A program made the position numbers and the translations under genes. Below the pieces are notes generated by a model. It made no database searches and had not been told where the DNA came from. It saw only the letters and a list, made by a program, of their open reading frames with translations. From contig CAIYDK010000105.1 in NCBI GenBank assembly GCA_903924955.1, forward strand, positions 1-43,814: 43,814 nucleotides of DNA, in the 5' to 3' direction. Within the stretch, counting starts at the first letter, position 1; the number at the start of each line of letters is the position of its first letter. Origin of the DNA: an uncultured beta proteobacterium. GTDB taxonomy: Bacteria > Pseudomonadota > Gammaproteobacteria > Burkholderiales > Burkholderiaceae_C. Positions 1-43,814 of the stretch are shown here, in pieces.

Positions 1-182
1 ATGGCCAGCGGCTTGTCAAATACTCTGGAGAGGATGTCACCCGGTCGCATGCCGCCGCGGGCCAGGCAAAGAATGGTGTCAAACTCCCAACCGGACTGGT
101 GAATCCTGATCGCCAGTTTTTCGATCAGGTTGTGGTACTCATCGTAGCTTACGTAAAGATGCTTGCCGTCTTCAGTTAACAT
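1..182 (-). CDS. Phosphoribosyltransferase, N-terminal part (runs off window)
   Basis: Only the first 60 residues are inside the window; the 3' end lies beyond position 1. The protein begins MLTEDGKHLYVSYDEYHNL and then has a hydrophobic strand followed by LARGGMRPGD, the arrangement of a type I phosphoribosyltransferase (strand, then a loop that binds the pyrophosphate). It is the next gene after purA in the same direction, with an 82-bp gap, which fits a purine-salvage (hypoxanthine/xanthine-guanine type) enzyme, although the substrate cannot be told from this fragment. The ATG at 182 is preceded by AGGAGC at the correct distance, and this ribosome binding site is formed by the end of the interspersed repeat at 188-240. 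Confidence 0.8.
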   Translation of the reverse strand, partial: MLTEDGKHLYVSYDEYHNLIEKLAIRIHQSGWEFDTILCLARGGMRPGDILSRVFDKPLA

Positions 183-187
183 GATCT

Positions 188-240
188 GCTCCTATATTTA
201 TAGCGTGTTACGCAATATTAACGGGGGCTACAGCCCAATA
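188..240 (-). repeat. Interspersed palindromic repeat, copy 1 (purA/phosphoribosyltransferase gap)
   Basis: Read on the minus strand this has the core TAGCCCCCGTTAATATTGCG followed by a hairpin CTATA-AA-TATAG at 192-203. The same order (CCCCCGT core, about 20 nt, then a GCTAT/ATAGC hairpin) occurs at 24992-25045, 27359-27402, 36769-36824 and 39117-39173. Here it fills most of the purA-phosphoribosyltransferase gap, and its hairpin end supplies the ribosome binding site of the downstream gene. Confidence 0.7.
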
Positions 241-264
241 TCTCTTAAAGCTTTGCGTCTAACC

Positions 265-2801
<2,537 letters not shown>

Positions 2802-2829
2802 GTGAAAAGAGGAGGCTATTAAAACTGCG

Positions 2830-2859
2830 ATTTTACCGGGCTTGTCGCCCCGTTCTCAG
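2830..2859 (-). promoter_or_regulatory. Candidate promoter for hisZ
   Basis: On the minus strand there is CCGGTAAAATCG with a -10-like TAAAAT at 2835-2830, and CTGAGA 18 nt further upstream as a possible -35 (four of six consensus bases). It sits in the gap between the DUF2065 gene and hisZ. Nearly the same CGGGTAAAATCG word occurs before the J-domain gene (31503-31514) and before purL (40087-40098). The call is by pattern only. Confidence 0.4.
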
Positions 2860-3047
2860 GGCGAGACCCACCAAATCATCACCAAACCGCTCAGTATGCT
2901 GAACAATGCAAAAAAGCGGATCTGTCCGTCACTGAGCGCTAGCAATTGCGTAAACATCTTTCGCCATCCCTCGGGTGAGGCAAAAGGAAACAGACCTTCA
3001 ATCACCAACACCAGTGCAATTGCCAGCCAAATCGTATCGCTACTCAA
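2856..3047 (-). CDS. DUF2065 small membrane protein
   Basis: 63 residues with two predicted membrane segments (about 5-25 and 44-60) joined by a loop containing FASPEGWRKMF. This is the pattern of the DUF2065 family (E. coli YjeT), which is regularly found directly after hflC, as here, with only 3 bp between the genes. The biochemical function is not known; position suggests an accessory role with HflKC in the inner membrane. Confidence 0.85.
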   Translation of the reverse strand: MSSDTIWLAIALVLVIEGLFPFASPEGWRKMFTQLLALSDGQIRFFALFSILSGLVMIWWVSP

Positions 3048-3050
3048 AAT

Positions 3051-3953
3051 TTACTTCTTTGCATTTCCAACGGGTGCCACGCCGCCGCGAAAGACCTTGA
3101 AAAACTCGGAGGATGATGGATCAAGCACCATAACATCACTCTTGTTGCTGAAGCTGGCCTTGTAGGCGTCCAGGCTACGGTAGAACTGAGCGAACTGGGG
3201 GTCACGCCCAAACGCTTCCGCATAAATACGCGCGGCCTCGGCATCACCCTCACCCTTAATCTTCTGTGCATCACGGTAAGCGTTCGCAATGGTGACTTCG
3301 CGCTGTCGTTCCGCATCGGCGCGAATTTTTTCACCTTCGGCTGCACCGGTGGAGCGTAACTCGTTGGCTACACGTTTGCGCTCGGCTTCCATGCGGCGAT
3401 AGACTGATTCGGTGATGGCTTCCACATAGTCCACCCGTGTGATGCGAACATCAACCACATCGACGCCCCATGGCTTAGTACCGCGTACCTTGGTCAATAC
3501 CTCCGCTTTCACATCGGTCATCAAGTCCTCCCGTTTGAGGGAGAGCAGTTCTTTGACCGTGCGTTTATTGATTTCTTCCTGAAACGCATTTCGAACCACC
3601 CGGTTCAATTGGCTTGCGCCTGCGCCTTCGTTCAAACCCACATTGCGGATGTACTCCGTCGGCTCCGAAATGCGCCAGCGAACATACCAGTCAATGACGA
3701 CACGTTGCTTTTCGGCCGTCAGCATGGGCTCTGAGTCTGTGCTGTCCAGCGTCAACAGCCGTTTGTCAATGTAGGAAACATTTTGAAATGGCGGCGGAAG
3801 CTTGAAGTTCAGCCCTGGCTCTGTGATTACGTCCTTGATTTGCCCCAATGCATACACCACACCAAATTGGCGCTGGTCCACCACAAACAAGGTGGAGCTC
3901 GCCAGTGCAATCAGCACCAGCAAAGACGAGAAAATTAGTCCGATCCGATTCAT
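3051..3953 (-). CDS. hflC: HflC, regulator of the FtsH protease
   Basis: A 300-residue SPFH/prohibitin-family protein. It has an N-terminal membrane anchor (about residues 5-25, LIFSSLLVLIALASSTLFVV) followed by the SPFH domain beginning DQRQFGVVYALGQI, then a long charged helical region (residues 185-250, RMEAERKRVANELR onward). With HflK it forms the large membrane complex that encloses FtsH and limits its access to membrane substrates. It follows hflK by 9 bp, as is standard. The C-terminus (FKVFRGGVAP) is typical of the family. Nothing unusual was seen. Confidence 0.96.
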   Translation of the reverse strand: MNRIGLIFSSLLVLIALASSTLFVVDQRQFGVVYALGQIKDVITEPGLNFKLPPPFQNVSYIDKRLLTLDSTDSEPMLTAEKQRVVIDWYVRWRISEPTEYIRNVGLNEGAGASQLNRVVRNAFQEEINKRTVKELLSLKREDLMTDVKAEVLTKVRGTKPWGVDVVDVRITRVDYVEAITESVYRRMEAERKRVANELRSTGAAEGEKIRADAERQREVTIANAYRDAQKIKGEGDAEAARIYAEAFGRDPQFAQFYRSLDAYKASFSNKSDVMVLDPSSSEFFKVFRGGVAPVGNAKK

Positions 3954-3962
3954 GGGGAGCTC

Positions 3963-5279
3963 CTAGCGAGATTCACGTTCGCGCGTCCGGGCCGCTTCAC
4001 GGCTACGGGCATCGTTGGCAGCAGCACTGGGCAGCACTGCATGGGACGGAGCAGTTGTTGCGGCACTTGGCACGATCGACCCGGCATCACTTGCAGAAGC
4101 CCCCATCTGCATGATTTTGTCCAACGGTAGGTACAGCAGATTGGAGCCTTGCTTGGAATCCACCACGACTTTGGTCACATTGCTATAAATTTGCTGCATG
4201 GCATCCAGGTACATACGGTCCCGCGTCACTTGGGGCGCTTTCTGGTACTCAACAAACACCGAGCGGAAGCGTTGCGCATCGCCTTGCGCCTGCGCAACCA
4301 CGCGCGCCTTATACGCTTCAGCCTCTTCTTTCAGACGCGATGCAGAACCTACTGCTCGGGGTATGACGTCATTTGCATACGCCTGGGCTTCGTTTTTGGC
4401 GCGCTCGCGTTCCTGTCCGGCCTTGAGCACATCGTCAAATGACGCCTGCACTTGCTCGGGCGGTCTCACCCCACCCTGTTGCAAATTAATACCCACAATC
4501 TCGATGCCGACTTTGTAGCGGTCCAGAATGGACTGCATCATGGCAAGCACACGCGGCGCAATCTGATCGCGCTCTTCTGAAAGAGCGGCGTCCATTTTCA
4601 TTTTGCCCAACACCTCGCGCACCGAGGTCTCTGCCGCCTGAACTACGGCCTCAGCCGGGTTTTTGCTCTCAAACAGGAATGCGCGGGCATCACTCAAACG
4701 ATATTGAACCGCGAATTTGATATCCAGGATGTTTTCGTCCTGGGTCAACATGGCCGACTCGCGCAGTCCGGTCGCTTTGAGCACCGTATCACGCCCAACA
4801 TCAACGGAACGAATCTGCGTGACGAACACGAGTTCATGGCGCTGTATGGGGTACGGCAGTCGCCAGTTGAAACCGGCATAGACCGTTTTGTTGTACTTTC
4901 CAAACTGGGTAATGACCGCTTGCTGGCCTTCCTGCACAATGAAAAAACCGGTTCCGAGCCAAATGAGGACCAGCACTCCCAAAATGAGTCCCACCCCAAT
5001 GCCTGCACTCTTCATATCCGGCTGAAAGTTACCCCCACCACCACCATTACCGCCACGCGGAGGCTGTGATGGTTTACCAAAAACCCCTCCCAATTTGCGA
5101 TTAAAGTCCTTCCAGAGTTCGTCGAGGTCCGGCGGGCCAGAATTTGGGCGTCCGTTCGCCTTCCCATTATCGACCGGTGGCAAAGTTGGCTCACCCTCGG
5201 GCGGCTTTGCTTCTGGTTTACTGGAATCACTCGCCTTGTCATCTCCACGGCCCCACCGGGAGTCATTCAAATTGAACAT
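3963..5279 (-). CDS. hflK: HflK, regulator of the FtsH protease
   Basis: SPFH/prohibitin-family partner of HflC. The cytoplasmic N-terminus is rich in Gly and Pro (MFNLNDSRWGRGDDK, then GPPDLDELWKDFNRKLGG). A membrane segment follows (GVGLILGVLVLIWLGTGFFI), then the SPFH domain starting VQEGQQAVITQFGKY and a long helical region rich in Glu, Arg and Ala. The frame is open upstream to 5372, and starts at 5372, 5357, 5342 and 5279 are all possible. I chose 5279 (438 residues) because MFNLNDSRWG is where relatives begin, but its ribosome binding site is not ideally spaced. The C-terminal tail of about 45 residues (Ser, Ala and Arg rich) is low complexity. Confidence 0.94.
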   Translation of the reverse strand: MFNLNDSRWGRGDDKASDSSKPEAKPPEGEPTLPPVDNGKANGRPNSGPPDLDELWKDFNRKLGGVFGKPSQPPRGGNGGGGGNFQPDMKSAGIGVGLILGVLVLIWLGTGFFIVQEGQQAVITQFGKYNKTVYAGFNWRLPYPIQRHELVFVTQIRSVDVGRDTVLKATGLRESAMLTQDENILDIKFAVQYRLSDARAFLFESKNPAEAVVQAAETSVREVLGKMKMDAALSEERDQIAPRVLAMMQSILDRYKVGIEIVGINLQQGGVRPPEQVQASFDDVLKAGQERERAKNEAQAYANDVIPRAVGSASRLKEEAEAYKARVVAQAQGDAQRFRSVFVEYQKAPQVTRDRMYLDAMQQIYSNVTKVVVDSKQGSNLLYLPLDKIMQMGASASDAGSIVPSAATTAPSHAVLPSAAANDARSREAARTRERESR

Positions 5280-5381
5280 CTTTCCGAGCCATCGAGGAGG
5301 CGAAAAAACGCGGGTTGTAAAAGCACGAATGGAAGGTTTCATTTCGTCATTATTCATTGGTCTGTGCCCCATTGTGCCTAA

Positions 5382-6587
5382 TCAGATTTCGTCCCCGAAG
5401 TTCTCGGGGGCAAGGGTCGCTTCCGGTGCCGTCTGCTCTGGTTTGCTGGCGATGCGAGCCAGTCGCTGTCGCAAAAGCGGAATTCCTGTGGACTCCCTGG
5501 CGCTGACAAAAATGCGTGGGGTCTGCATACCTTCAATTTCAAACTCATCTTCCCAACGGCTCGGCTGGTGATCCGCATCCAGTGCGTCAACTTTATTGAA
5601 CACCAGAAGCTGAGGAATGCTATCCGCGCCGATCTCTTTGAGCACACGCTGAACTTGTTCGATTTGCTCAACATAGTTCGGATTGGCAGCATCAATCACA
5701 TGCAACAGCAAGTCGGCATCGATCGCTTCCTGTAGCGTTGCCTGGAACGCGTCCACCAGTCCGTGGGGCAGGTCCCTGATAAAGCCAACCGTGTCTGAAA
5801 GTGAGACGGATCGACCTGTTTCGCCCAGGTAAAGCTGTCGTGTTGTCGTATCCAGCGTGGCAAACAACTGATCGGCGGCGTACGCACGGGCTTTGACCAG
5901 CGCGTTAAAGAGCGTGGATTTTCCTGCATTGGTGTAGCCGATGAGTGAAATATTGAATGCATCACGTCGTTCGCGCTGGCGCCTTTGCGTTTGTCGTTGA
6001 CGCTTGACCTTGCCCAAGCGTTCTTTGGTTCGCTTGATGGTTTCACCGATCATCCGCCGATCAAGCTCAATTTGTGCCTCGCCGGGCCCGCCACGCATAC
6101 CAATACCACCGCTTTGCCGCTCCAGGTGCGACCAGCGCCGTACCAACCGCGTGCTCAAATACTGCAGCCTTGCTAACTCAACCTGAAGCTTGCCCTCATG
6201 GCTGCGCGCTCTCTGGGCAAATATATCCAAAATAAGAAACGTTCGATCATTCACCGGTAGTTCAAGGTGGCGCTCCAAGTTTCGCTGCTGTCCCGGACTC
6301 AGGCTTTGGTCAAACAATACTTCCTTGGCGCCCAGTTGAGTGGCCAGCAGCTTGATTTCATCGGCCTTGCCTGAACCAATAAACAAGGCAGCATCTGGTG
6401 CTCGACGTTTGCAAGTGACCCGAGCGACCGGTGTCATTCCTGCCGTCTGTGCAAGCAATGCCAATTCCTCAAGTTGCCCGTCAAAATTTGGCGCGCCCAA
6501 ATCCACACCGACCAAAATAGTTGGCGTGCTAGCAACTCGAGGGTTTTCAATCAAATTGAGTAGGGAAACGCTGACTTCTCTGACCAC
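5382..6587 (-). CDS. hflX: Ribosome-associated GTPase HflX
   Basis: 401 residues. The N-terminal HflX domain contains GSGKADEIKLLATQLGAKEVLFDQ and the glycine-rich segment GGIGMRGGPGEAQIELDRR. It is followed by a G domain with P-loop GYTNAGKSTLFNAL, switch segment ATLDTTTRQLYL, DTVGFIRDLPHGLVDAF and NKVD. HflX splits stalled ribosomes and is classically encoded between hfq and hflK, as here (21 bp after hfq). The start at 6587 is GTG without a clear ribosome binding site; a TTG at 6548 is an alternative, so the first 13 residues are uncertain. Confidence 0.95.
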   Translation of the reverse strand: MVREVSVSLLNLIENPRVASTPTILVGVDLGAPNFDGQLEELALLAQTAGMTPVARVTCKRRAPDAALFIGSGKADEIKLLATQLGAKEVLFDQSLSPGQQRNLERHLELPVNDRTFLILDIFAQRARSHEGKLQVELARLQYLSTRLVRRWSHLERQSGGIGMRGGPGEAQIELDRRMIGETIKRTKERLGKVKRQRQTQRRQRERRDAFNISLIGYTNAGKSTLFNALVKARAYAADQLFATLDTTTRQLYLGETGRSVSLSDTVGFIRDLPHGLVDAFQATLQEAIDADLLLHVIDAANPNYVEQIEQVQRVLKEIGADSIPQLLVFNKVDALDADHQPSRWEDEFEIEGMQTPRIFVSARESTGIPLLRQRLARIASKPEQTAPEATLAPENFGDEI

Positions 6588-6608
6588 GGGCCATCACGGC
6601 CCGAATAC

Positions 6609-6857
6609 TCAAGAGGCTTCAGTTGCATCTCCGCCCGGCGCGGATAAATTCACAGCACGTCCTGGAACGATCGTTGAAATGGCGTGTTTGTAAACCATCT
6701 GAGTTACCGTATTGCGGAGCAATACGACGTATTGGTCAAATGATTCGACTTGACCCTGCAATTTGATTCCATTGACCAGATAGATAGAAACTGGTACATG
6801 CTCCCGACGCAATGCGTTGAGAAATGGGTCTTGCAGTAACTGACCTTTGTTGCTCAC
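6609..6857 (-). CDS. hfq: RNA chaperone Hfq
   Basis: 82 residues. The Sm fold is recognisable from [20 protein letters not shown] (Sm1), [18 protein letters not shown] and [10 protein letters not shown] (Sm2, with the KH motif at the RNA-binding pore). The correct start is a GTG at 6857 (VSNKGQLLQ), supported by CGGAGA 8 nt upstream and by the family N-terminus SNKGQ; a longer frame reaching 6908 is spurious. Hfq pairs small RNAs with mRNAs post-transcriptionally. It lies 119 bp after der and just before hflX, the usual context. Confidence 0.97.
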
Positions 6858-6879
6858 GATATTCTCCGTGTTCAAAAAA

Positions 6880-6908
6880 ATTAAGAAGAGCGAACGATAA
6901 CACACCAA
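6880..6908 (-). promoter_or_regulatory. Candidate hfq promoter
   Basis: On the minus strand TTGGTG (6908-6903), a 17-nt spacer and CTTAAT (6885-6880) form a weak sigma-70-like pair ending 22 nt before the GTG start of hfq. It sits in the 119-bp der-hfq gap, the largest gap in this part of the run. No terminator was seen after der, so read-through is also possible. Pattern-based only. Confidence 0.33.
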
Positions 6909-6976
6909 GAAGCAGTATTTGCGCCTAGGTCAATAAACCTGGGTGAAGCAAGGAAGAATGTTCAGCCAATCGCCAC

Positions 6977-8320
6977 TCAAGAGTCGTCTTTTCCGGAATA
7001 CGGGTTCTGCGACGACTTCATTTGGATACGCAATGGCGTACCAACCAGATCAAACTCCTTGCGAAAGCGCCCTTCCAGAAAGCGCTTGTACGCGTCTGTT
7101 ACATGTTCGAGCGAATTGCCGTGAATGATGATGATTGGAGGGTTCATGCCACCCTGATGGGCGTAACGGAGTTTGGGCCGGTACATACCTGTCTTTTTGG
7201 GTGTTTGAAACTGAACGGCTTCAAGTAACAATCGGGTCAAAACGGGCGTTGACATTTTGCAATTCGCTGCTCTGTGCGCCTGTGCAATCGAGTCCCACAA
7301 CGGACCCAGTCCTTGCCGCTTTTGCGCCGAGATCAAATGCAACGCTGCAAACTTCAAAAAACCTAAACGCGTTTCAATGGATCGCTTTACGAGCTCTCTC
7401 TCATACTCGTCAACGGCATCCCATTTGTTGACCGCGACAACGACCGCACGCCCTGACTCAAGAATATATCCCGCAATGTGCGCATCCTGATCAGTCACGC
7501 CCTGTGTCGCGTCAATCAGCAACAGCACGACGCTTGATGACTCAATGGCTTGCAGCGTTTTTACGACCGAAAACTTCTCAATCGCTTCAAATACCTGCCC
7601 CTTGCGTCGCAAACCTGCTGTATCAACCAACTCAAACCGCTGCCCATTTCTTTCAAACGGAACAGAAATGGCATCACGCGTTGTACCTGGAAGGTCAAAA
7701 GCCACCAGTCTTTCCTCGCCGAGCCAGGTGTTAATCAAAGTGGATTTGCCGACATTGGGACGCCCCGCTACCGCCAATTTAATGACACTCGGGTCTTGCA
7801 CCGGCGCGTCCTCTTCAATTTCCGGAAGAGCTAGTCGCTCAAGCGCCAAATCGACTAACTGTTTAGTACCCTGACCATGCGCAGCTGAAACCGGAAAGAC
7901 CTCACCCAGCCCCAATTCAAAAAACTCGACAAGTTGTGCACCTGCGGTCATCCCTTCGGCTTTATTGGCGACCAAAACACAGGGCTTACCCAATTTGCGT
8001 AAGTACTTCCCGATGTCGTGATCCTGCGATGAAAGCCCCGCACGTGCATCAACCACGAACAGTACGATGTCAGCCTCAGCAACCGCCTGCCGCGTCTGTT
8101 TCGCCATCTCCTTGAAAATGCCAGTTGTTGCGTCCGGTTCAAAACCACCGGTGTCAATAACAATGTATTCGTGTGAACCCTGCTTGCCGTTCCCGTAATG
8201 CCGATCCCGCGTCAGACCGGCAAAGTCGGCCACGATCGCATCGCGGGTTTTCGTCAAACGATTGAAAAGGGTCGATTTACCCACATTGGGTCGACCGACC
8301 AAGGCAATAACAGGTTTCAT
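6977..8320 (-). CDS. der: Ribosome assembly GTPase Der (EngA)
   Basis: 447 residues with the two tandem G domains unique to Der. The first has P-loop [12 protein letters not shown] (about residues 8-19), DTGG and NKAEG. The second has [12 protein letters not shown] (about residues 186-197), DTAGLRRKG and NKWD. A C-terminal KH-like domain ends in [17 protein letters not shown]. Der acts in maturation of the 50S ribosomal subunit. It is 18 bp downstream of bamB in the same direction, the common beta/gamma-proteobacterial order hisS-yfgM-bamB-der. No missing motifs were seen. Confidence 0.97.
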
Positions 8321-8338
8321 TCTTTGCGGGGCGACCCG

Positions 8339-9478
8339 TTATTCTGGCTTGAAGCCGAAGATGCCGCCACGCTGTGTCACAGCAACGACCGTTTTACCAA
8401 CCAACAAAAGATTGGCAACAATGGGTGATCCGTCCGTTGGCAGTCGATTCAGCGGCGCGCCATCCTTCCGGGACAGGAAATGTAAAGTACCCATCTCGTC
8501 ACCAACAACTACCGCCTCGCCTGCCAGCACTGGTGCACTCAAGTTGCGAAAACGCAAGCGCTCAGATGTCCAGAGACGTTCGCCATCCGCGCGACGCCAA
8601 GCTATGACCCTGCCGTCGCTCTCACTTCCGAACAGCGTCGATCCATCGCCATCAAGCCCGGTTGCCGCTGAAGCCGACTTAGTCCACAGCGTAGTTCCCT
8701 TGACGGTATCGACACAACCCACAGAGGACTGGAACGCTCGGACGCAGAGCTCATCGCCGACGCGGCTGACACCCGAAACCAAATCCACCAATCGTTCAAC
8801 TTCGTTGGTTCCCCTGCTATTGGCAACTTGTGCCTCCCAACGAACTTTCCCATTCAAAGGGTTCATGCCAACCAGTCTGCCACCCAAACCACTTACCAAA
8901 GTGTCTCCGACTGCCATGACTATTCCCGAGCGACCAAGTACCAGTGCCTCGCCACTGCGCAGTTGCTGCCACAGCCTCCGGCCACTGGAAGCATCGAAGG
9001 CGGCCACAGCTCTATCCCCCGACAGTACAAACACCCGGCCACCCGCAACGAGAGGCGCACTCAAGGTCACGGCACCCAGCTTCTGGCGCCAAATCTCTTT
9101 GCTTCCATCCAATGCAATCAGTTCGTTATCACGCGACACCACAGCAGAATACCGACCGTCACTACCAACACCAGCGGACAACTTAACACCCAGAGCAACC
9201 CGCCATAAATCCCCACCTGTTCTGACGTCAATTGCCGCCACAACGCCATCCGAACCGGCTACAAACATCAAGTTATCAATGACACGAACCTGAAGGGAAA
9301 ACGCAACGCCACCGATATTCGAGGACCATGCATTACGCACGCCTAGCAGAGGTACGTTTGGACCCAAGTCAAGCTGCTTCGCCTTTTCCGGACCGGCACA
9401 GCCCGCCAACACAAGCAGAGCGCTCAATGCCAACGCAAGTTGACGAAAAAGCGTATTCACAATGGGAACGTAAATCAC
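8339..9478 (-). CDS. bamB: Outer membrane protein assembly lipoprotein BamB
   Basis: 379 residues: a lipoprotein signal with lipobox LAGC (Cys27), then an eight-bladed PQQ-type beta-propeller with repeated blade motifs such as GVVAAIDVRTGGDLWRVALG, DRAVAAFDASSGRRLWQQ and GRVIAWRRADGERLWTSE. BamB is a periplasmic subunit of the BAM complex that inserts beta-barrel proteins. The start is a GTG at 9478 that overlaps the stop of the preceding gene (GTGA) and follows a strong GGAGGGAG site; a second GTG at 9460 lacks one. BamD, another BAM subunit, is encoded at 19398. Confidence 0.95.
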   Translation of the reverse strand: MIYVPIVNTLFRQLALALSALLVLAGCAGPEKAKQLDLGPNVPLLGVRNAWSSNIGGVAFSLQVRVIDNLMFVAGSDGVVAAIDVRTGGDLWRVALGVKLSAGVGSDGRYSAVVSRDNELIALDGSKEIWRQKLGAVTLSAPLVAGGRVFVLSGDRAVAAFDASSGRRLWQQLRSGEALVLGRSGIVMAVGDTLVSGLGGRLVGMNPLNGKVRWEAQVANSRGTNEVERLVDLVSGVSRVGDELCVRAFQSSVGCVDTVKGTTLWTKSASAATGLDGDGSTLFGSESDGRVIAWRRADGERLWTSERLRFRNLSAPVLAGEAVVVGDEMGTLHFLSRKDGAPLNRLPTDGSPIVANLLLVGKTVVAVTQRGGIFGFKPE

Positions 9479-10158
9479 TTTACTCCCTCCACCACAGACT
9501 TCGCTTTTTCAAGCACCGCGGCATCCACTCCCAGCGCGTTGAGCTTGACTCCGACTAGTCGGCGGTACTCGGACTGATCATCAAACGCCTTGTAGGCTTT
9601 CTGATATTCGGCCTTTGCTTCTGCTTTTTTCCCCTGAAGACTGTAAATATCACCCCGGCGGTCGTCGGCCAGTGCCGAAAATTCATTGGAAATGCCTGCG
9701 TCCAATAATTTAAGCGCATCGTCGTACGATTTACCTTGGATCAAAATGGCCGATAGACGCAACCGTGCAATGGACGAGTAACCTTTGTCGCTGCCGTTTT
9801 CGGCAAGCCAATTCAGAATGGCTCTGGATGAATCGGCTTTACCAGATTCGTAGGCCAACTTTGCAACCAGCAGCCCTGCCTGTTGGGTGTAGACCGCCGA
9901 CGAAAACCGCTCTTTCATGTCTGAAAATGCGCGTTCAGCTTTTTGCGGGTCACCACCCTTGACCACTTTTTCGACTTCGTCATACATGGCAGAAGCTTGA
10001 ACCGATTGGTTCCGCTGCCACATCTGATAACCATTCCAGGCAGCAACGGCCCCCAAAACGATGATCAATGCCCAAGTGATCAAATTGCCGTACTGTTTCC
10101 AAAAGTGCTTGAGTTGATCAAGCTGTTCTTGTTCTTCGAGATCTAGATGATTTGCCAT
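9475..10158 (-). CDS. yfgM: YfgM-like TPR membrane protein (SecYEG ancillary subunit family)
   Basis: 227 residues. A short cytoplasmic N-terminus (MANHLDLEEQEQLDQLKHFWKQYG) is followed by a single membrane segment (about 27-47, LITWALIIVLGAVAAW) and a periplasmic TPR-like region with YSSIARLRLSAILIQ and DDRRGDIYSLQGKKAEAKAEYQKA. This matches the YfgM/DUF2133 family, a periplasmic chaperone-network component associated with the SecYEG translocon in E. coli. The location between hisS and bamB is the conserved one. It overlaps bamB by 4 nt, so translation is probably coupled. Confidence 0.88.
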   Translation of the reverse strand: MANHLDLEEQEQLDQLKHFWKQYGNLITWALIIVLGAVAAWNGYQMWQRNQSVQASAMYDEVEKVVKGGDPQKAERAFSDMKERFSSAVYTQQAGLLVAKLAYESGKADSSRAILNWLAENGSDKGYSSIARLRLSAILIQGKSYDDALKLLDAGISNEFSALADDRRGDIYSLQGKKAEAKAEYQKAYKAFDDQSEYRRLVGVKLNALGVDAAVLEKAKSVVEGVK

Positions 10159-10170
10159 GAAAGTATTCGG

Positions 10171-11484
10171 TTAAGCGGGGGATTGTAGGCTTTTGGCCCA
10201 TTCTGTCGGATGGTTCAATGCCTGTTTTAACTGTGCACCACTTCCGTCTCGAAGCGACTTGACCGTAACGACACCCTCTGCGATTTCATCCGGACCAAAA
10301 ATCAGTGCAAAACGTGCACCAGAGGCGTCGGCACGCTTGAATTGTGACTTGATGCTGCCAAGCCCATCAGCAGTGCCTGCGTGCATTTGAACGCTGACCC
10401 CTTCCGACCGCAAAACCTGAAGGCATTGCATTGCTATGGGCAAACCGGCATTTTCGGAAATGATAGCGTAGGCATCTGGAGAAGTTGCAGCACAGGAGCG
10501 ACCCTGGACTTTCAATAATTCGAGTACCCGCTCAATACCCATTCCCCAACCAACGGCTGGGGTTGGCCTTCCACCCAAAACCTCGAAAAGGCCGTCATAA
10601 CGCCCTCCTCCGCACAGCGTCCCTTGTGCGCCAAGGTCATCAGTAATAAATTCAAATACGGTGTGGCTGTAATAATCCAGGCCACGGACAAGGCGGGGGT
10701 TAACGCTCCATCGCACACCGCAGGCATTGAGTAGTTGCTTTACCGTGTCGAAGTGCTTAAGGGAAATGTCGCCCAAGAAATCCAGCAGTTGTGGAGCTTG
10801 CTGAACCATGGACTGCATCGCCGGATTTTTGGTATCAAGAATGCGCAGCGGATTGGCATGCAAGCGACGTGTGGCATCTGCATCCAACATCTCTGCGTGT
10901 TTTTGAAAGTACGCAATCAACGCCGTTCGGTGCGCTTGCCGTTCAGAGGCAACTCCCAGACTGTTGAGTTCAACACGCACACCTCCAACGCCCAGTTTAC
11001 TCAAAAGTTGATGGGCTAACAATATCAGTTCCGCATCGACTTCCGGTCCGGCAAACCCAAGCGCCTCTGCACCTAACTGATAGAACTGCCGATACCGACC
11101 TCGCTGGGGACGCTCGTGGCGGAACATGGGGCCCATATAGTAGAGGCGCTTACCACCGTCATAAGTCAAGTTGTGCTCAATAGCAGCGCGAACAACGCCA
11201 GGCGTGTTTTCGGGCCGCAAGGTCAGTGCTTCACCATTGAGTTTGTCTTCAAAGGCATACATCTCTTTCTCGACAATGTCCGTTGTTTCCCCTGTTCCCC
11301 GCACGAACAAAGCGGTCTGTTCAACAATTGGCGTACGAATATTGCGGTAAGCATGGAGTGCCATTTGATCGCGAACCTGCTCTTCAAACCACTCCCACAA
11401 CAGGGAATCAGGAGGCAGGATGTCGTTCATGCCCTTAACGGCAAACAGTTTTTCCACTCTACTGGTGGCAGATTTTTCAACCAT
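10171..11484 (-). CDS. hisS: Histidyl-tRNA synthetase
   Basis: 437 residues, class II aminoacyl-tRNA synthetase. Visible marks are the opening [10 protein letters not shown], motif 2 ([18 protein letters not shown] and [20 protein letters not shown]), the histidine-specific [15 protein letters not shown], motif 3 ([29 protein letters not shown]) and a C-terminal anticodon-binding domain from about residue 330. I chose the ATG at 11484 (MVEKSATSR), 8 nt after the ispG stop and preceded by GAGAG; a TTG at 11496 is the only upstream alternative. Confidence 0.97.
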
Positions 11485-11492
11485 TCGAACTC

Positions 11493-12767
11493 TCAATTAG
11501 GTGTTGAAACAGCGCTTGCGCCAAATCGCTGTTGGATGTAGTTTTCAACCACTGCCTGAAACTCTGCGGCAATGGAATCACCTCGCAATGTCATTCGTTT
11601 CTCGCCATCTATAAATACAGGTGCTGCGGGAGCCTCACCGGTACCAGGCAAGCTGATGCCAATATCTGCATGCTTGCTCTCGCCCGGGCCATTGACGATA
11701 CAGCCCATCACGGCAACCTTGAGGTTTTCAACGCCAGGAAAGCGTTCTCGCCAGATCGGCATTTTTGCTCTCAAAAACTCATCAATCTGTTGTGTCAACT
11801 CCTGAAACGTCGTGCTGGTCGTTCGCCCACACCCTGGACACGCCGTCACGCTTGGGACAAAATTTCTCAAACCCAGAGACTGAAGTATCTCCGAAGCGAT
11901 AACGATCTCCTGGGAGCGTAATTCGCCAGGTGCGGGCGTCAGGGAGACCCGAATAGTGTCACCAATGCCCTCTTGCAACAAGATACCCAAGGCCACCGAG
12001 GACGCAACAGTACCTTTTGTTCCCATACCCGCTTCCGTCAACCCCAAATGCAATGGGTAATTGGAACGGCGACCCAACTCGCGATAAACGGCAACCAAGT
12101 CCTGCACACCACTAACCTTGCAGGACAGAATAATTTGACTGGCACTCATACCGATATGCTCAGCCAACTTTGCTGACTCGATTGCGGAGGTAATCAGGGC
12201 CTCGTACATAACGGGCTTTGCGCCCCAAGGGACGGAACGTAGACTGTTCTCATCCATCAATGAGGCTAACAACTCCTGGTCCAGACTACCCCAATTGACA
12301 CCGATTCGAACAGGCTTGTCCCACCGCATGGCGGCTTCAATCATCAACAAAAACTGCCGGTCCCGCTTATCACCCTTGCCAACATTACCTGGATTAATTC
12401 GATATTTGGAAAGCGATTTTGCGCATTCCGGGTAGTCCGTAAGAAGGCGATGACCATTGAAATGAAAGTCACCAATCAATGGCACATCAACACCCATTCG
12501 GTCCAATTGCTCCCGAATGTAGGGTACCGCTTGGGCCGCCTCAGGCGTGTTTACCGTGATACGGACGATCTCCGATCCGGCGACGGCAAGCTCTTTGACC
12601 TGTATGGCTGTTCCAATCGCATCGGTTGTGTCGGTGTTCGTCATCGACTGCAATCTCACAGGTGCATCGCCCCCAACTGTCACAACATTCGAGCCCCAAG
12701 CCACCCGAGCTTGCAACGCACGTCGACGCACCGGAGTCGCCAGGGCAATAGGCAAATTGGAATCCAC
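11493..12767 (-). CDS. ispG: 4-hydroxy-3-methylbut-2-enyl diphosphate synthase
   Basis: 424 residues, the iron-sulfur enzyme for the penultimate step of the MEP isoprenoid pathway. It has the N-terminal TIM-barrel segment [30 protein letters not shown] and RINPGNVG. The C-terminal domain contains the 4Fe-4S ligands in [10 protein letters not shown] and [22 protein letters not shown]. It starts with GTG at 12767, overlapping the last base of the rodZ-like stop codon, so the two are likely translated together. The gene order rodZ-ispG-hisS is widespread in proteobacteria. Confidence 0.96.
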
Positions 12768-13705
12768 TACTTCACCTCAAATCGTGCAATATTTTCCTTG
12801 GCAATGGCTCCCAAATTGAAAGCCTTGCCACGAACTTCTACATCAACGGCGTCTACACGACCGATGACAATGGTCAGTGGCGCATTCCCGGCGGCGCCAA
12901 CCACCTCGCCCTGTGCCAAAGTCTTGCTCAATTGAACAACCCCTGCTGCGTCCACCACTTTGACCCAGACCGCCGCTTTCGCCTTAAAGACAATCGTGTC
13001 CGACGAACCAGTTGGCGAACTAGCCGGAGGTAAGTTACGCTCCGACACTGAAGGGCTGGAGGCCACCTGACCCGGTCCATTGGGCAATGGTGCAGTCGCT
13101 CCGTCGCTCTGCACCGAGATGATTGGAACCGAAGCGACTGGGGCAGTCGGGGGCTGCGTTGACGCTTCGGACAACTTTTCGGCAGGCAAAACATCTGAAG
13201 AAACGACAGCTTTTGGCGCCTGAATCGATTGCTCAACTTCGAGTGGATTGGCTTGTTTTTCGGGGAAAAAAAACACTGTGGCGATCCCCGCAAACAGCGC
13301 AAGCACTATCAAAACCTGTGGTTTTCCAAAAACAGTCGAAATTGAGAGCCCAGCGTTGCCACCGGTCGTGCGAAATGGCGCGTTGATGCCTCGCTCATCA
13401 CCATTCAGCTTCGGCATAACAGTCGAGGGTAACCTAGCCAATACCGGGGCGGAGTCAATTTTCAGCGCGCGACAGACACTCGCCGCCAACGCACGAACAA
13501 AGACTGCATCATGAAGTAGGTCAAGTCTGTCGTTCTCCAGAGCCTCGAGTTTCTTGACTGGGATTTTCATGGAAACTGCCAATGCTGCCACATGCAATCC
13601 GGCGGCCTCTCGCGCAATTCGCAACATGCCTCCGGCAGTCAACACCAAACTCTGGGGCGCCACTGTCTTGTCAATTGATTCTTCAGTTACGACCAACTCA
13701 CTCAT
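12767..13705 (-). CDS. rodZ: RodZ-like helix-turn-helix membrane protein
   Basis: 312 residues. The N-terminal cytoplasmic HTH domain of the RodZ type spans about residues 25-90 ([20 protein letters not shown], then [18 protein letters not shown]). A membrane segment (about 130-148, [17 protein letters not shown]) follows, then a Pro/Ser-rich periplasmic linker and a C-terminal DUF4115 beta domain (from about 240, [18 protein letters not shown]). RodZ links MreB to the cell wall synthesis machinery and supports rod shape. It overlaps pilW by 8 nt upstream and ispG by 1 nt downstream, the usual context. Confidence 0.88.
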
Positions 13706-14525
13706 TGAACGCCCCTCGCTCTAAAGCCAGATACTCACGTGATTGCGGGAATCGCTTCTTAAGCTGCGCGCCCAATTGCAAAGTTGCGTCACGGTTGTCT
13801 AGTCGACGTTCAACTTTGATTCCAAGCCACAATGACTCCGCATTGGCAAGTTCACTGTTGTTTAGTCTGCGCACGTAAAACTGTGAACGCACGAACTCAG
13901 CACGCTGAAACAGCAATAACGACAAGTTGTAGGCTGTAATGGGATTGCCAGCGTCCAACTCATACGACCGAACAAAACTGGCTTCTGCGTCCGCATTTTT
14001 CCCATATTTTTGCTGACAAAGCCCCTGAGCCATCCACGTTTTTGCCCTGTCACCGTAGTTCGGGTTTGCCAACGCGCTTCCAAACAACTGAACAGCCTCT
14101 GATAAACGTGCTTGCTGACAAAGCAGCCAACCATAATTGTGCTGAACCGATGCAGCTTTGGGATTGAGAGTGAGCGCTCGGCGAAAACTCTCCTCAGCAA
14201 TCGGGGTATCACTTAGGCGCATGTAGATCAAGCCGCGCAGGTTGTAGGCTTCAAATAGATTGGGATCTGCCGCAATCGATTGTTTGAGATGGTCCAGCGC
14301 ATCGGTCGTCTGCCCCTTGTCAAAATAGGCAACAGCCAATTCCAAACGTAATCTGGCCCGTTTGCGCGTTTCGGGTTCATCAGAATCCGTCACGAGATCC
14401 GAGTTCATGCCAGTGCTTGACACATTGGACGCACACGCCGTCAACGTGAGAATCGCCGTGCCCATGAGAGACAACCATAGAACGCAGGAAAGCGCCGCGG
14501 CGCCAATTCGCAAATTAGCAGTCAT
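13698..14525 (-). CDS. pilW: Type IV pilus biogenesis/stability lipoprotein PilW (PilF)
   Basis: 275 residues from the ATG at 14525, which has GAGG 8 nt upstream. It has a lipoprotein signal with lipobox LTAC (Cys31), then TPR repeats ([69 protein letters not shown]). PilW/PilF is the pilotin needed for PilQ secretin assembly in the outer membrane. It overlaps the end of rlmN by 11 nt and rodZ by 8 nt. No other pilus genes are in the window, which is normal for this conserved locus. Confidence 0.9.
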
Positions 14526-15678
14526 TAACGGTATCCTCTTTGTCAACGGCCACAGGTCTATCAACGTCGCGAATGGGGATGATGCGACGCTTTGTCATCC
14601 GATTGTGAATGTCTGTACGGTCGTTGACATCGCCAGCCAACTGACCGCAAGCTGCATCAATATCACTTCCACGCGTTTTACGTATGGTGGTCACTATGCC
14701 TGAGTCACTCAGGATTTTTGCAAACGCAATCACCGCAGCGGTATCAGATCGAATCAAACCGGACTCGGGAAAGGGATTGAAGGGTATCAAATTAAACTTG
14801 CACCATGCCCCATGTTCCCCATGTAACCGGACCAGTTTGACGATTTCATTTGCGTGCGCCGCTGTGTCGTTTACACCCTTTAGCATGCAATATTCAAATG
14901 TAACAAAATCCCGTGGCGCCACATGCAGATAGCGTTTGCAAGCCTGCAATAGATCTGCTATTGGATACTTTTTGTTCAACGGCACAAGGTCGTCTCGCAG
15001 GGCGTCATTACTCGCGTGTAGTGAGACAGCCAATGCAACAGGACAGTCCTGACCCAGTCGATCAATCATCGGTACAACGCCAGACGTAGACACAGTCACC
15101 CGACGTCGCGACAGTCCGTAGGCGTGGTCGTTCAGCATAACTCGCAGTGCGGGCACCAACGCGGAATAGTTCTGAAGCGGCTCACCCATACCCATCATCA
15201 CAACATTGGATATGATCCGGTCGCTTTTGCTTAAATGCTTTCGCAAAAAATGCTCCGCAAACCATAACTGGGAAATGATTTCGGCCACGGTCAGGTTTCT
15301 GCTAAATCCCTGATGGCCTGTCGAGCAAAATCTGCAGGAAACGGCGCATCCCGCCTGCGAGGAAATACACAGCGTTCCTCTATCTTCTTCAGGAATAAAA
15401 ACCGTTTCTATGGCATTTCCACCACCCACGTCAAAAAGCCATTTGATCGTGCCGTCCGAGGAAATGTGCTGGGCCAGCACAGGCAATGCTCTGATCTCGG
15501 CGGTGGACTTGAGCTTTTCGCGCAAAGACTTTGCCAGATCACTCATCTCGTCAAATTCTGCCGCACCCTTTTGGTGAATCCATCGAAACAACTGGGTTGC
15601 CCGAAAACGCTTTTCCCCGAGCCGCTCACAAAAGGCGGCCAATCCGTCGAGATCGAAATCCAGCAGGTTGGCCGTCAT
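14515..15678 (-). CDS. rlmN: 23S rRNA/tRNA adenine-C2 methyltransferase RlmN
   Basis: 387 residues, radical-SAM enzyme that methylates A2503 of 23S rRNA and A37 of some tRNAs. The radical-SAM cluster motif is C111-A-V-S-C115-R-F-C118. Other family segments are [45 protein letters not shown] and [20 protein letters not shown], with the conserved catalytic cysteine in the last of these. It lies 8 bp downstream of ndk in the common ndk-rlmN-pilW order. Confidence 0.97.
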
Positions 15679-15686
15679 TGCATAAA

Positions 15687-16112
15687 TTAACGTGAGTACA
15701 CGTTCATGCCGGCGAAAAAGAACGCGATTTCAACCGCGGCAGTTTCGGCAGCATCGGAACCGTGCACAGCATTGGCATCAATACTGTCTGCAAAATCGGC
15801 GCGAATGGTGCCGGGGGCGGCTTTCTTGGGATCAGTTGCACCCATGAGATCGCGATGCTTCAAAATCGCGTTTTCACCTTCCAGAGCCTGAATCATGACA
15901 GGGCCAGAAATCATGAAGTCAACGAGATCTTTGAAAAATGGGCGAGCCTTGTGAACGCCATAAAACGCTTCTGCTTCAACACGAGACAAGTGAGCCATGC
16001 GAGCTGACACAACCTTCAGGCCAGCTGCCTCGAAGCGTGCATAAATTTGGCCGATAACGTTTTTGGCAACAGCGTCTGGTTTGATGATAGAGAGAGTGCG
16101 TTCGATTGTCAT
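15687..16112 (-). CDS. ndk: Nucleoside diphosphate kinase
   Basis: 141 residues, the normal length. It transfers the gamma phosphate from ATP to NDPs through a phospho-histidine, which is His117 in [16 protein letters not shown]. The N-terminal [20 protein letters not shown] and [21 protein letters not shown] are standard. It heads the run toward rlmN; an 81-bp gap separates it from rluB upstream, where a -10-like element is seen. Confidence 0.98.
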
Positions 16113-16173
16113 AATATTTCCTGAACTGAAGTAGTAGGCAGTATTCTTGCTTCAACGTGAAACAAAGCCTTAG

Positions 16174-16179
16174 ATTTTA
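16174..16179 (-). promoter_or_regulatory. Candidate -10 element for ndk
   Basis: The minus strand carries GCTAAAATCT in the 81-bp rluB-ndk gap, a TAAAAT -10-like hexamer about 61 nt before the ndk start. No convincing -35 is present at 16-18 nt. Supported by position and base pattern only. Confidence 0.33.
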
Positions 16180-16193
16180 GCATTTGCAGGGCT

Positions 16194-17570
16194 TTAACCA
16201 CGTCCCCTGCGGCGTTGCCCACCACCCGGACCGCCGCGTGTCTTTTGGCCAGCGTCCTGACGCTGGCGCGTAAAGCTATCCGCACCGATATACCCGAAGG
16301 CCGTTTTCATCGGGTCGGGCTGTGAAGAAACGCCATGACGATCACCCGACTTCTCAAAATGGCTGCCATCACCGCGTCCTCCTCCTTTGGTTGCATTAGG
16401 GCCATTGCCTGCTCTGCCTCCCCCTTGCGACGTGCCCCTTTGTCCGTTGTTCGCACCACGCGGTCCTCCTGAACGTCCGGGGCGCCGCTGACCGGGGCCC
16501 TGGGCGTTTCCACGAGGCGAAACACCATCGCGCTCATTACCCGCTGTACCCCGACCGCCCGCGGCTTGAACTAAAGCGCGAATATCAGACTCATCAAGCT
16601 CCATACAGGCGCCGCGTTTGAGGCCCCTAGGCAAGACCATGGCGCCATATCGAATTCGGATCAAACGACTCACCGCATGGCCTACCGCCTCGAACATCCG
16701 TCGAACTTCGCGGTTTCGCCCCTCCGAAATAGTCACTCGGTACCAACAATTGGAGCCTTCACCGCCGCCATCTTCAATTGAGCCAAAATGTGCCATTCCG
16801 TCGTCGAGTTTGACGCCCGCCAACAGCATCTGCTTTTCTTCCTTATTCAAGGAACCCAGCACACGAACGGCGTACTCACGCTCAAGGCCAAATCGAGGAT
16901 GCATCAAACTGTTCGCAAGCTCCCCCGAGCTGGTAAACAGCAAAAGACCTTCCGTATTCAAGTCCAGGCGGCCAACAGACTGCCACTTTCCCTGATGCAA
17001 TTTGGGAAGCCTGCGAAAAACAGTCGGCCGATTTTGTGGATCATCATGCGTTACGACCTCACCAACCGGTTTGTGATAAGCAATGACACGCGCTGGTGGA
17101 GGATCAATGCGAAATCGGATGGGTTTGCCGTTAACTTTGATATTGTCGCCAAACTGAATGCGTTGCCCAATGTGGGCTGGCTCATTGTTGACCGAGATGC
17201 GGCCTTCCATGATAAGTTGCTCCATCTCCAGGCGGGAGCCCATTCCTGCTTGAGCCAAAACCTTGTGAAGTTTCGGTGTTTCCGCCATGGGCGCCAATAC
17301 ACGCTTGGGTGCTACAAGACCATCCAAGTCCTCATCCGCATCAAACTGACCGGATACCACGTCATCAAACCGGTTCTGCAATTCACCAGCAGACTTGGGT
17401 CGATCTGTAGCTGCCGGCCTATCCAGATTAATTGGCAACTCTTGAATTGCCCCTAATTCAGGCGCAGCTGAACCTCCAACGCTCGTGTCAGCATTGGCCT
17501 GACTTTGCAGCGCGGGTGTCTCTGAATCTGCAACGACCGGAGTGCTATCAACAGGATTTGTCTTGTTCAT
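16194..17570 (-). CDS. rluB: 23S rRNA pseudouridine synthase RluB-type
   Basis: 458 residues. An N-terminal acidic extension of about 100 residues is followed by an S4 RNA-binding domain ([21 protein letters not shown], about 100-160) and the RsuA/RluB catalytic domain. The catalytic-Asp motif is [20 protein letters not shown], with further marks EYAVRVLG and [15 protein letters not shown]. The last 110 residues are a Gly/Arg/Gln-rich disordered tail ending [10 protein letters not shown]. RluB modifies U2605 of 23S rRNA; the long RGG-like tail is common in beta-proteobacterial homologs and probably binds RNA. Overlaps scpB by 4 nt. Confidence 0.92.
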
Positions 17571-18241
17571 TCTGATATTCCATTCAATGGATGTATTCCC
17601 GCCAGTTCGGGTTCTAGCGGCATAACAATTTGCAAATTCGTATCGTCGGAAGTTGCTGAACTTGGAACCACGCCAAGCTCAGCGGTCTCGGCCAAGTCAG
17701 TCAGAGTACCGAAGACTTCTCCCTGATTTACCACGCTGTCCAATAGCGGCAGTTGATCAAGCGACTGCAATCCCAGGTCGTCCAAAAACTGTCGTGTCGT
17801 AGCGTAGAGCGCGGGACGCCCTGCTGCCTCCCTGTGCCCAATCACCTCGACCCAGCCTCGATCTTCTAACTGCTTAATCAAAAGTGAATTGATCGTAACC
17901 CCGCGAATATCCTCCATATCACCGCGCGTCACCGGTTGGCGATACGCAATAATTGCCAGCGTCTCAAGCGTTGCACGCGTGTAGCGAGGCGGCTTCTCTG
18001 GATGGAGACGATCAAGGTACTCACGCATCTCTGGCTTGCTTTGAAAGCGCCAACCCGTTGCGACGCTGATCAGCTCAACGCCTTTGGCAGACCAATCGCT
18101 TTTTAACTCTTCGAGCATACATTTCAGCGAATCAGTCCCAATCGAATCGCTGAAAAGTGCCCGCATATCCCGCACGGCTAGAGGCTGCTGCGAGCAAATC
18201 AATGCGGTCTCAAGGACACGCTTTGCATCCACCATATTCAT
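17567..18241 (-). CDS. scpB: Segregation and condensation protein B
   Basis: 224 residues with two winged-helix domains. The first is about 1-85; the second carries the family hallmark [28 protein letters not shown], then [25 protein letters not shown]. ScpB dimers bridge ScpA and SMC in the bacterial condensin. The C-terminal 45 residues are variable. It directly precedes rluB (4-nt overlap), a common pairing. No scpA lies next to it; rluD is upstream instead. The ATG at 18241 (MNMVDAKRV) or the one at 18235 may be used; neither has a strong ribosome binding site. Confidence 0.94.
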
Positions 18242-18363
18242 AGTCAGGCTTTATCGGAAACGCCACCAAAGGCGACAGGTCAACGTGATTCCAAATAGAC
18301 GGCAGCAGATGTGAAGAAATCACCGTGCCTACACCCGGCATCGTACCGGGGTATCTTCGGGGC

Positions 18364-19383
18364 CTAAGCCCACTCGGCTGGATTGTAGCGCAGGCCCCAA
18401 AAGCGCAGCAACAAATCAAAATCTGCGGGTGGCGGTGCCTGGAAGACCATTGCCTTCCCCGTTACGGGATGTGCAAATGCCAAACGCACCGCGTGCAGTG
18501 CTTGTCGCGCCATCACTGGGAGGCAAGAGCCACCATAAACGGAGTCTGCCACCAGTGGGTGCCCCAACGAGGCCATGTGCACTCGGATCTGGTGGGTTCG
18601 TCCGGTATGCAAAATACACCGAACTAAACACCCAGCATCGCCATTTGCCAACAGAATGAAATCCGTTTTTGCTGTTTTACCTGAATGTTTCTCCAGATCG
18701 ACGACCGCCATGCGCAAGCGATTTCGGGGGTCCCGGCCTATCGGAACATCAACAGTTTTAAGCGGTGGGCCAGCCCACGGACGGTGTGCAATAGCCAGAT
18801 ACTGGCGGCTTACCTCTCGGGCCGCAATCGCCCGAACCAGTTGATCCATAACGGCCCGAGACCGGGCAACCACCATCAAACCACTTGTATCCTTATCCAG
18901 TCGGTGCACGATTCCAGCCCGGGGGACGGATGCAATACTCTTGTCATAGGCCAGTAATCCATTGAGTAAAGTACCGCTCCAGTTACCCGGCGCTGGGTGA
19001 ACAACCAGCCCCGCAGGCTTATTGATGACCAGGATATGCTCGTCCTCAAACACTACTTCCAAAGGCATAGATTGAGGAGCAAAGGCCTGACTTTGCGGAG
19101 TTGGTCGCAACTCTATAAGAAGCGAATCACCCGCCTTCACTTTGCAGGACGCCTTACGGACCACTTGCGCATTGACTTGAACCAGGCCTGCCTCAATCAA
19201 TTGCTGCAAATAACTACGAGAAAACTCCGGCGCTGCATCCACGAGCGCTCGATCCAGTCGCCCTCCGTGCAGCACTGGCGTCACAGCTGCCTTACGCCAC
19301 TCAACGTCGGTCGCTAGTTCGTCAGTCTCGTCAGACTCGGTGACAACTGGGTGGCTCGATATAATTCCTGTGCTCTGTATCAA
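18364..19383 (-). CDS. rluD: 23S rRNA pseudouridine synthase RluD
   Basis: 339 residues. A short acidic N-terminus precedes an S4 domain (LDRALVDAAPEFSRSYLQQLIEAG, about 43-95) and the RluA-family catalytic domain, with LVINKPAGLVVHPAPGNWSGTLLNGLL and the catalytic Asp in GIVHRLDKDTSGLMVVA. Further marks are HTGRTHQIRVHMASLGHPLVAD. RluD makes pseudouridines 1911/1915/1917 in helix 69. The start appears to be a TTG at 19383 with AGGA just upstream; no ATG or GTG precedes the conserved S4 region closely. Its start is only 14 bp from the divergent bamD start. Confidence 0.93.
   Translation of the reverse strand: MIQSTGIISSHPVVTESDETDELATDVEWRKAAVTPVLHGGRLDRALVDAAPEFSRSYLQQLIEAGLVQVNAQVVRKASCKVKAGDSLLIELRPTPQSQAFAPQSMPLEVVFEDEHILVINKPAGLVVHPAPGNWSGTLLNGLLAYDKSIASVPRAGIVHRLDKDTSGLMVVARSRAVMDQLVRAIAAREVSRQYLAIAHRPWAGPPLKTVDVPIGRDPRNRLRMAVVDLEKHSGKTAKTDFILLANGDAGCLVRCILHTGRTHQIRVHMASLGHPLVADSVYGGSCLPVMARQALHAVRLAFAHPVTGKAMVFQAPPPADFDLLLRFWGLRYNPAEWA
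19360..19365 (+). promoter_or_regulatory. Candidate -10 box for bamD
   Basis: A perfect TATAAT occurs 32 nt before the bamD ATG, inside the first codons of the divergent rluD gene. The only -35-like word is GTGACA at 19340-19345, but at 14 nt its spacing is too short for a standard sigma-70 promoter. The 14-bp space between the two start codons means that any bamD promoter must overlap rluD. Confidence 0.45.
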
Positions 19384-19397
19384 GAAAGTTTCCTAAC

Positions 19398-20204
19398 ATG
19401 CTTCGTGTCAAATTATCCGTCGTTTGCGTTTCCCTGCTGACGACTGGCGCGCTCTTGATCGCAGGTTGCTCTAGCACGCCGGTCGATAAGACTGCCAATA
19501 TGAGCCCCAGCAAAATATATGCGGAAGCCAAAGAGGAAATGGCGGCCGGCCAATGGGAGCGTGCGGCACAGTTGCTGGAAAAGTTGGAGGGACGTGCTGC
19601 CGGTACACCGCTTGCCCAACAAGCTCAACTCGACAAGGCCTATTCCCAGTACAAGGCCACCGAACAGGCCCAGGCACTGGCCACACTAGAGCGCTTTATG
19701 AAGTTACATCCGGTTAGCCCAGCGATGGACTATGCCATTTACCTCAAGGGCCTGATTAACTTCAACGATGACTTAGGATTGTTCGCTCGGTTTACGCGAC
19801 AGGACCTCTCCGAACGAGACCAAAAGGCTTCGAAAGAATCCTTTGAAGCTTTCAAAGAGCTGGTAGACCGCTTTCCTGACTCTCGCTATACCCCAGATGC
19901 CCGCCAGCGCATGAACTACATTGTCAGTTCATTGGCTCAATACGAAGTTCACGTTGCACGCTATTATTACAAGCGTGGAGCCTATCTGGCGGCAGTGAAT
20001 CGCGCGCAATTGGCGGTCTCAGATTACCGTGAAGTGCCGGCAATTGAAGAGGCACTTTACATCCTGTATCGGTCATATGATTCCCTTGGCTTGACGCAAC
20101 TCAGGGACGATGCCAAACGGGTTCTGGAAAAGAACTACCCGCAATCGGAGCTCCTTGCAAAAGGTTCCCGCACAGTCAGTGAACCTTGGTGGAAGGTTTG
20201 GTAA
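19398..20204 (+). CDS. bamD: Outer membrane protein assembly lipoprotein BamD
   Basis: 268 residues, essential BAM-complex subunit (ComL family). It has a lipoprotein signal with lipobox IAGC (Cys24) and then five TPR motifs, starting SPSKIYAEAKEEMAAGQWERAAQLLEK. Family segments include AMDYAIYLKGLINFNDD, DRFPDSRYTPDARQRMNYI, ARYYYKRGAYLAAVNRAQ and EALYILYRSYDSLGLTQLRDDA. It is divergent from rluD, the common arrangement in beta-proteobacteria. Its last 29 bp overlap the 3' end of the convergent dinG-like gene. Confidence 0.96.
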   Translation: MLRVKLSVVCVSLLTTGALLIAGCSSTPVDKTANMSPSKIYAEAKEEMAAGQWERAAQLLEKLEGRAAGTPLAQQAQLDKAYSQYKATEQAQALATLERFMKLHPVSPAMDYAIYLKGLINFNDDLGLFARFTRQDLSERDQKASKESFEAFKELVDRFPDSRYTPDARQRMNYIVSSLAQYEVHVARYYYKRGAYLAAVNRAQLAVSDYREVPAIEEALYILYRSYDSLGLTQLRDDAKRVLEKNYPQSELLAKGSRTVSEPWWKVW

Positions 20205-22179
20205 GCGCGTTCAATGCCTGAACAAACTCTTCTTCGGAATTGATTGTTTTCATGGGCGGAAGCGCTGCCAGTATTCGACGGCCATAACCCATATGGGTCA
20301 ATCGAATATCGCACACGACCAATATTCCTCGATCAGTTTCGCTGCGAATCAGCCGCCCGGCACCCTGCTTTAGAGCCAAGGCAGCTTGTGGGACATGTAA
20401 TTGTTGAAACGGATTTTTTCCCTTTTCTAAAATTTTTTTCGATCGCGCCGCCACGATTGGATCATTTGGCGGTGAAAACGGCAACTTGTCTATTACCACC
20501 AGTTGCAAGGCGTCCCCTGATACATCAACTCCCTCCCAAAAAGATGCCGTTGCAACGAGAATGCTCCCTCCCCCCGCACCGCAAGGTCCGAGCCGAAAGC
20601 GTTCCGTCAACTCTCGCTTGGATGACTCACCCTGCAACAGAACCTCAATGCCAAATGGTTCAGGAAATTGCTCACGCAGACTTGTCGCAATATCGCGCAT
20701 GGCACGCAGGGTGGTGGTTAGTACCAAAGTCCGTCCTCCCAACATCCGCGCTCCCCTCGCAATAAGGTCCGAAACAGCCTTGCTGTGGGTGGTGTCAGAC
20801 GGCTTTGGCAGGTGTGCAGGGACGTAAATCGCCGCTTGGGATTGGTAGTCAAATGGGCTTTGCACCTGAAGTACCTGAGCACCTTGGAGTCCACATGACT
20901 CCAAAAATTGGGACATCGTAGCATCGTGGCCCAAAGTCGCCGAGGTAAAAATCATCGACTTACCATCACCACTCGCAGCCTCGACGGAAACGAATTTTGA
21001 GCGCATGGTGTCTGCAATATCGAGAGGCGATTGAACCAGTTTCACCTGCTCTCCCAAATCAACCCATCGAACCCATCCCTCTTGGACCGGATGTAAAAAG
21101 GCATCCAGTTCAGCTGTCAAGTGGGATGCCCGTTCACGCAAAGCCTTCAGTTCGGGAGATACATCCTCCATGCCGCGTAGAACAATTTCAGACTGCTGAA
21201 GCGTTGAATGAAGCGCTGCCAGCGTGCACTCCCATGTCTGTACATCCACCCCTGGTGGTTGATCTTCAAATCTCGCCTGACGAAACGCGTCATCTCCCGT
21301 ACGGCAAAGGGCTTTCAGTGCGGTAACCCTCCCGATCAACACATCGACCATTGCACGCCAATCCTCCACCATCAGTACGAGAAGATTTCCACAAGACGCC
21401 AAATCGCGGGCATACCGATCCAACTGGGCGGTTGTAACCTGCCGCCCCATGAATTGAACCCCGATCTCATTGAGTTGATGTGCCTCGTCAAACACCACGG
21501 ACTGCACCGTTGGGAGCAACTCGGCCACGCCTGATTCACGAACATTCATATCCGCGAAAAACAGATGGTGATTAATGACCACAATGTCCGCTGCCATCGC
21601 TTCGCGTCTGGCCAAATTGACGTGACAGGAATCCAGCTGCGGGCATTTTGTACCCTGGCAGTTCTCTCGGGTCGAAGTCACCAATGCGATGACGGGTGAG
21701 CGCTCATCAAGTAACGGCAGCTCAGCCAAGTCGCCAGACTTTGTTGTGCTGGACCACCGCTCGATCCATGCCAGATCGGCCTGCGCGGAAGGGTGCATGG
21801 CACGCAAATCGTGCCTCGCGAAGCCTAAACGATGCATACACAGGTAACTGCCGCGCCCTTTGAGCAACGCGACACGAACGGGCATGCCAAGCGCAACTAT
21901 CAATTTCGGAATATCGCGTCCAAAAAGCTGATCCTGGAGCGTTTTGGTGGCCGTGGACAAAAGTATCCGTTTACCACTGAGCAATGCCGGCACCAAATAG
22001 GCATAGGTCTTTCCAACTCCGGTACCGGCCTCCACCACAAGCATGCCGCCATTTTCAATCGCATCGGCGACCGACCGCGCCATAGTGGTCTGTCCGAAGC
22101 GCGGCAAAAAGCCTTCTACACCTTGCGCTAATGCACCGTTCGAATCAAAGACGCGTGCAACAGATTCCGCTAAGCCCAT
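20176..22179 (-). CDS. DinG/YoaA-type ATP-dependent DNA helicase
   Basis: 667 residues, superfamily 2 helicase of the XPD-like iron-sulfur group. It has Walker A VEAGTGVGKTYAYLVPALL (about 49-67), TATKTLQDQLF, and iron-sulfur-type cysteines at LCMHR, NCQGTKCPQLDSC and nearby. The DEAH box is in VVFDEAHQLNEIG, motif V in VATASFWEGVDVSG and motif VI in LKQGAGRLIRSETDRG. Length and sequence fit YoaA/DinG of beta-proteobacteria, enzymes that unwind damaged or blocked DNA. It follows the YdcH-like gene directly (TGA-TTG-ATG); I chose the ATG at 22179 over the TTG at 22182. Confidence 0.9.
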   Translation of the reverse strand: MGLAESVARVFDSNGALAQGVEGFLPRFGQTTMARSVADAIENGGMLVVEAGTGVGKTYAYLVPALLSGKRILLSTATKTLQDQLFGRDIPKLIVALGMPVRVALLKGRGSYLCMHRLGFARHDLRAMHPSAQADLAWIERWSSTTKSGDLAELPLLDERSPVIALVTSTRENCQGTKCPQLDSCHVNLARREAMAADIVVINHHLFFADMNVRESGVAELLPTVQSVVFDEAHQLNEIGVQFMGRQVTTAQLDRYARDLASCGNLLVLMVEDWRAMVDVLIGRVTALKALCRTGDDAFRQARFEDQPPGVDVQTWECTLAALHSTLQQSEIVLRGMEDVSPELKALRERASHLTAELDAFLHPVQEGWVRWVDLGEQVKLVQSPLDIADTMRSKFVSVEAASGDGKSMIFTSATLGHDATMSQFLESCGLQGAQVLQVQSPFDYQSQAAIYVPAHLPKPSDTTHSKAVSDLIARGARMLGGRTLVLTTTLRAMRDIATSLREQFPEPFGIEVLLQGESSKRELTERFRLGPCGAGGGSILVATASFWEGVDVSGDALQLVVIDKLPFSPPNDPIVAARSKKILEKGKNPFQQLHVPQAALALKQGAGRLIRSETDRGILVVCDIRLTHMGYGRRILAALPPMKTINSEEEFVQALNALTKPSTKVH

Positions 22180-22182
22180 CAA

Positions 22183-22386
22183 TCAAGCGGGCTCGTTAGG
22201 GTCCAACTCACGCTCCACCCTCGCAATAGCATCACGTAAAGCCAATCGACGCTTCTTCAAACGACGAATCATTAGTTCGTCAACAGGTGCATCGGTCGCG
22301 GCCCGATCGATCATGGCATCGAGATCAGCATGCTCAATCCGCAGTTCAATCAGGTGGCGCTCGGGCGAATGAAGATTAATTAACAA
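22183..22386 (-). CDS. YdcH/DUF465 family small protein
   Basis: 67 residues forming two helices of high charge: ERHLIELRIEHADLDAMIDR, then DELMIRRLKKRRLALRDAIARVERELDP. This is the DUF465 (YdcH) pattern. Function unknown; the family is a small cytoplasmic helical hairpin. The only start in frame is TTG at 22386, without a clear ribosome binding site. It precedes the DinG-like helicase with no gap, so the two are likely cotranscribed. Confidence 0.8.
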   Translation of the reverse strand: MLINLHSPERHLIELRIEHADLDAMIDRAATDAPVDELMIRRLKKRRLALRDAIARVERELDPNEPA

Positions 22387-22497
22387 AGGGAATTGGGGGA
22401 AAGTACGGGGTTAAACTACGATGCAGGGAATCTCGCGTACTTGATAATACGACCTAAAGGTCCTTTTGCAGAAAGTATTGCTTCACAGCAACCCAAC

Positions 22498-23262
22498 ATG
22501 GCCACCGGCTACAGACTCACTGCTTCCACAGGAATACACAAGGGCGACCGAGAGTATCAGCAAGATCAAATTGCGCTTTTGAAGCATCCGCGCGTCAATG
22601 GATGTATTCTTGCGGTCATCGCTGATGGTATGGGCGGGCGCAGTGGTGGACGCAAGGCGTCAGACCAGGTCATGATGACGGCCAGGCAGCTGTTCGAACG
22701 CTATGACCCGGACACCGACGATGCCGCCGCAACCCTGTCCCAAATCGTACAGGAAGCGCATATCGTTATTAAATTAACGGCAATCTCATCGGAAGAGGAG
22801 CCCCACAGCACGCTTGCCGCCTTTCTGATCAATGCAAAAGGCGACTGCCATTGGGCCCATACTGGCGATTCGCGGATTTACCACTATAACGGCAGCCGCT
22901 TCGTCAAACGGACTATGGACCACTCGTATGTGCAAGCGCTGGTCAACCGGGGCGAAATCACGGAAGAGCAGGCCACTGTTCACCCTCAATCGAACATCCT
23001 GATGGGATGCCTGGGGACCGAAAACGATCCTCCGGTTGATTTTCACTTCATTCCCCAGTTGCGGCCTGGCGACGTGCTGATGGCCTGCAGTGACGGGGTG
23101 TGGCACTACTTCAACACGGGTGAATTGGGATCAGTTCTGTCCACACTTTCAGCGCGCGAAGCGACCGAATTTTTGATTGAAAAGGCCCGTTCGCGCGGCC
23201 GTGGCGGTGGTGACAATTTGTCCATCGTTGTGGTCAAACTTGAGCCACTCACATCAACCTGA
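22498..23262 (+). CDS. PP2C-family serine/threonine phosphatase
   Basis: 254 residues. The metal-binding motifs of PP2C phosphatases are present: GDREYQQDQ (motif 1), IADGMGGRSGG (Asp43), WAHTGDSRIYHY, ACSDGVWHY and GGGDNLSIVVV. It is a stand-alone soluble catalytic domain, like Stp1/PrpC-type enzymes that reverse Hanks-kinase phosphorylation or control type VI secretion. No kinase or FHA gene is nearby, so the substrate is unknown. I chose the ATG at 22498 because MATGYRLTASTGIHKGDRE matches family N-termini; the frame is open back to a TTG at 22393. It ends exactly where the convergent gene at 23263 ends. Confidence 0.88.
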   Translation: MATGYRLTASTGIHKGDREYQQDQIALLKHPRVNGCILAVIADGMGGRSGGRKASDQVMMTARQLFERYDPDTDDAAATLSQIVQEAHIVIKLTAISSEEEPHSTLAAFLINAKGDCHWAHTGDSRIYHYNGSRFVKRTMDHSYVQALVNRGEITEEQATVHPQSNILMGCLGTENDPPVDFHFIPQLRPGDVLMACSDGVWHYFNTGELGSVLSTLSAREATEFLIEKARSRGRGGGDNLSIVVVKLEPLTST

Positions 23263-23880
23263 TTATGGAGCCTGCGGAAGCGGAGCACTGCCATTGGATT
23301 TGTCGAGTAGGCGCTTTTCCCGGTCAAGTCGGCGTTGCTCGGCAGCGCGTTGTTTTTCGGCGTAAGCCTCCCTGTTGCTTTCCATCGATGCGGCATCCAA
23401 CCCGGATGCCGTTTTTTTGACTGCAGCAGCAGGCGCTTCCCTTTTCCCCTGACTTTCGTGGTTTAGTACTTTCTCATTCAGTGTTTTTTGCCGCTGTTCT
23501 AGCGTCGCACCATCATGAGAAGTTTGCACTTCTGACTCCCGCTGCGCCCTTTCAGTCGCTTTGTCCTGGCTTCGCTGAAGTTGCTCGGCTCCTTTCTGAT
23601 GCCTATCCACTTCGTTGAGGCGGGCTTCTTGACGTTTCAAGTCGGCCAGCATCTCCCGACGCCGTACACCCACTTCATTCTGACAATCGGTGACGGCAAA
23701 GCGGGTCGAACAGGCCGCGTCCTGTGCTGAAAGTTCAGCCAGTTTCTCCTTACGCACGGCATCAATGCGCTGGCGCTGCACATCGACATTTCCAACTGCC
23801 GGTTCGCCGATTGCCTCAGCCTGGGCTCTCACTGAAAACAGGGCCCAAGCCAGCACAATTAATAGCCTCGCCTTGCTCAT
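23263..23880 (-). CDS. Exported coiled-coil protein of unknown function
   Basis: 205 residues. A signal peptide (about 1-22, MSKARLLIVLAWALFSVRAQA) is followed by an almost wholly charged helical protein rich in Gln, Glu, Arg, Lys and Ala, probably a coiled coil. Two cysteines lie in DAACSTRFAVTDCQNEV (about 54-67), which could form a disulfide. I do not recognise a named domain, although Comamonadaceae have similar periplasmic proteins next to zapE as far as I recall. It overlaps zapE by 4 nt (ATGA), so it is likely expressed with it. Its stop abuts the PP2C gene stop with no spacer. Confidence 0.75.
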   Translation of the reverse strand: MSKARLLIVLAWALFSVRAQAEAIGEPAVGNVDVQRQRIDAVRKEKLAELSAQDAACSTRFAVTDCQNEVGVRRREMLADLKRQEARLNEVDRHQKGAEQLQRSQDKATERAQRESEVQTSHDGATLEQRQKTLNEKVLNHESQGKREAPAAAVKKTASGLDAASMESNREAYAEKQRAAEQRRLDREKRLLDKSNGSAPLPQAP

Positions 23881-24974
23881 GTCAATCCAGTGTCGACCAT
23901 GCGCCGCTCCAGCGACAAGTATTCCTGCGTCTGCATCTCACTCAGGCGCGACACGGTTCGTGGAAATTCATGCGCCATCGGGCCTTCGGTATACAACTCG
24001 GCCGGCACAACGGCCGCCGACATCACCAGCTTCACCCTGCGGTCATACAGCACGTCAATCAGCCAGGTAAAGCGACGCGCCTCAGAGGCCATGCGCAGGG
24101 GCATATGCGGCACATCGCTCAAAAATACGGTGTGAAACAGCGAGGCGATTTCCAGGTAGTCATTCTGTGATCGCGGTCCGCCGCACAGCGTCTTGAAGTC
24201 AAACCAGACCATACCACCGGCCTTTCTCTTGGCGAGAATTTTCCGGGATTCAATGTGCAGCACCGGGTCTTCGTCATGCGTTTCTTCCAGCACGTTGAAA
24301 GCCTGCTCCATTGCCGCATCGGCCTGCGGTCCGTTGGGAACATGGTAGAGCGTCAACGCCTCCAGTGTTCGCCGGCGATAGTCAGTCCCGTTGTCAACGT
24401 TGATGACTTCCAGGCGCGCGTTGAGCAAGGCAATAGCCGGCAGAATACGATCGCGGTGCAAACCTCCGGGGTACAGGCCGTCGGGCTTGAAGTTGGAGGT
24501 CGTGACAAAGCCCACGCCGTTGTCAAACAGCGCTGTCAACAATCGGTGCAGGATCATTGCATCGGTAATGTCAGCCACATGGAATTCATCAAAACAAATC
24601 AAGCGAAAGCGCTTGGACATACGCTTGGCCAACTCATCCAGCGGATTGACTGTGCCCTGCAGGTCCGACAGCTCACGGTGCACCTCGCGCATGAACTCAT
24701 GAAAGTGCAGCCGCGTCTTGCGCTTGAGGGGGACTGCGTTGTAAAAGCAATCCATGAGAAAGCTCTTGCCCCGCCCGACTCCGCCAAACATATAAACGCC
24801 CCGTGGAATGTCGGGGCGGTTGATCAGCTTTTTCAACGCGTTGGAGCGCTTCTCTTTGTACGCTGTCCACTCTTGCGCGCAGCGCTCCAGCTCCTCGACC
24901 GCACGCAACTGAGCCGGGTCAGCCGTATAACCCCGGATGGCCAGTTCGGCTTCGTAGATCTGCTTGACAGTCAA
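23877..24974 (-). CDS. zapE: Cell division ATPase ZapE (AFG1-like)
   Basis: 365 residues, AFG1/ZapE family AAA-type ATPase. It has Walker A FGGVGRGKSFLMDCFY (about 63-78), Walker B RLICFDEFHVADITDAMILHRL, a sensor segment GVGFVTTSNFKPDGLYPGGLHRDRILPAI, and the C-terminal AFG1 segment FTWLIDVLYDRRVKLVMSAA. ZapE associates with the divisome and affects FtsZ rings under stress in E. coli; the mitochondrial homolog acts in respiratory complex quality control. Location after lpdA in the odh cluster is typical for Comamonadaceae. Confidence 0.93.
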   Translation of the reverse strand: MTVKQIYEAELAIRGYTADPAQLRAVEELERCAQEWTAYKEKRSNALKKLINRPDIPRGVYMFGGVGRGKSFLMDCFYNAVPLKRKTRLHFHEFMREVHRELSDLQGTVNPLDELAKRMSKRFRLICFDEFHVADITDAMILHRLLTALFDNGVGFVTTSNFKPDGLYPGGLHRDRILPAIALLNARLEVINVDNGTDYRRRTLEALTLYHVPNGPQADAAMEQAFNVLEETHDEDPVLHIESRKILAKRKAGGMVWFDFKTLCGGPRSQNDYLEIASLFHTVFLSDVPHMPLRMASEARRFTWLIDVLYDRRVKLVMSAAVVPAELYTEGPMAHEFPRTVSRLSEMQTQEYLSLERRMVDTGLT

Positions 24975-24991
24975 GATGGCAACTCCAGGTT

Positions 24992-25045
24992 GCTATAGTT
25001 TAAATAGCTGCCAGCGCCCGATTGACGGGGGCTAGCAGCTATTTT
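24992..25045 (-). repeat. Interspersed palindromic repeat, copy 2 (lpdA/zapE gap)
   Basis: Occupies most of the 83-bp gap between lpdA and zapE. On the minus strand it reads AAAATAGCTGCTAGCCCCCGT, then a CAGCTATTT...ATAGC hairpin (GCTAT at 24992-24996 pairing with ATAGC at 25004-25008). A longer inverted repeat, AAATAGCTGCCAGC at 25002-25015 with GCTAGCAGCTATTT at 25031-25044 (one mismatch), is specific to this copy. Same family as the copies at 188, 27359, 36769 and 39117. Confidence 0.72.
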
Positions 25046-25057
25046 CATCCACAATAC

Positions 25058-26485
25058 TCAAAAGTTCAATGTGCGCTTGTCAACCGCCAGAGCAGCTTCC
25101 TTGGTGGCTTCGCTCAAGGATGGGTGCGCATGGCAAATGCGGGCGATATCCTCGGCACTGGCCTTGAACTCCATAGCCACAACCGCCTCGGAAATCAGCT
25201 CGCTAGCTTGCGGACCCACGATGTGCACACCCAGGATCTCGTCCGTCGTGGCATCTGCCAAGAACTTGACGAAGCCGGTGGTATCGCCCAGCGCGCGAGC
25301 GCGGCCGTTGGCAAGAAACGGGAATGAGCCTGCCTTGTAGGCTACGCCATCGGCCTTGAGTTGCTGCTCGGTGCGACCGACCCACGCAATCTCGGGGCTG
25401 GTGTAGATCACCCAAGGAATGGTATTGAAGTTGACGTGGCCGTGCTGGCCGGCAATGCGCTCGGCCACCGCAACGCCCTCTTCCTCCGCCTTGTGTGCCA
25501 GCATGGGGCCGCGCACCACGTCGCCCACCGCCCAGACGCCAGCCAAATTGGTCTTGCAATCGCCGTCCACCACAATGGCCCCACGCTCGTCCAGCGCTAG
25601 GCCCACCGCCTCTGCATTCAAACCAATGGTGTTGGGTACACGGCCAATCGAGATGATCAGCTTGTCCACGTCCAGCGCCAGTGCTTCGCCCTTGGCGCTC
25701 GTGTAGGCAATGGATACGCCTTTCTTGCTGGACTTGATGTCGCCCACGGTCACGCCCAACTCGATCTTGAGACCCTGCTTGGTGAATGCCTTGTGAGCCT
25801 CTTTGGCGACCTGCTCGTCCACCGCGCCCAGGAAAGTGGGCAAACCTTCGAGAATCGTGACTTCCGCACCCAGACGGCGCCAGACCGAGCCCATTTCCAG
25901 GCCGATGACGCCCGAGCCGATCAAGCCCAGCTTCTTGGGAACCGCGCCAATACGCAAGGCACCGTCGTTGGACAGGATGCGCTCTTCGTCAAACGGCGTG
26001 CCCGGCAAGGCGCGAGCGTTAGAACCGGTAGCGATGATGATCTGCTTACCCAGAATGGATTCTTCAGTCGCACCTGCCACGTTGATAACGTAGCCGCCGT
26101 CTGCTGCCTTGACGAACGAACCCCGCCCGTGAAAGAACGCGATCTTGTTCTTCTTCAACAGGTACTGGATACCGTCGTTATTCTGCTTGACGACCATGTC
26201 CTTACGGGCAACCATCTTGGCCACGTCCATGCTCACGCCCTTGACCGCAATGCCGTGCTCGGCAAAGTGGTGGTTGGCGTGGTCAAAGTGCTCGCTCGAT
26301 TGCAGCAGAGCCTTGGAGGGAATGCATCCGACATTGGTACAGGTGCCTCCGAGCGCGGGGCCGCCCTTTTCGTTCTTCCACTCGTCGATACAGGCCACTT
26401 CAAAGCCCAGTTGGGCGGCGCGAATGGCGGCGATATAGCCACCGGGGCCACCACCAATAACGATCACATCAAATTGTTTACTCAT
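25058..26485 (-). CDS. lpdA: Dihydrolipoyl dehydrogenase (E3)
   Basis: 475 residues, FAD-dependent E3 component shared by 2-oxo acid dehydrogenases. It has the FAD-binding [17 protein letters not shown] (about 11-27), redox-active disulfide Cys49/Cys54 in [13 protein letters not shown], the NAD-binding [21 protein letters not shown], and the C-terminal catalytic His in [16 protein letters not shown]. It is the third gene of the sucA-sucB-lpdA operon, so its main partner here is 2-oxoglutarate dehydrogenase. The start at 26485 has AGGAAA upstream. It is separated from sucB by a 121-bp gap holding a large inverted repeat. Confidence 0.97.
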
Positions 26486-26497
26486 ACATTTTCCTAG

Positions 26498-26586
26498 GAG
26501 TCTGGGCGGCAGAGGGTTCTGCGCAGGTAAAGGAGGAGCCCGAAGGGGCGGGGGACACGGAGCAGAGCCCTCTGCTGCTCAGACTC
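26498..26586. repeat. 25-bp imperfect inverted repeat between sucB and lpdA
   Basis: Left arm 26498-26522 and right arm 26562-26586 are inverted complements at 22 of 25 positions, with a 39-nt loop that is Gly/purine rich on the plus strand (AAAGGAGGAGCC). All three mismatches would be G-U pairs in plus-strand RNA but A-C mismatches in the operon (minus-strand) RNA. No target-site duplication was seen at the ends. It could be an mRNA-processing or stability stem, an attenuator, or a small mobile palindromic element. Confidence 0.7.
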
Positions 26587-26606
26587 CGGGTATGTCCCGC
26601 AGGGAT

Positions 26607-27866
26607 TCAGATATCAAACAATAGGCGGGCGGGGTCTTCCAACGCTTCCTTCATGGCCACCAGGCCCAGGACGGCTTCGCGGCCGTCGATGATGCGGTGG
26701 TCGTAGGACATGGCAAAGTAGTTCATGGGGCGAACCACCACCTGCCCGTTTTCCACCATGGCCCGATCCTTGGTGGCGTGCACGCCCAGAATGGCCGACT
26801 GCGGTGGGTTGATGATAGGGGTCGACATCATGGAGCCAAAGGTTCCGCCATTCGAGATGGAGAAAGTGCCACCAGTCATATCTTCAATGCCCAGTTTGCC
26901 GTCTTTGGCTTTTTGGCCAAACTCGGCAATCTTCTTCTCGATCTCGGCAAAGCTCATCTGGTCAGCGTTGCGCAGAATGGGCACAACAAGGCCACGTGGC
27001 GATCCTACGGCGATACCGATGTCAAAGTAGCCGTGGTAGACGATGTCGTTGCCATCCACCGACGCGTTGAGCACCGGAAACTTCTTCAATGCATGCACAG
27101 CGGCTTTGACGAAGAAGCTCATGAATCCCAGCTTAACGCCGTGTTCCTTCTCGAAACGGTCTTGCATGCGCTTGCGCATGTCCATGACCGGAGCCATGTT
27201 GATCTCGTTGAACGTGGTCAGAATGGCATTGGTGCTCTGCGACTGCAACAGGCGCTCGGCCACGCGCGCACGCAGGCGGCTCATCGGCACGCGCTGCTCC
27301 GGGCGGTCGCCCAGGTTTAACGGAGCCGGTGCCGAAACTTGTGGCAATACTTTGGTCGGAGCCCCCGTAGGGATTGCGACTGTCGCTACTGTTTTAGTAG
27401 CAGAACCCGCAGCCACTGCGCCCAATACGTCACCCTTGGTGATACGACCGTCTTTCCCAGTGCCAGCAACGACGCTGGCGGACAGGTTATTGTCGGCCAA
27501 CAACTTGGCGGCAGCCGGCATGGCCACGCCGGCCTTGGAATTACCTGCAGGCGCAGTCGCCGCCGGCAAAGCTGCTACGGCAGCAGCCGGTGCAGCCGCT
27601 GGCGCGGCAACAGCTCCGGCAGTGCCTTCGGTATCGATGCGGGCGATGAGTTGCTCGGCGGCCACGGTAGCGCCATCGGCAACGACCAATTCCACCAGCA
27701 CACCAGCGCTTGGCGCAGGCACTTCCATCACAACCTTGTCGGTTTCGACTTCGATCAGGATTTCGTCAACACTGACAAAGTCGCCAACCTTCTTTTTCCA
27801 TTGCAGCAGGGTGGCCTCAGCCACAGACTCAGACAGCTGAGGAACTTTTACTTCTACGATTGCCAT
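26607..27866 (-). CDS. sucB: 2-oxoglutarate dehydrogenase E2, dihydrolipoamide succinyltransferase
   Basis: 419 residues. One lipoyl domain (1-75, lipoyl Lys44 in [12 protein letters not shown]) and an Ala/Pro-rich linker come first. The E3/E1-binding domain (about 115-150, [33 protein letters not shown]) is followed by a second linker and the catalytic acyltransferase domain ending in [33 protein letters not shown] with the HxxxD motif. It transfers the succinyl group to CoA in the TCA cycle. Residues 155-170 of the second linker are encoded by an interspersed repeat (27359-27402). It follows sucA by 42 bp with a GGAAAG ribosome binding site. Confidence 0.97.
27359..27402 (+). repeat. Interspersed palindromic repeat, copy 3 (inside sucB linker, opposite orientation)
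   Basis: On the plus strand GAGCCCCCGTAGGGATTGCG is followed by a perfect hairpin GCTACT-GTTTT-AGTAGC at 27385-27401. Its order and spacing match the other copies, but it is oriented opposite to them and antisense to sucB. The sucB frame reads it as [16 protein letters not shown], in the flexible linker between the E3-binding and catalytic domains, where extra residues should be tolerated. Less similar to the consensus than the purL copies. Confidence 0.6.
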
Positions 27867-27908
27867 TTTGTTCTTTCCGAATTGTTTATACCGAGTGGTG
27901 CGTGAGCA

Positions 27909-30800
27909 TTACTTGCTCAGGACAAAGCCCTTGAGCTTGCCAAATGCGCCTTCAACCAATGATTTTTGCTGCTCCAGGTGCAGGTGCGAGTAGCCCACTG
28001 CGGGCGAAGCCGATGCCGCGCGTCCCGAGTAGCCCAGACGCTGACCGTCAGCCATGTTTTCGTGGATGTTGTGTTGGATGAAGAACCAGGCGCCCTGATT
28101 CTGTGGCTCATCCTGGCACCACACAATGTCTGTTGCATTCGGATATTTCTTCAACTCCGTCGCGAACGCCTTGTGCGGGAATGGATACAACTGTTCAACA
28201 CGGATGATGGCCACGTCTTCAATGCCTTTTTCCTCGCGCTTCTTGACCAGGTCGTAGTACACCTTGCCGGAGCAAGCCACCAGGCGCTTGACCTTGTCAG
28301 CCTTGAGTTCCTTGTTCTCTGGAATGACGGTCTGAAAGCCGCCCTTGATGAACTCGGACAGGGGTGAAGTTGCGTCCTTATTACGCAGCAACGATTTCGG
28401 TGTGAAGATAATCAGCGGCTTGCGCAGGTTACGAACCATCTGACGACGCAACACGTGGAAAATCTGGCTCGCGGTCGTGGGCTGCACGATCTGCATATTG
28501 GCATCTGCCGCCAACTGCATGAAGCGCTCCAGTCGCGCCGAACTGTGCTCGGGTCCCTGGCCTTCATAGCCGTGCGGCAACATCAAGGTAATACCATTGA
28601 CGCGACCCCATTTCACCTCGCCAGAGGCAATAAACTGGTCAATCACCACCTGCGCGCCGTTGGCGAAATCGCCAAACTGGGCTTCCCAGACCACTAAGGT
28701 GTTCGGGTCATTTGAAGCGTAGCCGTACTCATAGGCCAGAACGGCCTCTTCGGACAGGATCGAATCAATAACAACAAAAGGTGCCTGATTCTCGGCCACG
28801 TTTTCCAACGGCACATAGATACCGGCATCCCACTTTTCGCGGGCTTGATCGTGAATCACGGCATGGCGGTGGGTGAAGGTGCCGCGTCCGCTGTCCTCGC
28901 CAGACAATCGAACCGGGTAACCGCTGGCCACTAAAGTGGCAAAGGCCATGCTCTCGCCCATGCCCCAGTCCACATTCGCGTCTCCACGTCCCATGGCGGC
29001 ACGGTCATCGTAGACTTTCTTCACCAACGAGTGGGGCGTTACGCTGGCGGGCAGCACAGTCAGCTTTTCCACCAGCCGTTTCCACTCTGTCAATGGAATG
29101 GCGGTATCGCCCGCGTCGGTCCATTTCTTGCCCAGGAAGGGTGACCAATCCACAGCGTACTTGCTCTTGAAGTTGGTCAGCACAGGGTCTACTGTGTGAA
29201 TGCCAGCATCCATGGCAGCGCGGTAGGCCTTAACCATATCCTCGCCCAGCGTCTCACCCAGGCCTTGTGCTGACAACTTGTCGGCGTACAACTTGCGTGT
29301 GCCGGGATGGGCTGCAATCTTCTTGTACATCAGCGGCTGCGTCAGCATGGGCGTGTCTTGTTCGTTGTGGCCCAGCTTGCGAAAGCACGTGATGTCCACC
29401 ACCACGTCCTGGCGGAATTCCAGGCGGAACTCCAGCGCCAGTTGCGTGGCCAGAACCACCGCTTCGGGGTCGTCACCGTTGACGTGCAGCACAGGAGACT
29501 CGACCATCTTCACGATGTCCGTACAGAACGCACTCGAGCGCATATCGCGCGGGTCGGACGTTGTGAAACCAATCTGGTTATTGATGATGATGTGCACCGT
29601 ACCACCGGTTGCGTAGCCGCGGGTTTGTGCCAGACACAGGGTTTCCTGGTTGACGCCCTGGCCACCAAAGGCGGCGTCGCCATGCACCAGCACCGGCAGC
29701 ACCTGATTGCCCAGCGTATCGCCACGACGGTCCATGCGCGCACGCACCGACCCCTCCACCACCGGATTAACAATTTCCAAGTGCGAGGGGTTGAACGCCA
29801 AGGACAGATGAACCGGTCCACCGGAGGTCGATACATCGGAACTGAAGCCCTGGTGGTACTTCACGTCACCTGCGGGCAAATCTTCGGGCGCGGTGTGATC
29901 AAACTCGGCAAATAGGTCGCCCGGCATCTTGCCCAGGGTGTTGACCAGCACGTTCAGTCGCCCGCGGTGGGCCATGCCGATGACGATCTCCTGCACGCCC
30001 TTGGCGCCAGCCTGCTGGATCAATTCGTCCATAGAGGCAATAAAGCTCTCTCCGCCTTCGAGCGAGAAACGTTTCTGCCCCACGTACTTCGTATGCAGGA
30101 AGCGCTCCAGGCCTTCAGCTGCAGTCAAACGGTCCAGAATATGTTTCTTCTTTTCAGCAGTGAAATGCGGCTTGCTGCGAACCGACTCCAGTTTCTGCTG
30201 CCACCAGCGCTTCTGGTTCTGATCCGTGGTGTACATGAACTCGGCACCAAGAGTGCCGCAGTATGTCTCGCGCAAGGCATTCATCAGGTCGCGCAAACTC
30301 ATGGTATCGCGGCCAAAGAACGTGTTGCTGGTATTGAACACGGTTTCCTGGTCTGCATCGCTGAAACCGTAAAACGACAGTTCAAGCTCAGGAATATTGT
30401 CACGCTCGCGGCGCTTGAGCGGGTCCAGATCAGCCCAGCGGGCACCAACGTTGCGGTAGGCCGCAATCAATTGCTGCACAGCCGTGCGCTTACGGCCCAT
30501 CTCCGAGTCCGCGCCCGTTGCCATAACCACCCGAGTGCCACCTTGCTTGGCTCGCTCGGCGAAGGCATTGATCACAGGCAGGTGGGGAACGTCGCGTGCG
30601 TCGCTACCATCAACGGCGGGAACATTTTGCAGCGCGTCGAAATACTCACGCCACGTGTCAGTCACGCTTCCGGGATTGGCAAGGTAGTTTTCGTACATCT
30701 CTTCGACGTATGGCGCATTGCCACCGAAAAGGTACGTATTGCTGGCGTAGGCCTGGTAGACCGACGCGGGGCTCGTCTTCTGCGACGTAATTTCACTCAT
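27909..30800 (-). CDS. sucA: 2-oxoglutarate dehydrogenase E1
   Basis: 963 residues, normal length, thiamine-diphosphate decarboxylase component of the TCA-cycle complex. It has the N-terminal E2-binding segment NTYLFGGNAPYVEEMYENYLANPGSV in spirit (about 19-44), EIVIGMAHRGRLNVL, and the ThDP/Mg motif HGDAAFGGQGVNQE...IINNQIGFTTSDPRD. The transketolase-like central domain has LSGEDSGRGTFTHRHAVIHDQ and the C-terminus ends in CQDEPQNQGAWFFI. First gene of sucA-sucB-lpdA. The ATG at 30800 has GGAGG about 10 nt upstream, and a small palindrome lies just before that. Confidence 0.97.
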   Translation of the reverse strand: MSEITSQKTSPASVYQAYASNTYLFGGNAPYVEEMYENYLANPGSVTDTWREYFDALQNVPAVDGSDARDVPHLPVINAFAERAKQGGTRVVMATGADSEMGRKRTAVQQLIAAYRNVGARWADLDPLKRRERDNIPELELSFYGFSDADQETVFNTSNTFFGRDTMSLRDLMNALRETYCGTLGAEFMYTTDQNQKRWWQQKLESVRSKPHFTAEKKKHILDRLTAAEGLERFLHTKYVGQKRFSLEGGESFIASMDELIQQAGAKGVQEIVIGMAHRGRLNVLVNTLGKMPGDLFAEFDHTAPEDLPAGDVKYHQGFSSDVSTSGGPVHLSLAFNPSHLEIVNPVVEGSVRARMDRRGDTLGNQVLPVLVHGDAAFGGQGVNQETLCLAQTRGYATGGTVHIIINNQIGFTTSDPRDMRSSAFCTDIVKMVESPVLHVNGDDPEAVVLATQLALEFRLEFRQDVVVDITCFRKLGHNEQDTPMLTQPLMYKKIAAHPGTRKLYADKLSAQGLGETLGEDMVKAYRAAMDAGIHTVDPVLTNFKSKYAVDWSPFLGKKWTDAGDTAIPLTEWKRLVEKLTVLPASVTPHSLVKKVYDDRAAMGRGDANVDWGMGESMAFATLVASGYPVRLSGEDSGRGTFTHRHAVIHDQAREKWDAGIYVPLENVAENQAPFVVIDSILSEEAVLAYEYGYASNDPNTLVVWEAQFGDFANGAQVVIDQFIASGEVKWGRVNGITLMLPHGYEGQGPEHSSARLERFMQLAADANMQIVQPTTASQIFHVLRRQMVRNLRKPLIIFTPKSLLRNKDATSPLSEFIKGGFQTVIPENKELKADKVKRLVACSGKVYYDLVKKREEKGIEDVAIIRVEQLYPFPHKAFATELKKYPNATDIVWCQDEPQNQGAWFFIQHNIHENMADGQRLGYSGRAASASPAVGYSHLHLEQQKSLVEGAFGKLKGFVLSK

Positions 30801-31152
30801 ATTCCGCTGACCTCCGTTTCCCTTAGGGAAACATTAGCTGGTTAAGCTGTTTAAATTAACCTTCCGCGGCACGGCTGAACCGTTTAGCGGATGCGACTGT
30901 GGCGGGGGAAGGGCCTAGTTACAAATCCAATTGTGCCACCGATTGACATCAAGAAAATTTCAAGAAAATCGCTAACACGAGCGAAGTCTCACGGAGCGCC
31001 CTTACACATGGCTTGCGGCGCAAACAAATAGGGTGTATTTCCGTCGTGTTCATCCGTGAATGTATTCCCTGGCGGTGAAAAATGTGCAGCTTCGCGTGCA
31101 ATATGCTTAAATAGACCATAGCCGCTTCACCTCCTATGGGCGCCCTACTTCC
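30801..31152. other. 352-bp divergent intergenic region, sucA / mini rod protein
   Basis: No gene is supported here. It must hold the promoters of the sucA operon (minus) and of the mini rod protein gene (plus), but no strong -10/-35 pair was found on either strand. Seen in it are the sucA-leader palindrome (30816-30832), a tandem 11-bp near-duplicate TCAAGAAAATT/TCAAGAAAATC (30949-30970), and TGTATTTCC and TGTATTCCC words spaced 27 bp apart (31034 and 31061). No flagellar sigma-28 or sigma-54 consensus was found before the flagellar-like gene. Confidence 0.5.
30816..30832. promoter_or_regulatory. Palindrome in the sucA 5' leader
   Basis: GTTTCCC-TTA-GGGAAAC is a perfect 7-bp inverted repeat with a 3-nt loop. 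It lies directly upstream of the GGAGG ribosome binding site of sucA. It may be an RNA hairpin influencing translation or a protein-binding site; no regulator can be named from sequence. Confidence 0.4.
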
Positions 31153-31452
31153 ATGACTTCAGTCTCATCCATTGCACTTTCCGGTATGCAGGCAGCGCAA
31201 GCTGCACTGGATACATCTGCGCACAACGTAGCAAACGTAAGCACCCCGGCATTTCGCAGACAGCAAGTCATTCAGTCAGCACAAAGAGACGGCGGCGTAG
31301 CCACATCGCTTGGTCGTGCAACCAACGAAGGTGCAGCCCTGGAAACCGACATGGTTGCGCAACTCCAAGCCAAGAATGCGTTTTTGGCAAATCTGGCGGT
31401 CTTCAAAACCAGCAACCAAATGGCGGGCGCCCTCATCGACCATAAGGCCTGA
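31153..31452 (+). CDS. Mini flagellar rod/hook-like protein (FlgB/C/G terminal regions only)
   Basis: 99 residues. The N-terminus ([20 protein letters not shown], then [14 protein letters not shown]) is the D0 helix and consensus of flagellar rod/hook proteins (FlgC, FlgG, FlgE, with the usual N-N-x-A-N-x-x-T-x-x-F pattern in altered form). The C-terminus ([33 protein letters not shown]) is the matching C-terminal D0 helix. The middle domain found in real rod proteins is missing. Rod proteins polymerise through these two helices, so this could be a minimal rod-like subunit or an interacting regulator. No other flagellar gene is in the window. The ATG at 31153 has no clear ribosome binding site and overlaps the stop of a six-codon ORF (31136-31156). 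Confidence 0.75.
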
Positions 31453-31502
31453 CGCCCCAATCGCGTGAAGGCTGCAGGGACTGCGCCGAGTGTTCGGGCA
31501 AA

Positions 31503-31514
31503 CGGGTAAAATCG
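31503..31514 (+). promoter_or_regulatory. Candidate -10 region upstream of the J-domain gene
   Basis: CGGGTAAAATCG, with the -10-like TAAAAT at 31507-31512, is the same word as seen before hisZ and purL. It lies in the 128-bp gap after the mini rod gene and 33 nt before a small leader ORF. No good -35 was found. Confidence 0.4.
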
Positions 31515-31545
31515 CGGCCCTACATCCCACGGAGTCCCTTCTTTC

Positions 31546-31584
31546 ATGCGATTCACTTGCACTCAGCCTCAGGCATTGGCTTGA
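31546..31584 (+). CDS. Putative 12-residue leader ORF before the J-domain gene
   Basis: ATG at 31546 opens a 12-codon frame ([12 protein letters not shown]) whose TGA stop (31582-31584) overlaps the TTG start of the J-domain gene in a TTGA junction. GGAG lies about 11 nt upstream, further than ideal. The J-domain gene has no ribosome binding site of its own, so translation of this leader could deliver ribosomes to it. It may equally be chance; no peptide similarity is recognised. Confidence 0.35.
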
Positions 31585-31862
31585 AAGACCATTACGCATC
31601 CCTTGGCGTCAGCAGCGCGGCCAGCTTGGCTGACATCAAAAAAGCCTTTCGCCAACAAGCATCACTTCACCACCCGGACCGCAATTCTGACCCGGGGGCA
31701 CCAGCCCGCTTTCGCACCGTGCAAGAGGCTTATGACGTATTGTCAGACGACGTCAAACGCCAGGCCTATGACGACAACCGGAGGCGCAACTTGCTAGACA
31801 GTCCAATCGACACCGCTCGGGACATTTGGAAAAACTATTTCAACCGTATTCTGGAAAACTGA
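31581..31862 (+). CDS. Stand-alone J-domain protein
   Basis: 93 residues from a TTG start ([11 protein letters not shown]), the usual beginning of DnaJ domains. The J domain covers almost the whole protein: helix [19 protein letters not shown], the essential HPD at residues 31-33, then [24 protein letters not shown]. It ends with a short helix ([20 protein letters not shown]) and has no Gly/Phe, zinc-finger or client-binding domains. Such proteins recruit DnaK/Hsp70 to one specific client through the tail or a partner. It is followed after 6 bp by three genes of unknown function, whose products are candidate partners. The frame is open upstream to a TTG at 31557, but that lacks family support. 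Confidence 0.85.
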
Positions 31863-31868
31863 ACCCGC

Positions 31869-32396
31869 ATGAATATTTCTCCCTACTTTCGCCAGTTGCG
31901 TTCAGCCTACGCCGCCGAGCTTGACGACCTCACCTTCGACTCCGAAGGCAAGAACATACTGGACAAGCGCCTGACCCAGCGGCGCAAGGAAATTGATTTC
32001 CTCATGAGCATGATGGAAATCAGCCCCGAAATGGTGGCAGCGGTGTTTCACAAAGGGTTTCGTTTCACTTCAAACCGGATGATGGACCATCTGCTGACAC
32101 TGGAGTCGGACGAACTTCCCGAGTGGGCTAGCCTGTCACAAACCATAGAGATGGCTCCGTGGACGAGCGCATTAGCGGCCACCATCCAAAAACAGCCCAT
32201 GGGTGACTGGTTTTTGACCGTTGCTGCGGCCCTTGAGTACATGTTCTACAAACCCGAGCACGCCCAGGCCAGCGATGCTAATGAAGAGGAAGACCAGGAC
32301 GACGAACCTCTGGACGAAGAAGAGCGCGATGCCAAAGCCCGCGAGGAAGCCGGTGCCGACTGGATGGTCGAGCAAGGCTTTGACCGCAAGGAGTAA
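31869..32396 (+). CDS. Conserved-type hypothetical protein with acidic C-terminus (unknown 1)
   Basis: 175 residues. I do not recognise a domain. Residues 1-135 look helical and soluble (MNISPYFRQLRSAYAAELDD, RRKEIDFLMSMMEISPEMVA, then WFLTVAAALEYMFYK). Residues 138-165 are strongly acidic (EEEDQDDEPLDEEERDAK), and a short end (GADWMVEQGFDRKE) follows. There is no signal peptide or clear membrane segment, so it is probably cytoplasmic. It begins 6 bp after the J-domain gene, consistent with an operon, and is followed by an 85-bp gap holding a C-rich repeat. Confidence 0.7.
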   Translation: MNISPYFRQLRSAYAAELDDLTFDSEGKNILDKRLTQRRKEIDFLMSMMEISPEMVAAVFHKGFRFTSNRMMDHLLTLESDELPEWASLSQTIEMAPWTSALAATIQKQPMGDWFLTVAAALEYMFYKPEHAQASDANEEEDQDDEPLDEEERDAKAREEAGADWMVEQGFDRKE

Positions 32397-32400
32397 GCAT

Positions 32401-32467
32401 GAACCCCCAAGCTCACATTCGTTCGCTGCCCCCCAAGGGGGCGCTTTCCTCCTTTGAGGCGGCTCTA
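32401..32467. repeat. Comamonadaceae-type C-rich interspersed repeat
   Basis: The segment starts CCCCCAAGCTCAC and continues CGTTCGCTGCC, then a strong hairpin GCCCCC-CAA-GGGGGC (32428-32442) and CTCCTTTGAGGCGG. I recognise this as a repeat that recurs between genes in Acidovorax/Rhodoferax/Polaromonas-type genomes. It separates unknown 1 from unknown 2 and could act as a partial terminator or mRNA stabiliser. Only one copy is in this window. Confidence 0.6.
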
Positions 32468-32481
32468 CAGGAGTAAACACC

Positions 32482-33228
32482 ATGAGTAACCTCGCCCTCA
32501 TCGCAAAAACTCAAAGCCTCATAGCCGCTGGTGACATTGTTGGTGCCGAATCGGCCCTGGTGGAATTGGCCGACGCCGAGGGCGACGGCGCCCTAATGGT
32601 GGTGCTGGAGCAGTTACCCGCCAAAGACATCCTGGCCGTGATTCGTGAGTATGACAACTCCAAGGAGTCGGTCATCAACCTGCTGGTGACACCCGAAATA
32701 TTTGCCCGCGCCATCGTCATTGAAAAGCAGTACAAAGACCTGACCCGAACCCACTTGCGCGGCATGGTGAACTCGGTCATCTTCCGGGAGGATGCCAATC
32801 CGGTCGATTTCTTAACTGCCATTGGCGAGCTTGAAGGCGGCAGTGACGCGTTGGCCGATTATTTTTCTGAAAAATGGAGCCGCATCGAAGCCTTTGCCCG
32901 CACCGGTACCTTTGACTCGATGGAAGACGATGGCGAAATGATGTCCGAAACCGCCTTGTTGTCTTCAGCCTATGTGCCAGCAAAACTGGAACTCGAAGAA
33001 GTGGCCGATCAGGACTGGATGCAGATGGCCTGGTTGTTGCGGTACGAATGCCCCGACCTGTTTATTGAAACCGTCATGGTGCTGCGCGCCAAAGCCCGCG
33101 CCCACGACATGGGACTTGACGAAGAAGAGGAAGCCGAAGAGGACGACGGCAAGGTCGAAACGGGCGACACCGACCGCGGCAAAGCCACCCCCGCCGCGCG
33201 CGATGACGACGAGGAATCTGCAATTTGA
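32482..33228 (+). CDS. Hypothetical helical protein with acidic tail (unknown 2)
   Basis: 248 residues, ATG at 32482 with AGGAG 8 nt upstream. No named domain is recognised. Residues 1-95 are short helical repeats (GDIVGAESALVELADAEG, ALMVVLEQLPAKDILAVIRE, SVINLLVTPEIFARAIV) whose layout loosely recalls the superhelical N-domain of MgtE magnesium channels; this is a weak impression only. Residues 205-248 are acidic and disordered (LDEEEEAEEDDGKVETGD). Its stop overlaps the TTG start of the next gene (TTGA), so the two are probably translationally coupled. Confidence 0.7.
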   Translation: MSNLALIAKTQSLIAAGDIVGAESALVELADAEGDGALMVVLEQLPAKDILAVIREYDNSKESVINLLVTPEIFARAIVIEKQYKDLTRTHLRGMVNSVIFREDANPVDFLTAIGELEGGSDALADYFSEKWSRIEAFARTGTFDSMEDDGEMMSETALLSSAYVPAKLELEEVADQDWMQMAWLLRYECPDLFIETVMVLRAKARAHDMGLDEEEEAEEDDGKVETGDTDRGKATPAARDDDEESAI

Positions 33229-34460
33229 AACCCCACGGCGTTTCGCTGTTCGATGCCCGGCCCTTCTTTGAGAAGGCGCTGGTCTACGGCGTGCAGCACG
33301 GCATTCTGGACGCCGCCCGGCTGGATGCCATGCGCAACGACGCTCCCAAAGGCATGGTGCAAATTGCCCGCTACTTTGGCACCGAGTTTTTGCGCCCCGA
33401 GTTGGAGAAGGCGCGGGACCGCATGGTCAATCTGGTCAGTCTTTATCTGGAAGACAGCACCGATGGCGATCTGCGCCGGGCCGCAGAATCGCTGCGTGAC
33501 CACTCCTTTCTGTCGCGCTCCAAAGGCGGCTCAGATATGCTCAAGGCCCTGATCGCCATGCCGCAGAACAGCCATTTCGGCATGCATGAGTCCTCTGAAT
33601 TTACCGAGGAACAGATTCCGCTTCTAGCCAAGTGGACACTGCGCAGTCTGCCTGAATACCAGGCCGAATTGGCCCTGCGCAGCCAGATTGCCCGACTAGT
33701 GGATGCAGCCGTCTGGTTCGCCGAAGCGCTGGGGCAGGATGTCTCTGACCTGGAGGAGGCTGGCAAAGACGCCGAGGCGGTCATCCGCACCGGCCTGCTG
33801 GCACTAGCCGCACGCCGCAAGGACATGCCCGACTGGGTGGCCTTTGAAAAAATGATTGTGGCGCTTCGCAAAAAACACGCGAGCACCGGCACTGCGCAAA
33901 CGGGGTCAGCCGCCAATTTTCCCGGCATTACCCTGCCCAAAGGCCTGCCAGAGCTGTACCGGGACATGGTTGAAGGTGTCCGCCAGTCGGTGGTGGCCGA
34001 CCTTCCCAAGATTTTGGACCCTGATCTGCCGCCACGCAAACTGTTTGACCAGACCCCTGCCTTCATGGGGCGCTATTTCTGGCGTGAAGACGCCTTGAAT
34101 GAGGTGGACCACTTCGAGCGCGCAACATCGGCCACATGGGACAAGGCAACCGGGGGCCACTGTGATGAAAGTTCGCTACTAACCTTGTTTTTGTGCTTGG
34201 CCGCGGGGAGCACTCCGAAGACTCTGCTAACAGAAAAGTCGGCCTCAACGCTGGTGCGCAAGATTCGCAAAACAGGTCTGCAGGCAGATTTGGCACAGCA
34301 ATTCATTCTCAACCACGCCCCGCAGGACTACCAAGGTGACTACCTGGAGCTCTGGGAGTCCTTTATTGCCGAAGCCATGCCCACCCTGCAAAGTGACTTT
34401 GACTACGCGCTCAAAGATGCTCTGGCCCTGTTGCGACGCGAGTGCAATATTGGCGCCTGA
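33225..34460 (+). CDS. Hypothetical protein, 411 residues (unknown 3)
   Basis: I do not recognise a family. It starts at TTG 33225 inside a TTGA overlap with unknown 2 (MKPHGVSLFDARPFFEKALV). It is soluble and mostly helical, with no signal peptide or membrane segment. Segments that may be useful for a search are YGVQHGILDAARLDAMRNDA, PKGMVQIARYFGTEFLRPEL, the AMPQNSHFGMHESSEFTEEQ stretch near residue 110, and LYLEDSTDGDLRRAAESL. A His/Cys/Asp/Glu cluster (GGHCDES, about residue 315) could bind metal, but that is a guess. Base composition is like its neighbours. It is probably in one operon with the J-domain gene and unknowns 1 and 2. Confidence 0.72.
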   Translation: MKPHGVSLFDARPFFEKALVYGVQHGILDAARLDAMRNDAPKGMVQIARYFGTEFLRPELEKARDRMVNLVSLYLEDSTDGDLRRAAESLRDHSFLSRSKGGSDMLKALIAMPQNSHFGMHESSEFTEEQIPLLAKWTLRSLPEYQAELALRSQIARLVDAAVWFAEALGQDVSDLEEAGKDAEAVIRTGLLALAARRKDMPDWVAFEKMIVALRKKHASTGTAQTGSAANFPGITLPKGLPELYRDMVEGVRQSVVADLPKILDPDLPPRKLFDQTPAFMGRYFWREDALNEVDHFERATSATWDKATGGHCDESSLLTLFLCLAAGSTPKTLLTEKSASTLVRKIRKTGLQADLAQQFILNHAPQDYQGDYLELWESFIAEAMPTLQSDFDYALKDALALLRRECNIGA

Positions 34461-34540
34461 GTCAAGTTCTTTTTGCTCCAATTGCAGCCCTGCCGGTAAT
34501 CCGCTACAGTGCAACGAGTTCAGTCAACGAGGGAGTCACG

Positions 34541-34768
34541 ATGATCAATAAGCCGCACGAGCCGGCCTCAAAATCTGAACCAGAATCGGATCGTTATATG
34601 CCTGGGGACCCCATTCCGGTTGCTGACGCGGTTGAAGCAGATACCGAGTCTGCCTGGGCGCATTTCTCAGGTTTAGCCCAAACAGAGGAGCCCGATTTCG
34701 CCGATACGGTTCCGGCCTCCGCAGACGAAGAGCAAGCGATTCAACGCCTGTACAAAAAACCCATCTGA
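34541..34768 (+). CDS. Small acidic hypothetical protein (75 residues)
   Basis: ATG at 34541 with a good GAGGGAG site 5 nt upstream. The sequence is hydrophilic and acidic (SKSEPESDRYMPGDPIPVAD, then EADTESAWAHFSGLAQTEEP) and ends QAIQRLYKKPI. It is likely disordered; no domain is recognised. It follows unknown 3 by 80 bp and precedes the thioredoxin-fold lipoprotein by 15 bp. Confidence 0.65.
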   Translation: MINKPHEPASKSEPESDRYMPGDPIPVADAVEADTESAWAHFSGLAQTEEPDFADTVPASADEEQAIQRLYKKPI

Positions 34769-34783
34769 AAACCCATTAATTTT

Positions 34784-35365
34784 ATGCATTTGAATCGCCT
34801 CTTTTTAGTATCCCTTGCCCTCTTCGCGCTACTGGTGAGCGGCTGCTCCAAGCAAGAGACTCCAGAGTCCGGTCGGGCTGGCAAACGCGAAGTAACCGTG
34901 CAGGCTGTTGCGGCAGAGGCAAAGGGCTTCACGGTGGGCGCGCTGATGAGCGCCCATACCGTCTACGTCTTCTTCGACCCGCAATGCCCCCATTGCGGTC
35001 ACCTCTGGCAGGCATCTACCCCGCTACACAAAAAAGTCAAATTTGTATGGATCCCGGTGGCCTGGATCAATGCATCCAGTCTTTCTCAGGGTGCTGCACT
35101 CTTGACCGCCACAAACCCCGCTGCGTTAATGACCGAGCATGAAGCCTCGCTGCTGGCGGGTCAGGGGGGCATTGCCGCATCGGCGAGTGTGTCGTCCGAA
35201 GTCGAGCAATCCATCAAAGCCAACACCAAGCTACTGAACAGCCTGGGTGCCGAGTCGGTGCCCTTTATCGTGGTCAAGAACGCCGTCACGGGCCAGACTA
35301 TCGCCAAAGATGGTGCACAGACGACCGCAGCGCTGGCCGAGATGATCGGGGTTGATCCGTCCTGA
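34784..35365 (+). CDS. Thioredoxin-fold lipoprotein with CPHC motif (DsbC/DsbG/DsbA-like)
   Basis: 193 residues. The lipoprotein signal has lipobox VSGC (Cys21), and a linker to about residue 45 precedes a thioredoxin-like domain with the redox motif C68-P-H-C71 in FFDPQCPHCGHLW. The cis-Pro region is GAESVPFIVV, preceding a C-terminal helix. The CPHC motif is that of DsbA; the short length, absence of a long dimerisation domain and sequence around WIPVAWINASSLSQGAALL recall the DsbG/C catalytic half. It should act as a thiol-disulfide oxidoreductase tethered in the periplasm; the client is unknown. It converges on the glutathione peroxidase gene. Confidence 0.82.
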   Translation: MHLNRLFLVSLALFALLVSGCSKQETPESGRAGKREVTVQAVAAEAKGFTVGALMSAHTVYVFFDPQCPHCGHLWQASTPLHKKVKFVWIPVAWINASSLSQGAALLTATNPAALMTEHEASLLAGQGGIAASASVSSEVEQSIKANTKLLNSLGAESVPFIVVKNAVTGQTIAKDGAQTTAALAEMIGVDPS

Positions 35366-35367
35366 CC

Positions 35368-35399
35368 CGCTGGCAGTTGCCACTACTTGGTAGCCAGCG
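35368..35399. terminator. Possible bidirectional terminator hairpin
   Basis: CGCTGGC at 35368-35374 pairs with GCCAGCG at 35393-35399 around an 18-nt loop, between the convergent stops of the thioredoxin-fold gene and the glutathione peroxidase gene. There is no clear U-tract on either side, and it overlaps the stop codon of the latter. Weak call. Confidence 0.3.
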
Positions 35400-35958
35400 C
35401 TTTCTCAAGCGCGGCCACCAGATTCGTGTTGTCTGGCTCCACACTGCTGGTATAGCTGGCAGCCACCTTGCCGCTGCGGTCCACCAGGAACTTGTGAAAA
35501 TTCCATTTCGGCTCGACCTGTGTCGCCTTCAATAAATCGGTGTACAGCGCATTGCGCCCCGACCCTTTGACATCGGACTTGGCAAACATGGGAAACTTCA
35601 CGCCATAGGTGTTGAAACAGAAGTCCGCGATTTCCTTGGACGACCCCGGCTCCTGCTTGCCAAACTGGTTGGACGGAAACCCCAGCACCACCAGTCCTTT
35701 GCCCTGGTACTTGGCATGCAGTGCCTCCAACCCCTCGTACTGGCTGGTAAAGCCGCAATAGCTGGCCGTGTTGACCACCAGTAGCACCTTGCCAGCGTAT
35801 TGGCACAGGTTTTGGGGGGCATCATCCTGCAAACGGGGAAATTCGTGCTGCAGGATGGCAGGGCAAGCGCCCGCTGTCTGCGCCATGGCCGCAGGCATGC
35901 AAAAAAGGACGCCCGCAGTAGCTAACAGGGTCAAGGAAGAGGCGGTTGGGAGTTTCAT
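35383..35958 (-). CDS. Exported glutathione peroxidase family protein
   Basis: 191 residues from the ATG at 35958. It has a signal peptide (about 1-26, ending MPAAMAQ), so the product is periplasmic. The peroxidatic residue is Cys68 in NTASYCGFTSQYEGLEALH (Cys, not Sec). The Gln of FPSNQFGKQEPGS and the Trp of KWNFHKFLVDRSG complete the catalytic triad. It reduces hydroperoxides, in bacteria usually with thioredoxin-like donors, so the CPHC lipoprotein encoded next to it on the opposite strand is a conceivable partner. Located 29 bp after purL in the same direction. The frame extends to 36063, but the signal peptide fixes the start. Confidence 0.92.
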   Translation of the reverse strand: MKLPTASSLTLLATAGVLFCMPAAMAQTAGACPAILQHEFPRLQDDAPQNLCQYAGKVLLVVNTASYCGFTSQYEGLEALHAKYQGKGLVVLGFPSNQFGKQEPGSSKEIADFCFNTYGVKFPMFAKSDVKGSGRNALYTDLLKATQVEPKWNFHKFLVDRSGKVAASYTSSVEPDNTNLVAALEKALATK

Positions 35959-35987
35959 GCAACCATTATGGTTGCCTTGCAAAGCCC

Positions 35988-38900
35988 CTACCCGACCCAG
36001 CGTCTTGCGTTGTGCCAGAGTTGCATCCACGGGCTGTGCGCATTCGCATCCAGCCCATTCCAACTCATCTGGATATTGCGAAACACCCGTTCCGGGTGCG
36101 GCATCATGGCGGTGAAGCGGCCGTCCGCGGTCGTGACCGCCGTCAAACCACCAGGGCTGCCATTCGGATTGAACGGGTAAGCCTCCGTCGCATTACCGGC
36201 ATTGTCGGTAAAGCGCATCGCAGCGATGGCTTTGTCCGCATTGCCACGGTATTTGAAGTTGGCATAGCCCTCGCCGTGCGCCACGGCAATGGGCATGCGG
36301 CTACCCGCCATACCGGCAAAGAACAGCGATGGCGACTCCAGCACCTCGACCATCGAGAATCGCGCCTCAAAGCGCTCGCTCTGGTTGGTGGTGAAACGCG
36401 GCCAGTCCTGCGCACCCGGAATAATGTCGGCCAGTTCGGCAAACATCTGGCAGCCATTGCACACGCCCAGACCAAAGGTGTCGGCACGACCGAAAAACGC
36501 CTTGAACTGGTCGGAAAGTGCTGAATTGAAGGTGATGGAGCGGGCCCAACCAATGCCGGCGCCCAAAGTGTCGCCATAGCTGAAGCCTCCGCAGGCGACC
36601 ACGCCCTGAAAGTCCGCCAACTTGGCGCGACCGGTTTGCAGATCGGTCATGTGGACGTCAAAGGCTTCAAAACCCGCTTCGGTGAAGGCGTAGGCCATTT
36701 CCACATGGGAGTTGACACCCTGCTCGCGCAATACGGCGACCTTAGGGCGACTGGTGAGAATCGAAGGCGCTATTATTTTAGTAGCTGCTTGCGCATAATC
36801 CACGGGGGCTTTCGCCTGATTTGGCAGGTAAATATGCAGGCCCGGGTCAATCGCAGCACCGGCCGCAGTATGTTCCGAGTCGGCGCAAGCCGGGTTGTCA
36901 CGTTGTTGGCAAATCTTCCAGCTCACGGCGTCCCAAACCTGGTGCAAATCAACCAATGGCGCCTTGAAGATGGCCTTGGCATCACGCCAGACTTGCAACT
37001 CGTTCTTACCGGCATCGATTTCGCTTGAGGCCGGGCGGGTTTTGCCGACAAAGTGGCTAAACGCGGACAGACCATGCTCACGCAGCGTCTGCATCACCTC
37101 GCTACGCTGCGCCGTGCGCACCTGCAGCACGACGCCCAGCTCTTCGTTGAACAGTGCCTTGAGCGTCAGCTCTTCGCGGCGGGCACCCACCTGCCCCGCC
37201 CAGTTCTTGCTGTCGCCCACATCCATGCGGCTATCGGTGATGCCATCGCCCTCCGTGACGAGCATGTCCACGTTCAGGGCCACGCCCACCCGCCCGGCAA
37301 AGGCCATCTCGGCAACAGCAGCCAGCAGGCCACCGTCGCTGCGGTCGTGGTAAGCCAATATCTTGCCCTGGCCCCGCAAAGTGTTGACGGCATTGACCAA
37401 ATTGACCAGGTCTTTGGCGTTGTCCAGGTCGGGCACCGCGTCACCGACTTGATCCAGCGTTTGCGCCAGGATGCTGGTGGCCATGCGGTTCTTGCCATGA
37501 CCCAAATCCACGAGCACCAAAGTGGTGTCTTCCTGTGCATTCAACTGAGGCGTCAGCGTGCCGCGCACATCGGCCAGCGTGGCGAAAGCAGTAACGATCA
37601 GGGAGACTGGGGATGTCACCTTCTTGTCGGAGCCATCGACCTTCCACTGCGTGCGCATGGACAGCGAATCCTTGCCCACGGGGATGGAGATGCCCAAGGC
37701 AGGGCACAACTCCAGCCCGACTGCTTTGACTGTGGCGTACAGCGCGGCATCCTCGCCCGGTTCGCCGCAGGCCGCCATCCAGTTGGCCGACAGTTTGACG
37801 CGCGGCAAATCGATGGGGGCGGCCAGCAGGTTGGTGATGGCTTCGGCCACCGCCATGCGGCCCGAAGCCGGTGCGTCCAACGCCGCCATGGGTGTGCGTT
37901 CGCCCATGGACATGGCTTCGCCGGCAAAACCCTTGAAATCAGCCAGCGTCACGGCGCAATCCGCCACGGGCACCTGCCAGGGGCCCACCATCTGGTCGCG
38001 GTGCGTCAAGCCACCCACCGTGCGGTCGCCAATGGTGATCAGAAAACGCTTGGAGGCTACGGTGGGGTGCGCCAGCACATCGATAACCGCTTTTTGCAGA
38101 TCCACGCCGGTCAGATCCAGCGGCTTGAACGCGCGCGACACGGTTTTCACATCGCGGTGCATTTTGGGTGGCTTGCCTAGCAAGACGTTCATCGGCATAT
38201 TGACTGGTGACTCGGCTCCCTCGTCCACCAGTTGCAAATCGCGCTCATCGGTGGCCACTCCGATCACAGCAAACGGGCAACGCTCACGTTCGCACAATGC
38301 CGAGAACTGCTGCAGCGACTCGGGCGCAATGGCCAGCACGTAGCGTTCCTGGCTTTCGTTACACCAGATTTCCTTGGGCGCCATGCCGGATTCTTCCAGC
38401 TTGATGGCTCGCAAATCAAAGCGGGCACCGCGCCCGGCGTCGTTGGTCAACTCGGGAAATGCGTTGCTCAAACCACCGGCACCCACGTCGTGAATGGCCA
38501 GAATCGGGTTGCTGCCAGCCTGAATCCAGCACTGGTTGATAACCTCTTGTGCCCGGCGCTCGATCTCGGGGTTGCCACGCTGTACCGAGTCAAAGTCCAG
38601 ATGGGCCGCGTTGGCACCTGTAGCCATGGAGCTGGCCGCGCTGCCGCCCATGCCGATGCGCATGCCAGGGCCGCCCAGCTGAATCAGCAGGCTGCCAGCA
38701 GGAAATTCAATCTTGTGGGTCTGGGTGGCGTCGATCACGCCCAGGCCACCGGCAATCATGATGGGCTTGTGGTAGCCGCGCTGCACGGTGTCCACATTGC
38801 TGGCAACCGATTGCTCGTATTCGCGGAAGTAGCCCAGCAGGTTGGGTCGGCCAAACTCGTTGTTGAACGCGGCACCACCCAGCGGGCCCTCGGTCATGAT

Positions 38901-40013
38901 TTGCAACGGGCTGGCGATGTGCTCGGGCTTGCCAAAGTCACCGCCCCAGAGTTTGGAGACGGTGAAGCCTGTCAAACCGGCCTTGGGCTTGGAGCCCCGG
39001 CCCGTGGCGCCTTCATCGCGGATCTCGCCGCCCGCGCCAGTGGACGCGCCAGGGAATGGCGAGATGGCCGTGGGGTGGTTGTGGGTTTCCACCTTCATCA
39101 GGATGTGGTTCGTTTCACTATGCTTTTCATAGCTGGCTGCGCATATTCCACGGGGGCTAGAGGCGGATTTGGCGATAAACCTTTCCACCAGAACGCCTTC
39201 CATGACCGAGGCGTTGTCCGAGTACGCCACCAGCATGTGCTGTGGGTTAGTCTGGTGCGTATGGCGGATCATGCCGAACATGCTCTGGTCCTGCGCCACG
39301 CCGTCTATCGTGAACTGGGCATTGAAGATCTTGTGGCGGCAGTGCTCGCTGTTGGCCTGGGCAAACATCATCAACTCCACGTCGGTCGGGTTGCGCCCCA
39401 GGTTGGTGAAGGCGTTGACCAGGTAGTCAATTTCGTCGCCGGCCAGGGCCAGACCAAAACGCGTGTTGGCTTCCACCAATGCGGCCTTACCGCCCTGAAG
39501 CACATCCACATGGTCCATTGGCGCGGCTTGCAGGGCACTGAACAGGGCCAGAGCCTGCGCGCGCTCCAGCATGGCGCTCTCAGTCATGCGGTCATGCAAC
39601 AGGGCTGCGACTTGCTCCAGTTGTTCGGTACTCAGCGTGGGCTTGCTCAGCAGTGCGCTCTTGAGGGTCAGGCGGTACTCCACCAGCCGTTCGATGCGGT
39701 GCACGGCCAGGCCACAGTTGTGCGCAATATCCGTGGCTTTGGATGCCCATGGAGAAACAGTGCCAAGACGCGGTGACACCACAATCAACGGACCATCCGT
39801 AGGGCCTGCGTATGGGTCGCCGTAGGTCAAAAGGGCGGCCAGTTGGGCGCTGAGGGCTGAGTCGGGAGCAACATCGCTTGCCACCAGGTGCACAAAACGC
39901 GCGCAGAGGCCTGTAACCTTGTCGTGGATGCCCTGCAAAGCAGGCAAAAGTTGTTGAATACGGAAGCTGCTCAGGGCATTGCTGCCCTCGAATTGGGTGA
40001 TATGCAGAGTCAC
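35988..40013 (-). CDS. purL: Phosphoribosylformylglycinamidine synthase
   Basis: 1341 residues from the GTG at 40013 (family N-terminus [24 protein letters not shown]); a TTG at 40049 is the alternative. It converts FGAR to FGAM with ATP and glutamine in purine synthesis. The large two-part synthetase has [37 protein letters not shown] and [14 protein letters not shown]. It is followed by a C-terminal glutaminase domain (from about 1088) with the nucleophile Cys in [22 protein letters not shown] and [17 protein letters not shown]. coli PurL has 1295 residues; part of the extra length is two stretches encoded by interspersed repeats (about residues 281-299 and 1064-1082). Confidence 0.96.
36769..36824 (-). 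repeat. Interspersed palindromic repeat, copy 4 (inside purL, before glutaminase domain)
   Basis: Minus strand: GCCAAATCAGGCGAAAGCCC, then CCGTGGATTATGCGCAAGC and a GCTACTAAAATAATAGC hairpin. It shares most of its bases with copy 5 (39117-39173), including the GCCAAATC end. The purL frame reads it as [20 protein letters not shown], in the linker just before the glutaminase domain ([14 protein letters not shown]). Confidence 0.8.
39117..39173 (-). repeat. Interspersed palindromic repeat, copy 5 (inside purL, N-terminal half)
   Basis: Minus strand: GCCAAATCCGCCTCTAGCCC, then CCGTGGAATATGCGCAGCC and a hairpin CTATG-AAAAG-CATAG (39118-39132). Here purL reads it as [19 protein letters not shown], in a loop between VLVERFI and the conserved [13 protein letters not shown]. 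The reading frame within the repeat is shifted by one relative to copy 4, so the same DNA gives an unrelated peptide. Confidence 0.82.
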
Positions 40014-40348
40014 AGAGGTGGCCTGGAAAAGTGGGCTGTTTCCATTCAATACAAAAATGGAAATGGAGGGGTAAACGTCAAGCCGCCAATTTTACCCGCG
40101 GAGCTTGCACCGCTCTTGCCCTGGACTTGTTCCATGCGAAAGCACTGCCAAGGGGTTGATATTGGGGCCCTGTCACAGTGAAACCTGTGCTGCTTAGCTG
40201 GCAACACGGCAACACGGCGTGTATGGTGAGGTTTGATTGGGTTTTGCGGCAATACATGGGATAAAGGGTAAATGAAGTTGACTAAGATCAAAAGGTTCGT
40301 TTCCCACGCAGCCACACTCGACCATTTGTCTGTTCTACTGAATGCTGC
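40014..40348. other. Divergent intergenic region, purL / chemoreceptor
   Basis: 335 bp without a supported gene. It holds the candidate purL promoter (40089-40094) and a tandem duplicate GCAACACG-GCAACACG at 40201-40216 followed by GCGTGT, which can pair with ACACG(G). No sigma-28 type promoter (TAAA...GCCGATAA) was found for the chemoreceptor gene, and its ATG at 40349 lacks a clear ribosome binding site. No PurR-type operator was recognised. Confidence 0.45.
40089..40094 (-). promoter_or_regulatory. Candidate -10 element for purL
   Basis: Minus strand GCGGGTAAAATTGG, with -10-like TAAAAT, 39 nt before the TTG and 75 nt before the GTG candidate start of purL. It is the third occurrence of the CGGGTAAAATYG-like word in the window (others near 2835 and 31507). 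No matching -35 was found. Confidence 0.42.
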
Positions 40349-41917
40349 ATGCGTAACAACCAACCCGTCACCGCTACCGAATACATCCTGCGTGACGACC
40401 AGTCGCCCATATCGCGCACCGATCTTCAAGGGAACATCACCTTTGCTAACGCCGATTTCATTGAGGCCAGTGGCTACACCGAAGACGAGTTGATCGGTCA
40501 GCCGCACAACATGGTGCGCCACCCCGACATGCCGGTAGAGGCGTTTGCCGATTTATGGAAGTACCTGAAGGTCGGTCGTTCATGGACCGGTATGGTCAAA
40601 AACCGGCGCAAAAATGGCGACTATTACTGGGTACTGGCCAATGCCTCGCCCATGTGGGAACGCGGGCAGGTGGTGGGTTTTGCATCGGTGCGCATGAAGC
40701 CCCCGCGTGAAGCTATTGCCCCCACCGATGCCATCTACCGCCGTTTTCGGGAAGGTAAGGCAGGCAGCCTGCGCGTCGAGCGCGGCCATGTGGTGCGCAC
40801 CGGCATACTGGGTTTGCTTGAACAACTCGCGCATCCCGGCATTCGGGGTCGGCTGATGTACCTGATGCTGCTGGCATCCATCCTCATTGTCGCAGTCGGT
40901 GCGGTGGGCTTATCGGTGATGACCTCGGACGCCCAGAAGTTGCCGCTCATCACCGGGGTAGCGGCCAGTATTGGAGTATTGCTGACCGTGGGCTGGCGCT
41001 TGCAGCGCAGTATCACCGGGCCGGTTAATGAGGCGGTCGCCATCTCCAAGCAAATTGCGGCGGGCTACCTGGCCAACAAAATTGATAACTCTGGCAGCGA
41101 CGAGGTGGGCCAACTCATGCATGCCCTGTTTGCTATGCAAAAAGCATTGGCGTCGATGGCGCACACCGTGCTGTCCAGCGCGCAGTCTGTCAGCGCCGAG
41201 GGCGCCGCCATCAGCCACAGCAACGAAGCGTTGGCCGGGCGCACTGAAGAGCAGGCCACCAGTCTGCAAGAGACAGCGTCCAACATGGAAGAGGTCTCCT
41301 CCACCGTCAAGCAAAACATCGACAACGCCAAGGCAGCCAATCAGCTGGTGCAAGAGGCTGGCAGCATCGTTACCGCCGGTGGAGCGGCCATGGACAAGGT
41401 GGTTGGAACCATGGACACCATAGCGAGCAGCTCGCGCAAGATCACCGACATCATTGGCGTGATTGATGGCATTGCTTTTCAGACCAACATTCTGGCGCTC
41501 AACGCCGCGGTGGAGGCGGCGCGTGCCGGTGAACAGGGTCGTGGCTTTGCGGTCGTGGCCAGCGAGGTGCGGTCCCTGGCCGGACGTAGCGCCGCAGCCG
41601 CCAAAGAGATCAAGGGTCTCATCGACGACTCAGTGCACCAGGTTGAGAATGGTCTGACACAGGTCAGCGATGCGCGCAAGACGATTGATTCGTCGATTGA
41701 AGCCGTGCAGCGTGTGGCCTCGCTGGTGGCAGAGATTTCACACGCATCGGTTGAGCAAGGCATCGCCATTGACCGGGTAGCGCACCTGATCGTGGACATC
41801 GACCAGGCCACGCAGCAAAACGTGCCCATGGCGGAGAGTGCGGCGCAGTCTGCCCATGCGCTGGAAGAACAGGGCCGGGGGCTGGTACGCACAGCTGGCG
41901 TGTTCCGGTTGAATTAA
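40349..41917 (+). CDS. Aer-like PAS-domain methyl-accepting chemotaxis protein
   Basis: 522 residues. An N-terminal PAS domain of the Aer type spans about 20-120 ([55 protein letters not shown]) and is expected to bind FAD and sense redox state or oxygen. Two closely spaced membrane segments (about 170-190 and 197-214) with almost no periplasmic loop and a HAMP region follow. The cytoplasmic signalling domain has the hairpin tip [38 protein letters not shown], which contacts CheA/CheW. No C-terminal CheR-binding pentapeptide was seen. It lies 14 bp before a hemerythrin-diguanylate cyclase gene, suggesting a shared oxygen/redox response. Confidence 0.93.
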
Positions 41918-41931
41918 CCCAATAGCAGATC

Positions 41932-43041
41932 ATGCAAGCTTTTCAATGGAACCATTGCTTTGCCACCGGGCTTCCCGAGGTTGACGAACAGCACCAGCGA
42001 CTGGTCGATGTCATCAACCGGTTCGGTGCGTTGATCATGCGCGAGGACGGCGCCTCCGCTGACGAGCTGGAAGTCGTTTTCGCAGAACTGGCGCAGTACG
42101 CCAGCTTTCACTTCTCCGAAGAAGAGGCTTTGATGGCCGCCAGCGGCTTAACCCCGCAATATATTGAAAGTCATCAGCAAAAGCATCTGATGTTCATGGA
42201 CGAAGTGACGCTCCTCTATGAAGGCATCAGCGCCGACAACCGGGGTGCGGCAAAAGGGCTGTTGCAGTTTCTAACCAACTGGTTGGCCTACCATATTCTG
42301 GGAACCGATCAATTCATGGCCCGGCAGATCGCCTCGGTCGCGACTGGAGAAGTAGCACACGAAATCGAGCAGACAGATTTTTCTGGCCAGGATCCTGCCA
42401 AAGATGCCTTGCTGTCAGCGCTCAACGGCCTGTTTCAACAAGTCTCTGACCGCAACCATGAACTGGTGCAATTAAACAAATCACTGGAGGAGCGGGTAGC
42501 GCAGCGTACACAGGCTCTGACGGAGGCCAACCAGCAACTCGACGACATTGCCAACACCGATGTCCTGACCCACTTGCCCAACCGTCGCCACGCCATGCGC
42601 AGCTTTCAACGGGCCTGGGTGGAGTCAATCAACAGCAACGCCGCACTGGCCTGCATGATGATTGACGCTGACGGCTTCAAACAGATCAACGACACCCATG
42701 GCCACGACGCGGGTGATAGGGTGCTGCAAGCGCTGTCCAAACAGTTGCGCAATGCGGTACGCACCGACGACCTGGTCTGCCGCCTGGGTGGCGACGAATT
42801 TCTGATCATCTGCGCCAGCACCCCGATGGACGGCGCATTGCAACTGGCCGAAAAAATCCGCTCCGAGGTCGCCGCGCTTCGGGTCAGTGCCGGCACAGGT
42901 GAGTGGCGAGGCAGCATCAGCGTGGGCGTGGCGGCGCGCACGGCAGGCATGAACAGCATAGAGGATTTGCTCAAGGCGGCAGATCTGGGCGTATATGCCG
43001 CCAAACGCAAGGGCCGCAACTGTGTCGCCGTAGCCGATTAA
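41932..43041 (+). CDS. Hemerythrin-GGDEF diguanylate cyclase
   Basis: 369 residues. The N-terminal bacteriohemerythrin domain (1-130) has a complete di-iron ligand set: His8, His21, His60 and Glu64 in FHFSEEE, His81, His85, His121 and Asp126. A coiled coil (about 165-205, LVQLNKSLEERVAQRTQALTEANQQLDDI) connects it to a GGDEF domain with DVLTHLPNRRH and active site RLGGDEF (Gly286-Phe290). An RxxD product-inhibition site (R277-D280) lies five residues before. It should make cyclic di-GMP in response to oxygen or redox state. Follows the Aer-like receptor by 14 bp and is probably cotranscribed. Confidence 0.94.
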   Translation: MQAFQWNHCFATGLPEVDEQHQRLVDVINRFGALIMREDGASADELEVVFAELAQYASFHFSEEEALMAASGLTPQYIESHQQKHLMFMDEVTLLYEGISADNRGAAKGLLQFLTNWLAYHILGTDQFMARQIASVATGEVAHEIEQTDFSGQDPAKDALLSALNGLFQQVSDRNHELVQLNKSLEERVAQRTQALTEANQQLDDIANTDVLTHLPNRRHAMRSFQRAWVESINSNAALACMMIDADGFKQINDTHGHDAGDRVLQALSKQLRNAVRTDDLVCRLGGDEFLIICASTPMDGALQLAEKIRSEVAALRVSAGTGEWRGSISVGVAARTAGMNSIEDLLKAADLGVYAAKRKGRNCVAVAD

Positions 43042-43058
43042 TTGGACTTTGCTCCAAT
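43041..43058. terminator. Possible bidirectional terminator hairpin
   Basis: ATTGGA-CTTTGC-TCCAAT is a perfect 6-bp stem with a 6-nt loop. It starts at the last base of the diguanylate cyclase stop codon and lies just before the convergent acyl-CoA dehydrogenase stop at 43068. The stem is AT-rich and has no U-tract, so termination strength is doubtful. Confidence 0.3.
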
Positions 43059-43067
43059 AAGCCTACG

Positions 43068-43814
43068 TCACGCCATCTGAAACAGCTCCTGCGGCATTTG
43101 CATGACTGCGCTGGTTGGTGCTAGGGCTGCGCTGTAGTGGCTGTCGGCGCGCGGCAGCAAGCGGGCAAAGTAGAACTCGGCGGTCTGAATTTTGGCGGTG
43201 TAAAAATCGTTCGATTCTTGACCCTTGCCGCTTGCCAGGAGTTCTGTGGCCTTGGCCGCCTGCAACGCCCAGAAATAGCCCATCATCACAAAGCCGGAGT
43301 ACATCAGGTAGTCCACGCTGGACGAACCAACTTGCTCCCTATCCTTTGACGCCCTCAGCATGATCAAGGTGGTCAGCAGATTCCACTGCGCTGTCCGGCG
43401 AACCAGGGTGCGAGCCATCTGGCCCATTGTTCCGCGCTGTAGCGCAAAGGGTTTTGCAAAACGCAACACGGTGCCACTGAAGTCGCGCACACATTTGCCC
43501 TTGGTGTTGAGCAGTACCTTGCGGCCCAGCAGGTCCAGCGCCTGAATGCCGGTTGTGCCTTCGTACAAGGTGGAGATGCGGGCATCGCGGGCGATCTGCT
43601 CCATGCCGTGCTCGCCAATGTAGCCGTGGCCGCCGAACACTTGTATGCCAAGGTTGGCTGCTTCCAGGCCCATCTCGGTCAAGAAACCCTTGAGGATAGG
43701 GGTATAGAAGCCCAACTCGTCATCGTACTTCTTGTACTTTGCCTTGTCGCCTTCCAGCACGGCATTGAACATCTTGTCGGAAATCTGCGCAGCGCCATAC
43801 ACCATGGCGCGACC
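43068..43814 (-). CDS. Acyl-CoA dehydrogenase, C-terminal part (5' end outside window)
   Basis: 249 codons with the frame open to the right edge (GRAMVYGAAQISDKMF at the boundary), so the N-terminal part is missing. The visible part is the C-terminal helical FAD-binding domain of a large bacterial acyl-CoA dehydrogenase. It has GGHGYIGEHGMEQIARDARI and STLYEGTTGIQALDLLGRKV, then the extra C-terminal domain of the roughly 600-residue type (YFWALQAAKATELLASGKGQ, AEFYFARLLPRADSH). These enzymes start fatty-acid beta-oxidation by oxidising acyl-CoA with FAD and passing electrons to ETF. Chain-length preference cannot be read from this fragment. Confidence 0.9.
   Translation of the reverse strand, partial: GRAMVYGAAQISDKMFNAVLEGDKAKYKKYDDELGFYTPILKGFLTEMGLEAANLGIQVFGGHGYIGEHGMEQIARDARISTLYEGTTGIQALDLLGRKVLLNTKGKCVRDFSGTVLRFAKPFALQRGTMGQMARTLVRRTAQWNLLTTLIMLRASKDREQVGSSSVDYLMYSGFVMMGYFWALQAAKATELLASGKGQESNDFYTAKIQTAEFYFARLLPRADSHYSAALAPTSAVMQMPQELFQMA

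Follow-up and report, generated by a model that had tools for sequence, protein, structure and literature searches.

A dispersed repeat of about 55 nucleotides, read in frame within purL and other conserved genes of a probable member of the Comamonadaceae

The purL gene in this window (the whole 43,814-nt stretch of DNA that was analyzed) carries two copies of a repeat family whose members are read in open frames within genes and keep stable positions among congeners; the dyad of the repeat diverges less than its flanks in genic and non-genic copies alike. The explanation preferred here, if tentatively, is that of an old, dispersed family of Comamonadaceae repeats of about 55 nt, kept by DNA-level constraint on the dyad and translated where translation is tolerated. 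The placement of the host in this family is itself probable, since its closest named PurL relatives are two Rhodoferax records (84% identity).

The window holds four copies of the element, of about 55-56 nt each, two in purL and two outside; a core pattern with up to three mismatches recovers three of the four, and none are expected from shuffles. The purL open frame (35988-40049, minus strand, from the ORF list) encodes phosphoribosylformylglycinamidine synthase, with the Pfam succession FGAR-AT_N, linker, PurM_N-like, AIRS_C and GATase_5, and with 1t3t as PDB homolog; its true start probably lies downstream of the listed TTG, because the related loci L158 and L163 have a stop at query residue 9. 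The residue numbers of the first-pass annotation are off by about 12, probably because the listed ORF begins at this upstream TTG. Site 1 is occupied by a copy at about 39116-39173 (plus strand; 45.8 bits, E 1.5e-13), antisense to purL in phase 0, and site 2 by a copy at about 36767-36825 (plus strand; 51.3 bits, E 2.9e-15), antisense to purL in phase 2; their 79% identity over 56 nt bears out the first-pass claim that two copies of one interspersed repeat lie inside purL in different frames. The "terminal hairpin" described there corresponds to a dyad, GCTA(T)-N7-(A)TAGC, which reads GCTAT-N7-GTAGC at site 2 (core GCTA-N9-TAGC; 36769-36785, plus strand) and has its first G replaced by A, at 39117, in the site 1 version (39117-39133, plus strand); in congeners, no part of the element diverges less than the positions equivalent to the site 2 dyad. 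Outside purL, an intergenic copy lies at about 24990-25048 (plus strand; 49.2 bits, E 1.4e-14), between the ORFs 23877-24974 and 25058-26485, and a diverged copy at about 187-244 (plus strand; 25.2 bits, E 4.1e-7), outside the listed ORFs, of which the nearest spans 265-1674.

The core pattern, again with up to three mismatches, matches the host's own genome (627 contigs totaling 4.55 Mb; completeness 91.5%, contamination 5.3%) at 249 places, 134 forward and 115 reverse, inside and outside genes, and the reversed-pattern control at none, as expected of the interspersed repeat initially proposed. Within the genus, at least one match to the same pattern was found in 38 of 61 genomes (the host included), with a maximum of 352; nine of these 38 have only one to three matches, near the reversed-pattern level of 0-2, and 23 genomes have none, where pattern-poor genomes may contain variants that the core pattern misses. 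Across the family, a broader pattern matched 62 of the 250 genomes, representing 42 of the 141 genera, with zero control matches. Profile searches in 400 kb of each of three congeners returned 68, 63 and 72 copies, which by extrapolation corresponds to roughly 600-700 copies per genome.

The open reading of the element was followed in 76 distinct own-genome copies, a sample that leans toward good matches because it was drawn from the places listed first in the own-genome search. In this sample, 41 copies lie within open frames of 200 codons or more that extend 40 codons or further to either side of the copy; they are read antisense in phase 2 (19 copies), sense in phase 0 (13), antisense in phase 0 (6) or otherwise (3), and three frames account for 38 of the 41. 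Pfam matches were obtained for 30 of the 39 distinct host frames; among the nine others, some may be spurious. By hand count, 24 of the 76 copies are flanked on both sides by residues matched to Pfam or PDB (DapF via PDB). Their hosts are PurL (two copies), UvrA, a dihydrolipoyl acyltransferase, an acetyl-CoA-synthetase-like enzyme, a CusB-like fusion protein, YhhN, a DUF3418 protein, an FtsJ/TlyA-like methyltransferase, MiaA, TruB, LolD (named through its PDB homolog), a ComEC-like protein (two copies), a sulfite/nitrite reductase, OTCase, an amine oxidase, a DUF3025 protein, LysE, LtaE, a SpoU methylase, DapF, a hydantoinase and a uracil methyltransferase. A sense-oriented element may also encode hydrophobic N-terminal segments, for example the lipoprotein-like starts predicted in L016 and L125.

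PurL of the window was aligned with 80 loci from named records and with 49 loci from congeners, some of which are partial; the alignment places both copies at length-variable linkers, in keeping with the loop and linker, tolerant of insertions, to which the first-pass annotation assigned them. A profile built from 31 own-genome copies, neither purL copy among them, detected the element at E ≤ 0.01 in 29 of the 109 sequences that could be scored at site 1 and in 32 of 126 at site 2; no other place in the 130 purL coding sequences reached this threshold. The anchor-to-anchor length at site 2 has a median of 30 aa with the element and 22 aa without it; the gain of 8 aa in carriers is below the approximately 18 aa of a whole insert. 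At site 1 both medians are 22 aa (range without the element 14-36), which does not demonstrate that gain is absent, because the group without the element consists of sequences below the profile threshold and includes congeners whose peptide resembles a diverged copy. The site 1 linker is often 14-18 aa long in more distant relatives, and Salmonella PurL has 7 aa fewer in this region. Neither peptide is present in distant relatives, and the same residues in all relatives, which the first-pass annotation had named as the sign of coincidence or ancient protein sequence, were not found.

On the further claim that the element adds peptide, the hosts differ. Compared with PDB homologs, net length is greater in LtaE (+29 aa), the TlyA-like methyltransferase (+23), DapF (+16) and PurL at site 1 (+7), and changes little or not at all in TruB (+4), OTCase (+3), LolD (0) and MiaA (-3); the SpoU query had no PDB match at the cut-off. 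The claim stands in part at purL site 2, is blurred by diverged-looking copies at site 1, and does not apply to LolD and TruB, which show no gain over match-poor congeners: LolD has the same length across the site in 29 of 29 close congeners and in 20 of 20 others (14 without a core-pattern match, four with one to three, two outside that search), and TruB is gapless at the site in 29 relatives and 20 others. Relative to the genome G079, which has no element match at E < 0.01 in 400 kb, length is unchanged in 10 of 19 hosts of the congener G064 and 11 of 19 hosts of G007, and one host per set differs by +27 or +25 aa; the two sets are mostly the same loci, in a few cases the frame may represent the opposite strand of a genuine gene, and the comparison left out 30 and 30 matches that no frame spanned, 13 and 15 whose block contained no homolog, and 1 and 5 whose alignment did not span. 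This comparison is weakened, and cannot separate replacement from shared insertion followed by decay, because the equivalent G079 windows outscore same-phase controls (mean z 2.6 and 2.4; n = 11 and 12), as either decayed remnants, prior similarity or plain homology would make them do.

The positions of the copies are stable. G064 and G065, with a mean identity of 95.0% in aligned blocks, share 100 of 130 element matches in 400 kb, both directions counted; 26 of the remaining matches are unplaced, and four differ in score alone at sites of the same length. G064 and G007, at 82.4% DNA identity, share 95 of 127 strong matches (any profile match above 8 bits at the place counting as shared), 3 being unique and 29 unplaced; among the placeable ones, 95 of 98 are shared. 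Since positions are common to congeners at 95% and 82% DNA identity, the spread is old, and the first-pass picture of an element spreading into an essential gene is not supported as an ongoing process. Recent mobility was likewise rejected, as placed matches show no presence/absence difference at 95% identity and the four seemingly unique ones have counterparts of the same length.

Substitution patterns suggest a DNA-level signal, modest in size, centered on GCTA-N9-TAGC. At 48 loci chosen by G007 alone, at which G064 was then compared with G065, high-information (motif) positions differ at 55 of 1095 sites (5.0%) and low-information element positions at 59 of 568 (10.4%; Fisher P 8e-5), with flanks differing at about 7%; the element as a whole is no less divergent than its flanks (P 0.72), and its middle (positions 19-44) is more divergent. 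The dyad and loop (positions 2-18) differ less than the flanks both at A/T (9/488, 1.8%, vs. 196/3475, 5.6%; P 1e-4) and at G/C (11/328, 3.4%, vs. 419/5636, 7.4%; P 0.004), and their divergence is similar at the 22 non-genic (2.7%) and 26 genic loci (2.3%); these P values are optimistic, since the segments were drawn post hoc from per-position counts and the motif positions came from the same three genomes. In substitution windows along purL and truB, the element ranks among the lowest 6-8% of windows in synonymous change and among the highest 2-7% in amino-acid change; as a caveat, the purL set was chosen by element score and a separate set of pairwise comparisons carries a similar bias, so that the conclusion on constraint rests on the G007-conditioned test.

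Under the preferred explanation, the hundreds of copies in rich genomes, about half of them within long open frames, would be held in place by a constraint on the DNA itself, centered on GCTA-N9-TAGC; the dyad would be recognized, most likely, by a predicted dimeric DNA-binding protein. The element would be neutral to strand and to reading frame; a genic copy would be read in one of three stop-free frames with translation as a by-product, and would survive in segments that tolerate the peptide, such as the purL linkers. The copies may have originated by insertion with compensating loss, by short-patch replacement with another copy, or by evolution in place; short-patch double illegitimate recombination is a mechanism of this kind, for which no paper was found in the open-access literature. 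Several observations sit uneasily with this explanation. Divergence is faster in the middle of the element than in the flanks, and over the element as a whole it is not lower; hardly any dyads occur outside full elements (GCTA-N9-TAGC counts of 39 and 39 in two congeners fall to 4 and 2 after masking), which is odd for a simple binding site and leaves the short core without over-representation of its own; 23 of the 61 genomes in the genus lack a match and nine have only one to three; and part of the signal could be imitated by a dead repeat whose mutation rates are uneven. A stronger version is rather doubtful: that Comamonadaceae carry hundreds of copies of a DNA-level site, serving chromosome organization, DNA uptake or some other process that reads sequence, and that the entry of this site into conserved genes, mostly with protein length unchanged, has shaped segments of essential proteins in three frames.

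The main rival of a dispersed DNA-level site is a dead mobile repeat, a REP/MITE-like element that underwent an ancestral transposition burst and is now immobile and decaying, its genic copies being tolerated relics comparable to Rickettsia palindromic elements; this is a serious possibility. It would account for the occurrence of full-length units without a continuum (68 and 72 matches at E < 0.01, rising no further than 77 and 77 at E < 1), for the length gains in LtaE, the TlyA-like methyltransferase, DapF and both purL sites, for element-free G079 windows that score above controls as decayed copies would, and for the ltaE site, where the element is present in the host's own genome, L203 and L211 and absent from most other congeners among those listed. 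It is at odds with the near-constant length of LolD, TruB, OTCase and MiaA, with the unchanged hosts in the (weakened) G079 comparison, and with a dyad less divergent than its flanks. Moreover, Y1 transposases (PF01797) do not track element matches, being present in 21 of the 23 genomes without matches and in 34 of the 38 with matches (hand count), and the best element match in the 3.3 kb around the only Y1_Tnp of the host genome reaches only E 0.16. Mobilization by RAYTs was rejected on these two grounds.

An uptake-signal-like sequence, whose copies would arise in place by substitution and become enriched through biased uptake and recombination, is unlikely. Uptake sequences (DUS in Neisseriaceae, USS in Pasteurellaceae) are strand-symmetric, located in core genes and evenly spaced, and the element resembles them in each respect: strand use in the three congeners is 34:34, 31:32 and 36:36, and copies are spaced more evenly than expected at random in G064 (P 0.025) and G007 (P 0.003), two tests that are not independent because these genomes share most positions. 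Copies in conserved genes and in few frames, the many hosts without length change and the partly similar windows in G079 would also fit. Unlike DUS and USS, the element does not have a short core enriched on its own, copies of intermediate score are few, and its length is far greater; to our knowledge, all known uptake motifs are far shorter than about 55 nt. An RNA hairpin acting in transcripts is highly improbable: the GCTAT/ATAGC arms can pair and some copies lie just upstream of start codons, but both strands are equally used, neither proposed stem showed covariation (the counts of paired bases match, or nearly match, those expected from independent columns, and the dyad is nearly invariant), and the window elements have no Rfam match at the gathering threshold; the absent covariation and Rfam match rule against an RNA structure. 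Chance similarity or ancient protein sequence, suggested by a site 1 peptide common to many Comamonadaceae as protein sequence, is refuted by the 249 matches against zero in controls, by profile matches in two frames and by the intergenic copies.

The purL linkers also harbor other repeats. In the relative L041, the site 2 linker contains a TCATTCCCGCG-type palindrome (57 matches in the L041 genome, control 0), and in L045 a GTTCG..CTGAGC.TGTCGAAG-type repeat (111 matches in the L045 genome, control 0); the latter type also occupies a third site, near residue 613, in L164 (24 matches in its genome, control 0). This third site carries a GPSQA..GGSEPHAVGSVGA-type repeat in L186, L189, L190 and others, recurring elsewhere in 1.8 Mb of DNA with 11 matches for L189 and 8 for L187, and none in four control stretches. 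Six other purL inserts, of eight searched in the same 1.8 Mb, did not recur; two further insert types, those of L041 and L045, were then confirmed as repeats by whole-genome patterns. The inserts of L038 (PLGEGW-like) and L185 are candidate repeats. No other confirmed repeat family was found at site 1 in the aligned purL relatives, and at the ltaE site L205 and L229 appear to carry other repeats. Because three other repeat families occupy site 2 or the third site in relatives, the purL linkers are a ready test bed; orthologous sites with carriers and non-carriers provide many natural cases for asking whether a DNA-level signal can reshape protein sequence.

Intragenic small repeats are a known kind, described in surveys and reviews (PMC2229807 and PMC3733652); what seems new is the family itself, how densely it populates genes, how often protein length stays unchanged, and the signal at the dyad. 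In line with the first-pass annotation, no description of the element for Comamonadaceae was found in the open-access literature; the main text of PMC3733652 does not mention Rhodoferax, Polaromonas, Acidovorax, Burkholderiales or Comamonadaceae, and the one betaproteobacterial repeat family found is the beta-proteobacterial repeat element (BRE; PMC3110155). According to that source, BRE was counted in Polaromonas, Rhodoferax, Acidovorax and Delftia, has some copies within coding sequences, and in Bordetella is 75-91 bp long at full length, with 69% GC, and often tandem. The element described here is likewise a betaproteobacterial repeat located partly in coding sequences; it is set apart from BRE, as described, by its length of about 55 nt and by copies that are almost never less than 200 nt apart (1, 1 and 0 such gaps among the 68, 63 and 72 copies in three congeners). 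GTAG/CGTC REPs and RAYT-linked REPs are short and high in copy number, with some copies within genes (PMC3733652), and resemble the element in these respects; unlike them, it shows no association with Y1 transposases in the genomes compared, about half of its sampled copies lie in long open frames, and its nearly invariant arms show no covariation. A further parallel, drawn already in the first-pass annotation, is with the Rickettsia palindromic elements, small genic and intergenic repeats that are read in frame within conserved proteins. These measure 105-146 bp and form long stem-loops with terminal inverted repeats (PMC2229807), whereas the present element, at about 55 nt, has a dyad of 4-5 bp in place of a long stem-loop and often brings little or no gain in length; the likeness holds for in-frame reading within conserved genes (24 of 76 sampled copies), and indicates that such repeats occur commonly, beyond Rickettsia, in part of a large bacterial family.

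The sense frame of the roughly 55-nt interspersed element encodes hydrophobic segments of lipoprotein-like signal peptides in two of the fetched loci, L016 (minus-strand match at 1500) and L125 (minus-strand match at 1202). At locus L146 (minus-strand match at 1192), the element encodes an N-terminal extension of a frame that we take, by the look of its sequence, to be a CysN-type GTPase. A single ComEC-like gene (L027:1352-3028), with Pfam matches to Competence and DUF4131, contains two copies in opposite orientations and in two frames.

Upstream of ltaE in the same genome as the window (L116:1236), the element terminates in GAGGCCAATATG; this end apparently supplies a ribosome-binding-like GAGG ahead of the ltaE start codon. 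Among the aligned congeners listed, most have a similar sequence. Among the matches listed, the congener genomes G034, G007 and G059 favour the core variant CGGGCGCT over the CGGGGGCT of the window's own genome, a preference that hints at lineage-specific subfamilies of the element.

Elsewhere in the window, a sucA RNA motif (RF01070; 30805-30896, minus strand, 81 bits) lies immediately upstream of a 963-aa open reading frame (27909-30800).

In the PurL proteins of four fetched loci (L186, L187, L189 and L190), a 78-87 nt repeat unrelated to the element is read in frame near residue 613, and it is arranged in tandem in L189 and L190. In length and tandem habit this purL repeat is similar, by description only, to the beta-proteobacterial repeat element BRE (75-91 bp at full length in Bordetella, and often tandem; PMC3110155).
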